In this document: piece after piece, positions 1-64,000 of the stretch
Position numbering within the stretch: the stretch's first letter is position 1
Layout: each line of letters starts with the position of its first letter
Source of the DNA: Actinomycetes bacterium
Lineage (GTDB): Bacteria; Actinomycetota; Acidimicrobiia; Acidimicrobiales; Acidimicrobiaceae
Reading direction: 5' to 3'
Assembly: GCA_021841935.1 (NCBI GenBank)
Contig: JAKCDL010000004.1
Span: forward strand, 1 to 64,000
Length of the DNA: 64,000 nt
Made by a program: the position numbers and the translations under genes
Notes under the pieces: model-generated
Database searches by the model: none
What the model was told of the DNA's origin: nothing
Seen by the model: the letters and a program-made list of their open reading frames with translations, nothing else

Positions 1-140
1 CGGCCCTATCCATATCTTGGGGACCGGTTGCGGCCATTGTCCTAAAGGCAGTTGGCGGCGCAGTTGCGACAACATACGCCACCCTCTTCTTCGCAGGCAT
101 TGCCGCCATAATTCTGCCTCGTTTTATGTTCTCGAAGTAA
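1..140 (+). CDS. C-terminal end of a polytopic membrane protein (partial)
   Basis: An open frame enters from the left edge (first full codon at base 3) and stops with TAA at 138-140, giving about 45 residues. They are almost entirely hydrophobic or small, with two membrane-like stretches and a short basic tail ending FMFSK. This looks like the last helices of a transporter, possibly of the MFS type. Family assignment is not possible from this fragment; only the reading frame and hydrophobicity are seen. Confidence 0.5.
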   Translation, partial: ALSISWGPVAAIVLKAVGGAVATTYATLFFAGIAAIILPRFMFSK

Positions 141-619
141 ATCAAAACCGTTTATCACCTCTTCGTACTTGAGGTGTATCATCATTTTCAATTCAGTATT
201 TGACCCCATAAACGGCATTTTTGGATTCGAAATTCACAAATCAACATTTAGATAAACAAATAGCAAATTATGAGTAATCGCTTAATAAATTAATTTATTC
301 ATCGAAAAAATATCGGCTCAATCTATAAAAAATACCGAAAAATGAATCTCAAACACCTGCTAGAGAAGGATTCCAACTTCTTTCCGCATAACGATTGACA
401 TCTATTTCATGAAGCTATTTACACAAAGTTACATATATATGAACTAGATATGTATAAATAAAAAATTGTTATTTGACTCTATTCATAAACAATATCTGAT
501 CTAGACAAACTTTAATAATTTCTATATTATTCACATCAAGTCTCGATAATGTTTTCTATTCGTTCATTCAAAGAACTTAGCTTTGTCTCGTCATGCAACC
601 GAAAGTGAATAGGGGTTCA
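141..619 (+). promoter_or_regulatory. AT-rich upstream region of the ugp operon
   Basis: About 450 bases of very AT-rich DNA without a credible gene, unlike the surrounding coding DNA. The best sigma-70-like promoter I can place is TAGACA (502-507), a 17-base spacer and TATTAT (525-530), which would give a leader of roughly 80 bases before the ATG at 620. The ugp operon belongs to the Pho regulon in E. coli, but I could not recognise a Pho box here. The 15-base string at 341-355 recurs at 4035-4049, downstream of ugpE. Confidence 0.35.
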
Positions 620-2032
620 ATGTTGTCCCAAAGTAATAAGAAGAAGACGACGGCACTCATCGCCTCGCTAGGTTTTCTAGCAGCTGCCTGTGGAAGCACG
701 GCATCGGCTACCACGTCAACGGTAGCTAAATCAACTACGACAACGACTGAGCCACTTACTGGAAATGCAAATGCATCCAATCCAATAACGATCACCGTCT
801 GGACAGCATTTAGCGGAGTCTTAGGTCAAACATTTAATAATTTAGTTGATCAATTCAATGCCAGCCAAGGTAACTACAAGGTAGTTGCCGTCTACAAGGG
901 TCCATACGCAACAGTACTAGCCGATACCATTGCAGCCTATAAAGCAAATGCTGCACCAAACATCACACAGATATTCGATGCAGGTACCGCAACCATCATG
1001 GATGCACAGGGCGCATACGTACCGGTCTATAAATTGATGAAAGAGAACAATATTCCATTCTCGACGAGCGAATTCATCGGAGGCGCAGCTAGCTATTACG
1101 AAAATAATCAAGGCAATCTTGACTCGATGCCCTTCAACAGTTCCACCCCGGTCCTCTACTACAACAAGACTGAACTAGCGAATGCAGGTATTACGACACC
1201 TCCTGCTACTTGGTCGCAAGTACAAGCAGACGCCGACCTTTTGGCGCAAAAGGGTCAAAAGTGCGCCCTTACCTCATCGGGTGCGTACGTGATGTGGACC
1301 GACTTAGAAGAATTTGCAATGTGGAATGGTCTTCAATACGCAACAAACAACAACGGCTACTCCTCAATCAATAACGTAAGCCTAAATATCACCGCACAGC
1401 CGTTCGTCGACCACATGGCGATGCTTGGGTCAATGGCGCAAAAGGGGGAGTATGTCTGGAACGGAACTTCGACCTCGACGGTCCCTCTATTTACAAATGG
1501 CACATGTGCAATGTATGAGCAGAGCTCAGCGAGCCTTACGACAATCGCCGCCGGTGCACAGTTCCCATTTGGCGTTGCTCCACTGCCCACTGTCGACGGA
1601 AGTAATAGCGCACCTCAAAACACAGTCGTTGGCGGTGCATCAATGTGGGTAATGGCCGGCCAGCCAAGCAACACCTACGCCGGCGATGCACAGTTCCTTC
1701 AATTCCTAAAGAGTCCAACGACTCAGTCTTATTGGGCTAGCCACACCGGCTACGTACCAGTTACCAAGGCTGGTTCACAGCTCCTCGGTCAGCAGAACTT
1801 TTACGCATCACACCCAAATGACTTAGTAGCAGTCAATGAACTCAATAACAAGCCACCGACTGCATACAGCAAAGGCATTCGACTTGGTTACCTTCCCGAA
1901 GTACGCGCAGTTGAGGCTTCAGCAATAGCTGACATCCTCTCCGGAAAGCAAACTGCTCAAGCAGCACTAGCGAGTGCTCGGACCCAAGGTAACGCGATCC
2001 TCCAGCAATTTGCTGCACAGTACAACGGCTAA
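620..2032 (+). CDS. ugpB: sn-glycerol-3-phosphate ABC transporter substrate-binding lipoprotein UgpB
   Basis: Extracellular solute-binding protein of family 1 that would capture glycerol-3-phosphate or a related phosphodiester outside the membrane and deliver it to UgpAE. The N-terminus has a basic stretch, a hydrophobic core and a lipobox LAAAC, so it is a lipoprotein. The body closely follows E. coli UgpB: YKGPY near residue 80, PFNSSTPVLYYNK, QNTVVGGAS, and NKPP followed by KGIRLG near the C-terminus. I prefer the ATG at 620, preceded by AGGGG, over the in-frame ATG at 593, which has no Shine-Dalgarno. First gene of a three-gene operon, 3 bases before ugpA. Similarity is judged from memory, not by alignment. 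Confidence 0.85.
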   Translation: MLSQSNKKKTTALIASLGFLAAACGSTASATTSTVAKSTTTTTEPLTGNANASNPITITVWTAFSGVLGQTFNNLVDQFNASQGNYKVVAVYKGPYATVLADTIAAYKANAAPNITQIFDAGTATIMDAQGAYVPVYKLMKENNIPFSTSEFIGGAASYYENNQGNLDSMPFNSSTPVLYYNKTELANAGITTPPATWSQVQADADLLAQKGQKCALTSSGAYVMWTDLEEFAMWNGLQYATNNNGYSSINNVSLNITAQPFVDHMAMLGSMAQKGEYVWNGTSTSTVPLFTNGTCAMYEQSSASLTTIAAGAQFPFGVAPLPTVDGSNSAPQNTVVGGASMWVMAGQPSNTYAGDAQFLQFLKSPTTQSYWASHTGYVPVTKAGSQLLGQQNFYASHPNDLVAVNELNNKPPTAYSKGIRLGYLPEVRAVEASAIADILSGKQTAQAALASARTQGNAILQQFAAQYNG

Positions 2033-2035
2033 TCA

Positions 2036-3061
2036 ATGACGATTAATGCTTCTGAAAAATCTGCCATTTCAAGTGGCACGGAGGCAGGCTTTACCCCTAG
2101 CGAAGAACCCACCACCGAGCTAGGGGTAAAAACATCAAGGAAAAGTTCACGACGGAGTACTAGCTCTACTGGTACTCCGTCTAATTTTCTGCCTGTTTCA
2201 TTTCCAAATAAGTTCTTGCCCCTTTTGTTGATTCTTCCTGAGGTATTAGTTGTCGCGGTATTTTTCATTTGGCCATCAGCACAAGCGATATACCAATCGA
2301 CAATACAATCAAATGCCTTCGGCCTAGGAAGCAAGTTCGCCGGCCTTGCTAACTTTAAAGCGGCGTTAGCAAGTGGCTATACACGTTCGCTCACGATAAC
2401 AGCCATCTTCACCCTCGTTACCACCGTCGTCTCAATGGCAATTGGTTTACTCCTAGCAATGCAAGTTGAACAGACAGGGCGCTTTCGCCCAATTTATCGC
2501 ACCCTATTTATATGGAGTTATGCAGTTCCTGGAGCTGTAGCCGGCACGATATGGCTCTTCCTATTTGAACCCAAGATTGGTCCCGGAGCAAAACTCCTAC
2601 AAAGCATGGGTATCCATTGGAACTTCGCCCTATCTGGAAGTCAAGCATTCACCCTGATTTGTGCCATGACCATCTGGCAACAGTGCGCATATAACTACAT
2701 ATTCTTCTCAGCTGGACTCCAAGCCATTCCCGCAAATGTCATTGAAGCAGCAGGACTCGACTGTAAAGGTTGGCAAAAGTTTAAATACATTATCTTTCCA
2801 CTGCTAAGTCCGACTACCCTCTTCGTCCTAATTTTGGACGTGCTCTCAGCACTCTTTGGGAGCTTCTCGGTTATCGATATCGTCTCTCAAGGGGGACCTG
2901 GGGGATCAACGACAACGTTGGTCTACGCACTGTATCGGGACGGATTTCAAAACGGCGACGTCGGACTAGCTGGAGCCGAAACACTTCTTCTATTCGTCCT
3001 ATCGGCTATCTTGCTTCTTCTCCAATCTCGAATCACTAGGCGAAGGGTACACTATCGATGA
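2036..3061 (+). CDS. ugpA: Glycerol-3-phosphate ABC transporter permease UgpA
   Basis: Inner-membrane permease of the binding-protein-dependent MalF/UgpA class, 341 aa. After a Ser/Thr-rich hydrophilic N-terminal extension of about 55 residues come six hydrophobic segments. The EAA loop that contacts the ATPase is visible as IEAAGLDCKGWQKF at about 240-253, followed by the family-typical FGSFSVIDIVSQGGPGGST. Starts 3 bases after ugpB and overlaps ugpE by 4 bases (ATGA), indicating translational coupling. The N-terminal extension is longer than in E. coli UgpA and looks disordered. Confidence 0.85.
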   Translation: MTINASEKSAISSGTEAGFTPSEEPTTELGVKTSRKSSRRSTSSTGTPSNFLPVSFPNKFLPLLLILPEVLVVAVFFIWPSAQAIYQSTIQSNAFGLGSKFAGLANFKAALASGYTRSLTITAIFTLVTTVVSMAIGLLLAMQVEQTGRFRPIYRTLFIWSYAVPGAVAGTIWLFLFEPKIGPGAKLLQSMGIHWNFALSGSQAFTLICAMTIWQQCAYNYIFFSAGLQAIPANVIEAAGLDCKGWQKFKYIIFPLLSPTTLFVLILDVLSALFGSFSVIDIVSQGGPGGSTTTLVYALYRDGFQNGDVGLAGAETLLLFVLSAILLLLQSRITRRRVHYR

Positions 3062-3948
3062 CAACACTTTCAATAGAGGTAAAAGCTAACAAAGATCAAA
3101 TGCGAGCTAGGAGGAAGAGGTTTGGAAGATCGGCACTCCGTCACCTATTTCTTGTCATCGCCGCCTCAGCCTTTGCGCTTCCGATCTATTTGGCTCTGGT
3201 GATTTCGACACATTCAGCCATCGATCTACTAAGGGGAGTTCCATTCGCTCCGGGCACGAAGCTCATCTCCAACTTATCATCGCTGTTCAGGGGGCTACCT
3301 GGAACTCCAAGGCTAGGAAAGATGATATTCAACTCCGCTATCATGGCCCTAGCCATAACGATACTGAAATTAGGACTTTCAATCCCTGCTGCTTACGCAA
3401 TCAGTTTCTTTCGATTTCGAAGCCGTGACCTCTTATTCGGACTCATCTTTGTCACCTTGATGATGCCAATTGAAGTTAGGTTCTTTCCCACTTATGCAGT
3501 TACTGCTAAGTTAGGAATGCTAAATAGCCAATTTGGCCTCATTCTCCCCTTGGTAGCATCAGCGACAGCTGTCTTTGTTCTAAGACAATTTTTCATGGCG
3601 TTTCCAATTGAACTTGCTGACGCTGCGCGGATCGACGGAATCGGGCCGATTCGTTTTCTTATAAAGATCGTATTGCCTCTATCTAGGCCGGTACTCGCCG
3701 CACTTGCTGTACTTGAATTTGTATATGGATGGAACCAGTATCTTTGGCCACTTGTAATCTCGTCCAGTGCGAACAGTTCAACTATCGTTATGGGCATCAA
3801 AGGACTCATCAGCGCCGCTGAAAGCTTTGCGATACCGCAGTGGAATCTAGTAATGGCGTTAGCGATCGTGGCATTGATTCCGCCGGTCATCGTTGTAATT
3901 GCAATGCAAAAGTGGTTCATCAAAGGACTTACAACTGGAATCAGCTAG
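3058..3948 (+). CDS. ugpE: Glycerol-3-phosphate ABC transporter permease UgpE
   Basis: Second permease of the importer, 296 aa, MalG/UgpE class. A basic N-terminus precedes a first transmembrane helix; the EAA-loop equivalent reads LADAARIDGIGPIRFLIKIVLPLSRP at about 185-210 and the helix containing FVYGWNQYLWPLV follows. The start ATG overlaps the ugpA stop. No ugpC (ATPase) or ugpQ follows; the operon ends here, so the ATP-binding subunit must be encoded elsewhere, as with the shared MsiK-type ATPases of actinobacteria (inference). Confidence 0.85.
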   Translation: MTTLSIEVKANKDQMRARRKRFGRSALRHLFLVIAASAFALPIYLALVISTHSAIDLLRGVPFAPGTKLISNLSSLFRGLPGTPRLGKMIFNSAIMALAITILKLGLSIPAAYAISFFRFRSRDLLFGLIFVTLMMPIEVRFFPTYAVTAKLGMLNSQFGLILPLVASATAVFVLRQFFMAFPIELADAARIDGIGPIRFLIKIVLPLSRPVLAALAVLEFVYGWNQYLWPLVISSSANSSTIVMGIKGLISAAESFAIPQWNLVMALAIVALIPPVIVVIAMQKWFIKGLTTGIS

Positions 3949-4710
3949 GGTCTTTGTTGGCAAAAGATTGACTTTGCCACAACATTGAACCACGCCACCA
4001 TATATGCCGTTTGTGAAAACCAGGAGCGCAATCGAATGAATCTCAAACATTTGGTTCTACTCTGAGAATTTGCAACTGCCAAATCGAGAGCCTTAAACTG
4101 ACCGCCTCAAAACTTCCTTTTCGTTGCTTAGGGGCTATGCCGCTTTGTTTTGTAAGGCGCTCCAACTCCTAGAAAGGCAAATCAACAACCACGGCGAAGA
4201 TTGTAATTACAGCCTGCACTGTCAACTTATTGAGTCACCTCCAAAGGTGCGGGGGTATGGGAGTTTATCGGCGGAGCTGATACCTCAAACTACAGAGGCG
4301 GCGACCTTCAATAGATATTTAAAACGTCATCGCGAAGTAGATTCTTAGGTCGATAGGCCTTGTATGAGTGCGGCTTTGTTCTTTTCATTCAGCAAGGGGG
4401 AGTTAAGACTCTTCTATTTTTTCGATATCTAAATCCACTTTTAACCATGAGTGGCACCGAGTTACTACCATCGAAGGCGTGCAGTAAAACCTAAGACGGC
4501 GGCCCTAAATTTTACTCTAACAATCGCTGCACTCTCCTTTGAACAAGGGCTCAAGGTTGTTAATCGCTTTACCGCGGAATCCCAAACCGAGATTGCAATA
4601 GTTCCAAATTTGATAACGCCACACATAGCCAGCGCACTCTTCAAGAGGTGACATTTATGTGAACCGGCATCAATAAAGAAAAGATCGCAGCGCACTTATG
4701 TGAGATAAAA
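3949..4710. other. Non-coding stretch after ugpE
   Basis: About 760 bases with no convincing gene. Two short open frames (4124-4348, 74 codons; 4451-4651, 66 codons) have no recognisable motif, no good ribosome site and irregular composition. A copy of the 15-base repeat seen at 341-355 lies at 4035-4049. The stretch could contain gene remains, but I could not identify any parent. Confidence 0.4.
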
Positions 4711-4744
4711 AAGCGGTCGAGGCTAAATTTTTCCTCGACCGCTT
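4711..4744 (-). terminator. Rho-independent terminator of the aldolase gene
   Basis: Perfect 12-bp inverted repeat AAGCGGTCGAGG / CCTCGACCGCTT with a 10-base loop. Read on the minus strand it is followed by a run of six T, directly downstream of the stop at 4785. The plus-strand side is followed by CCAATTTTT, so it may also stop plus-strand transcripts. Confidence 0.85.
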
Positions 4745-4784
4745 CCAATTTTTCAATTGACTATACAGAGACCCTAAAAAGCGA

Positions 4785-5720
4785 TTAGTTGCTGCGCTTT
4801 AGGCCCGCGCGCTCGCCTCTCGATACAAACTTGATCGCCATCTTGCGAGAAGCTTCATCGATCATCTCGTCCCCGAACATAACCGCACCCTTACGATCAC
4901 CCTCAGTAGCTTCCTTGTAGGCATCTAGGATCGCATTTGCTCGATCGAATTGCTCTTGGGTAGGCGAATAGATCTTGTTTATCTCTGTTACCTGATCTGG
5001 ATGAAGTGCCCACTTACCGTCGTAACCGAGGTTTGCGGTGCGCTGGCAGTAGTCATGAAGACCTTCGATATCGCGAATCTTCAAATATGGCCCATCGATT
5101 ACCTGGAGGCCATATGCCCGTCCCGCCATCAAAATCTTGGAGAAGACGTAATGGAAATGGTCACCTGGATAGGTTGGTATCTGAACTCCACCAGTAAGAA
5201 CCGGCATCTCCATTGAGGCCGCAAAGTCTGCTGGCCCGAAAACTATAGTCTCGAGTCTCTTCGAAGATGCACAGATCTCCTCAACGTTGATCAATCCGAG
5301 AGTTGACTCTATCTGAGCCTCGATACCAATATGACCAATAGGCAGACCGAAGTTCTTCTCAACCTGGGTTAGCAGAAGGTCCATAGCGATCACGTCCGCG
5401 GCGCTTTGAACCTTTGGGAGCATAATTTCGTCTAGGCGCTCACCCGCGCCACCGACTACCTCAATGACATCCTGGTACGTCCATTTCGTATCCCAGGCAT
5501 TAACACGAACACATAGGACTCGATCGTCCCAAGGAAGCTCGCGAATTGCTCTAACGACCTTTCCTCTAGCTGCCTCTTTCTCAAGCGGTGCCACCGAGTC
5601 CTCAAGGTCGAGGAATGACATGTCAGCAGGGATAGTTGGAGCCTTCTCAAGGAAGCGCTCAGATGAACCGGGTACCGAGAGGCAAGAACGGCGTGGGAGA
5701 TTTCTACTTCGTTCGGACAT
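4785..5720 (-). CDS. HpcH/HpaI aldolase / citrate lyase beta-subunit family protein
   Basis: TIM-barrel C-C lyase of the CitE / malyl-CoA lyase family, 311 aa, cytoplasmic. Seen in order: RSCLSVPGSSERF (phosphate/CoA-side motif near the N-terminus), FLDLEDSV with acidic metal ligands, RVNAWDT, MLPKVQS, and the metal-binding Glu/Asp region around IEAQIES and FGPADFAASM. The family cleaves (S)-citramalyl-, malyl- or 3-hydroxy-acyl-CoA; a CitE-like or malyl-CoA lyase role is possible but the substrate cannot be read from sequence. I start at the ATG of MSERSRN; a longer frame to a TTG at 5771 lacks family similarity. Monocistronic, with its own terminator. Confidence 0.75.
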   Translation of the reverse strand: MSERSRNLPRRSCLSVPGSSERFLEKAPTIPADMSFLDLEDSVAPLEKEAARGKVVRAIRELPWDDRVLCVRVNAWDTKWTYQDVIEVVGGAGERLDEIMLPKVQSAADVIAMDLLLTQVEKNFGLPIGHIGIEAQIESTLGLINVEEICASSKRLETIVFGPADFAASMEMPVLTGGVQIPTYPGDHFHYVFSKILMAGRAYGLQVIDGPYLKIRDIEGLHDYCQRTANLGYDGKWALHPDQVTEINKIYSPTQEQFDRANAILDAYKEATEGDRKGAVMFGDEMIDEASRKMAIKFVSRGERAGLKRSN

Positions 5721-5822
5721 GAAGAAGATATTACTTGAATATGGGACTCTCGTACCATCTTTACTAGGCAATATTTATCAGATTATGAATCATGTCACAC
5801 CATCGTTACGACGAAAGAACGT

Positions 5823-5860
5823 AAAAAAAGATGGGGACTCAATTATCTTGCATCCCCATC
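5823..5860 (-). terminator. Terminator downstream of dienelactone hydrolase
   Basis: Inverted repeat GATGGGGA (5830-5837) / TCCCCATC (5853-5860). On the minus strand the stem is followed by seven T (5823-5829). It lies about 90 bases past the stop of the hydrolase gene at 5947. Confidence 0.75.
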
Positions 5861-5946
5861 AAAAAAACGTCTAATTCACTTCGCTAGATGTATCAATTTG
5901 GTCTAGCAAATTCGAAGGTCGATCACAACCTTGCGTCGCGATACAG

Positions 5947-6630
5947 CTAGTTAGCTACGTGCTCAGCGAAGAAAGGTAGGAGTCGATCCCAAGCCGTCGA
6001 AGCAGCAGATGCGTCGTAAACCTCAGGCCTCGTATCGTTAAAGAAGGCGTGATGAGTCCCATCGTAGATGAAGATATCAGCGTTCTTTCCTAGATCACGA
6101 AGTTGGTTTCCAAGAGCCCTTGAAGATTCAGGTGGCATGAAGTCGTCAAATTCTGCGTAGTGGCCTTGAACTGCAGCTGTCATACCGGAATAATCAGGTG
6201 CAGCCTCAGGCCATGCGATCACGCCATAGAAGGGGGCGACTGCAGTTACAGCATCTGGGCGCTTAGCGGCCAAGACAAGTGCAAGGCCTCCACCCATGCA
6301 GAATCCTACTGCACCACACTTTTGCGATCCGGCTGCAGCCATTACCGCATCGGCAGCCCCAGAAAGGTCCTTTGAGAACTTGTTGACCTCGAGGGCCATC
6401 ATGAACTTGCCCGCTTCGTCTGGCTCAGATGTAGCCTTACCACCATAAAGATCTGGAGCTAGCGCGTAGTATCCCTCTGCCGCAAAGCGATCGCAAAGAT
6501 CCTTGATGTGAGGCACTAGACCCCACCACTCCTGAACTACAACAAGAGCACCTCCATTTGGATTGGCTGGAGTTGCTAGGTAACCTGTTGCGGTACCACC
6601 GTTACTTTTAAATTCGATCATTTCACCCAT
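5947..6630 (-). CDS. Dienelactone hydrolase family protein
   Basis: Alpha/beta hydrolase of the dienelactone hydrolase family, 227 aa from the chosen start. The family hydrolyses lactones or esters, classically in the chlorocatechol pathway. Visible: VVVQEWWGL near residue 35, the nucleophile elbow GFCMGGG (catalytic Cys) near 115, an Asp region EFDDFMPPE, and the catalytic His in DGTHHAFFND. Several starts are possible: GTG at 6654, ATG at 6630, ATG at 6621; the family N-terminus (MIEFKSNGG) favours the last two. Flanked by an unrelated gene on each side; the natural substrate is unknown. Confidence 0.8.
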   Translation of the reverse strand: MGEMIEFKSNGGTATGYLATPANPNGGALVVVQEWWGLVPHIKDLCDRFAAEGYYALAPDLYGGKATSEPDEAGKFMMALEVNKFSKDLSGAADAVMAAAGSQKCGAVGFCMGGGLALVLAAKRPDAVTAVAPFYGVIAWPEAAPDYSGMTAAVQGHYAEFDDFMPPESSRALGNQLRDLGKNADIFIYDGTHHAFFNDTRPEVYDASAASTAWDRLLPFFAEHVAN

Positions 6631-6714
6631 ATGTGGAGATTTTACCACTCTCACGAAGAAAAGTTAGGGTATTGGCATTTACAGCCGTAAATCACGAATC
6701 GCATAAGAGTATCG

Positions 6715-7206
6715 CTAGTAGACACCTTGTAGCTTTCGATGGTCCCAACTTACGATCTTTTCAACCTCGACAACGATACCAAGGCGCTTTTGAGCGCTCT
6801 TGACGAACCCTTCTCGAAGTACCGCAACATCACCATCTATATCGGGTGAGACGTACCTATCGAAGATAGAAGAACCTATTGCCTCTATTGTAGGACGATC
6901 CTCAACGATCCTTCCAACTCCCACTATCTCAACGCCTCGCAGCTCTTCATAACGATCTCCATCCTCTATGAGCATCGTCACATTGGGATTACTCCTCAGA
7001 TTCATGATCTTTTGGCTCTTACCGTAGGTCCACATAGCGATTTGACCTTCATAGAAGCCATACCACATCGCTACAAGATGAATTTTTCCCTTGGTATCAA
7101 TCGACGCTAGTGAGACAGTTTGGCGTCGTTGGAGAAAGTTCTCTATTTCACCGGTGGTCATCGTGATCTGGTCTCGCCGCGACAATGGCCCGCCACCCTT
7201 CTTCAT
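6715..7206 (-). CDS. PPOX-class (pyridoxamine 5'-phosphate oxidase fold) flavin/F420-binding protein
   Basis: Split-barrel protein of about 163 aa. Conserved features: LQRRQTVSLASIDTKG, HLVAMWYGF, a Lys-rich KSQKIMNLRSNP segment typical of PPOX-family F420- or FMN-dependent enzymes, then NVTMLIEDG and GVEIVGVGRI. Actinobacterial members are often F420-dependent oxidoreductases, but the cofactor cannot be fixed here. The open frame extends upstream to 7308 into the neighbouring gene; I take the ATG of MKKGGG at 7206, or MTTGEIEN at 7161, as the start. Probably the last gene of an operon fumC-unknown-PPOX. Confidence 0.7.
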   Translation of the reverse strand: MKKGGGPLSRRDQITMTTGEIENFLQRRQTVSLASIDTKGKIHLVAMWYGFYEGQIAMWTYGKSQKIMNLRSNPNVTMLIEDGDRYEELRGVEIVGVGRIVEDRPTIEAIGSSIFDRYVSPDIDGDVAVLREGFVKSAQKRLGIVVEVEKIVSWDHRKLQGVY

Positions 7207-7249
7207 ATTTCTTAGGACTAAAACAACTACTGCAAGTAAATGTACAAAA

Positions 7250-8038
7250 TCACCAAGCAACCAATAGCTCTGGAGCAACGCCGATTCGTTCGAAGTTTCT
7301 GCTGTCACCCATAACGTATGTTAAAGTCGACTGCGAATTGCCTTGCGTCAACAGAGTCTTTAAGTTGCGGATCTCATAAAACGAAGGCGCATTCTCGATA
7401 ATCGACCTCTGCCGATCACAGATAGCAGGTGGCACCTTGAAGCCCGTTGGAACGACAATTGCTACGTCAACATCTAACTCGATTGCCAAAGTAAGGATCT
7501 GATCGGCCCGAGAATCTAATATTGCGCTACCTTCACAAAACGAGAGAACTTCGACAACTACCAGGGGCTTGAATCCAGCACTTAGGGCAAAGCCTACTTG
7601 GTCATCGAATCGACGAATATTTGCCACGACGTACGGAGCTACCCCTTTTTCGGTTCGATCCCTAGCTCCCTTATCGCGAAATCTCCCCTTGCTACCGTCG
7701 CCAATGAAACTGCGAGCGCTACGTTCTCCTTCCGCGAAGAGAAGTTGAGATCCCGCCGCTACCTCACTTTGAAGGTGGCGAATGTGAAGCTCGTCGCTCA
7801 GCTCGTTACGGATCATACGAGACTCATATTCGACCTCGAGAGCCGATATGAGGCGGTTGGCAACGTTCCAAAGAGCGCCGTTAGCGACGTGGGCGTCGAT
7901 CATTCGCCGAAGTGCGGTTAGTCGCATGGTTGCTATGTCGATGTTTTCCCCAACAACGCTGGCAACGGTTAGAGCCACCTCATCAGGTGCGGCTTCCTTT
8001 AGGTCAGCTATGTATCGCAGGATCTCAAGCGGATTCAT
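7250..8038 (-). CDS. Hypothetical protein in fumarase operon
   Basis: 262 aa, family not recognised. It starts 9 bases after the fumarase stop, so it is almost certainly co-transcribed with it. The N-terminal half is helical and charged with no membrane segment. The C-terminal half alternates beta-like hydrophobic runs (PLVVVEVLSF, LDVDVAIVVPTGF) with helices, suggesting an alpha/beta domain. A disordered, Arg/Gly-rich linker (KGRFRDKGARDR) separates the halves. No catalytic motif is obvious; cytoplasmic location is likely. Confidence 0.6.
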   Translation of the reverse strand: MNPLEILRYIADLKEAAPDEVALTVASVVGENIDIATMRLTALRRMIDAHVANGALWNVANRLISALEVEYESRMIRNELSDELHIRHLQSEVAAGSQLLFAEGERSARSFIGDGSKGRFRDKGARDRTEKGVAPYVVANIRRFDDQVGFALSAGFKPLVVVEVLSFCEGSAILDSRADQILTLAIELDVDVAIVVPTGFKVPPAICDRQRSIIENAPSFYEIRNLKTLLTQGNSQSTLTYVMGDSRNFERIGVAPELLVAW

Positions 8039-8047
8039 CTCTCCAAG

Positions 8048-9430
8048 CTAGCCGATTACTCCACCCTTAGTCATCGCCATAACGTCAAGAGCGCGATCTG
8101 CTTCTTCTTCTGAGAGCAAGCCCTCTTCAAGAACCAAGGTTCTGAGGTCCTTATTCTCCTTGAGCGATCGCTTGATGATTCTCGCTGCAGCCTCATAACC
8201 GATGTATGGATTCAGTGACGTTCCAATCGAGGGGCTCGAAAGGGCGTAGTGGCGACACCTTTCCACATCAGCAACTATTCCATCGACGCACTTATCTGCT
8301 AGAGCAGTTGAAACAGCTGAGATTAACTCAATTGATTCGATTAGATTACGTGCCATAACAGGCAACATCACATTCAACTCGAGAACACCAGCGCTTCCAC
8401 CGAATGCAACTGCCGCGTCATTTCCTACGACTTGAGCAACGACCTGGCAAACAGCCTCTGGGACTACAGGATTTACCTTGCCAGGCATTATCGAAGAACC
8501 TGGCTGAAGATCGGGTAGGTGAATCTCTCCAAGGCCGCATCGTGGCCCTGAACTCATCCACCGCAGATCATTTGCGATCTTATACAGAGACATCGCAATT
8601 GTTCTAAGCACGCCAGAGGCTTCAACTAATGCATCACGCGCACCTTGAGCTTCAAAGTGATTTCTAGCTTCAGTCAGAGGAAGATCTGTGTCTTGGCGCA
8701 GATATTCGATTGCCTTCGAAGCAAATCCAGCCGGAGCATTGATTCCAGTGCCCACCGCAGTACCTCCAAGGGGCAATTCGCAGACTCTGCCTAAAATCGA
8801 TTCGACACGTTCGATCCCGTATTCAATAGCCGCTCGATAGCCTCCGAATTCTTGTCCAAGTGTCACAGGAGTTGCGTCCATAAGGTGCGTTCTGCCAGAC
8901 TTCACTACCTCTGCAAACTCTTCTTCCTTCCGGCCAAGTGATGCCGCTAGATGAGAAAGTGCAGGAATCAACGTCGAACGAAGCTCCATTCCAGCCGCAA
9001 GGTGAATCGATGAGGGGAATACATCGTTTGAAGATTGCGAGGCGTTGGTATGGTCATTTGGCTTTACCTTGACACCGTCGAGGAGCGAGGTGGCGATCGA
9101 GGCCAAAACTTCATTCATGTTCATATTCGAGGAGGTTCCCGAGCCCGTTTGAAACACGTCTACTGGGAACTCGCTATAGTGACGTCCCTCGATAACTTGA
9201 TTTGCCGCCTCTACTATGGCGACAGCAATTGCCGGATCGAGAACTCCAATCTCACTGTTAGCTCGAGCGGCAGCACCCTTTATCATCGCGATCGCCCTTA
9301 TCAACGGCTTCGAAATCGTCAATCCTGAAATCGGAAAATTCTCCACAGCGCGCTGCGTCTGCGCCTGCCACTTCGCTTCGAATGGAACCTTGACCTCACC
9401 CATCGAGTCGTGTTCTATGCGAAATTCCAT
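8048..9430 (-). CDS. fumC: Class II fumarate hydratase
   Basis: Iron-independent fumarase of the aspartase/fumarase superfamily, interconverting fumarate and malate in the TCA cycle, about 460 aa. Seen: [14 protein letters not shown] at the N-terminus, [30 protein letters not shown]-like region (reads [15 protein letters not shown]), [12 protein letters not shown], and the signature [16 protein letters not shown] with the catalytic Ser loop. Aspartase is excluded as first choice because the N-terminus and length match FumC, though only assay would prove it. The start is the ATG preceded by GGGATGG; the frame stays open to 9499. Heads an operon with the two genes downstream. Confidence 0.88.
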
Positions 9431-9801
9431 TGATCCATCCCATCTTTGCAACAACGTTCCCTCGAGATTACTACGGTTGAAAAATTGATTCAATTTCACT
9501 AGCGATACGTCACTCGATATAATGAACCAATCTTGCGAAGCCGAATATCTCCATAGGACTACAAATAACCTGATCGCATTAGATCGCCATTAGCACTTGG
9601 CTTTGATCCGCTAGTCATCAACTGCACCTTGAGCCAAGAGGATTCAACTTCGGTCAACTTTAGGTCGATCACTAAATGTGGCGTGAAGATTCCCTAATTT
9701 AACCCGATTCATCAATTGGGGTTACCGTAGAGAGACATCGCAAACTATCATATTTCTAGTTGCATTTTGCAGTCCCTAAAGTGAGCGTCAGGAAAGGTGC
9801 A
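9431..9801. other. Divergent intergenic region fumC / nlpC
   Basis: About 370 bases between divergent genes, containing both promoters. I looked for a c-di-AMP (ydaO) riboswitch, common before actinobacterial NlpC/P60 genes, and could not recognise its conserved core. The ribosome site AGGAAAGG (9790-9797) precedes the ATG at 9802. Confidence 0.4.
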
Positions 9802-10929
9802 ATGCATAAAGATTTCAACAGGCTCAAACGCCTAGCGATAGGCTCGACCGCAATTGCGGCTCAGCTGATGACCACCGCAATCTTCTCAACGAGTGCTAAC
9901 GCAGATCAACTTTCAAGCGCAAAGGCGCAAGCGGCATCTATAGCATCGAAGATCGCCACACTCAATAACCAGGTAAATCAGTATTCCGAGGCCTACGACC
10001 AGGCAAATCTGCAACTTAGCAACCTGAAGCAGCAGATATCAGTAAGTCAAGGCAAGATCGACGCAACTGAGAATCAAATAGCAAATCTGAGGAAAAAGTT
10101 AGCTGTCGAGGCAATCAATTTTTACACTCAGGGTGGATCCGTAGTATCCTTTGCCAGCATATTGAATGGATCGTCCACTGACATCACTCTCCGTAATGTC
10201 TATGCTGGAACGGTTGCTAACTCGCAGCAGACTCTGATCCTCCAATTCAGTGCAGCGCAAGCGTCACTGAAGACCGAAAAGCTCAAACTCTCCCAGCAAC
10301 AAGCACAGGTGCAACAAGAGGTCAATGCGGCCGCTCAATCAAAACATGACGCACAAGTTGCAATGGCAAGTGCTCAAAACCAACTCTCCACGGTCAATGC
10401 GAACATTTCCGCACTCGTTATCCAAGCCCAGCAACAAGCTGCCGCCGCTCAGGCGGCTGCTGCAGCAGCCGCGCAAAAGAGGGCCCAAGCACTACTCCTC
10501 GCACAACAAGCGCAACAGCAATCACAGCAGAATTCACAGCAGACCGCAACGGTGCAACAATCTCCCGCTCCACCCGTTGGCGCTGGAGCCTCTAGAGCTG
10601 TCGCTATTGCGATGTCAGAGATCGGTAAACCATATGTCTTTGGTGCGTCAGGTCCGTACGCATTCGACTGCTCAGGCTTTGCTATGTACGCCTGGGGACA
10701 AGCTGGGGTATCTCTCCCCCACAACGCAGCCGCTCAGTACGATTCAATCCAACACATTTCGATTTCGCAGCTACAACCAGGAGATTTAGTTTTCTACTAC
10801 ACCCCCATCGATCACGTAGCAATCTACATTGGTGGCGGGGAGGTCGTCGTAGCTGACAACCCCTCCTATCCAATCGCGGTAAGAAGCCTCTACTGGGACG
10901 GCACCCCCGTTGGAGCTGGCAGACCGTAG
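9802..10929 (+). CDS. Secreted NlpC/P60 (C40) peptidoglycan endopeptidase
   Basis: Cell-wall hydrolase of the RipA/CwlO type, 375 aa, exported. A signal peptide of about 35 residues ends at SANA-DQ. Residues about 36-190 are heptad-rich coiled coil, followed by an Ala/Gln-rich linker (about 200-265). The C-terminal NlpC/P60 domain carries the catalytic Cys in FDCSGF and the His in DHVAIYIGGG. The family cleaves D-Glu to meso-DAP (or equivalent) bonds in stem peptides for cell separation; the coiled coil usually mediates autoinhibition or FtsEX contact. The start at 9802 follows a strong AGGAAAGG site; the upstream in-frame TTG at 9760 does not. Confidence 0.85.
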   Translation: MHKDFNRLKRLAIGSTAIAAQLMTTAIFSTSANADQLSSAKAQAASIASKIATLNNQVNQYSEAYDQANLQLSNLKQQISVSQGKIDATENQIANLRKKLAVEAINFYTQGGSVVSFASILNGSSTDITLRNVYAGTVANSQQTLILQFSAAQASLKTEKLKLSQQQAQVQQEVNAAAQSKHDAQVAMASAQNQLSTVNANISALVIQAQQQAAAAQAAAAAAAQKRAQALLLAQQAQQQSQQNSQQTATVQQSPAPPVGAGASRAVAIAMSEIGKPYVFGASGPYAFDCSGFAMYAWGQAGVSLPHNAAAQYDSIQHISISQLQPGDLVFYYTPIDHVAIYIGGGEVVVADNPSYPIAVRSLYWDGTPVGAGRP

Positions 10930-11012
10930 TGAATTAGGCTGCCACAAAGCCTAAAATTCGCCAGCTAATCCAAATTTCTAGACGAATTTAGCTTCGCGGA
11001 GTATTGGAAACA

Positions 11013-11045
11013 AAAGCGACTCCCCTTTAAGGGGTCGCTTCTTTG
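11013..11045 (+). terminator. Terminator after the NlpC/P60 gene
   Basis: Hairpin AAGCGA-CT-CCCC / GGGG-TCGCTT with a TTTAA loop, followed by TCTTTGCTTTCT. It lies about 85 bases after the stop. Just beyond it, a 15-base string CAGTGCGAACTAAAA is tandemly duplicated (about 11063-11093). Confidence 0.75.
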
Positions 11046-11180
11046 CTTTCTAAAGCAAAGGTCAGTGCGAACTAAAATCAGTGCGAACTAAAAAAGGTAA
11101 AACATAGCAATTGGACCCTAAAGCCAACGGTATCTTGTTGCCAGAAAGTTCATTTGCCAGAGCAACTATCATTTCTCTTT

Positions 11181-12125
11181 ATGAAGGCAGTGAAGATAGT
11201 TGAAAAAACTGTAGAAGTTCTCGAGGTTGAAGAACCTCAATTTGGCAGCGACGATCTTTTGATCAAGGTAGCATCTGCGGGCTTGAATGCCGCCGACCTA
11301 CTTCAAGTCGCGGGCAATTACCCTCCTCCACCAGGTGTAGATCCCACGATCCCGGGCCTTGAATTTGCAGGGACGATAACTGAAGTAGGTGGCGGATCTT
11401 CCAAGGACTTGATCGGCCGACAGGTTATGGCGATCGTCGCTGGTGGCGCTCAAGCCGAGTACGTAGCAGTTCACAAGAGCAACGTCATCCTCGTTCCAAC
11501 CGGGGCGGACCTAATCAACTGGGGAGCCTTCCCTGAAGTGTTCACGACGGCATTCGATGCAATCTTTCGCCAAGGAGATCTAAAGCTCGGCGAGCGGATC
11601 CTGATAACTGGTGGTACCGGTGGAGTAGGTAGCGCCGCGATAGACCTCGCCCGTAGTGCCGGCGCGACTGTAACCGCATCTTCAAGGAGCGAGCAGGGAA
11701 GAGGCTACATTGAGTCCAAAGGAGCAACCGCAATCTCTCCCGAAGATATAGCAAATCAAGGCGGCTTCGACGTTGTTCTCGAGTTGACCGGAGGGACATC
11801 GACCACCGCTGCACTAACCGCTCTAAATACCGGCGGGCGAATAGTAGTCATAGGACTAACTGCAAATTCAAAGGTTGAAATTGATTTGCGTCAGATTATG
11901 GCACGTAGAGCTAGTATCTGTGGTTCCACTCTTCGCGCACGCACGATCGCCGAAAAGGCTCTGCTCGCAAAGACAATCGGTGATCAGATAGTTCCCATGG
12001 TTGTAAATGGCAAGATCTCGCTTCCTCCGACGACATTCTTTCCCGTCGAGCAGGCGAAAGAGGCTTACGCATTCTTTGGTACCGCAAAGACTGGCAAAGT
12101 CGCTCTCACCTTTGATGCGAAATAA
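11181..12125 (+). CDS. NADPH:quinone oxidoreductase-like zinc-independent MDR protein
   Basis: Medium-chain dehydrogenase/reductase of the quinone oxidoreductase (QOR) group, 314 aa. An N-terminal GroES-like domain (SAGLNAADLLQVAGNYPPPPG, IPGLEFAGTI) is followed by a Rossmann domain with GGTGGVGSAAID at about 150. The zinc ligands of true alcohol dehydrogenases are absent, so it should reduce quinones or enones with NAD(P)H. The frame begins at TTG 11154, but MKAVKI at 11181 matches the family N-terminus. No strong Shine-Dalgarno; the gene stands alone. Confidence 0.82.
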   Translation: MKAVKIVEKTVEVLEVEEPQFGSDDLLIKVASAGLNAADLLQVAGNYPPPPGVDPTIPGLEFAGTITEVGGGSSKDLIGRQVMAIVAGGAQAEYVAVHKSNVILVPTGADLINWGAFPEVFTTAFDAIFRQGDLKLGERILITGGTGGVGSAAIDLARSAGATVTASSRSEQGRGYIESKGATAISPEDIANQGGFDVVLELTGGTSTTAALTALNTGGRIVVIGLTANSKVEIDLRQIMARRASICGSTLRARTIAEKALLAKTIGDQIVPMVVNGKISLPPTTFFPVEQAKEAYAFFGTAKTGKVALTFDAK

Positions 12126-12130
12126 TTTGC

Positions 12131-12170
12131 GTGGAAGTGGCTACACCACACAAATTAGCCACTTCCACGT
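12131..12170 (+). terminator. Perfect hairpin after quinone oxidoreductase (U-tail-less terminator)
   Basis: 14-bp perfect inverted repeat CGTGGAAGTGGCTA / TAGCCACTTCCACG with a 12-base loop, starting 5 bases after the stop. No T run follows, as often seen for actinobacterial intrinsic terminators; it could instead stabilise the mRNA end. Confidence 0.6.
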
Positions 12171-12299
12171 AGTTAGAACGTCCCAATTTAGCCCTGTAAT
12201 GGTCAATTTGACTCCGTAAAAGCGCAACGATGGTTGCCTTAGCTTTAGGCTTTTAGACCAATCAACCTTTTGATCTTATGCTTGGGGAGGCTATCGAAG

Positions 12300-13724
12300 T
12301 TGATCGAAGTTAAAAAGACCAAGATTGTAGCAACACTCGGACCTGCATGCGACAACATCGACACAGTGGTGGCGATGGCAAAGGCGGGAATGAATGTAGC
12401 AAGACTAAATCTTGCACATGGGACGCCAGCCTCAATTGTACGCCTAATCGGCCTTGTAAGAAGGGCTGAGCGCCACACGGGCAAGATGATTTCGATCCTC
12501 GCAGACCTACCTGGGCCAAAGATGCGCATCGGAAAGATCGACGGCGTCATGAAGTTGACACAAAACATGACCGTAACCCTCGCTCCTAGCGACTCCGACG
12601 TTGAGAAGGTCGAGAACCTAATACCGGTGGACTTCCCCGGAATCGCGCGTGCGGTTTCTCCGGGGTCTTTGATCTACCTCGCTGACGGCTTTCTCTCGCT
12701 TTCGGTACTCGACGTCGATGGCGAACTCATCCGAGCCAAAGTTACCGCCGGTGGAGATCTAACCTCCCATAAAGGAATCAACCTACCCGGAGTTACCCTT
12801 GACATCTCGTCTTTGACCGACAAGGATGCAGAGCTTCTCTACTTCGCTCTTTCACGCGGGGCTGACGCACTCTCGATATCCTTCGTCCAAAGAGCCGAAG
12901 ATCTCCATCGCGCTAGAAAGATCGCGAGCGACCATGGATTCTCACCCTTCCTCTTTGCCAAGATCGAACATCCAGCAGCTCTTCGAGATATCGATTCAAT
13001 CCTTCAAGCAGCCGATGGAATCATGGTGGCAAGAGGAGACCTTGGAATCGAACTTCCACTAGAGGAGATACCCCTGGTACAAAAGGAGTTAATCTTTAGG
13101 GCGAACTGCGAAGGAAAGCCGGTTATAACGGCGACTCAAATGCTCGAATCAATGGTCGATTCACCTCGTCCAACAAGAGCAGAGGTAACAGATGTTGCAA
13201 ATGCAATCTTAGACGGTACCGATGCAGTAATGCTAAGTGAAGAGTCAGCTATGGGTAAGTATCCAATCGAAGCTGTAAAGACTCTCGCCAAAGTGGCACA
13301 GTACACCGAAGAGCACGCGACCTTCATCCCATCAAGAGAGAGAGTGGCTGAGCATATGAGTGAGGAGGCGACTTCAGTTACCGAAATCGTCGCCCTATCA
13401 GTTCTCAGCGCAGTTGAGAAGCTCAAGCCTGATTACATAGTGACGCCTACAGAATCTGGTTCTACCCCTCGTTCGATCGCAAAGTTTCGAATGAAGCCAT
13501 GGATTGTGGCTCTTACGCGCGAAGAAGAGGTAGCACGTCGTCTTGCATTTACCTCAGGAGTACTTCCATTGGTCATTAAGCCAGCAAGCAATACTTGGGA
13601 GACCACAACTAAAGAGGTCATGAGCGAGATTGATCCTTCTGCTGACTTAATTCTCCTCACCCAAGGTTCCCAAGGTCGCCACTCTGGAGATACGAATCGT
13701 ATCGATATCATTCGAGTAAAGTAA
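12300..13724 (+). CDS. pyk: Pyruvate kinase
   Basis: Transfers phosphate from phosphoenolpyruvate to ADP at the end of glycolysis; about 474 aa, the usual length. Seen: KIVATLGPACDN at the N-terminus, GMNVARLNLAHG, the loop DLPGPKMRIG, the active-site region FLFAKIEHPAALRDIDSIL with the catalytic Lys, MVARGDLGIELPLEEIP, and the potassium/substrate segment TATQMLESM with PTRAEVTDVANAILDGTDAVMLSEES. The C-terminal regulatory domain follows. The start is a TTG at 12300, nine bases after a strong GGGGAGG; an upstream TTG at 12270 would bury that site. Confidence 0.93.
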   Translation: MIEVKKTKIVATLGPACDNIDTVVAMAKAGMNVARLNLAHGTPASIVRLIGLVRRAERHTGKMISILADLPGPKMRIGKIDGVMKLTQNMTVTLAPSDSDVEKVENLIPVDFPGIARAVSPGSLIYLADGFLSLSVLDVDGELIRAKVTAGGDLTSHKGINLPGVTLDISSLTDKDAELLYFALSRGADALSISFVQRAEDLHRARKIASDHGFSPFLFAKIEHPAALRDIDSILQAADGIMVARGDLGIELPLEEIPLVQKELIFRANCEGKPVITATQMLESMVDSPRPTRAEVTDVANAILDGTDAVMLSEESAMGKYPIEAVKTLAKVAQYTEEHATFIPSRERVAEHMSEEATSVTEIVALSVLSAVEKLKPDYIVTPTESGSTPRSIAKFRMKPWIVALTREEEVARRLAFTSGVLPLVIKPASNTWETTTKEVMSEIDPSADLILLTQGSQGRHSGDTNRIDIIRVK

Positions 13725-13749
13725 CGTCAAAGGCTTAAAAAAGCGATCG

Positions 13750-13789
13750 AATAAGAGACACCCGCTCAAAGATGCGGGTGTCTCTTATT
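13750..13789. terminator. Bidirectional terminator between pyk and SDR
   Basis: 16-bp perfect stem AATAAGAGACACCCGC / GCGGGTGTCTCTTATT with an 8-base loop, placed between two convergent genes. AT-rich stem feet act as U-tracts on either strand. Confidence 0.85.
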
Positions 13790-13810
13790 TAAACCTAAAT
13801 CTCAAACGAC

Positions 13811-14572
13811 CTAGTAGATTGTCCAACCGCCATCTACGACGATCGTTTGGCCAGTGAGATAGCTTCCGGCATCGGTGGCGAGAAGTAACATAACGCCATC
13901 GAGCTCCTCTAGGCGGCCTCCCCTTCCCATGGGTGTCACGCGAGCCATCCAATTTTGAGCCCTCTCTGACTCAAACATAACAGTTGTCATCTCCGAGGGG
14001 AACCAGCCCGGTGCAATGGCATTTACTCTCACCCCTTGCTTTGCCCACTGAAGTGCAAGTTCTCTGGTCAGATTGACGACCCCCGCCTTTGAAGCGGCAT
14101 AGGAGGCCTGCGGGATTGAGTTGGAGGCTATGGTTCCGAGAACTGATGCCACATTGACAATCGAGGCACTCTGCTCCCTAGCGATTGCCTCCTTGGCGAC
14201 GAGACGAGAGAGAGTAAAGACAGATGTTAAGTTGGTCTCAACAACCATTCGAAAGTGATCGGGGGACTCTTCGAGTGCTGGCATTGGATCTGCCACACCA
14301 GCATTGTTGATACAGATATCGATCCTACCGTAGCGATCTATCGTCTTTTCAACCAAGGAAGTGAGGTCTTCTTCGACCGTAACATCACAGCGAAGTGCAA
14401 GTGAATCCTTGAAAGATTTAGCAAGGCCGACGATCCTCTCTTCTCTCCTAGCAGCAACGACTACTTTGGCACCAAGATCGTTCAGGAGTGTCGCAAATCG
14501 CACACCTATGCCACTCGAAGCACCGGTGACAATTACCACCTTATCGCGTACATTGAATATATCTTCTAGCAC
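13811..14572 (-). CDS. SDR-family NAD(P)-dependent oxidoreductase
   Basis: Classical short-chain dehydrogenase, about 253 aa. Rossmann cofactor motif VTGASSGIG near residue 15, VVAARREER suggesting NADP preference, INNAGVADP, the catalytic Ser in NVASVLG, YAASK (Tyr/Lys) and a terminal TGQTIVVDGGWTIY. The substrate cannot be deduced; 3-oxoacyl-ACP reductase or gluconate 5-dehydrogenase-like annotation would be a guess. I place the start at GTG 14572; the frame is open to 14659, but the extra residues do not look like a family N-terminus. Confidence 0.8.
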   Translation of the reverse strand: MLEDIFNVRDKVVIVTGASSGIGVRFATLLNDLGAKVVVAARREERIVGLAKSFKDSLALRCDVTVEEDLTSLVEKTIDRYGRIDICINNAGVADPMPALEESPDHFRMVVETNLTSVFTLSRLVAKEAIAREQSASIVNVASVLGTIASNSIPQASYAASKAGVVNLTRELALQWAKQGVRVNAIAPGWFPSEMTTVMFESERAQNWMARVTPMGRGGRLEELDGVMLLLATDAGSYLTGQTIVVDGGWTIY

Positions 14573-14705
14573 TTCGTACTCACTTTCGTCGAAAAAACGT
14601 GACAATATTACTACAATTGAAGGCTGAGAATCGTGTGGTAGCAATACCCGAATCCACACTGCTTCGAAGAGGTTATAGCCCCTTTATGCATGTGAGAAGG
14701 ATCAA

Positions 14706-15548
14706 ATGAAGCCAATACCTGTTGTGTTCAATATAGGACCAGTCCAAATCCACACCTATGGAATTGGTCTGGCGATAGCCTTCTACTTTACATATCGCTA
14801 CTTCGAAGCCAGAATGAAAAAGGCCGGCCTTGAAAGCGACTGGATCGGGAAGTCATTCCTATGGATCATCGCTGCCGCTATCGTAGGTGCACGAATCGTA
14901 CACGTCGTAGCGAACATCTCATACTACTCCGCTAACTTGGGAGAGATTCCAATCATATGGCACGGAGGACTATCCTCCTTTGGAGGCCTAGCTGGGGCAA
15001 TACCAGCTGGAATCTACCTAAAGAAAAGGTATGCACCAAACCTTTCACTTGCTAGAACCTTCGATGAATTGGTTCCAGCTCTCATTGCAGGTTGGTCACT
15101 TGGCAGAATACTTGGTCCTCAACTTATGTTTCAAGGTGGGGGCAGACCAACCACAGCATGGTATGGACTTCAATATGCAGGCCAGGTTGGCTATCGAATA
15201 CCGGTACCAATCTTCCAAGCCACAGAAGACTTCCTAGTCTTTCTGATCGTTCGACAGATATACATAGCTCAATCTAAGTCGTCAAAGCCGCTAAACCCCG
15301 GATCAGTAGCGCTCCTAGGAACTTTAATCTGGTCGATCACACGCTTCTGGGACGAGTTCTTCTGGCTGGCCGTGCCCCGCCTATGGGACGCAGTTGAGGT
15401 ATTCGCTTTGATTCTCGTTGCTATAACGGCCGCTGGAGTCGCCTATATCAATCGCAAGGGGATACCGAGAAGTACACGTTCAGCCGATGACTCTCATAAG
15501 TTTGAAGCCGAATCGCAAGGGGTCACTCACGAAGAGTCTCAGAGCTAG
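14706..15548 (+). CDS. lgt: Prolipoprotein diacylglyceryl transferase (divergent Lgt)
   Basis: Seven-helix membrane enzyme, 280 aa, that would move diacylglyceryl from phosphatidylglycerol to the lipobox Cys of prolipoproteins such as UgpB in this window. Seen: an HTYG-type N-terminus (IGPVQIHTYGIGLAIAF), GARIVHV, IIWHGGLSSFGGLAGA, SLGRILGP and RIPVPIFQATEDF. Against E. coli Lgt, the essential His of the SFHGG motif is Phe (SSFGG), and the Asn of GRxGN is missing (GRILGP). The overall fold pattern still matches. Good ribosome site AGAAGGA before the ATG. It could be a lineage variant or a paralogue. Confidence 0.75.
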   Translation: MKPIPVVFNIGPVQIHTYGIGLAIAFYFTYRYFEARMKKAGLESDWIGKSFLWIIAAAIVGARIVHVVANISYYSANLGEIPIIWHGGLSSFGGLAGAIPAGIYLKKRYAPNLSLARTFDELVPALIAGWSLGRILGPQLMFQGGGRPTTAWYGLQYAGQVGYRIPVPIFQATEDFLVFLIVRQIYIAQSKSSKPLNPGSVALLGTLIWSITRFWDEFFWLAVPRLWDAVEVFALILVAITAAGVAYINRKGIPRSTRSADDSHKFEAESQGVTHEESQS

Positions 15549-15607
15549 GTTTAGCCCTTCAATTGGCGCCATGTCATGCCAAGGGAAAAATTTCCAACCA
15601 GACACCA

Positions 15608-15641
15608 AGAAAGCCCCGAGGATAAATCCTCGGGGCTTTCT
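15608..15641. terminator. Bidirectional terminator between lgt and the DUF501 gene
   Basis: 15-bp perfect stem AGAAAGCCCCGAGGA / TCCTCGGGGCTTTCT with a TAAA loop between convergent genes. The GC core with TTTCT feet fits intrinsic termination on both strands; it would end the long cox operon. Confidence 0.85.
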
Positions 15642-15673
15642 AATTAACCAAGTGCTTAATTTTAGGTCTTATA

Positions 15674-16204
15674 TCAATCTTTACTCAATAAGAGCGAAGG
15701 CGGCAACGTAGCAGGTGCCATTCCTACAAGAGCATCATTGAGTGAGGGAAATTCAGCTAAAACCTTATTTACTATTGGGTCATCTCCTCCGGCTAGATGC
15801 CACGCCATATGAGCATGCAAGCATTTGAATCCAATACGAGTCCCAGCAACCCCACCATATGGTCGAGGCCCTTCATAGGTGGGAGGAATCAGAGAGTCTC
15901 GGAGAGTTCGGTATCTCCTATGGCTCTCTTCCATCTCTTCGAGCGGGACATTTTGCCTAACCCAGGTAATTATGCCCCTCGACTCAAGTGTTGAGATGGT
16001 TCGAACCAAAGTAGGATCAACTAGCCAAAAGAGGGTGGGCATAGGCTTGTCGTCTCCGATTATTGGGAAGGTGGAGATGAGGGCAATGTCACCATCGACG
16101 CGTCGTCGAACCACTACAAATTCACCGATAGGCGGTCGATCTAAAAGAATCGACAACCTATCGATATCCTCGGCGGTTGGTATTGACCAATCTGAGGGGC
16201 GCAA
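15674..16204 (-). CDS. DUF501 domain-containing protein
   Basis: 176 aa, a cytoplasmic actinobacterial family of unknown function. Family-typical points: GEFVVVRRRVDGDIALISTFP, PMPTLFWLVDP, RTISTLESRGIITW, and the conserved KCLHAHMAWHLAGGDDPIVN region with Cys/His residues. In most actinobacteria this gene follows eno-ftsB; here it is about 11 kb away at the end of the cox operon, its TTG start directly abutting the coxG stop. Expression is therefore likely tied to the cox transcript. Whether that is functional is unknown. Confidence 0.75.
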   Translation of the reverse strand: MRPSDWSIPTAEDIDRLSILLDRPPIGEFVVVRRRVDGDIALISTFPIIGDDKPMPTLFWLVDPTLVRTISTLESRGIITWVRQNVPLEEMEESHRRYRTLRDSLIPPTYEGPRPYGGVAGTRIGFKCLHAHMAWHLAGGDDPIVNKVLAEFPSLNDALVGMAPATLPPSLLLSKD

Positions 16205-16945
16205 CTATCTCTTGGCCCTACGCGCCCGTCTAATAAAGACTAAGACGAGAAAGAATACTGTTCCAGCAACTGCTGGCACAAGTCGCTTGATGAGGGGAGA
16301 ACCAACGGCCCCTAGAAGATCTACAGGCTCCTGTTCCTTAGGTTCAAAAACCTTCTTGACCGGCTCAGCCTTAGGCGCAGATGGCTCGTTAGTTGCGCTA
16401 TTCTCCGATGGCGCTGCCTCAGTCGTTTGGGTCGCCCCTGGTTCACCTTCGGCCGAGGTGGAGGCATCGCCCGAGGCAGATGAAGCCTCACTCTCAACTC
16501 CATCGTTAGCAATCAACTCTTCAAGCGAGGCTACAAATTGAGTGAGTAGCTTATTTGAGACATCGGCCAAGACTCCGCGACCAAAAGAAGCAACCTTGCC
16601 GGTAATTGCAAGGTTTGTATTAACTGAGACGTCAGTCTTAGTTTCGTCACCAGTTAGGATTGCAGTCACGGTCGCTGATGCATTTCCAGCACCCTTAGTA
16701 TCACGACCTTCAGCCCGCAGTACAGCCGTGTGGGTATCGCTATTCAATTCAATAAAAGATGCCTTACCCTTATACGAAGCTGTAATCGGGCCAACTTTTA
16801 CCTTGACGGAACCGCGAAATTCATCGCCCTCGATCTCTTCAAGCTGGGCGCCTGGAAGGCACGGTGCGATCTTTTCCACGTCAGTCAAGAGAGCCCAAGC
16901 CCTATCGATGGGCACATTCACACTAAAACTATTTACAAGTTCCAT
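16205..16945 (-). CDS. coxG: CoxG-like SRPBCC protein with C-terminal membrane anchor
   Basis: 246 aa. Residues about 1-150 are the CO dehydrogenase subunit G (SRPBCC) domain: MELVNSFSVNVPIDRAWALLTDVEKIAPCLPGA-type start, GSVKVKVGPITASYKG, and GKVASFGRGVLADVS. A Ser/Glu/Ala/Pro-rich linker (about 155-215) leads to one transmembrane helix and a basic tail (RRARRAKR). In carboxidotrophs CoxG recruits the CO dehydrogenase to the membrane; the tail anchor here fits that role. Overlaps the mocA-like gene by 13 bases. Confidence 0.83.
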   Translation of the reverse strand: MELVNSFSVNVPIDRAWALLTDVEKIAPCLPGAQLEEIEGDEFRGSVKVKVGPITASYKGKASFIELNSDTHTAVLRAEGRDTKGAGNASATVTAILTGDETKTDVSVNTNLAITGKVASFGRGVLADVSNKLLTQFVASLEELIANDGVESEASSASGDASTSAEGEPGATQTTEAAPSENSATNEPSAPKAEPVKKVFEPKEQEPVDLLGAVGSPLIKRLVPAVAGTVFFLVLVFIRRARRAKR

Positions 16946-17499
16946 TTCGACAACTCCTCAACTGTATCGATATCAATCGGCTCACCTTCGCAAGGTACTT
17001 CTAGTACAAGCTCCGGATGCAACTCCATCAGCATCCGGGCGCCCATTTCACCCGTTGAAGGTAACTGTTCGAATAGATCCCGAGCAATCCGAACGGGATT
17101 TCTTCGTTTACCTCTATAAGTCGCTACTACCAATCTAGCCTCAGCGGGCGCCGTTGCTAAATTAGTCCAACTTTCAGATAGCACTAGCGGCTGGTCACCC
17201 AAGCCAATCACCACATGATCGCAGTCAACACCTTTAGCCCAATCGACTGCGATAGCTAAAGATGACGCCATTCCAGAACGGGGATCGAAATTAGTTAGAA
17301 GCGTCTCACCCTCGATAACAAGGCCACTGAGGTCGATCGCTCCTTGAACGACAGCAATCTCTTCAATTATCGACTCACGAGCCGCTCTAAGTACGTGACC
17401 AACTACCGTATCCCCTCGAAATGGAGCAAGGAGCTTGTGGGTCTCGCCCTGAAAACGAGAACCAAACCCTCCAGCCAAAATTGCCCCAACGACCTTCAT
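16933..17499 (-). CDS. Molybdenum cofactor nucleotidyltransferase (MocA/MobA-like)
   Basis: 188 aa NTP-transferase. The N-terminal GAILAGGFGSRF loop binds the nucleotide, followed by a Lys (HKLLAPF), DPRSGMASSL, and the metal Asp in GLGDQPLV. MocA-type enzymes attach CMP to Mo-molybdopterin to give the MCD cofactor used by xanthine oxidase-family enzymes, exactly what CoxL needs. The start is ATG 17499 behind GGAG; the frame open to 17601 is not family-like. Lies 34 bases after the xdhC-like gene. Confidence 0.8.
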   Translation of the reverse strand: MKVVGAILAGGFGSRFQGETHKLLAPFRGDTVVGHVLRAARESIIEEIAVVQGAIDLSGLVIEGETLLTNFDPRSGMASSLAIAVDWAKGVDCDHVVIGLGDQPLVLSESWTNLATAPAEARLVVATYRGKRRNPVRIARDLFEQLPSTGEMGARMLMELHPELVLEVPCEGEPIDIDTVEELSKWNL

Positions 17500-17533
17500 T
17501 GAGAGGAATCTCCGTCTTCCTAGACCAGCAACA

Positions 17534-18766
17534 CTACCTATTATGAATCGGGCCATCTCCCCGAGACAGTGAACTTGCAAATCGTTTCGAACGATTTGCA
17601 ACTATCTCACCAAGAATAGAGACTGCCGTCTCCTCAGGAGTCCTAGCTCCGATATCCAATCCGATAGGGCCATAGACGCGACTCTCGAGCTCACTTGCCT
17701 CAACACCAGCGTCAATAAGCCTTTTGGTGCGCTCTTCGTGAGTGCGCCGCGATCCCATTGCACCGATATATCCAACCTGGGTCTTCAAAGCGGCGGTTAT
17801 CGCTGGGACATCAAACTTGGGGTCGTGAGTAAGGACGCAGATTGCATCTCGTGGGCTCAGAGTAGAAGCGATACTAGCGATGAACCTATCGGGCCAATTG
17901 ACTACCACTTCATCGGCCATAGGGAAACGCGCCTTGGTAGCAAACAAGGGGCGGGCGTCACAGACTGAGACCTTAAATCCAAGCATCTTTGCGAGTCTTG
18001 CAAGTGACGCAGTGAAGTCAACTGCTCCAAATATGACCATTCGCGGGGGAGGGGCAAAGGTCTCAAATAGCACCTCTACCTCAGAGAGCTTTGCTTGACC
18101 ATTGCGTCCGTAGTGACGAACCGTCGTCGCGCCAGCATCTAGAAGGGCAGAGGCGTCGCGGAAAAGCACCTCGGCCAAGTTGCCTTCTAGGTTCGAAAAG
18201 AGTACTTCACCCTCTGCTACAACGATCGTTGCGCCCACCGGAGGAAGTTCGCCGCTAACTTCATAGGCGTTGATCCCCTCGGAGCTGATCTCACCTTTGC
18301 TAATCAACTCGCTAGCCGCATCGTTGGTAGAGACGATCGTGACTCTCACAAAGTTCTTCTCATCGCGAAGCAGCTTTGCAATCAACGGATAGGGCTCTAT
18401 CACCTCTGGCTCGATCAGAATCTTCAAAGTGCCACCACAAGTCAATCCAACCGCAAAGGCTTCATCATCTGAATAACCAAAGACTGATACCGTCGGACAA
18501 GCTTCACCGGTGCTAGCCACTATCTCCATAGGAGTTCCATTTTCGGTGACGACGTTCTCGACCCCCATAAGGGCGAGGGCTTCGGAGACTACCGCTCCCT
18601 CAACGCAGCCACCAGAGACCGATCCGGAGACCTCGCCGAGCTCCGAAATTACCATAGTGGCACCAGGCTCTCTTGGAGACGAGCCCTCAGTTCCAACCAC
18701 GCGGGCAATAGCAACTCTCTTGCCCCTCGCAGTCCATCTCTCTAAATCAGTCAGAACATCTAGCAC
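17534..18766 (-). CDS. XdhC/CoxF-family maturation protein
   Basis: 410 aa. An N-terminal XdhC_CoxI domain contains the conserved GSSPREPGATM, GSVSGGCVEGAV and GLTCGGTLKILIE. The C-terminal Rossmann XdhC_C domain contains MVIFGAVDFTASLARLAKMLGFKV, VLTHDPKFDVP, GYIGAMGSRRTHEER and PIGLDIGARTPEETAVSI. XdhC proteins bind the finished Mo-cofactor, help its sulfuration and insert it into the apoenzyme. The GTG at 18766, five bases after GAGGTGG, is the best start; the TTG at 18787 is upstream of that site. Part of the cox operon. Confidence 0.83.
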   Translation of the reverse strand: MLDVLTDLERWTARGKRVAIARVVGTEGSSPREPGATMVISELGEVSGSVSGGCVEGAVVSEALALMGVENVVTENGTPMEIVASTGEACPTVSVFGYSDDEAFAVGLTCGGTLKILIEPEVIEPYPLIAKLLRDEKNFVRVTIVSTNDAASELISKGEISSEGINAYEVSGELPPVGATIVVAEGEVLFSNLEGNLAEVLFRDASALLDAGATTVRHYGRNGQAKLSEVEVLFETFAPPPRMVIFGAVDFTASLARLAKMLGFKVSVCDARPLFATKARFPMADEVVVNWPDRFIASIASTLSPRDAICVLTHDPKFDVPAITAALKTQVGYIGAMGSRRTHEERTKRLIDAGVEASELESRVYGPIGLDIGARTPEETAVSILGEIVANRSKRFASSLSRGDGPIHNR

Positions 18767-18792
18767 TACAACCACCTCGCGATACAACCGCG

Positions 18793-19902
18793 TTACTTAT
18801 TAATGCACTCCACTAAGTACAAGAGCGCACTCATTGAGTGGCCCTCAACAAAGTCATCTATGTGAGGCAGGCAAGTAGCCATCCCCCTTGCTAAGGGAGC
18901 ATAGCCATCCTGGACTTTGAGAGGGTTAACCCAAATTATTCGATCCGCCGCCCTAGCCAATCGAGTCATTTCAACATCTAAAGTCGAGGGATCTCCCCGG
19001 TCCCAACCGTCCGAGAGAATAACAACAGTCGCCCCTCGCGCCATCCCTGCTACGCCATAGTTTTGATTAAAGTCAGCTAGAACGTCACCTAATCGAGTTC
19101 CTCCAGAGAAGTCTACTACCCTGCTCGCTACGTCAGAGATTGCTCGATCTGGATCCCTCCATGAGAGCTCCTTGGTAATTCTCGTAATTCTGGTAGCAAA
19201 GGTAAATACCTCAATACGACCCCTTGCGACGATACTGGCGTGAAGAAATCGCAGCAGCGCTCTCGAATAGCTATCCATGGAACCCGATATGTCAAGGAGA
19301 AAGATCAAACGACGATACTTCTCGCTCTTAGAGCGATAGATCCGTTTGATCGTCTCCCCATCGGTCTTGATGGCTTCACGAAGAGATGCTCTCGAGTCAA
19401 TGGAACCCCTTCGCTTACTTATCTTCATTCTCCGAGAACGTTGGAGAGATCCGCTGATTCTCATTCGTGCCATCAGTGAATAGATCTCGTTCAACTCTCC
19501 CTTCGTAAGCTTGGCGAAGTCTTTTTCCGTCAATACCTCTCGAGCAGAGAACCGAAGTGTCTGCCCCTCCTCCTGCTCGCCACCGTCGTCATCGTCTTTG
19601 GAGGAGTCATCATCACCTAGATCAAAGAAGAGAGTTTCACTCTCAAGTGCCTCATCGCTAGTTTCAAATTCCTCTTCAACCCGGTCAAAGTAGCTTGAGA
19701 AGGCTGCGGAAAATGCAGGATAGTCCTCCGCCCTCTTTACAAGAGTTGTCCTCGCTATGTTGAAGACCTTTACTCTGCTATCTGAGCCAACAAGCGATAG
19801 CGCCTCTATAAACGAAGAGCACGATGAGGGATCTACCGCAATACCAAAACGGCGCAGATGTTCCGCAAATCCAGCAACAATCTCATAAGTATCAGCCATC
19901 AA
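18793..19902 (-). CDS. coxE: CoxE-like VWA-domain protein
   Basis: 369 aa. An N-terminal helical part, then a very acidic stretch (DDDSSKDDDDGGEQEEG, about 100-116), then a basic Arg-rich region, and a C-terminal von Willebrand A domain. The MIDAS metal motif is DISGSMDSYS, followed by the Thr of SGGTRLGDVL and the Asp of LSDGWDRGDP. CoxE works with the AAA+ ATPase CoxD as a MoxR-VWA chaperone pair that sulfurates or inserts the Mo/Cu centre in Oligotropha. It sits 46 bases after coxD. Confidence 0.85.
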   Translation of the reverse strand: MMADTYEIVAGFAEHLRRFGIAVDPSSCSSFIEALSLVGSDSRVKVFNIARTTLVKRAEDYPAFSAAFSSYFDRVEEEFETSDEALESETLFFDLGDDDSSKDDDDGGEQEEGQTLRFSAREVLTEKDFAKLTKGELNEIYSLMARMRISGSLQRSRRMKISKRRGSIDSRASLREAIKTDGETIKRIYRSKSEKYRRLIFLLDISGSMDSYSRALLRFLHASIVARGRIEVFTFATRITRITKELSWRDPDRAISDVASRVVDFSGGTRLGDVLADFNQNYGVAGMARGATVVILSDGWDRGDPSTLDVEMTRLARAADRIIWVNPLKVQDGYAPLARGMATCLPHIDDFVEGHSMSALLYLVECINK

Positions 19903-19948
19903 TAGAAGCCGATCGATGCATCATTGAGATCAAACACAAAAAATACAC

Positions 19949-20941
19949 CTACTTGCTCTTAGCAACTGCGGCACGGACCAAAGAGGAGATATCCGCATCT
20001 TTTACCTTCATCTGATCCTCCCGATACTTGATCACTGCTGAAAGTGAAGCCTCAAAGAGAGAGGACGTAACCTCAGTGGCACCAAGGGTTACTAAAGATC
20101 TGAGCCAATCGATAGATTCGGCGATCCCAGGTGGCTTGAATAAACCCATAGTCCGCAAGACACCCGTAAGAGCTGCGACTTGTTTGGCTAAAAGGTCCTC
20201 TACGCCTGGAACTTTGGTTCTCAAAATCTCTACCTCGACGTCATAGCCTGGATGTTCCACCCAATGGTAGAGACAGCGCCTCTTCAAAGCATCGTGCAAG
20301 TCCCTGGTTCGATTCGATGTAACGACCACGATCGGTGGCACCTTTGCATTGATAGTGCCAAGTTCAGGGATAGTGACTGAAAAGTCAGAGAGGGCCTCAA
20401 GGAGAAAGGCCTCAAATTCATCGTCCGCCCTATCTAACTCATCGATAAGTAAAACTGGTGGAAGAGTCACTCCATTGGCAGTAGGCAAATTATCGCCTGC
20501 ACCGCTTGGATCAAGGGCACGGAGTAGAGGACGGCGAATCAGAAACTTTTCATCGTAGAGGTCGTCCTCGACGTCTTCACTGCTTCCTTGGGTAGCCTCG
20601 ATGCTGCGCAGATGTATCAGCTGTCTGGCATAGTTCCACTCATAGAGTGACTGGGCAACGTCGATTCCTTCGTAACACTGAAGTCGGATCAGTGGAGATC
20701 CCATCAAACGAGCGAGGCACTTGGCGACTTCTGTCTTACCCACACCTGGTTCGCCTTCGAGTAACAGAGGCCTCCTTAGTGCTAGGGCTAGGTACAGAGA
20801 TGTCGACAGTGCCTCATCCGCTAGGTAGTCGAGAGCACGTAGCTCACCCGCTAATTCAGCAGGTGAGCTCACGCCAATCGCATCTACGATCGATGGTAAC
20901 GAAGAGACGTCACTGTCTTGGAGCGTCTCACGTCGCATCAA
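19949..20941 (-). CDS. coxD: CoxD-like MoxR-family AAA+ ATPase
   Basis: 330 aa. Walker A GEPGVGKTEVAK near 80, Walker B LLIDELDRADDEFEAFLLEAL near 165, sensor-1 VVTSNRTRDL near 205, arginine finger in ALKRRCLYHW. CoxD partially unfolds apo-CODH and drives reconstruction of the active-site metal cluster in Oligotropha; here the target would be CoxL. 14 bases separate it from coxM. Confidence 0.87.
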   Translation of the reverse strand: MMRRETLQDSDVSSLPSIVDAIGVSSPAELAGELRALDYLADEALSTSLYLALALRRPLLLEGEPGVGKTEVAKCLARLMGSPLIRLQCYEGIDVAQSLYEWNYARQLIHLRSIEATQGSSEDVEDDLYDEKFLIRRPLLRALDPSGAGDNLPTANGVTLPPVLLIDELDRADDEFEAFLLEALSDFSVTIPELGTINAKVPPIVVVTSNRTRDLHDALKRRCLYHWVEHPGYDVEVEILRTKVPGVEDLLAKQVAALTGVLRTMGLFKPPGIAESIDWLRSLVTLGATEVTSSLFEASLSAVIKYREDQMKVKDADISSLVRAAVAKSK

Positions 20942-20955
20942 ATATTTTTCCTCTT

Positions 20956-21774
20956 CTAATTTGAGCTTGCCTCAACAAGGGCTCGTCGCACTAGCACCGA
21001 TGCTAGGTGGCGACGATAGTCTGCTGAAGCATTTAGGTCCGATGGTGGTTCAATGCCCTCTGAAGCTAGCGCTGCCGCCTCTTCGATGGATGCACCACCG
21101 GAGAGCGCACTCTCAACAGCCTCAGCTCGAATCGGCATCGAAGCCATGTTTACCAACGAAATCTTGGTCGATCCATTCCGAACGGCTGCTACTCCAACGA
21201 TTGCCCAGTCTTGAGCTCTTCGATTGAACTTTTGATACGACCAGCCGCCAGTTGCCTTCGGAACCTTGATCTCAGTGAGGACTTCTCCCTGATTGAGATC
21301 GGTCTCAAGAAAGCCCTTGAAGAAGTCTTTAGCGGCCACCTCGCGAACTCCACTAGCAGACGTAACTACCAGTGTGGCATCGAGAGCCAAGATCGCTGCA
21401 GGAAGGTCAGAGGCGCCATCGCCGTGCGATACCGAACCCCCAAGGGTGCCACGGTGCCTCACCGAAGGGTCACCTACAAGGGAGGCGACGTAGGCAAGCA
21501 TCGGCACGGAGGCCTTGACGACATCTGAGGACTCAATTGCAGCATGGCGCGTAAGGGCGCCAATCGCAACGTGATCTCCTCGATCGGCGATATAGGAGAG
21601 GTCGCCGATACGACCAATATCTACAAGCTTCGATGGGTTTGCCAATCGCAGCTTCATCAACGGGAGCAGTGAGTGTCCACCGGCGATCAGCTTGGCATCC
21701 TCTTCATTGTTGAGGATGGAGATAGCCTCCGACACACTACTTGCTCGAACATAATCAAATGATGATGGAAACAT
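20956..21774 (-). CDS. coxM: CO dehydrogenase/xanthine dehydrogenase FAD-binding subunit CoxM
   Basis: 272 aa flavoprotein of the PCMH/CODH medium-subunit type that passes electrons from the iron-sulfur subunit to the quinone pool. Seen: FDYVRASSVSEAI at the N-terminus, the FAD pyrophosphate loop KLIAGGHSLLPLMKLRL (residues about 30-46), IGALTRHAAIE, and the second flavin motif HRGTLGGSVSHGD near 112. A C-terminal CO_deh_flav_C domain follows. Comes third in the order S-L-M, with coxL 45 bases upstream. Confidence 0.9.
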   Translation of the reverse strand: MFPSSFDYVRASSVSEAISILNNEEDAKLIAGGHSLLPLMKLRLANPSKLVDIGRIGDLSYIADRGDHVAIGALTRHAAIESSDVVKASVPMLAYVASLVGDPSVRHRGTLGGSVSHGDGASDLPAAILALDATLVVTSASGVREVAAKDFFKGFLETDLNQGEVLTEIKVPKATGGWSYQKFNRRAQDWAIVGVAAVRNGSTKISLVNMASMPIRAEAVESALSGGASIEEAAALASEGIEPPSDLNASADYRRHLASVLVRRALVEASSN

Positions 21775-21819
21775 CTATAAAAGATCCTTATCTCAAAACT
21801 TCGACGAATAGTTCGTCAA

Positions 21820-24198
21820 CTAACCCTTTTTAGCAGCGTTAATCGCTCGCCACACCCTCTGAGGTGAAGCTGGCATCTCGACATCTTCGATCCCTAGGTG
21901 GTTGAGCGCATCTACAACTGCATTAATGATTGCCGGAGGAGAAGCGATGGCACCTGCTTCGCCAATACCTTTGACTCCTAGTGGATTCGTAGGGCTTGGG
22001 GTAACAGTGTGATCGAGCTCGAAGAATGGAAACTCTGCTGCCGATGGAACCAGATAATCTGCCAAAGTAGAGGTTATGAGGTTTCCGCGATCGTCATATG
22101 CCGCCTCTTCGAAGAGGGCTTGAGCGATTCCCTGTGCCAATCCACCATGTACTTGACCCTCAATGATCAACGGATTTACTCGATTGCCACAGTCGTCGAC
22201 TGCTAGGTATCTCAACAGGTCAACCTTACCGGTCTCTGTATCCACCTCTACGAGAGCCAAATGCGATCCATATGGGAAGGTAAAGTTAGGCGGATCCCAG
22301 GTAACCGAAGCCTCAAGATTCGGCTCCATCCCATCGGGGAGGTTGTGAGCGGTGAATGCCTCAAAGGCCGCACCTGCTAAGGGGAAGGCCTTGTCGGGAG
22401 AGCCCTTCACAGTGAACATTCCATTGGCGTAGTCAAGATCTGCCTCAGAGACCTCCAACTGATGAGCTGCGATCGAACGAGCTTTTTCAAGTACCTTTTC
22501 CGTGGCCATATGGACGGCAGAGCCACCGACCGAAAGGGATCGGGAACCGTAGGTATCTAGACCGTGCGGAGCAATCGCAGTATCGGAGTGAAGCACTTCA
22601 ATATCGTTAATGTCGATGCCTAGGCGATCCGCTACAATCATGGCCCAAGCAGTCTCATGTCCTTGGCCATGAGGTGCTGAACCCGTAACTACCTGCACCT
22701 TTGAAGTCGGTAGGATTCTAACCGTTGCAGCTTCCCAGCCACCCGCTCCATAGTTCAAAGAGGCCAGGACCCGACTTGGAGCAAGTCCGCACATCTCAAC
22801 GAAGAAAGAGATACCTATCCCGAGAAGCTTCGTCGACCCAGAGTCGATCCTTCTCTGCTTCTCAGCCAAGATATCCTCGATTCCAAATAGGCCAACGGCC
22901 TTATCGAGGTTGGTCTCATAGTCACCGGAGTCAAATACCAAGCCAGCAGCTGACGAATATGGGAATTGCTCCTTTTGGATGAAGTTGCGACGACGCAATT
23001 CGATCGGAGAGACTCCCATCTTGTGAGCTAGGGCGTCCATTGCACGCTCAATGGCAAAGGTGGCCTCTGGGCGACCAGCACCACGATATGCATCCGTTGG
23101 AGTCTTGTTGGTGAAGTAACCAGTACAAGAGAAAGAGTAGTTTGGAACGTCGTAGACACCATGGTACAAAAATGCACCGAGTAGCGGGATTCCTGGGGTG
23201 ATGAGCTGTAGGTAAGCGCCCATATCGGCGAGGATATTTACGCGAACGGCGGTCACTTTGCCGTTCTCATCAGCGGCAAGTTCAATGTATTGAACCTGGC
23301 CGCGACCGTGAATCGTCGCTAACGCATTCTCAGTACGCTCCTCAGTCCAGCGAATCGGCTTTCGAAGCTTTCGTGCTAGTGCCAAAGTCAAAACATCCTC
23401 GGCGTAGACGTCTAGCTTCGAACCAAATCCACCACCAACGCTAGGCGCAATAACCCGAAGTTTTGTCTCGCTAATTCCAACTGTCAGGGCGAGCATTATC
23501 TTCAAGATGTGAGGAATTTGAGTGGTGTTATAGATCGTAAAGTCTCCACCAAATGGAGCGGGGACGACGACGATTGACCTCGGCTCCATAGCTGCTGGCA
23601 CGATTCGTTGTTGAATGTATCTTTCACTAACGGTATAGGCAGCTTTAGCGAAGGCCTCGTCAACTCCATCTTTGTTGGGAATGAGATCCCACTTGTAGCT
23701 AGCGTTGGTGCCGAGATCCTCGTGAATTACCCTCTCGTCCTTAGCCGAGTCTTCAATCTCAAGAACTGGATCGAGTTCGTCATATTCGACATTAATCAAT
23801 TCCAACGCATCGATTGCTGCTTCTTTGGAGTTCGCTAGGACTACAGCTACGCCGTCACCTACGTAGTTGACCTTCCCATTTGCAAGTGGGAAGTGAGTTG
23901 GATTCTTCATGTCAGGGGTAACGGGCCAAGCACATGGCATGGGGCCAGCCCAATCGTCCTTGAGGTCCTCGTAGGTATAGACTGCAACGACTCCAGGAGC
24001 TTCCTTTGCAGCTTCAGTGTCGATAGAGACGATCTTCGCATGTGCAACAGTGGACCTAAGAAGGGCCATATACAGTGCACCTGGGATTACCAAGTCATCG
24101 GTGAACTTTGCCTCTCCGGAGAGAAGTTTCGGATCCTCTTTTCTCAGGGTACGGGTTCCTAGGATTCCGTGAGAGGTCTGCGAATCTGTAACGGTCAT
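21820..24198 (-). CDS. coxL: Form II CO dehydrogenase-like molybdenum-binding large subunit CoxL
   Basis: 792 aa molybdopterin hydroxylase subunit, normal length. Seen: [23 protein letters not shown] at the N-terminus, GGGFGSK near residue 250, the active-site motif AYRGAGRPE near 370, [11 protein letters not shown] near 520, and the C-terminal catalytic Glu in [12 protein letters not shown]. True (form I) CO dehydrogenases have AYxCSFR with the Cu-binding Cys; this AYRGAGR is form II, whose CO-oxidising ability is disputed. It may hydroxylate another substrate such as an N-heterocycle or aldehyde. Six bases follow coxS. Confidence 0.9.
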
Positions 24199-24204
24199 TT
24201 AGAG

Positions 24205-24675
24205 TTATACCTCCGCCATTCCATCAGCTGCGGCCAATACTGCTTTGACAATGTTGTGGTATCCAGTGCACCTGCAGAGGTTACCTTCGAGGCCATTCCT
24301 TACCTCTTGTTCAGTTGGATGAGGATTCTCTTTGAGAAGCGAGGTTGCCGCCATTACCATTCCCGGGGTGCAATAGCCACATTGAAGGCCATGATTCTCC
24401 TGAAAGGCCTTTTGCATCGGGTGCATCTCACCGTTTGCCTGGGCCATCCCCTCGATGGTGGTGATCTCTTGTCCGTCTGCTTGAACTGCTAGCATGGTGC
24501 AACTCTTTACCGACTCGCCATTTACGTGAACGGTGCATGCGCCACACGATGACGTATCGCAACCAACGTTAGTACCAGTCAATCCGAGATTATCTCGGAC
24601 AAAATGCACCAAGAGAGTACGGGGCTCAACGTCTTTGGAGACCTTGGCTCCGTTGACGGTCATGGTAACTTCCAT
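24205..24675 (-). CDS. coxS: CO dehydrogenase small subunit CoxS ([2Fe-2S])
   Basis: 156 aa electron-transfer subunit. The plant-type [2Fe-2S] cluster ligands are in [16 protein letters not shown] plus SCTMLA, and the second cluster ligands are in QCGYCTPGM and NLCRCTGY, with normal spacing throughout. First gene of the operon; its ribosome site GGAAGGA lies 7-8 bases before the ATG. The S-L-M order is characteristic of form II clusters, while form I clusters are M-S-L. Confidence 0.92.
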
Positions 24676-24886
24676 GGCAATCCTTCCAATTTTGTAATGT
24701 CAACCTGACAAAAGTTATCACTACGTGACTCCTTTCACAATTCATTGTTACAAAATTGCTAAATATCAAACGGGTTTATTTGAATTCGATAGCATTTGTC
24801 TCGAAGTCATTTCGGACTATGACTATTCACTTTTCAATTAGCATCGATATCTATCTATCGAGCAACTGACCACTTCGAAGGCGTAA
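24676..24886. promoter_or_regulatory. Divergent promoter region cox operon / GNAT gene
   Basis: 210 AT-rich bases between divergent genes. Close to coxS lies an imperfect palindrome, TTTTGT-aa-TGTCA-acc-TGACA-AAA (24690-24712), a plausible operator. A second small inverted repeat TTGTTACAA is at about 24746-24754. I could not fix the -10/-35 boxes with confidence and saw no molybdenum-cofactor riboswitch. Confidence 0.35.
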
Positions 24887-25486
24887 ATGTCCATGATCAT
24901 AAAGGGCAGGCGAGTACTGCTTAGACCACTTCGTGAAACTGACTTTGAGGTCTGGAATGAAGTAAGAGAGCGTTGTGGCCCGTGGCTCACCAAGTGGGAG
25001 CCGCTACCTCCAGCTGGATGGGGTGATCCAAATGGACGGCGTCTATTTGTCTCTCGTTGCATGGCAAGAGAGTCAGAGGCAAGAACAGGAGCGTCGCACT
25101 CCTTTGGAATCTTTGTTGAAGGTCGCTTCATCGGCGAGGCAAATCTTTCAGGAATCACCCGTGGCGCCCTTCAGAGCGGAAATATCGGCTATTGGATCGA
25201 TATGAAAGAGGCTGGCCATGGTTATGTTCCCGAAGCAGTAGCCACTATCTTTCGCTTTGCCTTTGAAGATCTAGGGCTCCATAGAATTCAAATCTCAATT
25301 GTTCCAAGAAATCAACCATCTCATCGTGTAGTCGAAAAACTCGACCTTAGAAATGAGGGTCGGGCACAGCGATATATCGAGATCGCTGGAGTCTGGGAGG
25401 ACCATGACCTCTTTGCTATAACGGTCGAGGAGTGGATCGCGCGGCGTCGCTTCTTCATGGAGAACTTTATTCTTCCTCGTCTCTAG
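24887..25486 (+). CDS. GNAT-family N-acetyltransferase (RimJ/RimL type)
   Basis: 199 aa. Starts with the family-typical IIKGRRVLLRPLRETDFEVWNEV; a middle acetyl-CoA-binding region reads IGYWIDMKEAGHGYVPEA and the C-terminal part HRIQISIVPRNQPSHRVVEKLDLRNEG is the classic RimJ/RimL signature. Probably acetylates the N-terminus of a ribosomal protein or a small amine; the target is unknown. Divergent from the cox operon. Confidence 0.85.
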   Translation: MSMIIKGRRVLLRPLRETDFEVWNEVRERCGPWLTKWEPLPPAGWGDPNGRRLFVSRCMARESEARTGASHSFGIFVEGRFIGEANLSGITRGALQSGNIGYWIDMKEAGHGYVPEAVATIFRFAFEDLGLHRIQISIVPRNQPSHRVVEKLDLRNEGRAQRYIEIAGVWEDHDLFAITVEEWIARRRFFMENFILPRL

Positions 25487-25584
25487 CATCTTCTTTGAAG
25501 AGTCTCAATTGAGGACCATTGCGAGTCGTTAAATTCTCATAAGTCTTTGGGCAATCTTTAGGATTCGGTGGTAAAGTCACAAAT

Positions 25585-26067
25585 ATGGGAGACGAACTTT
25601 TTCTTAGAGCTAGCGATAACGACAGAAACAAGGTAACGACTTTTCTTTCGGAAGCAATGACTCATGGCTTCATAACAACAGAAGAGATGAGTACCCGACT
25701 AGAACAAGCTGTCTCGGCTAAAACATTTTCAGATCTGATGCCACTTGTACGCGATATCCCTGGTGGCGTTGAGCTAATTCGTTCATCTGCTAGAAGCTAC
25801 ATTCGAAGCCAATACGCAAATGGAACGTCGTTCCATCCCGCTCAAACTAGCTCCGTCAATCAATACAAAAATTACCCACGGCGTAGACCGAGCCGGAGCC
25901 CACTCATATGGATTGCAGCGGCGTTTCTTTTTCTGCCAGTACTTCAAGCAGGGGCGCTTGGAGCCTTCTTCTTCGTGAGATCACTAGCGCTATTGGCAAT
26001 AACCGTTGGAATCCCGATGCTGGCGATTCGCTTCATAGTTCGTAGGGGCAGGCGTCGCTTTTTTTAG
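25585..26067 (+). CDS. DUF1707 (SHOCT-like) membrane protein
   Basis: 160 aa. The N-terminal 55 residues match the actinobacterial DUF1707 domain: LRASDNDRNKVTTFLSEAMTHG-type start, ITTEEMSTRLEQAVSA, and LMPLVRDIPGG. A Ser/Arg-rich linker follows, then two adjacent hydrophobic segments (about 108-128 and 131-150) and a basic tail. Function is unknown; such proteins are probably membrane-associated oligomers. Confidence 0.75.
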   Translation: MGDELFLRASDNDRNKVTTFLSEAMTHGFITTEEMSTRLEQAVSAKTFSDLMPLVRDIPGGVELIRSSARSYIRSQYANGTSFHPAQTSSVNQYKNYPRRRPSRSPLIWIAAAFLFLPVLQAGALGAFFFVRSLALLAITVGIPMLAIRFIVRRGRRRFF

Positions 26068-26266
26068 CCATCAAAAGGCCCCTCGAATGAATCTAGGTTG
26101 CACTGAAATTCAACTTCATGCAGGCGGTCTAGCATAGTGCTAGCTGCAAAAAATTGCTAGCGAACCGTCAAGCGTCTCTGGTAAGGGCCTCTAGAGCAAG
26201 CTCGTTTTATCTTAAACCTTCAAGGAGTGGGCAATTACGCCTAAAGGTGCAAAGAGGTATCAAATA

Positions 26267-26800
26267 CTAAGAGACTTTGACGACCGAGATCGACCAATCA
26301 CAATTCGATTCGATCTTCAGCTGTCCACTCGAAACGGCTAAACCGTCGAAAGTTCCGGATGCAAATTCTCCTGAGTTGACTTCCTTATCAACCACGACTG
26401 CAGACTGACTTCCACTCGATGAAATAGATATGAAATCTACCTTGAAGACACTAGCACTAGCAGAATCCTGACAATCAGCACTCCAAACTCCAGTCCAGTC
26501 AAAGTTGAAGTCATCTACGTGGGATACTCGATTACTTTGGCCAGACATCGAAAGGACTGTGGTGCCTTTGACAAGTTTTTCTGAACCAGTGTCAACCTTG
26601 GTATAGGATTTGCTCTCCGAAGTCTGAGGATCCGTAGTTACCGTCGCCTGGCTCTGCATTTTCATCTGCCCGGAGCGTGCACTTTGATCTTTGGATACAA
26701 GTTGTACTACCAAAACGCCACTCACACCGAGCGCTACGGTAGCGGCTGAGGCCATAGCCAAGTTTATCTTTCGTCCAGCTGACAACTTAGTACTTGCCAT
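26267..26800 (-). CDS. Hypothetical membrane-anchored extracytoplasmic protein
   Basis: 177 aa, family not recognised. An N-terminal Lys/Arg segment and one hydrophobic helix (about 13-38) look like an uncleaved signal anchor. The rest is Ser/Thr/Gln/Val-rich with beta-like periodicity and two Cys (in SADCQD and SNCDW) that could form a disulfide, consistent with a small exported beta domain. The ATG at 26800 follows GGAG; an ATG nine bases upstream overlaps that site. Confidence 0.55.
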   Translation of the reverse strand: MASTKLSAGRKINLAMASAATVALGVSGVLVVQLVSKDQSARSGQMKMQSQATVTTDPQTSESKSYTKVDTGSEKLVKGTTVLSMSGQSNRVSHVDDFNFDWTGVWSADCQDSASASVFKVDFISISSSGSQSAVVVDKEVNSGEFASGTFDGLAVSSGQLKIESNCDWSISVVKVS

Positions 26801-26963
26801 TACCACCATCTCCGGTCAGTAGGTCTATTCTACTTCACATCTGCTCTTATCAAAGAGGTCGACTCGATGGTCCATCACACTAAATTGAATTCGTGTTTTA
26901 TATGACGCAGGTCACAGTAGAAAAAATATTTTTAAGGAATCATAATCGAGTGACGATGTTATA

Positions 26964-27026
26964 TATATTGCAACTTCCCCCAAGTATGTAAGACCCGCTT
27001 CTTCCCCCAAGAAGCGGGTCATTCCC
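26964..27026 (+). ncRNA. 6C-like small RNA (two C-loop hairpins)
   Basis: Two consecutive hairpins, each exposing a CCCCC loop. Hairpin 1: TTGCAACTT, loop CCCCC (26977-26981), AAGTATGTAA with one bulge (9 pairs). Hairpin 2: GACCCGCTTCTT (26992-27003), loop CCCCC, AAGAAGCGGGTC (27009-27020), a perfect 12-bp stem that could also terminate. The string CTTCCCCCAAG occurs in both. This is the architecture of the actinobacterial 6C RNA (two stem-loops with C-rich loops), though the loops here have five C. The C-loops orient it on the plus strand. No gene lies within 150 bases on either side. Confidence 0.6.
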
Positions 27027-27180
27027 TTTAATGGTGCCCTTCAGACCAATAGTGGCCCTATTTGACGTCGGACATTTGATCCAAGAAAATTAAACCCTCT
27101 GAGGTAATGAATTAAAACCACCTCCGTCGCCTTCACAGCGAAGTGCCATCTCTTTCACAGCGATAAGATTGGCATGCGAA

Positions 27181-27480
27181 TTAAGGGTTCACGGACTTTG
27201 CGCCTATCGGCACCATATCGAGCTTCGTCTTTGCCAAATAGGCGATCTCGTTTGGATTGTTCAAACGATTGATCTCGCTAGATAACTGGCGATTTTGATA
27301 CTGTAATGAGGCAAGCTGTGCCTTCGTGGAATTGACAAGTGCCCTTTCGGCTAGGTAACCGTTTATCGGCTTCCAAAGGAGTGCGAAGGCGACAAGGAGA
27401 GTGGCAACGAGAACAATTAGCCCCTTAACCGTCGCCGACTTTGACCTTTGAATCACCCTTGACTGCTGCATCGTTGACAA
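27181..27480 (-). CDS. ftsB: FtsB/DivIC-type septum formation initiator
   Basis: About 99 aa bitopic division protein. A short basic cytoplasmic N-terminus, one transmembrane helix (GLIVLVATLLVAFALLW), then an extracytoplasmic coiled coil (ALVNSTKAQLASLQYQNRQL...) and the family-typical end NPNEIAYLAKTKLDMVPIGAKSV. FtsB bridges FtsQ and FtsL in the divisome. The best start is a TTG at 27480 behind AGGTGG; an ATG at 27471 is the alternative. It follows eno, the conserved actinobacterial order; the usual DUF501 neighbour is missing here. Confidence 0.8.
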   Translation of the reverse strand: MSTMQQSRVIQRSKSATVKGLIVLVATLLVAFALLWKPINGYLAERALVNSTKAQLASLQYQNRQLSSEINRLNNPNEIAYLAKTKLDMVPIGAKSVNP

Positions 27481-27532
27481 GATTACCACCTAATTACAAC
27501 GATGCAACACTCAAAGGTTCTTTGCGCCTTGC

Positions 27533-28855
<1,323 letters not shown>

Positions 28856-29031
28856 CTACACCCTAACCGCCAAGGCAATATCGCCAAGTCGGGGCTGTAA
28901 AAATGACAAAATCCCGCTAGTCGGACGAACATTTTGCGCATCGAATTTGATCATAGATCTCTTTTGTTTGCTATCAATTGTTCAGCTAGAGGGTGCAGCT
29001 AGTAGTAGATTCGCACTTGTAGCTAAGCTAT

Positions 29032-30423
29032 CTACTTCGACTCGCTGTAGCGATGAGCAAACTTGATTGAGGCATCTTTTAGAGCGCTCTCAAGGTCCAC
29101 GCCGCGAATCTTTGATACTTCAGAGAGGAGCAGTAAAAGGTCACCAAAACCTTCTGCTTCAAGTGTTGAAAGCGGGCCGAGGTTTGAAAATGCTTGTTGA
29201 TACTCCTCGACATCCATAGGTCTATAGCCAAATGCACTCGCCTTTCGCAGCACCTTTGAACTAAATAGAAGTGCCGGCAGTGACTTTGGCACCGACTCGT
29301 CAGGCGATGAGATCTTCTTTTCGGTGCGTTTGATATCTTCCCAGTTGGAGGCGACTTCATCGACTCCAGAGACTTCAAGTCCTGCAAAGACGTGGGGGTG
29401 GCGGCGAATCAACTTATCACGGATTGCGCCCACGATATAGCCAAGATCGAAGTACCCTCCTTCTGCACCTAGAACTCCGTGAAATAGAACCTGTACCAAA
29501 AGGTCGCCGAGCTCTAAGGCTAATTCGTCGGCGGCATATTGAACGTCGCTCGACTCCAGGTCGCTATTTGCGTCTTTTGCAACTTCGCTCTCATAGGCGC
29601 CGATCGAATCGATAACTTCATACGCCTCCTCGATAAGGTGCTTCCCGAGCGATGTATGGGTCTGCTTTTGGTCCCATGGACATTCAAGTCGTAGTCGCTT
29701 TACAACTTCAAATAATTCATTGAAGTTCGCCGTCGTTGATCCAGTCAATGACCCAACATATAGAGAAGATAAGTGATCAAAGTCGAGATTTGCCAACTCA
29801 GAGAGGCTAACCTCACGCACTTGCTCATCTTCCATTCCGAGGTGGTGAAGGTAGACCAGTTTTTCGAATTCGAACTGATAGTTTGAGAGGCAGTCCGCTA
29901 CGATCATCGCAATCTCTTCGCTCCAGATTTGACTCAAAAGCAAGTTGCCAACTTGAAGCGATTCATCATTGACAAAGTCGATTGCATCAACCAAGCGGAG
30001 GCGTTGATTGAATGGATCGATCCCCAAGCGCAGAATCGCTAGATCGAAAAATGAAACTCCGGGCAAAATCTCAACGTCAGAGATCTCCTTCTTTATGGCT
30101 TCAACGGTAGCTTCAGCAAAGAGGGGAGAACCTGGAACCAGATATACATAATGACTATCGCTAGCGTCACCGCCGAGCGTTTCAACTAAATTCTTCACGA
30201 TCGACGAATAGAGAACGTCAAAGTCATCGACCGCTTCGTAGTAGTCGTCGAAGGATGAGTGCTCGATCGAATTGTGATCTAGCACCTCAATCATCTCATC
30301 AACACCAGGGTGCACATATGTCCTGAAAAAAACCACTTTGGCGCCGTAGATCGCATCCCAAGTCTCCTGGGTAACCTTGCCCGAGCCACCTGGACCAATA
30401 CCGCCGACAATTAGCTTCGCCAC
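29032..30423 (-). CDS. mazG: YabN-like tetrapyrrole methylase-MazG fusion NTP pyrophosphohydrolase
   Basis: 463 aa. Residues about 1-215 are a tetrapyrrole (SAM-dependent) methylase-like domain: GGIGPGGSGKVTQETW, VYLVPGSPLFAEATV and ILPGVSFFDLAI. Residues about 225-400 are a MazG domain: LRLECPWDQKQTH, the metal-binding EEAYEVIDSI and ELALELGDLLVQVLFH helices, and RHPHVFAG with NWEDIKRTEK. MazG hydrolyses non-canonical or excess NTPs to NMP and PPi. The architecture resembles Bacillus YabN. It sits between the SurA-like gene and eno. Confidence 0.85.
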   Translation of the reverse strand: MAKLIVGGIGPGGSGKVTQETWDAIYGAKVVFFRTYVHPGVDEMIEVLDHNSIEHSSFDDYYEAVDDFDVLYSSIVKNLVETLGGDASDSHYVYLVPGSPLFAEATVEAIKKEISDVEILPGVSFFDLAILRLGIDPFNQRLRLVDAIDFVNDESLQVGNLLLSQIWSEEIAMIVADCLSNYQFEFEKLVYLHHLGMEDEQVREVSLSELANLDFDHLSSLYVGSLTGSTTANFNELFEVVKRLRLECPWDQKQTHTSLGKHLIEEAYEVIDSIGAYESEVAKDANSDLESSDVQYAADELALELGDLLVQVLFHGVLGAEGGYFDLGYIVGAIRDKLIRRHPHVFAGLEVSGVDEVASNWEDIKRTEKKISSPDESVPKSLPALLFSSKVLRKASAFGYRPMDVEEYQQAFSNLGPLSTLEAEGFGDLLLLLSEVSKIRGVDLESALKDASIKFAHRYSESK

Positions 30424-30512
30424 TTAAAGAGGTCCTTTACATTGCAAAATTGACACTTAGTTATCAAGGAGTTACTGACTGCCCTTTTGAGTGACTCAAA
30501 GTGCGCCTAGAG

Positions 30513-31532
30513 CTAGGGGGCAGGTGTTGCTGGAGCCGCAATATTGAGGCCCGATACGCTAGCGGAGAAAGTTCCATACTGCGGGTTGACCGATACATTA
30601 GCACTCTTTGCAGCTCCCGCTACAAAGGCATTCACCACCGCTCCACCCGTAGTACCTAGCTTGGTCGTTGCAATCGCTGCCAATGACTGCGAGAAGGATA
30701 GCTGGGTTCTCGATGTCACTAAAGGTATCGAGTAACCACTTCCAACTGCAACGATAGGAAGTGGCTTGTTGATAGGTCCGGTCTTGATCTCGTTGGCAAA
30801 TGATGCACCAAAGGAGGATGAAAATTGACTCGGCAGAGCACAGCCTATATATCCGCCATTTTGAGCAGTAGTTGAATCTGCTGAGCTCGTTCGAGCTAGA
30901 ACTGGAAAGCTTGAACCAGAATTTAACTTCGCAAGGATCGAATTTGCAGCAGAAGCCGACGATGAGAGGATGTGGGCTGCACAGATGTTGACATAGTCGC
31001 TCAAATGAGAGTTGTAGTAGCTTTGAAGCGTTGGAAGCGAGAAGTCGGTCTTAGTCAAGCTTCCCTCAATCGTTATTAGCGCTGCGTAGTCATCTATGAC
31101 CTCTAACTGGTAACTCTTGGGAAATGCATCGAAGATCGTCGGTCCACCGTAGCTTGTTATCGCTAGTGCCGTACCAACCGTAACTTGATCAGATCCAACC
31201 TTCGTACCGCTTTTGGCTAGAGCCTGCTTGATCAAGTCAAAGGTTATTCGTCTTTGAAGTACCTTATCCACAAAGGCGGTAGACAGAACCGACTTTGGAG
31301 AGGCTGAAAGAGGATTTTCAACAGAAGATCCTGTTGATGCAGAGGTCAATTGCTTTATGAATTGGCTATTGCCAAGGAGGGCATTGAGCTCAGTATTTAG
31401 CTGAGACTGAGTTATGACTTGACTTCCGATCTGTGCCGCAACTGGAGAGTACGAACAAGCAGCAAGGGTGGTAGAGGCCCCCAAGAGGGCGACGACTGGA
31501 ACGACTCGGTTACGTATCTTCTTAGCTGACAT
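30513..31532 (-). CDS. SurA/PrsA-like peptidyl-prolyl isomerase lipoprotein
   Basis: About 339 aa exported foldase. A basic N-terminus and hydrophobic stretch end in a lipobox TLAAC, so lipid anchoring outside the membrane is expected. A SurA_N-like helical region follows (QIGSQVITQSQLNTEL). The parvulin-like domain is suggested by the stretch ICAAHILSSSASAANSIL followed by FPVLARTSSAD and NGGYIGC, the usual PPIC layout. Ser/Ala-rich throughout. The ATG of MSAKKIRN is chosen since the upstream extension is not signal-like. In the conserved mfd-mazG interval actinobacteria often carry such a gene. Confidence 0.75.
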   Translation of the reverse strand: MSAKKIRNRVVPVVALLGASTTLAACSYSPVAAQIGSQVITQSQLNTELNALLGNSQFIKQLTSASTGSSVENPLSASPKSVLSTAFVDKVLQRRITFDLIKQALAKSGTKVGSDQVTVGTALAITSYGGPTIFDAFPKSYQLEVIDDYAALITIEGSLTKTDFSLPTLQSYYNSHLSDYVNICAAHILSSSASAANSILAKLNSGSSFPVLARTSSADSTTAQNGGYIGCALPSQFSSSFGASFANEIKTGPINKPLPIVAVGSGYSIPLVTSRTQLSFSQSLAAIATTKLGTTGGAVVNAFVAGAAKSANVSVNPQYGTFSASVSGLNIAAPATPAP

Positions 31533-31656
31533 CGATAAATTTGCTCTTCTCAAAATCGGACTGCTTCCATTACATGCCAACGTGGCAACTTGGGGTGGTG
31601 TTCGACGCCGGAGAATTATCCATGTCAACCCTCAAACACCAACAACCACTTTACTA

Positions 31657-32208
31657 TCAACCGTTTCCTGGGTCTAACTCGAGGTCTAAGGCTGCGATAA
31701 AGGTGTCAATCGCAGAGGAGAATGTGGCAAAGGCCTCGGTATAGTCACCGTGCTTTTGCAGCTCTGTTATTGCCATATGAATCGCAAGAGAAACGCCAAT
31801 CAAGATCTCGTGAATTTGAGCGAAGGTCTCTACTGCAATCTCTTCAACATCGGGATCGTCGAGATCGTCAATGCCGGCAACCATCATGCTTGAGCAAACT
31901 TCGACCATTGAATCTTCGAAGTGGTACGAGGCAGAACCTGGAATCGACCCCTTGTTGATCTCATTTAGTAACTTCAGAAGGTCGATATGAAGGCTCTCGG
32001 CTACCGGGACTTCAAAGACCACCGAAACTAACGCTTGGTCACTCTCGATTGAAAGAGTCACTACATATCCAAGCTCGAGACTCTCAGTCGTTACTCCCCC
32101 CATACAAGTAGACGTATCCTCGCCCTCTTCGATCGTCCAGCCGGACTCACTTAGAAATCGGATCAGGGATGTGGCATAGGGCGTGTAGTACTTCTCTGAC
32201 TCTTCCAT
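31657..32208 (-). CDS. YbjN-like acidic protein between mfd and the SurA-like gene
   Basis: About 183 aa, strongly acidic, no membrane segment. The pattern (LIRFLSESGWTIEEGED, VVTLSIESDQALVSVVFEVPV, LLKLLNEINKG, helical C-terminus) resembles the YbjN / bacterial sensory-transduction regulator fold, a chaperone-like alpha/beta sandwich. The ATG is preceded by CTGGAG. The function is unknown; family assignment is tentative. Confidence 0.55.
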   Translation of the reverse strand: MEESEKYYTPYATSLIRFLSESGWTIEEGEDTSTCMGGVTTESLELGYVVTLSIESDQALVSVVFEVPVAESLHIDLLKLLNEINKGSIPGSASYHFEDSMVEVCSSMMVAGIDDLDDPDVEEIAVETFAQIHEILIGVSLAIHMAITELQKHGDYTEAFATFSSAIDTFIAALDLELDPGNG

Positions 32209-32274
32209 TTTTTCTCCAGTTTCACGTCTCATCAAGTATCAAAGACTACGACTACTCTGCACGCCAAGCGATAA

Positions 32275-35200
32275 CTACTTCGACCTACTAATAATAAGGT
32301 CTAGAAGCTCTTTTGTCGTCGCAAGCACCTCATGGCCTGCGCCGCAATCGATATCTAAAGTTGAGCTCTTATCGCGGAAGCTAACAGACCGAAAGCGTCG
32401 CTTTAGATTTGCCATTACACTCGCCGGAACGGTCGCTCCCACCAAAGCGATTTTGAGTGAAGTATCAAACGAAGAGGACTTCTTCGATACTTTCAGTTCG
32501 CTCAAACCAAGGCTAGTGGCTCTATTTCGAATCTTAGTAATTTCACCGAGGACCAAAAGAGGCTCGGGAGTCGGTCCAAAACGGTCCGACAACCCCGAAA
32601 TTGTACTATCGACAGCACCATCGTCCTTGCAGTCGGCTAGCTCCTTATAGGCCTCTAAGCGGAGATCCTCCTTTTCGATATACTCCGGCGGAATCGAAGC
32701 ACTCAACGGAATTTCAATCCTGCACTCTGGAATTACAGGAGTCTCTTCGCCATTCAAAAAGTCAATCGCCTCTTTTACCAATTTGACGTAGAGGTCGTAG
32801 CCAACGGCTGCTACGTGGCCACTTTGGCTCTGACCAAGCAGACTTCCCGCTCCTCGAATTTCAAGGTCACGCATCGCAATTTTGAAGCCAGAGCCAAGCT
32901 CTACTGCTTCACCAATTGTCTTCAACCTCTCATAGGCCTCATCGGTCAACTTGCGATTCGGCGTATGGAAAAGGTACGCATATGCCTTGACCCCGGCCCT
33001 TCCCACTCGACCACGAAGTTGATGCAATTGGCCTAGGCCAAGATTCTCGGCTCGATTTACTACCAGAGTGTTAACTGTTGGCATGTCGATACCGGACTCA
33101 ATGATTGTGGTACAGACGAGAACGTCATAGTTTCCCCTCCAAAAGTCATCAACGACTCTCTCTAGGAGATTTTCATCCATCTGACCATGAGCCACCGCAA
33201 TCCTAGCCTCGGGGACTAAAGTAGCAAGGCGCATAGCTACCTGATCGATATCCATGACTCTGTTGTGGACGTAGAAGACCTGCCCTTCGCGCAAAAGCTC
33301 TCGACGAATAGCCTCAACAACTGCACCTTCGTCATATCCCCCAACGTAGGTCATAATCGGTTGTCTAGCACCAGGTGGCGTGGTTAGAAGAGAGAGATCC
33401 CTCAATCCCGTTAGTGACATCTCGAGGGTTCGAGGAATAGGAGTTGCACTCATCGTGAGGACGTCGACATTTACCGACATCGATTTGATCAACTCCTTAT
33501 GGTTTACACCAAAGCGCTGCTCTTCATCGACGACCAAAAGACCAAGATTCGAAAACTTGACATCCTTTGACAAAAGACGATGTGTGCCAATGATTACGTC
33601 TACTTCACCTCTGGCTAACGCCGACAGTATCTCTCTTACCTCTTGGGGACTTTGAAAACGAGAGACCACTTCTACTCGCAACGGGAAGGGGGCAAATCGC
33701 TCCGAGAAGGTAGCGTAGTGCTGATGCGCCAGTAGGGTTGTCGGAACTAAAACTGCCACTTGTTTTGAAGATTGAGTAGCTTTGAAGGCAGCCCTGATCG
33801 CAACTTCTGTCTTACCAAAGCCAACGTCACCACAGATCAGGCGATCCATGGGCCTCTCGGACTCCATGTCATCCTTTACCATCTCGATAGCCTTAGCTTG
33901 ATCTCTCGTAAGGGTGAAAGGAAACTGATCCTCCATCTCACGCTGCCACTCATTATCTTCTGCGAAGATAAACCCCTTGCTAGCCTGGCGCTTTTGATAG
34001 AGGAGTACTAACTCTTGTGCAACCCTCTCGACCGAAGCCTTTACCTTGGCCTTGGTCTTTTGCCAATCAGAGCCTCCTAGGCGGCTCAGAGTTGGGCTCT
34101 CGCCACCGCTATAGGGCGTGAGGGCACCCATTTGATCTGTTGGTATAAATAGCTTTCCGCTATCGCGATACTCGATTTCGAGATAATCTCGCTCGACGTT
34201 AGCGATAGATCGCCTTACTATCCCTAAGTACCTGCCAACGCCGTGAAACTCATGGACGACGTATCCGCCGACTTTGAGATCATCGAAGAATGAGGTTGTA
34301 TTTCTAGCACTTCCTTGGGCATATATTGAAGTGCGCTTTGCCCGTCGGCCAGCTAAGTCGGCGGTTCCCATGACGACTAGCGAGGCGCTATGGCACCGAA
34401 AGCCAACCTCTAGGTCACTCAAGTAGACGCCAACGCCCTTCTTTGCGCCACTCATCAAGGCATCGAAGTCACTGCGATTACGAACCGCAAAGGCACCAAC
34501 GCCTTCATCCTTCAAAGAGGCGATGATACGATTAGCTGAATATGGTGCATCGGTAGAGATCAACACCCTAGCTTTAGCGGCAAGGTCACTCCGTATCGAA
34601 GTTACGATCGATTCACTTCGGTGATCGGGAAGCGAGGCCGAGACGAACGGAAGTTCAACCTCCCCCTTCATTGAATTCATAACTCGGTCGACTACGTTTA
34701 GATTGCCTCTTGTTAAAACTTCAGCTAAATCGACATACAGTGAGACATCCTCAGTTTCAACCTGCCACGTGGGAGCTAGGGCGGCAATAAGCGCCTTCTC
34801 CTCCTCTATGATCGCTAGAGTTCTCTCGGCGACGCGAGCACGATCGGAGATTAAGACAAGATCGTCATTAGACAGTAGGTCGAAGATCGAATCGCTAAAG
34901 TCGTCGATAAAGGGGACGAAAGACTCCATTCCCTCAAAAAACCCCTCATTCGCAAAGCGCTCTACAACTGAATTGAGGTGCTCGCTGGAGCCAATTCTCT
35001 CAATGAGAGAGTCAACCATAGTTGGGTCGGGTCGAACTTCACGAACGGGATAGATCGAAAGCTCATCGATGGGATTGATCGCCAATTGATCAACGAGGGA
35101 AAATTCGACTAAGCGATCCACCTCATCACCGAAGAGATCTACTCTTACGGGTAATGCTCTAGCTGGTGGAAACAGATCGACTATAGATCCTCTAACGGAA

Positions 35201-35745
35201 AATTCCCCAGGCCCCTCGACTTGATAGACGCGCGTAAATCCAAATGCGGCAAGGTCTCTCGCTAGCTTGTCTCGATCGATCTCTCCACCAACTCGAACTT
35301 CAACCGGGTCGAATTTATATTGATCAACTTTGATCTTTTGAGCTACACCTCGAGCCGTCGCTACAACTACCAAGGGGCGAACCTTTTGGCGCCTATGCCT
35401 ATTTGAAAGGTGCCAAATGGCTCTTGATCGAGCAGCCATAGCTTCGAGGCGTGGCGAGATACGCTCAAATGGTAATGTGTCCCAGCTCGGAAGAGTCAAA
35501 ACGTCAAAACGGTGGGAAAATTCGCGCAGGTCAAAGACTAAAGTCTCGACATCTGCAAGGGTGGGAACTACGACTAGAAGTGCACTGGTCGGCGATAGAT
35601 CGCCGACTAAGTGGTCAATGGCAAATGGGAAGCCACCCTCTGAGACAGCAAAGTCCGGTAGCGCCTTAGCCTTTAGTGGTGAAAAGACATTTCGCGCCTT
35701 GAGGTGCTTTGCAATACTGTCGGTAATTACCGCGTTAGTTGCCAT
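32275..35745 (-). CDS. mfd: Transcription-repair coupling factor Mfd
   Basis: 1156 aa, normal length. It displaces RNA polymerase stalled at lesions and recruits UvrA. Domains in order: UvrB-homology region (about 1-330, containing SALLVVVPTLADVETL and the SWDTLPFERISP segment), RNA-polymerase-interacting domain (GGYVVHEFHGVGRYLG, about 490-560), RecG-like helicase motor with Walker A CGDVGFGKTEVA (about 635), motif II VVDEEQRFG, SATPIPRTLEMSL, motif VI QLRGRVGRAG, and a C-terminal TRCF domain. Starts inside the end of pth (11-base overlap), implying coupled expression. Confidence 0.95.
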   Translation of the reverse strand: MATNAVITDSIAKHLKARNVFSPLKAKALPDFAVSEGGFPFAIDHLVGDLSPTSALLVVVPTLADVETLVFDLREFSHRFDVLTLPSWDTLPFERISPRLEAMAARSRAIWHLSNRHRRQKVRPLVVVATARGVAQKIKVDQYKFDPVEVRVGGEIDRDKLARDLAAFGFTRVYQVEGPGEFSVRGSIVDLFPPARALPVRVDLFGDEVDRLVEFSLVDQLAINPIDELSIYPVREVRPDPTMVDSLIERIGSSEHLNSVVERFANEGFFEGMESFVPFIDDFSDSIFDLLSNDDLVLISDRARVAERTLAIIEEEKALIAALAPTWQVETEDVSLYVDLAEVLTRGNLNVVDRVMNSMKGEVELPFVSASLPDHRSESIVTSIRSDLAAKARVLISTDAPYSANRIIASLKDEGVGAFAVRNRSDFDALMSGAKKGVGVYLSDLEVGFRCHSASLVVMGTADLAGRRAKRTSIYAQGSARNTTSFFDDLKVGGYVVHEFHGVGRYLGIVRRSIANVERDYLEIEYRDSGKLFIPTDQMGALTPYSGGESPTLSRLGGSDWQKTKAKVKASVERVAQELVLLYQKRQASKGFIFAEDNEWQREMEDQFPFTLTRDQAKAIEMVKDDMESERPMDRLICGDVGFGKTEVAIRAAFKATQSSKQVAVLVPTTLLAHQHYATFSERFAPFPLRVEVVSRFQSPQEVREILSALARGEVDVIIGTHRLLSKDVKFSNLGLLVVDEEQRFGVNHKELIKSMSVNVDVLTMSATPIPRTLEMSLTGLRDLSLLTTPPGARQPIMTYVGGYDEGAVVEAIRRELLREGQVFYVHNRVMDIDQVAMRLATLVPEARIAVAHGQMDENLLERVVDDFWRGNYDVLVCTTIIESGIDMPTVNTLVVNRAENLGLGQLHQLRGRVGRAGVKAYAYLFHTPNRKLTDEAYERLKTIGEAVELGSGFKIAMRDLEIRGAGSLLGQSQSGHVAAVGYDLYVKLVKEAIDFLNGEETPVIPECRIEIPLSASIPPEYIEKEDLRLEAYKELADCKDDGAVDSTISGLSDRFGPTPEPLLVLGEITKIRNRATSLGLSELKVSKKSSSFDTSLKIALVGATVPASVMANLKRRFRSVSFRDKSSTLDIDCGAGHEVLATTKELLDLIISRSK

Positions 35746-36313
35746 TTATTTCGTTCATTGCGATATCTACACCCTTGTCGAGAATCAGATTTACCGCATC
35801 GCTAGCAACTTCAAGAGCCACGTTGAGACTATCTCTCTCGCTGGGCTTGAGTCGCTCTAAGACGTAGTCACGTACTTGGTGGCCACCCGTAGGTCTGCCG
35901 ATGCCGATTCTAACCCTCACAAAGTCACTTGAATTTGCAGAGGCGACTATGGAAGTCAAGCCCCTGTGGCCAGCAACACCACCTCCACGCTTGACTTTTA
36001 CTACTCCTGGTGGAAGGTCAAGCTCGTCGTGGACGACTACGAGATCTTCAAGGCTTTTGAGTTTGTACCTCTTGGCGAGCCCGGTGAGGGCTCGGCCAGA
36101 GTCATTCATGAAGGTCTGTGGCAATGCAAAGGCGATCAAGTTCGATATATCTTGTTCTTCGGCAAGTAAGCTGTGACTCCTTAAAGAAGGGATCATCTTC
36201 AGCCCACGCTTTTCAGCGGCCATCTTAACGGCAACCGCCCCTAAATTATGGCGAGTACCTTCGAATTCACGCCCCGGATTACCGAGGCCCATAACGACCC
36301 TAACGTGTCGCAA
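35735..36313 (-). CDS. pth: Peptidyl-tRNA hydrolase
   Basis: 192 aa, recycles tRNA from drop-off peptidyl-tRNA. Seen: VVMGLGNPGREFEGTRHNLG with the catalytic His, FALPQTFMNDSGRAL with the substrate Asn, VVHDELDLPPG with the catalytic Asp, and the GGGVAGHRGLTSI segment with RVRIGIGRP. The start is a TTG 6 bases after AAGGA; no family-like ATG exists upstream. Lies 9 bases after rplY, and its end overlaps mfd. Confidence 0.93.
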   Translation of the reverse strand: MRHVRVVMGLGNPGREFEGTRHNLGAVAVKMAAEKRGLKMIPSLRSHSLLAEEQDISNLIAFALPQTFMNDSGRALTGLAKRYKLKSLEDLVVVHDELDLPPGVVKVKRGGGVAGHRGLTSIVASANSSDFVRVRIGIGRPTGGHQVRDYVLERLKPSERDSLNVALEVASDAVNLILDKGVDIAMNEINGN

Positions 36314-36322
36314 AGTACATCC

Positions 36323-36856
36323 TTATTCGCTAGCGACCACTTCGGAGGTTACTGCAACAACTGCATCTGGATCACTCGCCAACGTTACACCCTTTGGTAA
36401 AGTCAGGCCCGAAGCAGTAAGTTGTCCATCGACAAGCTGCTCAGCTGTGATCTCAATCGAAGCCGGTATCGAAGAAGTCGAGCCAGACAACTCAACTTGA
36501 CCGACGTTTAGGTTGACACCCTCACCTGCAACGAGTGCTACGGTTACCGTAACTTGCTGATCAGCAGAGAGGAGTTGGAAGTCAATGTGTAGGAGATTAC
36601 GACGTACTGGGTGACGCTGAATCTCTTTTACAAGAGTTGCCTTGGTCTCGCCCCCAAGATCGATCTCCACGATTGACCCTACAACCTTACGGTGGGCGAC
36701 GAGAGCATTTAGCTCACGTGCGTCGACGGCTAGTGAGATCGGCTCCATTCCCTTACCATAGAGGGATCCAGGCACTAGTCCTTCGTTACGAAGGCGACTC
36801 GACGATCGGCTTCCTTCAACTCTTCCTACAACAGCTTTGAGAAGCAACTCAGACAC
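36323..36856 (-). CDS. rplY: 50S ribosomal protein L25 (Ctc/TL5 long form)
   Basis: 177 aa, the long two-domain form. An N-terminal 5S-rRNA-binding domain (RNEGLVPGSLYGKG, HPVRRNLLHIDFQLL) is followed by the beta-barrel TL5/Ctc domain (VTVTVALVAGEGVNL, VDGQLTASGLTLPKGVTLASDPDAVVAVTSE). The order prs-rplY-pth is conserved in many bacteria. Confidence 0.93.
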   Translation of the reverse strand: MSELLLKAVVGRVEGSRSSSRLRNEGLVPGSLYGKGMEPISLAVDARELNALVAHRKVVGSIVEIDLGGETKATLVKEIQRHPVRRNLLHIDFQLLSADQQVTVTVALVAGEGVNLNVGQVELSGSTSSIPASIEITAEQLVDGQLTASGLTLPKGVTLASDPDAVVAVTSEVVASE

Positions 36857-36978
36857 GTGACACCAACCTACTTACATTAAAAACCTGGAAGTCTTCGAAT
36901 AAGACCCTAAAAGTAACTCAAGACAGCATAATAGCTCAGCTACGTCTCGCTTCATCCAAAGAAGCGATTGTGCCTCAC

Positions 36979-37950
36979 TTAGGAGAGATTTTCGCCACCA
37001 AAGATATCTGAGACCGACGAGTCCTCGAAGACCGCCCCAATAGCCGCCGCTATTACTGACGCAACAGAGAGCACTTCTAGCTTCGCAATCTTCCGTTCGG
37101 GAGGTAGTGGCAATGTATTGGTAATAACGACTTTGGAGATAGACGAGTCATTCAATCTTTGAGTGGCTGGGTCTGAGAGAATTCCATGCGTAGCCATAGC
37201 CCAAACCTCTGCAGCTCCTTGCTTCATTAGAAGCTCAGCTGCGGCACAAATAGTACCTGCCGTATCGATCATGTCGTCGATGATGACGCATCTTTTACCT
37301 GAGACGTCGCCAACGACGTCAAGGGCTTCGACTACGTTAGCCTGACCCTTTGGCCTGCGCTTATGGACAAAGGCTAACTCCATGTCCAGATATTGCGAGA
37401 ACCTTGATGCAACTTTTACTCGTCCGGCATCTGGAGCCACGATGACGGTGTCCGGTGTGCAATTTGCCTTTAGGTAGTCGATCAGTACCGGCATTGCAGT
37501 TAAGTGATCGACAGGCCCATCAAAAAACCCTTGTATCTGGCCCGAGTGAAGATCGAGGGTAATTATTCGATCTGCACCCGCCGTTGCCAATATATCGGCA
37601 ACTAATTTGGCGGTAATAGGCTCTCGTCCTGAAGCCTTTCGATCCTGCCTCGAATATCCATAGTACGGACAAACTGCTGTAATTCGCTTAGCCGACGCTC
37701 GCTTAGCGGCGTCGATCATATTCAACTGCTCGAAGATCGCCGAATTCACAGGCCGCGCATGCGACTGAATAATAAAGATATCCTTACCGCGTATCGACTC
37801 TCCGAATCTACAGTAGATCTCACCGTCGGCAAATTCTCTAAGGTCAACACTTCCGAGCGGAACATCCAGGTGAAGCGCAACTTCAGCCGCTAACTGGGGA
37901 TGACTACGACCTGAGTAGATCTCTAAACGCTTACGAGGTACTAACTCCAC
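36979..37950 (-). CDS. prs: Ribose-phosphate pyrophosphokinase
   Basis: 323 aa, makes PRPP from ribose-5-phosphate and ATP for nucleotide, His and Trp synthesis. Seen: FADGEIYCRFGESIRGKDIFIIQS, PYYGYSRQDRKASGREPITAKLVA, metal/phosphate segment DLHSGQIQGFFDGPVDHL, VVAPDAGRVKVA, and the PRPP loop CVIIDDMIDTAGT. The start is a GTG only 2 bases after the glmU stop, with GGAG 8 bases upstream of it inside glmU, so the two are coupled. Confidence 0.94.
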   Translation of the reverse strand: MELVPRKRLEIYSGRSHPQLAAEVALHLDVPLGSVDLREFADGEIYCRFGESIRGKDIFIIQSHARPVNSAIFEQLNMIDAAKRASAKRITAVCPYYGYSRQDRKASGREPITAKLVADILATAGADRIITLDLHSGQIQGFFDGPVDHLTAMPVLIDYLKANCTPDTVIVAPDAGRVKVASRFSQYLDMELAFVHKRRPKGQANVVEALDVVGDVSGKRCVIIDDMIDTAGTICAAAELLMKQGAAEVWAMATHGILSDPATQRLNDSSISKVVITNTLPLPPERKIAKLEVLSVASVIAAAIGAVFEDSSVSDIFGGENLS

Positions 37951-37952
37951 TT

Positions 37953-39071
37953 TTACTGCTCCAAAACTACGAAAGATCCACTCACGCCAAAATCGCTGAT
38001 CGACGATCCACTCTTCATTACTGCATAGGGACCAACGACAGCACCTTCGCCAACCTTACAACGGTCAAGCTCAGACCTTATAACCTTTGCCCTGTCTCCG
38101 ATTATCGAATTCGCTATTCGAACGTCAGGTCCAATCTCCACTCCATCTCCAACGATGGTTCGTCCGATCAAAGAGGTTCCCGGCCAGAGTGTCGTATCTT
38201 GTCCAATCTCGACAGTCGAATCGATATAGATCGAGGATGGGTTTACAAGGTTGACACCCTTCATCATAAAAGATGCATTGATCCTCTCGCGCATAACCAC
38301 CTCTGCTTGAGCGAGTTGCGCGCGGTCATTTACACCTCCAGCCTCTGAGTAGTCGAGGATCTCAAAGCCGCTGACCTTGTATCCGCTCGAGGCAAGAACT
38401 TCAACTACGTCGGTAAAGTAGTACTCACCTTGGGAGTTAAGTGGCTGCAATCTACGTAGCGATGGGAGCAGAACGTCCAAATTAGCGACGTAAAATGACG
38501 AGTTGATGCGCCGCTCTCTCTTCTCAGCTTCAGCGGCGTCCTTTTCCTCAACTATCTTCTTGATGTTGTTGTTCTTGTCGAAGATGAGCCGACCATATCC
38601 CGTCGGGTCCTCCAACTCTCCAAATGCTACCGTCAGGGCCCTGCGATCTTCCTCGTGCTCCTCGAGCATCTTCGATATCGTCTCGCCACGAATAAGTGGC
38701 GAATCGCCTGGCATGATTACAACCGATGGCTGTGGACCATGAAATGTTAAAGGATCTGGAAGGGCCGTCATGGCTACGAGCACTGCATCACCGGTGCCTC
38801 TTTGGCTCTGCTGAGTTACAAAGTTGATGCGCATCTTTGCCGGTGCAAGCCGGGTTACCTGTTCTTGAACTACGTCAGCCTTATGACCAACGACAATCAC
38901 AACGTCAAGAACGTCAGCTTCGGCTAAAGCTTCAAGAATATGGACGATCATCGGCTTTCCGCAGATTCGAATCAACGGCTTTGGCCTCGAGGATTTCATC
39001 CTCGACCCGATGCCCGCCGCCATCACTACGGCGTATCGCTGTCTCTCTGTTACAGCTTCTTGCGAATTCAA
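37953..39071 (-). CDS. glmU: GlmU-like N-acetylglucosamine-1-phosphate uridyltransferase with truncated acetyltransferase domain
   Basis: 372 aa instead of about 450-480. The uridyltransferase domain is complete: VVMAAGIGSRMKSSRPKPLIRICGKPM, QRGTGDAVLVAM, MPGDSPLIRG, YGRLIFDKNNNIKKIVEEKDA, NSSFYVANLDVL and NSQGEYYFTDVVEVL. The left-handed beta-helix starts (IGPDVRIANSIIGDRAKV) but ends at GVSGSFVVLEQ, before the region that holds the catalytic Lys, His and Tyr residues of acetyl transfer in E. coli GlmU. prs starts immediately after, so this is not a sequencing-gap effect. The start is a TTG behind GGGAGG; GTG at 39083 is the alternative. Confidence 0.85.
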   Translation of the reverse strand: MNSQEAVTERQRYAVVMAAGIGSRMKSSRPKPLIRICGKPMIVHILEALAEADVLDVVIVVGHKADVVQEQVTRLAPAKMRINFVTQQSQRGTGDAVLVAMTALPDPLTFHGPQPSVVIMPGDSPLIRGETISKMLEEHEEDRRALTVAFGELEDPTGYGRLIFDKNNNIKKIVEEKDAAEAEKRERRINSSFYVANLDVLLPSLRRLQPLNSQGEYYFTDVVEVLASSGYKVSGFEILDYSEAGGVNDRAQLAQAEVVMRERINASFMMKGVNLVNPSSIYIDSTVEIGQDTTLWPGTSLIGRTIVGDGVEIGPDVRIANSIIGDRAKVIRSELDRCKVGEGAVVGPYAVMKSGSSISDFGVSGSFVVLEQ

Positions 39072-39284
39072 AACGCCTCCCACGGAAGTCCAACGCTAAC
39101 CACAAACGCTACCCTATCGTAGATGAGTCAGAGGTTGATAGTCACGTGAAATCTATAACCCAACCGAGTACAAAATCTTAAGATTCACTCCAACCAAAGG
39201 ATCAAGGTTAGATCATCCAACGCACAGAAAAGTTTGCGTCGCCCCGAAACATCGACAAAAGGAGCTGCTAGGTGAAGTAGGGAG

Positions 39285-40838
39285 TTACCGAACCTGGTTA
39301 GGTGCAACCGATACTGACGAGACACTTTGTGGCGACGAGCTCAATTGGATAATGTTGTGGTTCGTCGTAACATCTGGCACGTGCCCCCAGTCCACATGGG
39401 AATTTGTCAATAGGTCACCGGTTACCTTTAGAAATTGGATCTTTGTTGGCACCAAGATCGAAAGGTGAATCGGTGGCGATCCGGGCGGACGGTCATCGAT
39501 GACAACTATGGAGTAACTACCGTCTTTTTCACCGGCCAATGCCTCTACTCCAGCTGGTAGACCGGTCACCTGATGAAGCTGCGTGCCAACCTGGAAAAAC
39601 TTTGAGTAATTTCCAAGGACGTAGTACCTTTTGGTCAGATAGAGGTTTTGATTTCCATTCGATTGATAATTCGAGTCGTAGTAGATGAGCCCGTCATTGC
39701 GTCCCAACAAATTTGCTTGATATGGGCACTGAGGGTCTAGAGTAGGCTCGCATCCGAGGTTTGGCGAGATTGCTGTCCACCATTGAAAGGCGCTATCGCG
39801 GCCATAAAAAAAGTCGTTGAATATCGTTTTGGCCAACCACATACCCTGTACCATTGTCGGATCGTATTGATAGCCAAACCTAGATCCATTGAAACAGCAG
39901 ATCTCAGTCATCCACGAGTGCAGTTTCAGATCTTTGAAGGTCTCAGCCATCGCCTCTAGGGTCCTGGGGTTCGGATAGTCATAAGTGTGGTGAGCGTAGA
40001 ATGCGATATAGCTCTTAGCGTGGTCACGGTTTATCCAGAGGTTTATCTCGGGGAGTAGTTGTGGTGCCACCTGCGACGTTTCATCAGCAATTATCTTAAC
40101 CCATGGAGCCCTTAGCGCCAGAGCACGACCAAGGGCAGATACCAATCGAGCTCGCAGAAACACCGGAACTCGCATTCCTTCCTGCTTGCAGGGTGCCATT
40201 GACGAATCAGGTTCATTCATCGGCGAGAGATAATTTACAGTTATACCGAGGTTATTTTTCATACCCACTACGACGTTGACCAAGTAGTTAACGTAAGAAG
40301 TGATCTGAGATGGAAGTAGGTGCCCCGCGCAACTGAGGTGGTTAGAGGTAAAAGGTGGAGGAGCAGAGTTTACAAAGGCAATCAGATCCGTGACCTTGTA
40401 CCGCTCTGCCAATTTGGCAAAGTAAATTCCCGCTGGATCAGCGTTGAAGTTATATGCACCATTTGATTGGAGAAATGAAGGCGGGCGCTTCCAGGGGGTA
40501 CTTACACCTACACCGCCCCCGCCAATGTTGTAGCGAAATTGGCTCAACGCCAATCCATTTTTAGAAAAAAGAAGTGAGCCGACCCGCTCCTTCACGGTGT
40601 TGGACATTGAGTAGATAGGCCCCGACCACCATGCACCCGAAGCCCCAAAACCGTCGACACTCTGCATTGGATTTGGCGATATGACGGCATTTACGATCGG
40701 TACTTGCGATCTATTGACCTGAGCTACTCTTGCAATCGCAAGTAGCCCCACTAGCACTAATGACGCTATAAGTACGACGAGAAGGGGCCTAGAAAACTCC
40801 CCTTCTCGCCCCTCAACCTTGCGCCAACTTCTTTTCAA
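39285..40838 (-). CDS. Membrane-anchored glycoside hydrolase, GH30-like
   Basis: 517 aa. A basic N-terminus plus one helix (PLLVVLIASLVLVGLLAIA) gives a signal anchor. The body is a (beta/alpha)8 GH30-type enzyme: DGFGASGAWWSGPIY, SQFRYNIGGGGVG, FVNSAPPPF, LSPMNEPD with the acid/base Glu near 215, AHHTYDY, and the nucleophile Glu in WMTEICC near 308, then a beta-sandwich tail. GH30 members cleave beta-1,6-glucan/galactan, glucosylceramide or glucuronoxylan; the exact linkage is not clear. The start is a TTG. Likely faces the outside and acts on extracellular polysaccharide. Confidence 0.8.
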   Translation of the reverse strand: MKRSWRKVEGREGEFSRPLLVVLIASLVLVGLLAIARVAQVNRSQVPIVNAVISPNPMQSVDGFGASGAWWSGPIYSMSNTVKERVGSLLFSKNGLALSQFRYNIGGGGVGVSTPWKRPPSFLQSNGAYNFNADPAGIYFAKLAERYKVTDLIAFVNSAPPPFTSNHLSCAGHLLPSQITSYVNYLVNVVVGMKNNLGITVNYLSPMNEPDSSMAPCKQEGMRVPVFLRARLVSALGRALALRAPWVKIIADETSQVAPQLLPEINLWINRDHAKSYIAFYAHHTYDYPNPRTLEAMAETFKDLKLHSWMTEICCFNGSRFGYQYDPTMVQGMWLAKTIFNDFFYGRDSAFQWWTAISPNLGCEPTLDPQCPYQANLLGRNDGLIYYDSNYQSNGNQNLYLTKRYYVLGNYSKFFQVGTQLHQVTGLPAGVEALAGEKDGSYSIVVIDDRPPGSPPIHLSILVPTKIQFLKVTGDLLTNSHVDWGHVPDVTTNHNIIQLSSSPQSVSSVSVAPNQVR

Positions 40839-41154
40839 CCCTTTACACCTCGAAACTAAAGGTTAATGACACCCTAGAGGAAACGGCAAAAATCGACCTT
40901 GAAGTGGTCGGGGATGATACCAAAGGCTAACTAAAACCATATCTAGGAGTATTATCCATTCGCCATAGCGGCGAGGCCACGCTTTGGTAACGGCCAAGCA
41001 CTTTGGATAACTAAATGGCACAAACACTAAACCATTTCATGGACAGCCACCCCACCAAGGGTACAGAAGTAATTCCCTTCAAACTCAATGCCTCAGGCAT
41101 GGGAACCCTTGGATGTGTTGATTTAGGCCTAAAAGTCGAAGAGGTTTGCTTCTA
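40839..41154. other. Intergenic stretch between GH30-like gene and M20 peptidase
   Basis: About 315 bases. They hold the upstream region of the GH30-like gene and most of a small plus-strand open frame described separately. No other hairpin or motif stood out. Confidence 0.35.
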
Positions 41155-41158
41155 CTAA
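41015..41158 (+). CDS. Possible 47-aa small protein (uncertain)
   Basis: ATG-to-TAA frame of 47 codons, convergent with and overlapping the end of the peptidase gene by 4 bases. Residues such as PTKGTEVIPFKLNASGMGTLG look protein-like but match nothing I know. No clear ribosome site. It could be a chance frame. Confidence 0.15.
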   Translation: MAQTLNHFMDSHPTKGTEVIPFKLNASGMGTLGCVDLGLKVEEVCFY

Positions 41159-42579
41159 AAGGGGGAGGAAGCCAAAATGGTTGCAATGGCCTTAGTTAGT
41201 GAAATAGCTGCTTCGATAGAGATCCACTCATTAGGTCCATGTGCATTTGAAGCTGGCGTCAATACACCCGTCGCAAGGATGGAGGCTCTAGGTATGAGTT
41301 CATTTAGCATTGCGAGAAAGGGGATGGTGCCGCCCTCGCCACATGCACCTGAAGGCTTACCGAAGGTCGCTTGACTCACTTGATCAAGTACATCGATCAA
41401 CTTCGACGGAAGCGGACGTTCAAACCATCCAGATGCGGGATCATCAGGAGTTACCGTTACTCGTGCGCCGTAGGGTGGATCCTGCGAAAGAGTCTTGACG
41501 ATTGCATCACAGGCAACCTGGCCATCGACCATCGGTGGAATTCTAAACGATAGCTTGGCGGTTGTTCGACTTCTTAAGACGTTTCCGGCATTTGCGACGG
41601 AAGGGACGTTGTCGATTCCGACAAAGGCCATCGACGGGCGCCAACTTTGATCGAGGAGCCTCTCGCTTGCGTCTCCTGGAAGCTTCAATCCTTCAACCAA
41701 AGGGAAGAGGCGACCAAGTGGATCGTTCGCTTCTACGGCATTACTTCGAGCAGCGTCAACAACTTCACTTGGGATCGCACAGTAGAGCTCGGGTAATACC
41801 ATCGCACCAGTGGATGAATCTTCTACGCGCTCTATGAGCCTTCGAAGGATACGAAATGAAGATGGGACCACTCCGCCAGCACTACCTGAGTGGACGCCGT
41901 GCTCTAGAACTGAAACATCCACGGTCATCGTTATGTTGCCACGAAGTGAAGTTGTTCGCCAGAGACGTTCATTGTCGAATCCTCCAGAGTCAAGGCAGAT
42001 CACTAACTCAACGTCATCAAGTTCATCTCCGAGGGCCTCAATATGCGCAGGCAGGTCGATGGAGCCGCTCTCTTCACTCGCCTCAATCAAGACCTTGATG
42101 GGAGGGTGCTCGACTCCACTTCTCTGCAGGTTGGCAATTGCAATACCCGCTGCAACGATTGAGTAGCCATCATCGACAACCCCACGACCATAGAGACGGT
42201 CTCCATCGTAACGAGGTTCAAATGGATCACTTCCGTCTTGCCATGGTGCGGTCGCTGGTTGCTTATCTATATGGCCATAGATCAGCACGGTCTTTTCACC
42301 GCTGAAGGACGACGTAGCATCTATGTCGATGATTAATAGGGGCGAGAGGCCTTCGATTCGACGAATCGACTTAGTCATACCCTTTAGCGATAACGAATCG
42401 ATAAATTCACTAGCAAGGGACATAGCCCTCTCAATTTCGCCGTTTTTCTCCCAGTCCTTGTCATAGGCGCTAGAGATCGCACGCAATTTGATGTAGTCCT
42501 CTAGGTATCGAAGGCCTATCGAACGAAAGTCACCTTCAATCGAGTTAGAAATGGAATCAAGAATCTCTAGAGAATTCAA
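41155..42579 (-). CDS. M20 family metallopeptidase (dipeptidase/acylase)
   Basis: 474 aa cytoplasmic dizinc peptidase of the M20/ArgE-DapE-CPG2 group. Seen: LIYGHIDKQPAT with the first His/Asp ligands, DRLYGRGVVDDGYS, the catalytic Glu pair in IEASEESGSID, VICLDSGGFDN, a dimerisation domain (about 205-345), and the last His ligand around ASNAHGPNEWI. Closest to actinobacterial M20/M25/M40 dipeptidases; the substrate is unknown. Confidence 0.83.
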   Translation of the reverse strand: MNSLEILDSISNSIEGDFRSIGLRYLEDYIKLRAISSAYDKDWEKNGEIERAMSLASEFIDSLSLKGMTKSIRRIEGLSPLLIIDIDATSSFSGEKTVLIYGHIDKQPATAPWQDGSDPFEPRYDGDRLYGRGVVDDGYSIVAAGIAIANLQRSGVEHPPIKVLIEASEESGSIDLPAHIEALGDELDDVELVICLDSGGFDNERLWRTTSLRGNITMTVDVSVLEHGVHSGSAGGVVPSSFRILRRLIERVEDSSTGAMVLPELYCAIPSEVVDAARSNAVEANDPLGRLFPLVEGLKLPGDASERLLDQSWRPSMAFVGIDNVPSVANAGNVLRSRTTAKLSFRIPPMVDGQVACDAIVKTLSQDPPYGARVTVTPDDPASGWFERPLPSKLIDVLDQVSQATFGKPSGACGEGGTIPFLAMLNELIPRASILATGVLTPASNAHGPNEWISIEAAISLTKAIATILASSPF

Positions 42580-42623
42580 CTCTCAAACGCCCCTTTTGAT
42601 TTGAATCGTCAACTTCGGTCAGA

Positions 42624-44267
42624 CTACACGTGATGGACGTGGAGCTTATCTTCGCTATAGAGATTCCTGAGTACCTTTTTATCAAATTTACCTACGGAGG
42701 TCTTAGGAATCTCTTCAACAAAGGACCATCGCTCCGGCAACCACCACTTTGCTACTTGTGAGAGGATGAAGTTCGAGAGGTCCGCAGCACTCACATTTGA
42801 ACCTTGCTTGAGAACGACGCACGCAAGGGGTCTCTCATCCCACTTATCATCCGGAACGCCTACCACAGCAGCTTCAAATACGTCAGGGTGCGCCATGATC
42901 GCATTCTCTAATTCGACAGACGAGATCCACTCTCCACCGGATTTGATGACGTCTTTTGTCCTGTCCGTTATTCTTAGGTAGCCCTCTGGATCTAGAGTTC
43001 CCATATCGCCAGTTCTCAACCACTTACCGTCGAACGCCCCTGGATTTACACCCTTGAAGTAGGAGTTAGTTATCCATGGACCCGAGACCTGAATCTCACC
43101 CATCGACTCTCCGTCATTTGGAAGCTTTTGCCCCTCAGCGTCTACGATACGAATCTCAACACCAGCGACTGGCCTCCCAGCCGTCATCAAGTACTTGATT
43201 CGATCTTCTTCCGCGACATTATCGGGTGGAATTGCAAGGGTACAGAGCGGGGAGGTCTCAGTCATCCCCCACCCTTGCAGAAGGGTTAATCCATATCGAT
43301 CCCTGTAAGCCTCGATCAGTGCACGCGGCACTGCAGATCCTCCAGCTGAGATGATCCGAAGAGATGAAAGGTCAGTTGGATTCGCCTCGGTGTAGTGAAG
43401 TAAGTCGTTCCATATCACCGGGACTCCCGATGCGATTGTCGGCCTTAGCTCAGTGATCATAGCCGCAAGTGGAGCCGCTTGGAGAAAGCGGCCTGGCATA
43501 ATCATGTCACTTCCAACGAACCAGCCCGCATATGGAATGCCCCAGGCATTCGCATGGAACATCGGAACTATAACTAGAGCTCGGTCGGCAGAGTTCAAAC
43601 CCAACGAAGCAGAGGAGGATGCCGCTAGAGAATGAAGATACGTTGAGCGATGAGAGTATACGACTCCCTTTGGATTTCCGGTTGTACCGCTGGTGTAGCA
43701 CATTGCAGCAGCGTCATTTTCATCTTCAACCTCGACATATTCAAAGTCTTCACTGAATTTGGATATGTAGCTGTCATATTCAATGAAGGTGACCGATGAG
43801 TTATTTTCAGTTCTAAAACCTTCAACCAATGCCTCGTCGTATGAGCCGACCACCAATATGGTCTCTACACTCTCACGACCTATGAGGCACTTCAAAAGAA
43901 GAGGAAGAACGATATTGTCCGCAATTATGACCTTGTCCGAAGCGTCATCGATGATGAACTGCAGCTGATCAGCGAATAGTCGCACATTCAATGTATGCAA
44001 TACCGCACCCATGGAAGGAATAGCCAGATAAGCCTCTAGGTGCTGGTTGTGATTAAAGCAGAAGGTGGCTACGCGATCGTGGTGCTTGACCCCAAGTGCA
44101 ACCAGTCCATTTGCTAATTGCCTTGCCCGCTTGGCAACCTCGCCGTAGCTCAAAACATGGGTACCTTCACTTGTGTAGGTGAAGATCTTTGAGTCGGGAA
44201 AGAGTAATTCACCGTGGCTAAATATCTCTGACACTGAAAGCGCCACTCTTGACATCGTTGACTTCAC
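42624..44267 (-). CDS. Fatty acid-CoA ligase (AMP-binding, FadD-like)
   Basis: 547 aa ANL-superfamily enzyme activating a fatty or other carboxylic acid to acyl-AMP and then acyl-CoA. Seen: the P-loop YTSGTTGNPKGVVYSH near 190, FHANAWGIPY, LLQGWGMTETSPL near 345, WLRTGDMGTLDPEGYLRITDR near 430, and a C-terminal core K in KTSVGKFDKKVLR. Sequence style resembles medium/long-chain FadD. The start may be ATG 44267 or the in-frame ATG 44255 (MSRVAL). Divergent from thiO. Confidence 0.87.
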   Translation of the reverse strand: MKSTMSRVALSVSEIFSHGELLFPDSKIFTYTSEGTHVLSYGEVAKRARQLANGLVALGVKHHDRVATFCFNHNQHLEAYLAIPSMGAVLHTLNVRLFADQLQFIIDDASDKVIIADNIVLPLLLKCLIGRESVETILVVGSYDEALVEGFRTENNSSVTFIEYDSYISKFSEDFEYVEVEDENDAAAMCYTSGTTGNPKGVVYSHRSTYLHSLAASSSASLGLNSADRALVIVPMFHANAWGIPYAGWFVGSDMIMPGRFLQAAPLAAMITELRPTIASGVPVIWNDLLHYTEANPTDLSSLRIISAGGSAVPRALIEAYRDRYGLTLLQGWGMTETSPLCTLAIPPDNVAEEDRIKYLMTAGRPVAGVEIRIVDAEGQKLPNDGESMGEIQVSGPWITNSYFKGVNPGAFDGKWLRTGDMGTLDPEGYLRITDRTKDVIKSGGEWISSVELENAIMAHPDVFEAAVVGVPDDKWDERPLACVVLKQGSNVSAADLSNFILSQVAKWWLPERWSFVEEIPKTSVGKFDKKVLRNLYSEDKLHVHHV

Positions 44268-44465
44268 TTTGACGCCACCTACCTTCTACAACCTTGATGA
44301 ACTAGTCATATCTATACATTTTCAAAGGTATCGCAATATCACCACTTAATCACGTTAGAAGCTATAGTGCGAAGTCGAAACCTTCGACAAAGACTGCGAC
44401 CAAGTGACGATCTCCCCTATCGGCGACCCCCCGAAGAGGGATTATAGGAGGCTAGGATCGAATAA
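44268..44465. other. Divergent intergenic region before thiO
   Basis: About 200 bases. I searched for a TPP riboswitch because a thi operon follows; the conserved CUGAGA and CCUGAUCUGG-type elements are absent. Ribosome site AGGAGG (about 44446-44451) lies rather far (14 bases) from the ATG, and AGGA at 44454-44457 is closer. Confidence 0.4.
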
Positions 44466-45629
44466 ATGGAGCGAAAAAAGAGCGTAGCTATAGTTGGCGG
44501 AGGCATAACAGGTGTTGCAATCGCATATCACCTAGCCAAATTAGACCGCTTCGAAATCACTGTTATCGATGATCCAATTGGAAGACGTGCGACGGGCGTA
44601 GCAGCCGGCATGCTAGCGCCTGTAACCGAGGTCAACTTCGGTGAAGAGCACCTTGCCTCATTCATGCTTTCTTCTGCCGACTACTTCAAATCTGTAGCGA
44701 CCACCTTCAACGATCAGTACAAGTTAGATATTGGCTACCGAAATACGGGAACCATAACAGTTTCGCTAACAGACAAGGATCGAAAGGACCTAGAGCGATA
44801 CTTAGCTCTATATCGACGCCTCGGACTAAGCGCGGTTGAGAGTGAGGGTTCGGAGTTGAGACTCTTAGAACCCCTTCTTTCTCCGCAGGTAAACTATGGA
44901 ATCTCTACCGAGATCGATCAGCAGGTCGATAATCGAGCTCTATACGATGCTCTAAAGCGAGTTAATAACCGTCTAGGAGTCAATACAGTCGGCCACAAAG
45001 TCGTCAAGGTCGAGCGTGATCGAATGGGAGATTATCGAATCTTCAACGACTCTGGCTCGAACTCTCTCTTCAACCTTGTGATAGTTGCCAGCGGCACAAG
45101 TTCGAACTCCATCGAGGGCGACCTAAAGGAGATTTCGAACTTTATTCGGCCAGTAAAGGGGCAAATCATCAGAGCGCGCCACAGCATAGATACCAAGGCC
45201 CCAGGAAAGATCATTCGCTACAGCGTCGACTCTCGCCCCGGTTACATAGTCACTAGAAGTAACGGTGAAGTTGTCATCGGCGCAACATCTGAAGAGGTCG
45301 GCTTTGATGATCGACTCAAAGCTAGAAGCACCTATGAACTACTCCACGACGCGATAAGGGTTCTTCCGATCGTAGGCGAATATTCGATTGAAGAAATCAA
45401 TGTTGGATTTCGCCCCGCTTCAGACGACAATCTTCCAATCATCGGTGCGTTAAAGGAAAATCTATGGGTCGCGTTGGGCTCATATCGCCATGGAATTCTC
45501 TTGTCGATGTACATCGGCAAGATGGTCTCAGAGGCTATTTCCGCTGAAGAGACAACCTTGGCCGGCTATGAATTCTTTTCGCCATCTCGATTCGTAGGCG
45601 ACCTTCAAGTGACAACTCCGCAGGCTTAG
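44466..45629 (+). CDS. thiO: Glycine oxidase ThiO
   Basis: 387 aa FAD-dependent amine oxidase (DAO family). The N-terminal dinucleotide motif is VAIVGGGITGVAIAYHLAK; GRRATGVAAGMLAPVTEV and the C-terminal GFRPASDDNLPIIGAL with ALGSYRHGILLS match ThiO. It oxidises glycine to dehydroglycine, which ThiG uses to make the thiazole of thiamine. First gene of thiO-thiS-thiG-thiD. A pure D-amino-acid oxidase is possible in isolation, but the context settles it. Confidence 0.9.
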   Translation: MERKKSVAIVGGGITGVAIAYHLAKLDRFEITVIDDPIGRRATGVAAGMLAPVTEVNFGEEHLASFMLSSADYFKSVATTFNDQYKLDIGYRNTGTITVSLTDKDRKDLERYLALYRRLGLSAVESEGSELRLLEPLLSPQVNYGISTEIDQQVDNRALYDALKRVNNRLGVNTVGHKVVKVERDRMGDYRIFNDSGSNSLFNLVIVASGTSSNSIEGDLKEISNFIRPVKGQIIRARHSIDTKAPGKIIRYSVDSRPGYIVTRSNGEVVIGATSEEVGFDDRLKARSTYELLHDAIRVLPIVGEYSIEEINVGFRPASDDNLPIIGALKENLWVALGSYRHGILLSMYIGKMVSEAISAEETTLAGYEFFSPSRFVGDLQVTTPQA

Positions 45630-45658
45630 GCTGTGAGTCTCCCGCAAAAGGAATCAAC

Positions 45659-45859
45659 GTGCAAATAGTTCTGAACGGTAGGGTAACTTCTGTAGACGAG
45701 AGCATCACCCTCGGGGGCCTAATTGACACCTTCACCTCGGATCGTCGCGGTATAGCAGTAGCCCTAAATGGCGAAGTAATCACGCGATCGAGTTGGGATA
45801 ATCACCAAATAAAAGACGATGACGCCGTAGAGGTACTTTCGATAGCAGCCGGTGGCTGA
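45659..45859 (+). CDS. thiS: Sulfur carrier protein ThiS
   Basis: 66 aa ubiquitin-like protein, starts with GTG behind AAAGGA, and ends exactly with the required AAGG, the Gly-Gly tail that is adenylated and thiocarboxylated to donate sulfur for thiazole formation. N-terminal MQIVLNGR and ALNGEVITRSSW are typical. 29 bases after thiO. Confidence 0.92.
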   Translation: MQIVLNGRVTSVDESITLGGLIDTFTSDRRGIAVALNGEVITRSSWDNHQIKDDDAVEVLSIAAGG

Positions 45860-45953
45860 ATGTGTTCGTTAGGGGTTTGCTAAAAAAATCGCCAAGGGGC
45901 GTATTTTCGAAGTCGCCAAAGATGAAATTTGAATAGACGAGAGGAAGAGCCGC

Positions 45954-46736
45954 ATGGACGAAGAGGCAAAGCAGGTACTGACCGTTGGGAGCCACACCTT
46001 TTCATCACGGTTGATATTTGGAAGCGGCGGCATGCGCTCTATAGCAGCGCTTCGTTCAGCTTTGACAGAGACGCAGAGCGAACTTACAACAGTTGCCATG
46101 CGTCGCTTCGACCCCTCAGCTTCAGGGCGTCTATTTGAGGTTCTAAGAGAATTCAAGCAGACGATTCTCCCAAATACCGCTGGTTGCTACAGTGCAACAG
46201 AAGCCGTTCTAACAGCTGAGTTAGCTAGAGAGGCACTTGAAACTAACCTAATCAAGGTTGAAGTAATCAACGACGATACGACCCTACTTCCCGATCCTAT
46301 CGAGACCCTCAAAGCCACCGAAGTCCTCTCGAGCAAGGGATTCGAGGTTATGGCTTACGTCTCAGATGACGTAGTCCTCGCTCGGCGAATCGAACAAGCT
46401 GGCGCTAAGGCCGTCATGCCACTTGGTGCACCGATCGGAAGTGGTCTGGGAATCTTAAACCCATTCAACATAGAGACCATAGTTAACTTTGCGACTGTGC
46501 CGATAATTCTCGATGCTGGCTTAGGGTGTGCATCTGACGCCTCTTTGGCTATGGAATTAGGGTGCGATGGGGTCTTGGCGGCCTCTGCGATTAATCGGGC
46601 GGAGAATCCAGCACTTATGGCAGGGGCATTTCGCCTTGCAGTTGTCGCTGGTCGCATGAGCCGTAATGCCGGTCGAATTCCTAAGTCAAACGAAGCCATA
46701 GCATCGACTACAGTTGCAGGCAGAGCGGATTTTTAA
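45954..46736 (+). CDS. thiG: Thiazole synthase ThiG
   Basis: 260 aa TIM-barrel enzyme that condenses DXP, dehydroglycine and ThiS-thiocarboxylate. Seen: SRLIFGSGGM, LPNTAGCYSATEAVLTAELAREAL, the Schiff-base Lys region LIKVEVINDDTTLLPD, AVMPLGAPIGSGLGI and PIILDAGLGCASDASLAMELGCDGVLAASAINRAENPALMA. Normal length. The adenylating enzyme ThiF and ThiC/ThiE are not in the window. Confidence 0.95.
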   Translation: MDEEAKQVLTVGSHTFSSRLIFGSGGMRSIAALRSALTETQSELTTVAMRRFDPSASGRLFEVLREFKQTILPNTAGCYSATEAVLTAELAREALETNLIKVEVINDDTTLLPDPIETLKATEVLSSKGFEVMAYVSDDVVLARRIEQAGAKAVMPLGAPIGSGLGILNPFNIETIVNFATVPIILDAGLGCASDASLAMELGCDGVLAASAINRAENPALMAGAFRLAVVAGRMSRNAGRIPKSNEAIASTTVAGRADF

Positions 46737-46843
46737 AGACAATCCTAAATAAAAGCCCTCGCTTGGCCACCGCCCGTGGTTACCGTGGTATTTTGACTTA
46801 GGTAATTTTGAATCCGAAACTAGCGTCGACAGGTGGATCAATC

Positions 46844-47662
46844 GTGCACTTTGGCTCAAAGACGCCCCCCGTGGCGCTGACGATCGCCGGCTCCGACTCT
46901 GGAGGCGGGGCAGGTATACAGGCAGACCTAAAAACCTTTGCATCGCTAGGGGTATACGGAACCTCGGTGATAACCGCCGTAACTGCACAAAACACTCGCG
47001 GAGTCGCACAGATCGAGATCATGTCACTCGAATCAGTACTAAGCCAGTTAGTAGCGGTAACAAATGACTTTCAAGTCCGAGCCACCAAGGTTGGAATGAT
47101 ATCCTCAGCTAGCCATATCCGCCTGGTTGCAGATGCAGCTGCCGATGGGACCCTACCGCGCCTAGTAGTCGATCCAGTTATGGTCGCCACTTCAGGAGAT
47201 CGACTAACGTCGGCAGAGCTACTCGAAACATATCGCAAGATCCTCATTCCACAAGCATTAGTTGTAACCCCAAATATCTTCGAAGCTCAAGAGCTCACCG
47301 AAATAAATATTGAGTCCGCAACCGATATGCCAAAGGCTGCTCGAATCCTGCATGGCTTTGGCGCAAAGTATGTCTACCTCAAGGGTGGTCACCTGGACTC
47401 CGAAGAGGCAATCGACCTCTTCTTCGACGGGTATACTGCGCAGTATCTTCGAGCTAAGCGAATCGACACGCAAAATACTCACGGCACTGGATGCACATTC
47501 TCGAGCGCGGTAGCAGCTTATATCGCGGTAGGCAAACGCGTCGATGAAGCCATCCAAGGGGCAAAGATGTACACGACCCGAGCCATCAGCGGAAGCGCCG
47601 GGTGGGCACTCGGTGGCGGACACGGTCCACTCGATCACTTTTCATGGGGTCACAGACAATAG
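46844..47662 (+). CDS. thiD: Hydroxymethylpyrimidine/phosphomethylpyrimidine kinase ThiD
   Basis: About 272 aa ribokinase-fold enzyme that phosphorylates HMP and HMP-P to HMP-PP. Seen: [68 protein letters not shown], and the anion-hole motif [19 protein letters not shown] choose the GTG at 46844 behind AGGTGG; the TTG at 46808 gives a 12-residue extension without support. Last gene of the thi operon. Confidence 0.93.
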
Positions 47663-48262
47663 GCTTTTGAGATGAGGCTCACTGACGCTTAGGTAAATCT
47701 ATCCAAGCTAACCAAGTGGTCCGTTACTGAAGAGATCAACGGCTTTGAAGCCAATCGCATTGAAGGTTTTCTGACTTCGAGTTGATACTATTTCCCCATG
47801 TAAAGTCATCAAAGTTCGTGTTAAGGGCAAAGTCAACACTCCCCGCAAAGCAATACTCCAACTATAAATTTTGCAAGCGAAAAGACAAAGGTACTGCAGT
47901 TGGACGTGAGAATAGGCTCTATAGACCTTGCTAAATTTCAAAGACACGATCGATACTCGCAGAGATCGATTCGTCGAAGCACATTGAACGAGAAGCCGTT
48001 CTTAGATGGAGCCCTAACATTTATTGGAGAACCCAAAGACAAGCCACGAAGGCATCTGTTCATACCGTAGACGACTCCCCTTCAATTGATTGACAGTATC
48101 GGTCTCCGTCTTTGCCAAGCTCACGTTTTTGTGAAGGAAGTTGACTTTGCAAATTGCAATAGCGAGCTCAATGCCGCAGGCTCGATAGCGCAGTTACCAA
48201 TGCGACGTACTACAACACCTTGCAAATTTTGACCAAACTGAAACGTACAATAGGCTAAGGCC
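47663..48262. other. 600-base stretch without a gene
   Basis: No frame here has a recognisable protein or ribosome site; the longest (47708-47947, minus, 79 codons) looks random. Stops are frequent in all frames and composition is uneven, as in decayed sequence, but I recognise no parent. A TACAAT at about 48247-48252 might be the -10 of the next gene, with transcription starting almost at its ATG (leaderless). Confidence 0.4.
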
Positions 48263-49012
48263 ATGGAACCAGTAACTTATGAAACTTCAAGCGATTGGCG
48301 AAGCCTTGCCAACGATTTATCTAAATCTCTTCACCTTTCGGCTCCGCCGATTAGCATCACCTTTTTGACTGAGCCTCTTGATACAATCCCCGCCTTTGAC
48401 GAACCGATGTCCCAGCCATCTGCCGATGGAAGGGCAGGGAGAGTACCCGCAAGCTGTGTATTTTGGATAAAAGCCACAACCGCAACGTTTACCACCTCTC
48501 CCGAAGATCATGGCAACTGCTCTGTCGGTCGCTACACGCACGGACTAGCCTCCTTCTCAGAAGTTGCCGACAAGTCTGACATCGCCGCACTACTCGAATC
48601 GGGGTGGGTTGATGGTGCCAAAGTCGGCACTATTCCGTCTATCTCAACGCGAGCCAACGCAATTTGCTACGGTCCACTTGCTGATGCAACTCTTCCTCCA
48701 GACGTCGTCCTGCTAAGGGTGAACGGTCGACAACTGATGGTCATCTCCGACGCAGTTCCGGGGATTCAAATTGAAGGCAAGCCCCAGTGCCACATTGTCG
48801 CCATCGCGAAGGAGCACAACAAGGTGGCAGCAAGCGTAGGGTGCGCCCTCAGCAGAGCAAGAACCGGAATGAGCCCTGATGAGATGACGGTCGCCATACC
48901 CGGTTCGCGGCTTGCCTCAGTGGTCCACGAAATACAAAAGACTGCGATGGTTGATACTGTCGTCGCCAAATATGCCGCAGACGACGCAAGGCGATTCAAA
49001 GTCAACCAATAG
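48263..49012 (+). CDS. DUF169 (COG2043) family protein
   Basis: 249 aa. Family-like features: L..PPISITFL near residue 27, the Cys in ASCVFWIKA, the conserved EDHGNCSVGRYTHG, DVVLLRVNGRQLMVI, and a Cys-containing QCHIVAIAKEHNKVAASVGCALSRARTGM. DUF169 proteins have no proven function; conserved Cys/His suggest metal or cofactor binding. Stands alone next to the mobile island. Confidence 0.75.
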   Translation: MEPVTYETSSDWRSLANDLSKSLHLSAPPISITFLTEPLDTIPAFDEPMSQPSADGRAGRVPASCVFWIKATTATFTTSPEDHGNCSVGRYTHGLASFSEVADKSDIAALLESGWVDGAKVGTIPSISTRANAICYGPLADATLPPDVVLLRVNGRQLMVISDAVPGIQIEGKPQCHIVAIAKEHNKVAASVGCALSRARTGMSPDEMTVAIPGSRLASVVHEIQKTAMVDTVVAKYAADDARRFKVNQ

Positions 49013-49317
49013 TCGAACATTAGTGGAAAGGTCCCTGTAAGTACCAAGGCCCGATCGGTTCTATCTTCCGAAACGATCGGACGTATGCCTTGTCACCAAA
49101 TGAGTCTACGCTCGGCTTCAACGGCGTACAAGAGATCCCAAAGACACTAGCACAGTACCCTTAACGTCATCCCAAGTCTCCACCCTGATGCCAACCCACT
49201 TGGATGATGACTAGCTCCTAGAGTCCCTAGTCGTAACTTCCTACAAATAAGGAATTAATCCCTATTTGTAGTGTTCTACCTATACAGAGGTACATTTCAC
49301 TACACTTAGGTGAGTAA
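49013..49317. other. Gene-free left edge of the mobile island
   Basis: About 300 bases, stop-rich. It includes an inverted repeat CTACAAATAAGG (49241-49252) / CCCTATTTGTAG (49260-49271), 9+2 paired bases around a 7-base loop, just upstream of the IS630-like start. It could be the outer end or promoter of the original IS. Confidence 0.35.
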
Positions 49318-50444
49318 TGGAAAAGACGATCGGTCGACCTGCTTACAAGGTTGTTCCCTTCAGAGAACGAAAGAAAGTTTCTAGAGGGCGTAATTCGTGC
49401 TAAAAACCTCGCAGTAGTATCGTGCAACTCGTGCCAAGATTGCTCTTGGCGCAGCTGATAGTCTTTGCCACGAAGAAATCGTTGAATTGTCTGCCGTTCA
49501 AATCAAGCTTTACTCTCCCTAAGTGGAGGAAGAGGCTCTCTCTTTGGGGTATCGACTCTATCTGATGCTCCAAGAAGTGAAACCCCAAGAACCCACGACG
49601 ATTACAAGATAGCTGAGATCATTCGTATTACTACTACCACTGAGCTTGCTACTACCACTGAGCCAAAGAATGCTACACAGTGTTCAACAACTGAGATGGC
49701 AAGAGTTGTCAGGCGACTCTCAATCAACAGTCTCTCGTATATGGAGAAACTTTGGACTAAAACCCCAACTCATTGAGTACTGCAAGATATCTAACGACCC
49801 TAACTTTTCTTCAAAGGTTCGAGATGTAGTTGGACTCTATCTCAATCCCCCAGAAGCAGCACTTGTGCTATCTGTCGATGAGAAGACGAAAATACAAGCA
49901 CTTGAGGGGAGACAAACAGTTCTTCCAATGACTCCCTTTGTGCCGGAGCGTCAAACACACGAATACATAAGACAGGGAACAACCAATCTCTATGCTGCTC
50001 TTGAAGCAGAATCTGGGAATGTCACAACAAAGACGACAACTGCACAACGTGCAGTTGAGTTCATCTCATCTCTAGATCTCACCGACAAAGAGATACCAAA
50101 GGATCTAGAGGTCCATCTCATTATGGATAACTACGTTACCCATAAGACCGATACAGTGCGCAAATGGAACCTTGAGCATTAACGCTCTCACTTTCCTCCA
50201 ACCTATTCATCGTGGATGAATCTTATTGAAGCGATGGTTCTCTGAAGTAACTACCGAGATATAGCAGCGATCAAAACATAAATCTCAAAAGCAACTCATT
50301 GGCGCAATTACAAAGTGGACGGAAACCTGCAATTAGAAACCTCGTCCTTTTAGATGGCATAAGACGACTGACGAGATCTTTAGATCCATGGAGAAGTACC
50401 TCGGCCCAGTTACTAAGAGAATCTATGGCTATGGAGACTGCGGA
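49318..50444 (+). pseudogene. IS630-family transposase, left copy (frameshifted)
   Basis: DDE transposase broken into several frames. From ATG 49318: MEKTIGRPAYKVVPFRERKKV, then a stop; CHEEIVELSAVQIKLYSP in another frame; and a frame from about 49646 to 50182 with STVSRIWRNFGLKPQ, VRDVVGLYLNPPEAALVLSVDEKTKIQAL (first Asp), PERQTHEYIRQGTTNL and VHLIMDNYVTHKT (second Asp). After the stop at WNLEH the remaining SSWMNLIE (third acidic residue) and WTETCN segments are out of frame. Not functional as one protein. Confidence 0.85.
49490..50444 (+). repeat. Left copy of the IS630-derived direct repeat
   Basis: 955 bases that recur at 52884-53856 with about a dozen point differences and one 18-base length difference. 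Sequence similarity begins abruptly at TCTGCCGTTC and ends after GACTGCGGA. An 18-base unit (CTACTACCACTGAGCTTG, 49631-49648) is present about twice here. Confidence 0.9.
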
Positions 50445-50857
50445 TCCGTCTTGACGCATTATGTTTGCTGCTTCGCCGATCACCCGACGCATCGGCTGAA
50501 TCAACATTGTTGATGGTCGTTGCAGAAGCGGTCAAAGAAGTCATTCACTGGCTTCCCTGAACGGTAAATCGCTCCAAATCTGCCATGGAGGATACGTTGG
50601 GTGGTCAAGATTCAAATATCGATCGCATATCCTTTTTCGAAGGCGTCTCAGTTTATTTAACTCCAATTTCGTCTGTCTTCTGTCGTCGCGCACGGACAAT
50701 CACGAATCAAATTAGGCGACACTCTGAATGGCTGCACAGGTATACCTGAGGATTTCTCAGTAAAAGAGATAATTGATGTTGCCTAAAAATACTTTGTTTG
50801 CTAGAGATAAAAACAATCTATTTTAAGGCTACAATTGTTTGTGAAGGGTAGTTCGCA
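50445..50857 (+). promoter_or_regulatory. Upstream region and candidate operator of the AbiE-like operon
   Basis: About 410 bases with no gene. Its right end is AT-rich: a -10-like TACAAT (50830-50835) lies 23 bases before the start codon, straddled by the inverted repeat AAACAAT (50811-50817) / ATTGTTT (50834-50840). AbiEi antitoxins are known to bind inverted repeats at their own promoter, so this is a reasonable operator candidate. The -35 is unclear. The first part is stop-rich and unidentified. Confidence 0.4.
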
Positions 50858-51976
50858 ATGAAAACAAACATTGAACTTATAGAAAACGAAATGATAAAAG
50901 CTGCGATTGATTGGCTTCGAAGTAGGCTTCCCGAAAACTGGGAGATCGACCCTACTGGTCGTCAGATACATGCACCTAGAAGGGGGAGAGCTAACGCAGC
51001 CTTCGACTTGAAGAGCCCTGATGGGATGTTTGCCACTGTTGTAGTGGAAGCCAAGAAAAGCTTTAGCCCTAGGGATGTCGATCTGCTTCTTGGTGGGTTG
51101 GGACGCACTCTTCGTGATTTGGCAGGTAACATTCCGATTCTCGTTGTATCTCAGTGGCTCAGCGACGGAAGTCGGAATCGGTTACGCTCCGAGGGGATTA
51201 ACTATATAGATCTCACTGGTAATTCCCTCCTTCGCCTCGATAACCCTGCCGTTTTCATTGAAACTGCGGGAGCATTTAAAGATCCGTATCCTTTGAATCG
51301 AGGAAAAGTTCGGCTTCAGGGACCTCGAGCGGCCCGCGTAGTTAGGAACCTGGTAGATGTTCGTCCACCGTTCGGTGTGCGGGAACTTGCCGCAGCTTCT
51401 GAGATGACGCCGGGATACGTCTCGCGACTATTAACTACACTTGACACCGAGGCGCTCATCGAAAGAACCGGTCGAGGTCGCGTAATATCTGTTGATATAG
51501 ATGGCCTAATCCGACGTTGGGCTAGTTCTTACGATATATTCCGCACAAACCGAACCGCTACCTACCTAGCACCCCTCGGTGCGAGCCGGACTCTAGGAAG
51601 AATTGACTCAATTCGTCATCGAACTGCCGTAACTGGGTCTTTTGCTGCAGCTCGTATAGCACCTGTCGCAGGCCCTGCTCTTCTCGTTGTGTACTGTGAT
51701 GATCCAGCAGTCGTCGCCAAAGAGCTAGAACTAATCCCAACCGACGAGGGTGCTAACGTCGCCTTACTCGAACCATTTGATCCGATCGTGTGGGAAAGAA
51801 CATCTGAGGAGGTCGGCATTAGATACGTGGCGCCTTCACAAGTGGCGGTCGATTGTTTGACGGGAAATGGCCGGATGCCTGCTGAGGGAGAGGCCATTTT
51901 GCAGTGGTTAATTAAAAACGAGGATCTTTGGCGCCAGCCGACACTATCGTCCGTCTCCAAAGAGGGAACAATTTAA
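50858..51976 (+). CDS. AbiEi-like antitoxin/transcriptional regulator
   Basis: 372 aa. An N-terminal region has a PD-(D/E)xK-like core (AAFDLKSPDG then VVVEAKKSFSPRDVDLLLGGLG), followed by IPILVVSQWLSDGSRNRLRSEG-type segment and the diagnostic INYIDLTGNSLLRLDNPAVFIE seen in AbiEi_2-type antitoxins. Then a winged helix (VRELAAASEMTPGYVSRLLTTL, about 177-215) and a C-terminal part that may bind the partner. Role proposed: autorepression of the operon and neutralisation of the neighbouring nucleotidyltransferase toxin. 20 bases before it. Family recalled from memory, so moderate certainty. Confidence 0.65.
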   Translation: MKTNIELIENEMIKAAIDWLRSRLPENWEIDPTGRQIHAPRRGRANAAFDLKSPDGMFATVVVEAKKSFSPRDVDLLLGGLGRTLRDLAGNIPILVVSQWLSDGSRNRLRSEGINYIDLTGNSLLRLDNPAVFIETAGAFKDPYPLNRGKVRLQGPRAARVVRNLVDVRPPFGVRELAAASEMTPGYVSRLLTTLDTEALIERTGRGRVISVDIDGLIRRWASSYDIFRTNRTATYLAPLGASRTLGRIDSIRHRTAVTGSFAAARIAPVAGPALLVVYCDDPAVVAKELELIPTDEGANVALLEPFDPIVWERTSEEVGIRYVAPSQVAVDCLTGNGRMPAEGEAILQWLIKNEDLWRQPTLSSVSKEGTI

Positions 51977-51996
51977 CTAATTTGGAAGGAGGCAAC

Positions 51997-52863
51997 GTGA
52001 CGAATAGCTTTACATTTGATCCTCGCTACGTAGTTGCACGACGTGTTCTGTTGGATGCACTAAGCGCTCTGGCGCCTTATGGAAAGGCATTTATTGTTGC
52101 AGGAGCGCAAGCCGTCTATCTACGCACTGGACTAAATGAAGTAGCTGTGGCTCCTTACACCACAGACGGTGACTTGGCACTTGATCCTAACCTTATCGGC
52201 GATGAACCCGCGTTGGAGTCTACGATGCGCAATGCTGGTTTTGAACTAGCAGGAATGGATACCAGCGAGATCGAACCTGGCATTTGGACAAGGACTGAAG
52301 AGGTAGACGGCCACCAACTGATCATTCCAGTAGATTTAATTGTACCGGAAGCGGCATTAATCAACACTTCAGGTCGAAGAGGTGCTCGACTCGGAGTCCA
52401 TGGTAACCGTGCCGCACGTCGCGCAATTGGTCTTGAGGCGGCACTGGTCGATCACGCTACGATGACTGTCACGTCACTTGATCCCACTGATCTCCGAAGT
52501 ATTGACGTCGAGGTAGCTGGGGTGGCCGCACTCTTGGTTGCCAAAGCACACAAGATCAATGATCGCGTCGTAAGTGGGCGTGCCGATAGGCTAAACGACA
52601 AAGATGCGGCAGACGTATACCGAATTATGCAGACAGCGTCATCTAGCGATGTAGGTGCGACCCTAAGAGAACTTCTTAGTGACAAGACTGCAGGAGGGCC
52701 AACCGAGAAAGCGCTCGTCTACCTCGAAGAGTTATTCGGTAGGCGAGAGGGAGAGGGGGTCAAAATGGCACAGCGCGCACTTCGTCTGGCTATACCTGAA
52801 GCGCAGATCACCGTGCTTTGTCTCTCTTTTACAAGGCAACTCATCGACGACGCTCGCAAGTGA
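51997..52863 (+). CDS. AbiEii-like nucleotidyltransferase (putative toxin)
   Basis: 288 aa. N-terminal polymerase-beta-like NTase core: FIVAGAQAVYLRTG near residue 35 and YTTDGDLAL near 57, a DxD metal motif, then a third acidic strand IPVDLIVPEA. A C-terminal helical part includes VAALLVAKAHKINDRV, RLNDKDAADVYRIM, matching the K-H-K ... D-x-x-D style of AbiEii/MenT proteins. AbiEii-type toxins act on tRNA or NTPs during phage infection. The GTG start follows GGAAGGAGG; the frame open to 51928 overlaps the antitoxin. It ends 20 bases before the right IS repeat. Confidence 0.65.
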   Translation: MTNSFTFDPRYVVARRVLLDALSALAPYGKAFIVAGAQAVYLRTGLNEVAVAPYTTDGDLALDPNLIGDEPALESTMRNAGFELAGMDTSEIEPGIWTRTEEVDGHQLIIPVDLIVPEAALINTSGRRGARLGVHGNRAARRAIGLEAALVDHATMTVTSLDPTDLRSIDVEVAGVAALLVAKAHKINDRVVSGRADRLNDKDAADVYRIMQTASSSDVGATLRELLSDKTAGGPTEKALVYLEELFGRREGEGVKMAQRALRLAIPEAQITVLCLSFTRQLIDDARK

Positions 52864-52883
52864 AAGCGAAGTTGCTCTCAGAG

Positions 52884-53856
52884 TCTGCCGTTCAAATCAA
52901 GCTTTACTCTCCCTAAGTGGAGGAAGAGGCTCTCTCTTTGGGGTATCGACTCTATCTGATGCTCCAAGAAGTGAAACCCCAAGAACCCACGACGATGACA
53001 AGATAGCTGAGATCATTCGTATTACTACTACCACTGAGCTTGCTACTACCACTGAGCTTGCTACTACCACTGAGCCAAAGAATGCTACACAGTGTTCAAC
53101 AACTGAGATGGCAAGAGTTGTCAGGCGACTCTCAATCAACAGTCTCTCGTATATGGAGAAACTTTGGACTAAAACCCCAACTCATTGAGTACTGCAAGAT
53201 ATCTAACGACCCTAACTTTTCTTCAAAGGTTCGAGATGTAGTTGGACTCTATCTCAATCCCCCAGAAGCAGCACTTGTGCTATCTGTCGATGAGAAGACG
53301 AAAATACAAGCACTTGAGGGGAGACAAACAGTTCTTCCAATGACTCCCTTTGTGCCGGAGCGTCAAACACACGAATACATAAGACAGGGAACAACCAATC
53401 TCTATGCTGCTCTTGAAGCAGAATCTGGGAATGTCACAACAAAGACGACAACTGCACAACGTGCAGTTGAGTTCATCTCATCTCTAGGTCTCACTGACAA
53501 AGAGATACCAAAGGATCTAGAGGTCCATCTCATTATGGATAACTACGTTACCCATAAGACCGATACAGTGCGCAAATGGAACCTTGAGCATTAACGCTCT
53601 CACTTTCCTCCAACCTATTTATCGTGGATGAATCTTATTGAAGCGATGGTTCTCTGAAGTAACTACCGAGATATTGCAGCGATCAAAACATAAATCTCAA
53701 GAGCAACTCATTGACGCAATTACAAAGTGGACGGAAACCTGCAATTAGAAACCTCGTCCTTTTAGATGGCATAAGACGACTGACGAGATCTTTAGATCCA
53801 TGGAGAAGTACCTCGGCCCAGTTGCTAAGTGAAATTATGGCTATGGAGACTGCGGA
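52884..53856 (+). pseudogene. IS630-family transposase, right copy (frameshifted)
   Basis: Same broken transposase as at 49490-50444: DAPRSETPRTHDDDKIAEIIRI in one frame, then the 53040-53594 frame with STVSRIWRNFGLKPQ, SVDEKTKIQAL and IMDNYVTHK, and the same stop at WNLEH. It has three rather than two 18-base units (53025-53078). The sequence just upstream, in the AbiEii tail, reads ASESEVALRVCRSNQ in the transposase frame, which resembles an IS630 N-terminal helix and may be IS sequence too. Confidence 0.85.
53025..53078 (+). repeat. 18-base tandem repeat, three units
   Basis: CTACTACCACTGAGCTTG repeated (last unit ends CCAA). The left IS copy has two units at 49631-49666. The unit is a multiple of three, adding TTTELA-type residues without altering frame. 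Confidence 0.8.
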
Positions 53857-54001
53857 GCAGATAGTTCTTGGTAGGGCTGTTTTTCAATGGTACCTGCCAA
53901 TGTCTCAAACTTTACACCATGGCCCATCGATCGTATTAGTGCTGGTTTTCTCGATGGATCAAGAGATAGATCAGCTAACCGGCTGCAATTAACATAGTAA
54001 G

Positions 54002-54044
54002 AAGGACACTGTCGCACTGAGGTTTTCAGTGCGACAGTGTCCTT
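54002..54044. terminator. 19-bp perfect hairpin
   Basis: AAGGACACTGTCGCACTGA / TCAGTGCGACAGTGTCCTT with a GGTTT loop; the longest perfect stem in the window. TTAAG follows on the plus side and CTT on the minus side. It lies downstream of the MFS gene read on the minus strand, so a bidirectional terminator is the likely role. Confidence 0.7.
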
Positions 54045-54125
54045 TAAGATCAGCGATGAGGAGCGCCTATCACTATCATTGAACGCTTAGTCAAGGCCCA
54101 ATGACCAAGCCAAACTAAATCGTCG

Positions 54126-55412
54126 CTAGTCACAGAGGACGCGAGCCGATGTCGCATTGACTATGTAGTCACGCCCCTTGCTATCGACCTTTCCCAAAAA
54201 TAGGAAGAGCGAAAACAGGACAACCCCGAAGGCAAAGGCAGTCAACATCGAGGCAGCCGCTACTTGAGATGTAGTAATACCTAGGACGATCGCAAAGAGT
54301 GCATAACCTATTGAGTAGGACGAATAGAGCGCCCCATAAGCCTGACCTCGAACCGATGGCTCGACAACATAGGTGAGAGCATGAGCTCTCGCTGTATTGA
54401 GAGGCGAGACAAAGAGGCCTGCTAGAAAGATCGATATCATAACAGCAGTGAGACTTTGCATCGAAGTAGCCACCACAACGAAGGAGGCTAATCCAAGAAG
54501 CAGCGTTGCTACCTGTAATCTTGAGTCAGTGTTAACAAGGTGCTTAGAGATCCTAGTAAAGATCGTTCCGCCGACGATTGCTCCCAACGACAAGAGGGCA
54601 ATCGTAATACCAGCGTCGTAGATGGGATAGTGGCGAGCTAGCAAAATCGTAGGCATCGCTACGATGACTCCACCTTCGACGATTCCCATCATCGCAGACG
54701 AGGCATACAACCAGTGAAGGTTCTTACGTGTCCAGACGCCACTTCTCTGCTCGTCAAGAAACTCAACCTTCTCGTCTGCTCGAGGTGCCTCAAAGGCGCT
54801 TCTTCGAGACGCAGCAACCACTAGAGCTCCGAGTGCGATTAAAGCAGTAGCAATCGAGGCTGCCCGTGGTGCAAAGGCGGAGGCAACTCCCGAGGCGGCT
54901 AGCGGAGCCAACATGAATGCGAACTCCATCAAAGAGGTGTCCAGCGAGGTAACTCGCATGGACGCGACGCGATCGCTAACGTCCACGGATCCAATTACTG
55001 CCTTACGAGCAGTTGCAAAGACGCCTCCGCCGAGGCCGCCGATGATAAATGATGCAATAACCATGAGAGTCATAGCAACCGGAGAGGCAAAATGGCCTGC
55101 AAAGACCGCCAACGCGAACCAAAGTGCCGCCATAGGAATAAGGAGCTTCACATAGGCTCGAGAAGCTGCAAACTTATCCGATGTCTTTGCTAGAGATGAC
55201 GATAAAAATACTTCACCGAGGGTAAATGCGCCAACGAGTATCGCCCCTGCGGCAACTGCTCTTTGGCTAAATCCCTCTGAAATTACGAGTGCTACCGGTG
55301 CCATCGCAATAGGCATGCGCGCCAGATTTGACTCAAATACAGTTCGAAGATTCAATCCCGACTTATTCGATAGGCTTGTTTTACTTTTCTTTCTTACAGT
55401 TTCGACGTACAT
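54126..55412 (-). CDS. MFS transporter
   Basis: 428 aa, 12 predicted hydrophobic segments. After a short basic N-terminus come LARMPIAMAPVALVI (helix 1), a helix 2-3 loop, GGLGGGVFATARKAVI in the first half, a central acidic cytoplasmic loop (FEAPRADEKVEFLDEQRSG, about 205-222), and FVSPLNTARAHALTYVVEP in the second half. It resembles drug/sugar-efflux MFS proteins; the substrate is unknown. Confidence 0.8.
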   Translation of the reverse strand: MYVETVRKKSKTSLSNKSGLNLRTVFESNLARMPIAMAPVALVISEGFSQRAVAAGAILVGAFTLGEVFLSSSLAKTSDKFAASRAYVKLLIPMAALWFALAVFAGHFASPVAMTLMVIASFIIGGLGGGVFATARKAVIGSVDVSDRVASMRVTSLDTSLMEFAFMLAPLAASGVASAFAPRAASIATALIALGALVVAASRRSAFEAPRADEKVEFLDEQRSGVWTRKNLHWLYASSAMMGIVEGGVIVAMPTILLARHYPIYDAGITIALLSLGAIVGGTIFTRISKHLVNTDSRLQVATLLLGLASFVVVATSMQSLTAVMISIFLAGLFVSPLNTARAHALTYVVEPSVRGQAYGALYSSYSIGYALFAIVLGITTSQVAAASMLTAFAFGVVLFSLFLFLGKVDSKGRDYIVNATSARVLCD

Positions 55413-55998
55413 TTATACTCCATTCGCCAAAGTAGACTTTCCCGAACGCCTCTTGCATACGAGCACTCGAAGATCAAAAAAGTTTCTCGGCAATGTCAAT
55501 TCTAGTCGGTAAAGCCAAAAGCAACGTGTGCCGAATGCCACAACTTCTTCCATCTATTGGAAAGACATAGCAACTATTCTTCATGAGAAGCATTGAACAA
55601 AAATTTAACTTTTATCAAATTGTCATCGGTAATTTTCTAGTTTGCAATTAATTCAACTGGCTCGTCAAATCCCTTGATAACTGCAATATATTGTCATGTT
55701 TGCATTCAAAGTTCTGAGAAAAACTTCGCGTAAAATCCCAAAATAAAAGTAAAGATCAAGGGGATCGGATCGATCCAACAAATCCTATGAATCTCAAAAA
55801 AATGACGAATAAATATCAACCACTGAACATCCAAAGTAAACAAATGGTGAACACAAAGTAGACTTCATAAAAATTAAATTAATAGTGGCAGTCGAACTCG
55901 TTCACAAGAATCGCCAAGATCCACAGAACACCTGACAGACTTCAAAGAAGTATCGATCAATCACTTTGCGTAATTGAGTCCGAATCTCTTTTCCAATC
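55413..55998. other. AT-rich divergent intergenic region (MFS / CHAD-ParA)
   Basis: About 585 bases, strongly AT-rich, with no credible frame. It must hold the promoters for the minus MFS gene and the plus CHAD-ParA operon. The string ATGAATCTCAAA, part of the repeat near the ugp operon, occurs again at about 55786-55797. No hairpin terminator noticed. Confidence 0.4.
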
Positions 55999-57570
55999 GT
56001 GGTAACATCTCATCAGGGGCGGTTACTTCGACGGTGTTGTGAGGGAAAAATCAAAGCACGCTACTTTTTTGATGAGAGCTCAGGTAGTTCGCCAAGTGAA
56101 ATTAGCTATGCAATTTCCAATTGCACCTTTGAGCAGTCGCCAACCATAGAATCTGGGGTCGTAGTCCTACTTGACTCCTTGCGTTGGAGCATCTTCACTT
56201 CGCAATCACGCCTTTTAGGGCTAATCTCTGACGAAAAGGGGTATCAACTCCAACTAACGACTTCAAGTGGGCAAAGATACACTGGCTCAATTCCAACACA
56301 GCGAGCCGAGCGACCTAGAAGGTCGATAGCGGCTCCATTTGCCTACATAGAGCCTACCACGTTACGTAACAAAGTCGCTAACCTAACCCTTCCCTTCGGC
56401 CTTTTAGCGATCGCTGAGACCACCTTCGAGAGATCTAGCACATCAGGTTATAACCAAAACGGTAGGCAGATCGTAAAAGTAGAGAGACTCCACTTCGACG
56501 GCGCGCCAACGGCCATTATCGAGGTCTTAGGAGATAGCGAGAGCGCCATCGATGAAGTAGCAGAGCAACTCGGCATAGATAAATCTGTCCGCGAGGTTTC
56601 TCTAGCTAGTACGGTAGAGCTAATAGCCTCTCTCGCAAAGAGGAGACCAAATGACTTCGCAGCCTCTTTTGAAATCGGAGTTGGAAAGAAATTAAACGAC
56701 GCCCTCTTCGATCTCCTAAAGAGATCGATCCCGTCGCTAAAATTAGCCTACGACGCCGTACTACAGGAAGTTGACGAGGAGTCACTCCACGACCTCCGCG
56801 TTATCGCTCGAAGCATCAAATCCATCTTCTCAGCAGCTGCACGATACGTTCCAAGTGATGAAGTTGCCGACTTTCTCGAAGAGACCAGCAACCTCATAAC
56901 AGTCACAACCGCCCACCGCGACATCGACGTGGCAATTGAATATCTAAGCCAATTCCCCTCATTCGAAGGGGCATGTAACGTCCTTGAAGATCGTCGCCGT
57001 GATCTAACTCGGTCATTCCAAATCGACCTTCAACGGGCGATCGAATCGGTCACTGCTACCTGGAAGATAGCTGCAGCCCACCTGATAGTCACCTCGAGTC
57101 GCGATACAATCTCCGTCGAGGAGTTCTACGATAGAGAGGCAAAGAGGGTTCACGGAAAGATAGTCTCTGCCCTGAAGAAGGGTGAAGGTGCAAAAGGCCT
57201 CTCGATTGATGAACTTCACACTCTTCGCAAGCGTTTCAAGAAGTTACGCTATCTAACTGAAACCTTTCACCGTAATGCGAGCGCCGACCCACTAGCGATT
57301 ACCTCAAAGTCATTCCAAACCTCACTAGGACTACTCCAAGATTGTCAAGTTCTACTAGATCTCCTACTCGACATCGAAGAACAGGCGGGCGCCAACGGTC
57401 AAAGCGTTGAGGCGGCAATATTACATAGCCAAGAGAGGCTAGAGGCAGCCAAGACGGAGTCTCTAGCGAAGCTAGAGCAACTCCTCAAATCTCAAAGCCC
57501 TTCAAAGGTTGAAGAGGTAAAAAAATCTACCGCAACCTCTCCAATTGCTCGTAAAGGGAAAAAAAGATGA
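55999..57570 (+). CDS. CHAD-domain protein with degenerate CYTH-like N-terminus
   Basis: 523 aa at most, since the GTG start is uncertain. Residues about 45-175 resemble a degenerate CYTH/TTM fold (VVLLDSLRWSIFTSQSRLLGLI, GYQLQLTTSSG, VKVERLHFDG, AIIEVLG) without the ExExK motif. Residues about 220-490 are a helical CHAD domain with the signature His/Arg/Lys helices SLHDLRVIARSIKSIF and LHTLRKRFKKLRYLTETF plus TTAHRDIDVAIEYL. CHAD domains bind inorganic polyphosphate and locate to polyP granules. A Lys-rich tail (VEEVKKSTATSPIARKGKKR) ends the protein. Overlaps parA by 4 bases. Confidence 0.78.
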   Translation: MVTSHQGRLLRRCCEGKIKARYFFDESSGSSPSEISYAISNCTFEQSPTIESGVVVLLDSLRWSIFTSQSRLLGLISDEKGYQLQLTTSSGQRYTGSIPTQRAERPRRSIAAPFAYIEPTTLRNKVANLTLPFGLLAIAETTFERSSTSGYNQNGRQIVKVERLHFDGAPTAIIEVLGDSESAIDEVAEQLGIDKSVREVSLASTVELIASLAKRRPNDFAASFEIGVGKKLNDALFDLLKRSIPSLKLAYDAVLQEVDEESLHDLRVIARSIKSIFSAAARYVPSDEVADFLEETSNLITVTTAHRDIDVAIEYLSQFPSFEGACNVLEDRRRDLTRSFQIDLQRAIESVTATWKIAAAHLIVTSSRDTISVEEFYDREAKRVHGKIVSALKKGEGAKGLSIDELHTLRKRFKKLRYLTETFHRNASADPLAITSKSFQTSLGLLQDCQVLLDLLLDIEEQAGANGQSVEAAILHSQERLEAAKTESLAKLEQLLKSQSPSKVEEVKKSTATSPIARKGKKR

Positions 57571-58316
57571 AGACGGTCATGTTCTACAACCAAAAGGGCG
57601 GAGTTGGCAAAACTTCAATTGCAGTTAACTTCGCCTACCTCGCTGCATCAGAGGGATTTCGAACACTCCTTTGGGATCTTGACCCACAGGCAAGTGCTAC
57701 CTTCATCCTTAGAGGAGACGACGATGACGCCCCAAAGGCATCAAAGATAGTCTCCGAGGAGTCGTCACTAGATGAGCTCGCAATTAGTTCAAACTACAAC
57801 AACCTCTTTCTCCTTGCATCTTCACTCAAGATGCGCCTCTTCGCAGAAAAGCTAGCCGAGTCAAAGAACCCGGTAAAGCGCCTCACACGAATACTTGAGG
57901 CGACACAAGACGAGTTTGACCTCACAGTTATCGATGCGCCTCCAAACCTAACCGGCCTATCAGAGACTGTAATTTCAGCCATAGATTTGGTCGTAGTCCC
58001 ACTTCAGCCAAGTCCCCTAGCGGTTAGATCTTCACAGGTTATGATCGACCACCTAGCTTCAATAGGTCTAAGCGAAAAGTGCGTTGCCCTCTATAACATG
58101 GTGGACCTCAGGCGAATCGGCCATCGCGTTGCAATTTCAGAGACAGAGCCGATCGGCAAGTTACCAAAGCTCCGATCGTTTATCCCATACTCTGCGGACA
58201 TCGAAAAGATGGCGATAACGCGAGAGCCACTTCCAGTTATCTCTCACTCATCGAAGTCGTCGCTCGCGATACAAGGCCTCTACAACGAGATCTCAAATTT
58301 GATCTACGCACGATAG
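57567..58316 (+). CDS. ParA-family ATPase
   Basis: 249 aa. Deviant Walker A NQKGGVGKTSIAVNFA near residue 8 with the signature first Lys, switch Asp in WDLDPQASAT near 40, Walker B LTVIDAPPNLTGL near 115, VVVPLQPSPLAVRS, and VALYNMVDLRR. These proteins form ATP-dependent gradients on the nucleoid that position plasmids, chromosomes or protein cargos. No parB or parS lies beside it; the coupled partner is the CHAD protein. Start ATG overlaps the CHAD stop (ATGA) behind AAAGGGA. Confidence 0.87.
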   Translation: MKTVMFYNQKGGVGKTSIAVNFAYLAASEGFRTLLWDLDPQASATFILRGDDDDAPKASKIVSEESSLDELAISSNYNNLFLLASSLKMRLFAEKLAESKNPVKRLTRILEATQDEFDLTVIDAPPNLTGLSETVISAIDLVVVPLQPSPLAVRSSQVMIDHLASIGLSEKCVALYNMVDLRRIGHRVAISETEPIGKLPKLRSFIPYSADIEKMAITREPLPVISHSSKSSLAIQGLYNEISNLIYAR

Positions 58317-58323
58317 AGTACCG

Positions 58324-59562
58324 CTAGAGATCGACCGGATTTAGCTTCTTGGGACGAATTAGAAGTGCGAGAATGGCTCCAATAGAGCTCACCACCACCA
58401 CGATAACAAAGTCAATAGTGAAAGATCCTGAAGCTGAAGCAATTGCACTTCCGATCTGTGGGCCAATCGCCTGAGTTATGCCAAAGAATAGAGTGACCAT
58501 CGCAAAGGTACGGGCAAATAGGGCGCCCTTCGAGAAGTCGCCGATATAGGCAGCAACCAAGTTTGGAACTCCGCTCATCCCAAAGCCGTAGAGAAAAGAT
58601 CCGACGATCACAAATGGAAGACTCCCGCTTACAACCGCCACACCTGCGAGACCCATCCCAATGAACGAGAAGAACATCACTGTCCCCCTATCCCGTGATG
58701 GATCGCTCCAACGCCCCGAAAGTACACCTCCAAAGATTGAGATGAAGCCGACCAGTGAGAATATTGACTGCGATGTAGTAGCTGCATAGTGGTGGTCGTG
58801 ATTGAGCGCAGTAACTATGTAGGTAAGAAAGATCGCTTGCACAAAACCATAGGCCATATAGGCGGCAAAGAGGATGTTACGCTTTGGTAGAGTACCAGAT
58901 TCGCCATCAAAGAGTGAGGTTTGTGATAACGAACTTGCGGTCTCGGCCTTCGGGGTATCGTGCAGGAAGATAAAGGCCGCCAAGGTGATCAAAAGTCCGA
59001 CACCAGCTTCTGCAAAGAGGAGAGCCTTCCACTCCAAAGTTCCATGAAGGTGAACAAACACCTTCGCTACTTGGGCCTCAATCGTTATAGCCACACCAAT
59101 ACCAGCGCCAACAAGTCCAATAGCCCATCCCTTACGTCTCTCGGCAACTGCGGCGGCCGCTAATGCCGGCGAAGAGATCCAGATCATCGCCCCTCCAAAT
59201 CCCATCAGGGCCATGGCTAGAGAAAAAAAGGGGAAGGACTCCGATAGTCCGAAGAGGGCTAGTCCGACAACCGAGGTTACCAAGCCCATGCGAATAAAAC
59301 GAACTCCGCTTATCCTCTTTGACTTCCACGTCACAAAGATGGAACCAGCTAGATATGCCCCCACATTTATAGTTCCGAGTGTTCCGGTGAGAAAGACCGA
59401 GTGCAGGGATGTCTTTAGCAATGGAGGCAGAATAAGCGAATAACTAAATCGACCAAAACCCTGGGCCTCGCCAGCGAATAGCATCGCTAGAACTATGGGA
59501 GTCCAGGTATAGACGCCGCTCTTTCTATCACTTCTCGTTGCCACAAATACCTCTGAGACCAT
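58324..59562 (-). CDS. MFS transporter, YbfB/YjiJ-like
   Basis: 412 aa, about 12 helices. The N-terminal GFGRFSYSLILPPLL followed by TLGTINVGAYLAGSI is typical of YbfB/YjiJ (MFS_4) proteins, while GFGGAMIWISSPALAA and SGVPNLVAAYIGDFSKG mark the two halves. Substrate unknown. Convergent with parA, only 7 bases between stops. Confidence 0.8.
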   Translation of the reverse strand: MVSEVFVATRSDRKSGVYTWTPIVLAMLFAGEAQGFGRFSYSLILPPLLKTSLHSVFLTGTLGTINVGAYLAGSIFVTWKSKRISGVRFIRMGLVTSVVGLALFGLSESFPFFSLAMALMGFGGAMIWISSPALAAAAVAERRKGWAIGLVGAGIGVAITIEAQVAKVFVHLHGTLEWKALLFAEAGVGLLITLAAFIFLHDTPKAETASSLSQTSLFDGESGTLPKRNILFAAYMAYGFVQAIFLTYIVTALNHDHHYAATTSQSIFSLVGFISIFGGVLSGRWSDPSRDRGTVMFFSFIGMGLAGVAVVSGSLPFVIVGSFLYGFGMSGVPNLVAAYIGDFSKGALFARTFAMVTLFFGITQAIGPQIGSAIASASGSFTIDFVIVVVVSSIGAILALLIRPKKLNPVDL

Positions 59563-59769
59563 TTAATGCTCTTTGATGGTGGAGTTAGAGTTAAACTCAA
59601 AAAATCACCGCCAGTAAAGGCTAACAAGTAATCGGGCTACGATTTGCTCCGAAGTTATTTCGTCGAAATCAAATCAAACCACTTTACGTGTGACATAGCT
59701 AAAGGTATCGATAGTTCAGAGCCATAATCGTCCCCAACTCTTCGCATCTCATTTAGCATCTTAAGGTGT

Positions 59770-61110
59770 ATGGCGAATATGGATAGCTTCAAGAACCTAG
59801 CAAGGAAGGGTGGTGAAAACCTTCAGCGCTACTTTGATCGCAAAGGCCCTCTTGGACCGATGCGACGAGTCCACCTACTCTCTACCGTTGGAGATACTTT
59901 TACCACCGTTGCACTCGCTGGTTCGCTCTTCTTTTCAATTTCACCAACTGCAGCCAAAGGCAAGATCACCCTCTATCTACTGCTTACAGTTGCACCATTC
60001 GGAGTCGTAGCTCCCTTTCTTGGACCAATTCTCGATAGAAAGGGTGGTTCTAGGCGAGCGCTACTTTCGATCTCGTTCATAGTTCGAGCGGTCTTCGTGC
60101 TCCTTATGTCGCGTGACCTAAACAGCGTTATCCTATTTCCGGAAGCCTTTACCGTCCTCGTTGCGTCCAAGATCTATCTTGTCACCAAAGCAGCTGTAAT
60201 CCCAGAGCTAGCTCGAGGAGTTATCCCAGGTGAAGTTGGTAAGCGCCATCGACGCCTCCCACTATCTAAGCCAGATAGCGGCAACCCGGTCCTAGTATTC
60301 GTCAACTCTTCTATCTCACTGCTAGCCGCGATAAGTGGCTTCATAGGTGGGGCATTAGCAGCTGCGATCCTAAAGATTCCGGGCCTTGGGGCGCCATGGG
60401 TTTTGCGAGTTGACTTCTTGATCTTTGTTCTCGGCGTAAGTCAAGTTAGGCTTATCCGCTCAAACCGCTCTAAGCGGCAGCGACGCAACGATCAGTCGGA
60501 AGAACCGGTGGTCGAACAAGCTGAGGAGGAGACGACTGAAGATGACACTAAGAGGTCCCCTCAATCGGTGATACTAGCGGCGGCGGCGATGTCGGTGTTG
60601 CGAGGTTCGGTCGGATTTTTCACCTTCTTCATCGCCTTCAATCTCCGGCGAAGCCACGCCCCCACTTACTTCTTTGGATTAATACTCGGTGCTAGTGCAA
60701 TAGGAAGTGGACTAGCTACTGCAATAACCCCAAAGATAAGGCGCTTCATACAGGAGGAGATACTGCTTATTAGCGCCCTCGTAGTTGAGGCAATTCTTGG
60801 AGTACTCGGAGCTGCTGTAGGTGATCGTTACGTACAGATACTCCTCGCCCTAGTCATAGGATTTGTCGCTAGCTCCGGAAAGTTAGCCTTTGACTCGTTG
60901 GTTCAGTACCACATCCTTCCCTCCAATCAAGGGAAGGCATTTTCAAGGTATGAAACTCGGTTCCAATTAGCTTGGGTAGTGGGTGGCCTAATTCCAACCA
61001 TCGTGGTACTTCCTTTAGCTTCAGGCGACTTGACCTTGGCTTTTTCAGCTGTCGTTGCCGCAACGAGCTTTAGCGCTGGAAGAAGCGCAGTGAAAAACAT
61101 CCAGCAGTAG
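59770..61110 (+). CDS. MFS-like transporter with large charged central loop
   Basis: 446 aa. Helix 1 begins after a 30-residue hydrophilic N-terminus (GPMRRVHLLSTVGDTFTTVALAGSLFF); FLGPILDRKGGSRRALL is the conserved loop 2-3. A central cytoplasmic loop of about 45 charged residues (KRQRRNDQSEEPVVEQ and DDTKRSPQS) separates the two six-helix bundles. Related to MFS_3-type exporters. Substrate unknown. Confidence 0.75.
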   Translation: MANMDSFKNLARKGGENLQRYFDRKGPLGPMRRVHLLSTVGDTFTTVALAGSLFFSISPTAAKGKITLYLLLTVAPFGVVAPFLGPILDRKGGSRRALLSISFIVRAVFVLLMSRDLNSVILFPEAFTVLVASKIYLVTKAAVIPELARGVIPGEVGKRHRRLPLSKPDSGNPVLVFVNSSISLLAAISGFIGGALAAAILKIPGLGAPWVLRVDFLIFVLGVSQVRLIRSNRSKRQRRNDQSEEPVVEQAEEETTEDDTKRSPQSVILAAAAMSVLRGSVGFFTFFIAFNLRRSHAPTYFFGLILGASAIGSGLATAITPKIRRFIQEEILLISALVVEAILGVLGAAVGDRYVQILLALVIGFVASSGKLAFDSLVQYHILPSNQGKAFSRYETRFQLAWVVGGLIPTIVVLPLASGDLTLAFSAVVAATSFSAGRSAVKNIQQ

Positions 61111-61152
61111 TTACAGAGACAGCGGGGCCTCTTGCCGTGTTACCATCTCTAA

Positions 61153-61671
61153 ATGGCAATTTATCAATTGGGGGATCGTACCCCCAAAATATCTGAGCTC
61201 GCCTTCGTCCATCCAATGGCAACGATCATCGGAGATGTGACGATTGGAGACTACTCCACCATCTGGCCTGGTGCCGTACTAAGAGGAGACTACGGCAAAA
61301 TCGTGGTTGGCGAACGAACCTCGATTCAAGATGGTTCAGTAATTCATGCTACGGCGGAGCTACCTACAATCATTGGTTCCAACTGCACCATAGGCCACAT
61401 TGTCCACCTCGAGGGGTGCCAAATCGAAGACGACTCCTTAGTAGGATCGGGGTCTGTGGTACTCCATCGAGCGGTCGTATCATCATTTGCCCTAGTAGGC
61501 GCTAACGCTGTAGTCGTAGCTGATACGGTGGTACCGTCGAGGGCGCTCGCCCTCGGAATTCCAGCCAAGATATACCCTGATCGAGTCGACGAATTTCTCA
61601 TACGGGACGCAGTGGAGAAGTACGTAGAGAACGGACTGCGCTACAAGAGCGAACTAAAGCAGATTGGCTAA
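61153..61671 (+). CDS. Gamma-carbonic-anhydrase-like left-handed beta-helix protein
   Basis: 172 aa hexapeptide-repeat protein: VHPMATIIGDVTIGDYSTIWPGAVLRGDYGKIVVGE, IQDGSVIHAT, and GHIVHLEGC, then a C-terminal helix. Gamma-CAs hold zinc with three His; two match (VIHA, IGH), but the third position of the GHxxxxH motif is Glu (GHIVHLEGC), with a His two residues earlier. Many actinobacterial homologues share this look. The role may be carbonic anhydrase-like or only structural. Followed by a duplicated CTAAAGCAGATTGG string at its stop (about 61657-61684). Confidence 0.78.
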   Translation: MAIYQLGDRTPKISELAFVHPMATIIGDVTIGDYSTIWPGAVLRGDYGKIVVGERTSIQDGSVIHATAELPTIIGSNCTIGHIVHLEGCQIEDDSLVGSGSVVLHRAVVSSFALVGANAVVVADTVVPSRALALGIPAKIYPDRVDEFLIRDAVEKYVENGLRYKSELKQIG

Positions 61672-61737
61672 AGCAGATTGGATAGTGGGCGACTCGTCTA
61701 AGTTGGCCACCAAATCCATTAGCCAGAATTAAACAAA

Positions 61738-61776
61738 ATGTGGCAGAGCATCGATCTCCTCTTTGCTCTGCCACAT
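61738..61776. terminator. Bidirectional terminator between gamma-CA-like and aldo/keto reductase genes
   Basis: 13-bp stem ATGTGGCAGAGCA / TGCTCTGCCACAT with a 13-base loop, between convergent genes. AAACAAA on one side and CTATAG on the other; terminating function is likely, mainly from stem strength. Confidence 0.75.
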
Positions 61777-61863
61777 CTATAGAAGTTACCGTAAAAAGTT
61801 CGGTACGAATTACTTTAGAAACTCTCCAAGCCTAGGACCAAGAGTCCAAGCTCGGGAGAGAAG

Positions 61864-62835
61864 TTAATTTGAAAGACCCGCCGTGGCCTTTTCGATCCTC
61901 TCGACGACATCTGGGGTGAGCTTAGGCAGAGCATCTAGCGCCGTCATATTCTCACGGACCTGCTGGACTGAAGAGGCACCAGTGATAACAGTCGAGACGT
62001 TGGGGTTTAACAGACACCAAGCAATTGCCATCTGAGATGGAGTTACTCCAATCGACTCAGCAATGTCAACTAGCTCGCCAACGGCATTATTCTTCGATGA
62101 ATCGGTCAGCATCGGTGCCAACCACTCGTAGCCCTCTAGGGAAGCCCTTGATCCAGCTGGTATACCATTTCGATACTTACCAGTTAGGAGGCCAGATGCC
62201 AGAGGAGACCAAATAGTTGTACCCATGCCATAGTCGTCAAAGATAGGCGCATACTCAACTTCAACACGGTGGCGATGGAGAATGTTGTATTGGGGTTGCT
62301 CGGTTACCGGGCGATGTAGACCGTATCGGTCGGCATACTCATAAGCCTTGCGGATCTCATCTGCCGACCACTCAGATACACCCCAATAGAGTGCCTTGCC
62401 GCGGTCGATAATGTCGTGCATCGCCCTTACAGTCTCTGCAATCTCAGTCTCAGGATCGGGTCGATGGCAAAAAGCAATATCGATAAAGTCGAGTCCCAGT
62501 CGCTCAAGTGAACCATCGATGGCATCGAGGAGGTACTTGCGATTCAAGGTGTTCTTGGTATTTTCAGTCTCGTGGATACCCCAGAAGAACTTGCTCGAGA
62601 TAACGTAGCTTCTTCTATCCCATCCCAACTTACGAAGGGCAGCTCCCATAAGCTCTTCGGACTTGCCGCCGGCGTAACCCTCAGCGTTGTCGAAGAAATT
62701 GACACCGGCTTCGCGCGCAACCTTCATAGTCTCAAATGCCAAATCATCATCGACTTGGGTACCAAAGGTAACCCACGAACCAAGCGACAGAGCCGAAACC
62801 TTAATTCCTGCTCGTCCTAGTCTACGGTATAGCAT
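61864..62835 (-). CDS. Aldo/keto reductase (potassium channel beta-subunit/YghZ-like)
   Basis: 323 aa (alpha/beta)8 NADPH-dependent reductase. The tetrad is visible: Asp/Tyr in [15 protein letters not shown], Lys in VISSKFFWG, His in [19 protein letters not shown] and [15 protein letters not shown] follow, then the NADPH motif [19 protein letters not shown]. Best match by eye is the Kv-beta/YghZ class that reduces aldehydes such as methylglyoxal. Ribosome site AAAGG before ATG. Not clearly in an operon. Confidence 0.87.
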
Positions 62836-62909
62836 CTTTTACCTTTCGAATCGTAACAACAAAGCACTAACGCATAAGTGAGAACTTCGATAGTTAACCC
62901 TATATTGAA

Positions 62910-63737
62910 TCACTTGGCAATTGCGACAGATCTCTTCCCAACTTGATAGACATCTACCGCGGTCTCAAAGACAGAAGAGATGATCTCGCTGGTAAGGACA
63001 TCCTGCTTGGATCCATCTGCTACTACCTGCCCTCTGCGAAGTCCAACTACCCTATCAAAGGCATCTGGTATCTCTTCTATGTGGTGAGTCACAAGAATGA
63101 TAGTCAACTCAGGATAGTCACGGGCGATCCTATCTATCCTTCCAATTAACCCCTCTCGTGAGGGTAGATCCAACCCAGCAAAGGGTTCGTCAAGGAGAAG
63201 TACGGAGGGATTTGCCATAAGTGCTCGAGCGATGCCAACCTGCTGGCGTTGACCCATCGAAAGGTTGGAGAAGCGTTCTCCCCGCCTACTTTCCAATCCA
63301 ACGACCCCTAGAAGCTCGATCGCTCTCGTGGATTGGCCTTCGTCGACCTCGCTAAACCAATTTGAATAGACCTGTTCTACTCCAGTTAGCACCACTTCCA
63401 TTAGGTCAAGGTTCGGATCGATCCGCTCCAATGTGGCGCTACCGCAGACCCCTATTCTCCTTCGTAGCCGTCGCATATCGGTCGAGCCAATAGTCTCGCC
63501 AAGGATCTGGGCCTTACCACTCGAAGGGCGTCGGCGAGCGGCAAATAATTCAAAAAGCGTACTCTTCCCGGCCCCATTTGCTCCAATCACTACAACCTTC
63601 GAACCAACTCGAATAGATATATTTATGTCGCGCAAGATCGTGGTACCACCAATTGACAGCGAGACATCTTCAAATACCAGACCTTCACTCATTCTGTAGC
63701 GCTCTCTTCCATAGTGGTTCAAATCGAATTTCGACAT
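62910..63737 (-). CDS. ABC transporter ATP-binding protein
   Basis: 275 aa soluble ATPase. Walker A VIGANGAGKSTL near 52, Q-loop region GVCGSATL, signature NLSMGQRQQVGIARAL near 157, Walker B VLLLDEPFAGLD near 180, H-loop VTHHIEEIP near 215. It resembles ModF/iron-type single ATPases. No permease lies in the window, so the partner is unknown. The ATG at 63692 (MSEGLVFED) may be the true start. Confidence 0.82.
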   Translation of the reverse strand: MSKFDLNHYGRERYRMSEGLVFEDVSLSIGGTTILRDINISIRVGSKVVVIGANGAGKSTLFELFAARRRPSSGKAQILGETIGSTDMRRLRRRIGVCGSATLERIDPNLDLMEVVLTGVEQVYSNWFSEVDEGQSTRAIELLGVVGLESRRGERFSNLSMGQRQQVGIARALMANPSVLLLDEPFAGLDLPSREGLIGRIDRIARDYPELTIILVTHHIEEIPDAFDRVVGLRRGQVVADGSKQDVLTSEIISSVFETAVDVYQVGKRSVAIAK

Positions 63738-63778
63738 ACGTTAGTAGGCGGGATACGTTATCTCGATCTTGACTTTGC

Positions 63779-64000
63779 TCAACCAGAGGAGAGTAGGTAG
63801 ATCGCGCCAACCGCCACGATGACGCCGGCTACCTCGCGAAGATTGGGGCGATAACCGTTGACGACGATGTTCAAGACAAGCGTTATCAATGGATAAATTG
63901 CGGTTATAGCTACGACAGTTGGCGCGCTACCGTCACGAAGCGCAAAGAAGAAGAATAGGTAACCAGCTGCGCCAGAGATCGCCGATAGGACTGCGAAGGT
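63779..64000 (-). CDS. EamA/DMT-type transporter, C-terminal part (partial)
   Basis: 73 residues enter from the right edge and end at the TGA at 63779-63781. Three hydrophobic segments (AISGAAGYLFFFALRDG, VVAITAIYPLITLVL, VAGVIVAVGAIYLLSSG) match the last helices of EamA-family permeases, including the family-like APTVVAITAIYPLIT. Substrate unknown. Confidence 0.65.
   Translation of the reverse strand, partial: TFAVLSAISGAAGYLFFFFALRDGSAPTVVAITAIYPLITLVLNIVVNGYRPNLREVAGVIVAVGAIYLLSSG

Follow-up and report, generated by a model that had tools for sequence, protein, structure and literature searches.

Two adjoining genes in the window, as the whole analysed stretch of 64,000 nucleotides is called here, encode a CHAD protein and a ParA-type ATPase, and their arrangement recurs in at least eight phyla. 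The pair is probably (at roughly 60%) a two-component system for the positioning and partition of polyphosphate (polyP) granules, which are very common bacterial inclusions. In the accessible part of a 2025 review, AlgP is the sole polyP positioning protein in the table, the positioning factors of Caulobacter are given as unidentified and the need for energy as something that remains to be seen (PMC13052382). A conserved CHAD-ParA pair makes this energy question a two-gene experiment. It would also assign a likely cargo to many ParA genes that are now orphans, and could explain the retention of a degenerate CYTH domain in a large CHAD subfamily. ParA-type positioning with a new cargo is a plausible interpretation.

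Layout of the gene pair

The two genes lie on the same strand and share an ATGA (Table 1). This overlap had been proposed from the sequence only, and both its coordinates and its length of four bases are borne out, so that the observation itself is confirmed. In Pfam the first protein scored 84.7 bits for CHAD (cut-off 25.6) and the second 111.8 bits for AAA_31 (cut-off 27), while NCBIfam named neither above a cut-off. An MFS transporter gene is the nearest ORF on either side of the pair. The host genome assembly (2.53 Mb, 86.6% complete) contains a single CHAD match. A scan for promoters and terminators gave fewer matches than its own shuffles and was set aside.

Table 1. Features of the CHAD-parA pair, in positions of the window
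Feature	Position	Strand	Details
CYTH-like/CHAD protein, candidate polyP-binding cargo adaptor	55999..57570	+	523 aa, GTG start; Pfam and model
CYTH/TTM-like beta domain, degenerate, without ExExK	56038..56532	+	residues 14-178, model strands
CHAD domain	56752..57366	+	residues 252-456; H264, R267, R271, R307, R417 and Y418 are equivalent to CtCHAD polyP contacts
Lys-rich C-terminal tail	57493..57567	+	residues 499-523; not conserved
ATGA stop/start overlap of CHAD gene and parA	57567..57570	+	sequence
ParA-type ATPase, candidate nucleoid-bound positioning ATPase	57567..58316	+	249 aa; Pfam, model, tree
Deviant Walker A KGGVGKT with signature lysine K10	57594..57614	+	sequence

PolyP-binding residues of CtCHAD in the CHAD domain

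In the model of the CHAD protein (pLDDT 88.3, pTM 0.86), eight strands make up the N-terminal domain and helices the C-terminal one. By E-value, the nearest Foldseek match of the whole protein was E. coli ygiF, with a TM of 0.29 and an rmsd of 19.6, which implies that the two domains are arranged differently from those of the window protein. CtCHAD ranked after ygiF with a target TM of 0.6-0.74. A subfamily profile of 74 rows (the window, 61 ParA-linked and 12 ParA-less relatives) matched the CtCHAD chains (3e0s/6qv7/6qva) with 348 bits (E about 1e-102), compared with 160 bits for a profile of CHADs without downstream ParA. The CHAD of a Chlorobiaceae CHAD-ParA pair (L216) matched CtCHAD by itself with 321 bits; the window protein alone did so weakly (23.6 bits, E 2e-4). 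By these scores CtCHAD, which was crystallised with polyphosphate, fits into the ParA-linked CHAD subfamily. Mutation of H253, R256, R260, R296 and R418/Y419 lowered polyP binding by CtCHAD, according to the accessible part of the report (PMC6537752). All 74 rows, that of the window included, keep the equivalents of these six residues, by which CtCHAD binds polyP in vitro (Table 1). This argues for the proposal that the CHAD protein is a polyP binder. The domain and these residues are shared with the phosins and other CHAD proteins (PptA, ygiF, CtCHAD).

The degenerate CYTH domain and the C-terminal tail

Pfam gave no CYTH match in the window CHAD protein. Among the Foldseek matches of its N-terminus are class IV cyclases and thiamine triphosphatases, with a probability of 1.00 and a target TM of about 0.5-0.6. 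This supports a CYTH-like fold; ExExK is absent. The sequence-only reading of a CYTH fold that has lost ExExK thus agrees with the predicted structure for the fold and with the sequence for the motif.

Between the sets compared here, absence of the motif is associated with a linked ParA. ExExK was present in 1 of 28 linked proteins (L045), compared with 26 of 29 full-length CHADs without downstream ParA, and in 1 of the 74 rows of the named set (drawn from the best 80 of 426 loci; see below), which is a ParA-less member (L230). Pfam CYTH was likewise found in 1 of 28 linked proteins and in 28 of 29 full-length CHADs without downstream ParA (Fisher p 6e-14, kinship ignored). The 29 proteins had been picked for full length, shorter CHAD-only proteins being outside the contrast, and include one with a ParA-like stretch upstream (L107). 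Exceptions to the association are L045 and a published Acidithiobacillus cluster discussed below. L045 (genome G208) is the sole linked CHAD of the 28 with both an intact ExExK and a Pfam CYTH match, and its ParA is long-branched; perhaps it represents a second origin of the pair. A comparison of N-terminal positions between linked and ParA-less rows yielded a weak lead, consisting of a basic residue at window R156 and an RGY after the last CYTH strand, and the window itself partly lacks these features.

The usual ParA-activating element is a basic tail, and it was the Lys-rich tail that had been taken for the adaptor element. This tail does exist in the window protein, where the last 25 amino acids carry a net charge of +6. 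Some relatives within the genus, and a minority of the remaining proteins, are similarly charged there. A net charge of at least +5 in the last 25 residues occurs, however, in 12 of 63 linked proteins (from the best 80 of 426 loci) as against 11 of 29 unlinked ones. Since the basic tail is not conserved, the tail was ruled out as a general adaptor element. As our preferred guess, ParA would dock on the degenerate CYTH domain and not on the variable tail, because ExExK loss accompanies ParA linkage in the compared sets.

In most linked ParAs, residues 48-66 form a basic loop (consensus RIKPKVKGG), and the net charge over these columns is at least +2 in 53 of 56 rows. The loop has a charge of -3 in the window and of -2 in the close relative L194, and both of these have Lys-rich CHAD tails. 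Possibly the basic element has been swapped between the ParA loop and the CHAD tail in these two.

The ParA ATPase and its siblings

The model of the window ParA (pLDDT 93.5, pTM 0.92) was closest in Foldseek to Soj/ParA, then to McdA and MinD (TM about 0.8), and BcsQ structures were also among its fold matches. By sequence it scored 138.9 bits against the ParA 8ray, 108 bits against Soj and 66.7 bits against McdA. The deviant Walker A was found in 62 of the 63 linked loci (among the best 80 of 426), the N-terminus of the exception lying outside the captured sequence. In 56 rows no variation occurs at K10, G11, G12, G14, K15, T16, D37, D39 and D123. All positions of KGGVGKT except V13 are thereby invariant, and V13 is kept in at least 90%. 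On inspection no MinD-like C-terminal membrane tail was seen in the window ParA sequence.

When used as a query in its own genome, the window ParA matched itself and a 28%-identical ParA on a different contig. The only ParB_N match in the genome (E up to 0.001) lies at C9:80064, directly behind that other parA (C9:79240). The earlier statement that no parB lies near the pair therefore holds, the flanking ORFs being MFS genes, and the 86.6%-complete genome yielded no cognate ParB for the window ParA. In a ParA tree, which does not contain McdA, MipZ and other ParA families, 21 ParAs were split off by one branch with support 100 (their canonical status is presumed; one, L024, has an adjacent ParB), and on the other side stood 79 linked ParAs and 22 CHAD-less siblings. 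The window ParA thus shares its ATPase fold and motifs with the chromosomal ParABS system (Soj/Spo0J) and differs from it in that no ParB was found and in its separation from the presumed canonical ParAs.

A polyP binder joined to a Soj-like ATPase, in a genome with a separate ParA-ParB pair, could also mean that CHAD is a polyP sensor that tunes ParA at the chromosome or division site, so that segregation or division would respond to phosphate status or starvation and granules would not be the cargo. An effect of polyP on the cell cycle of Caulobacter and Pseudomonas, described in the accessible text of PMC9239181, would agree with this. However, genes for ParA/MinD proteins are often encoded near the genes of their own cargo, as the accessible part of PMC10241942 has it, and no division or chromosome gene was recognised in the 22 neighbour clusters listed for the pair, of which ten representatives were run through Pfam. 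We regard such a sensor as rather doubtful and favour the positioning of granules.

The CHAD-less siblings on the linked-ParA side of the tree include L154-L168 (families f20, f3 and f56) and L182-L185. By eye, some of their neighbours resemble phosphoglycerate mutase and dnaK, and Pfam identified an iron-sulfur protein (L161), MgtE (L160), glutamine synthetase (L182) and a sigma factor with a LytR-CpsA-Psr gene (L166). Near L154-L168 there was no PPK1, PPK2, PPX, PstS or PstC match; weak matches only were obtained with a phosphatase query (L156) and an ABC query (L165, L166). No clear alternative partner gene was found in the neighbourhoods of the CHAD-less siblings.

Conservation of the linkage

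The window CHAD protein was used as a query in 60 genomes of relatives, its own included (E up to 1e-5). CHAD matches were obtained in 21 of the 60, and in 21 of 21 a ParA gene lay directly downstream on the same strand at a distance of at most 55 bases; the ParAs of L005 and L010 were cut by contig ends. This sustains the view that CHAD and parA are one conserved unit. In a class-wide sample, CHAD was present in 206 of 394 genomes. Fetching 99 regions around CHADs of the order and class, mostly those with high Pfam scores, gave 14 with ParA downstream; L085 has a frameshifted ParA, L107 has a ParA-like stretch upstream of CHAD in which the deviant Walker A was not found, and the remaining regions showed no ParA. 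As so few regions among many CHADs have a ParA, the ParA-linked CHADs constitute a subfamily.

The ATPase was followed in the same class sample with a profile built from 30 linked ParAs, the cut being set at 190 bits in a score gap from 196 to 172 bits, the latter being where the presumed canonical ParAs start. Above this cut there were 46 matches in the 394 genomes: 29 adjoin CHAD, all of them in genomes of the window's own taxonomic order, and 17 do not. In the phylum outside the class (396 genomes), 7 of 12 such matches adjoin CHAD and 5 do not. The genome G340 has a CHAD of the linked type (L051) with no downstream ParA and no other ParA above 190 bits, and G044, of the same group-code genus, keeps the ParA (L016). 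A recent loss in G340 relative to this congener is likely.

For a wider view, one genome per species was scanned with a CHAD alignment. Similarity to CHAD, regardless of ParA, was the sole criterion by which the best 80 of 426 confirmed loci were kept as the named set, which is not a census. ParA was directly downstream in 63 of these best 80 of 426, and in one more (L268) CHAD and ParA adjoin across ambiguous bases. Thirteen had no ParA in the fetched flank and 3 end too early, so that, counting L268, the genes are adjacent in 64 of the 77 testable loci (best 80 of 426). By phylum, as taken from the record titles, the 63 linked loci (best 80 of 426) comprise Pseudomonadota (22), Actinomycetota (21), Thermodesulfobacteriota (12), Calditrichota, Chlorobiota and Verrucomicrobiota (2 each), and Chloroflexota and Myxococcota (1 each). 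An overlap of exactly 4 bases was called in 33 of these 63 (best 80 of 426), and in 53 of them the gap does not exceed 60 bases. The sequence-only reading had suggested a search for the adjacency across Actinobacteria; the linkage proved to be common and to extend to eight phyla rather than Actinobacteria alone. An apparent 763-aa ORF in L268 resembled a CHAD-ParA fusion, but its junction holds ambiguous bases (NN) and it was not counted as one.

In a CHAD tree of 130 rows, made by a quick method and with a long-branch warning, the ParA-linked label needed 16 changes against a shuffled mean of 38. The ParA-less members were scattered over it (13 changes for 17 rows), and the 29-row set without downstream ParA needed 3 changes. 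The pattern fits one old association followed by repeated loss, as far as a quick tree with long branches can indicate. Thirteen of 77 testable homologues (best 80 of 426) have no ParA next to them, and sibling ParAs without CHAD exist, which might suggest that two unrelated genes are kept together by chance or shared regulation. Yet order and strand are kept and the 4-base overlap is frequent across eight phyla, and the arrangement persists while identity to the window falls to 15% for CHAD and 30% for ParA, which makes such hitch-hiking very improbable.

Genes around the pair

The host genome has a PPK1 gene (C10:235078) and a Ppx/GppA gene (C10:238089) together, away from CHAD-parA. A search of 45 linked genomes, the host included and three less complete linked relatives (G004, G006, G007) left out of the count, yielded PPK1 in 44; the exception, G016, has the pair. 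In G631 (L181) the PPK1 gene is the immediate upstream neighbour of the pair, and in G044 (L189) the two are separated by about 3 kb; in most linked genomes ppk is elsewhere and not near the pair. Among the 63 linked loci (best 80 of 426), 9 have PPK1, PPK2 or PPX within about 5 kb, and 15 when PstS/PstC-like genes are added, names given by resemblance since Pfam reports general transporter domains only. If a chance rate of 1% is assumed, 9 of 63 has a p of about 1e-8, a value overstated owing to kinship. Recurrent neighbours of these 63 loci (best 80 of 426) are the histidine-phosphatase family (15), ArgJ (7), PPK2 (6), CYTH, PPK1 (6 by tblastn), PstS-like, PstC-like, a genus MFS gene and an ABC ATPase (5 each), and PPX and MgtE (4 each). 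ArgJ occurs mostly in Desulfobulbaceae and their kin; we know of no tie between ArgJ and polyP.

ParA-less CHAD members also adjoin PstS/PstC-like, CYTH or PPK2 genes, and the neighbours therefore speak for CHAD more than for ParA. Nearby polyP genes thus lose weight as an independent argument for ParA. Four genomes with more than one CHAD (G273, G138, G238, G424) have a ParA-less CHAD by PPK1 and another CHAD paired with ParA.

In several phyla the pair has PPK1, PPK2, PPX and CYTH genes close by, which, together with the BcsQ structures among the fold matches, could indicate that ParA is a local ATPase for granule biogenesis. It would recruit or switch PPK or other granule enzymes in the way that BcsQ serves cellulose synthase, with no transport involved. 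But ppk is elsewhere in most linked genomes, the host's own included, and ppk-CHAD neighbourhoods without ParA are common in the class sample. A role in biogenesis is on this evidence unlikely, and granule positioning remains the preferred explanation.

A neighbour family in 15 loci that had appeared as 'NUDIX' has a histidine-phosphatase domain as its common part; as NUDIX itself is present in only 2 of 63 loci (best 80 of 426), it was not counted as a polyP marker. The histidine-phosphatase loci are L207, L212, L219, L221, L222, L224, L227, L232, L235, L236, L240, L246, L253, L256 and L264, and the gene is also found beside two ParA-less members (L217, L228). Magnesium is a counter-ion of polyP, and an MgtE magnesium-transporter gene lies shortly downstream of CHAD-ParA in L219, L229, L235 and L264. 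Archaeal CHAD clusters include a SixA phosphatase, as stated in the accessible part of PMC10892726. Possibly the histidine phosphatase is a third player of CHAD-ParA.

A proposed model for the positioning of polyP granules

In the mechanism that we propose, ATP-bound ParA dimers would coat the nucleoid, and CHAD would coat the polyP granule, touch ParA and stimulate ATP hydrolysis and release. The granule would then follow the ParA gradient, by which granules would be spaced and split between the daughters. As the partner of this ParA is a polyP binder, the cargo is most simply the polyP granule. The overlap of the two genes, their retention as neighbours in eight phyla, the CtCHAD polyP residues, the ATP-dimer motifs of ParA and the failure to find a ParB of its own are consistent with this. 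Against it are the 13 of 77 testable named loci (best 80 of 426) without ParA, scattered over the tree, the CHAD-less ParAs that score above 190 bits (17 of 46 matches in the class and 5 of 12 in the rest of the phylum), the pair in G016 with no PPK1 match and the failure to find a conserved basic tail. The sequence-only interpretation of CHAD-ParA as a polyP-granule positioner is thus partly supported. The fuller version, an ancient system of at least eight phyla in which a CYTH domain was turned into a ParA-docking module and ParA actively spaces and splits polyP granules, is held more tentatively, at a little short of an even chance. If true, it would be the first case in which a store of inorganic polymer is positioned at the expense of ATP.

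McdA/McdB is a ParA-type ATPase with a partner gene next door, and the present pair resembles it in the adjacent partner gene and in the McdA structures among the fold matches. The partner next door is here a CHAD protein, and MFS genes flank the pair; this partner would act on a polyanion cargo, whereas McdB works on a protein shell. AlgP of Pseudomonas aeruginosa and PhaM/PhaF place storage granules on the nucleoid and are, in the accessible parts of PMC9239181 and PMC13052382, DNA-binding tethers with no ATPase described, whereas the present pair joins the gene of the putative granule binder to that of an ATPase.

No published functional tie between CHAD and ParA was found in the openly available literature, in which the gene pair is in print for one genus only, Acidithiobacillus; earlier mention elsewhere is possible. 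In its folD-ppk-parA-CHAD cluster, parA adjoins a CYTH-CHAD gene, and the cluster was read as cAMP signalling or possible copper resistance (PMC6416229, PMC10892726); the accessible parts of both papers contain no granule-positioning hypothesis. The CYTH active-site residues are reported there as conserved (PMC6416229, accessible part), in contrast to the degenerate CYTH of the window.

Other features of the window

At 49489-53339 the window contains two near-identical transposase fragments, the first of which has DDE_3; their repeats are 100% identical over 300 nt and 99% over 175 nt. Between them lie a gene that scores at the AbiEi_2 cut-off (50858-51976) and an ORF of 311 aa that has no Pfam match; PADLOC gave no match for either. 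At 18796-24198 a CoxE-like VWA gene and a xanthine-dehydrogenase-type molybdopterin subunit are present, and this region is possibly a CO-dehydrogenase-like cluster.
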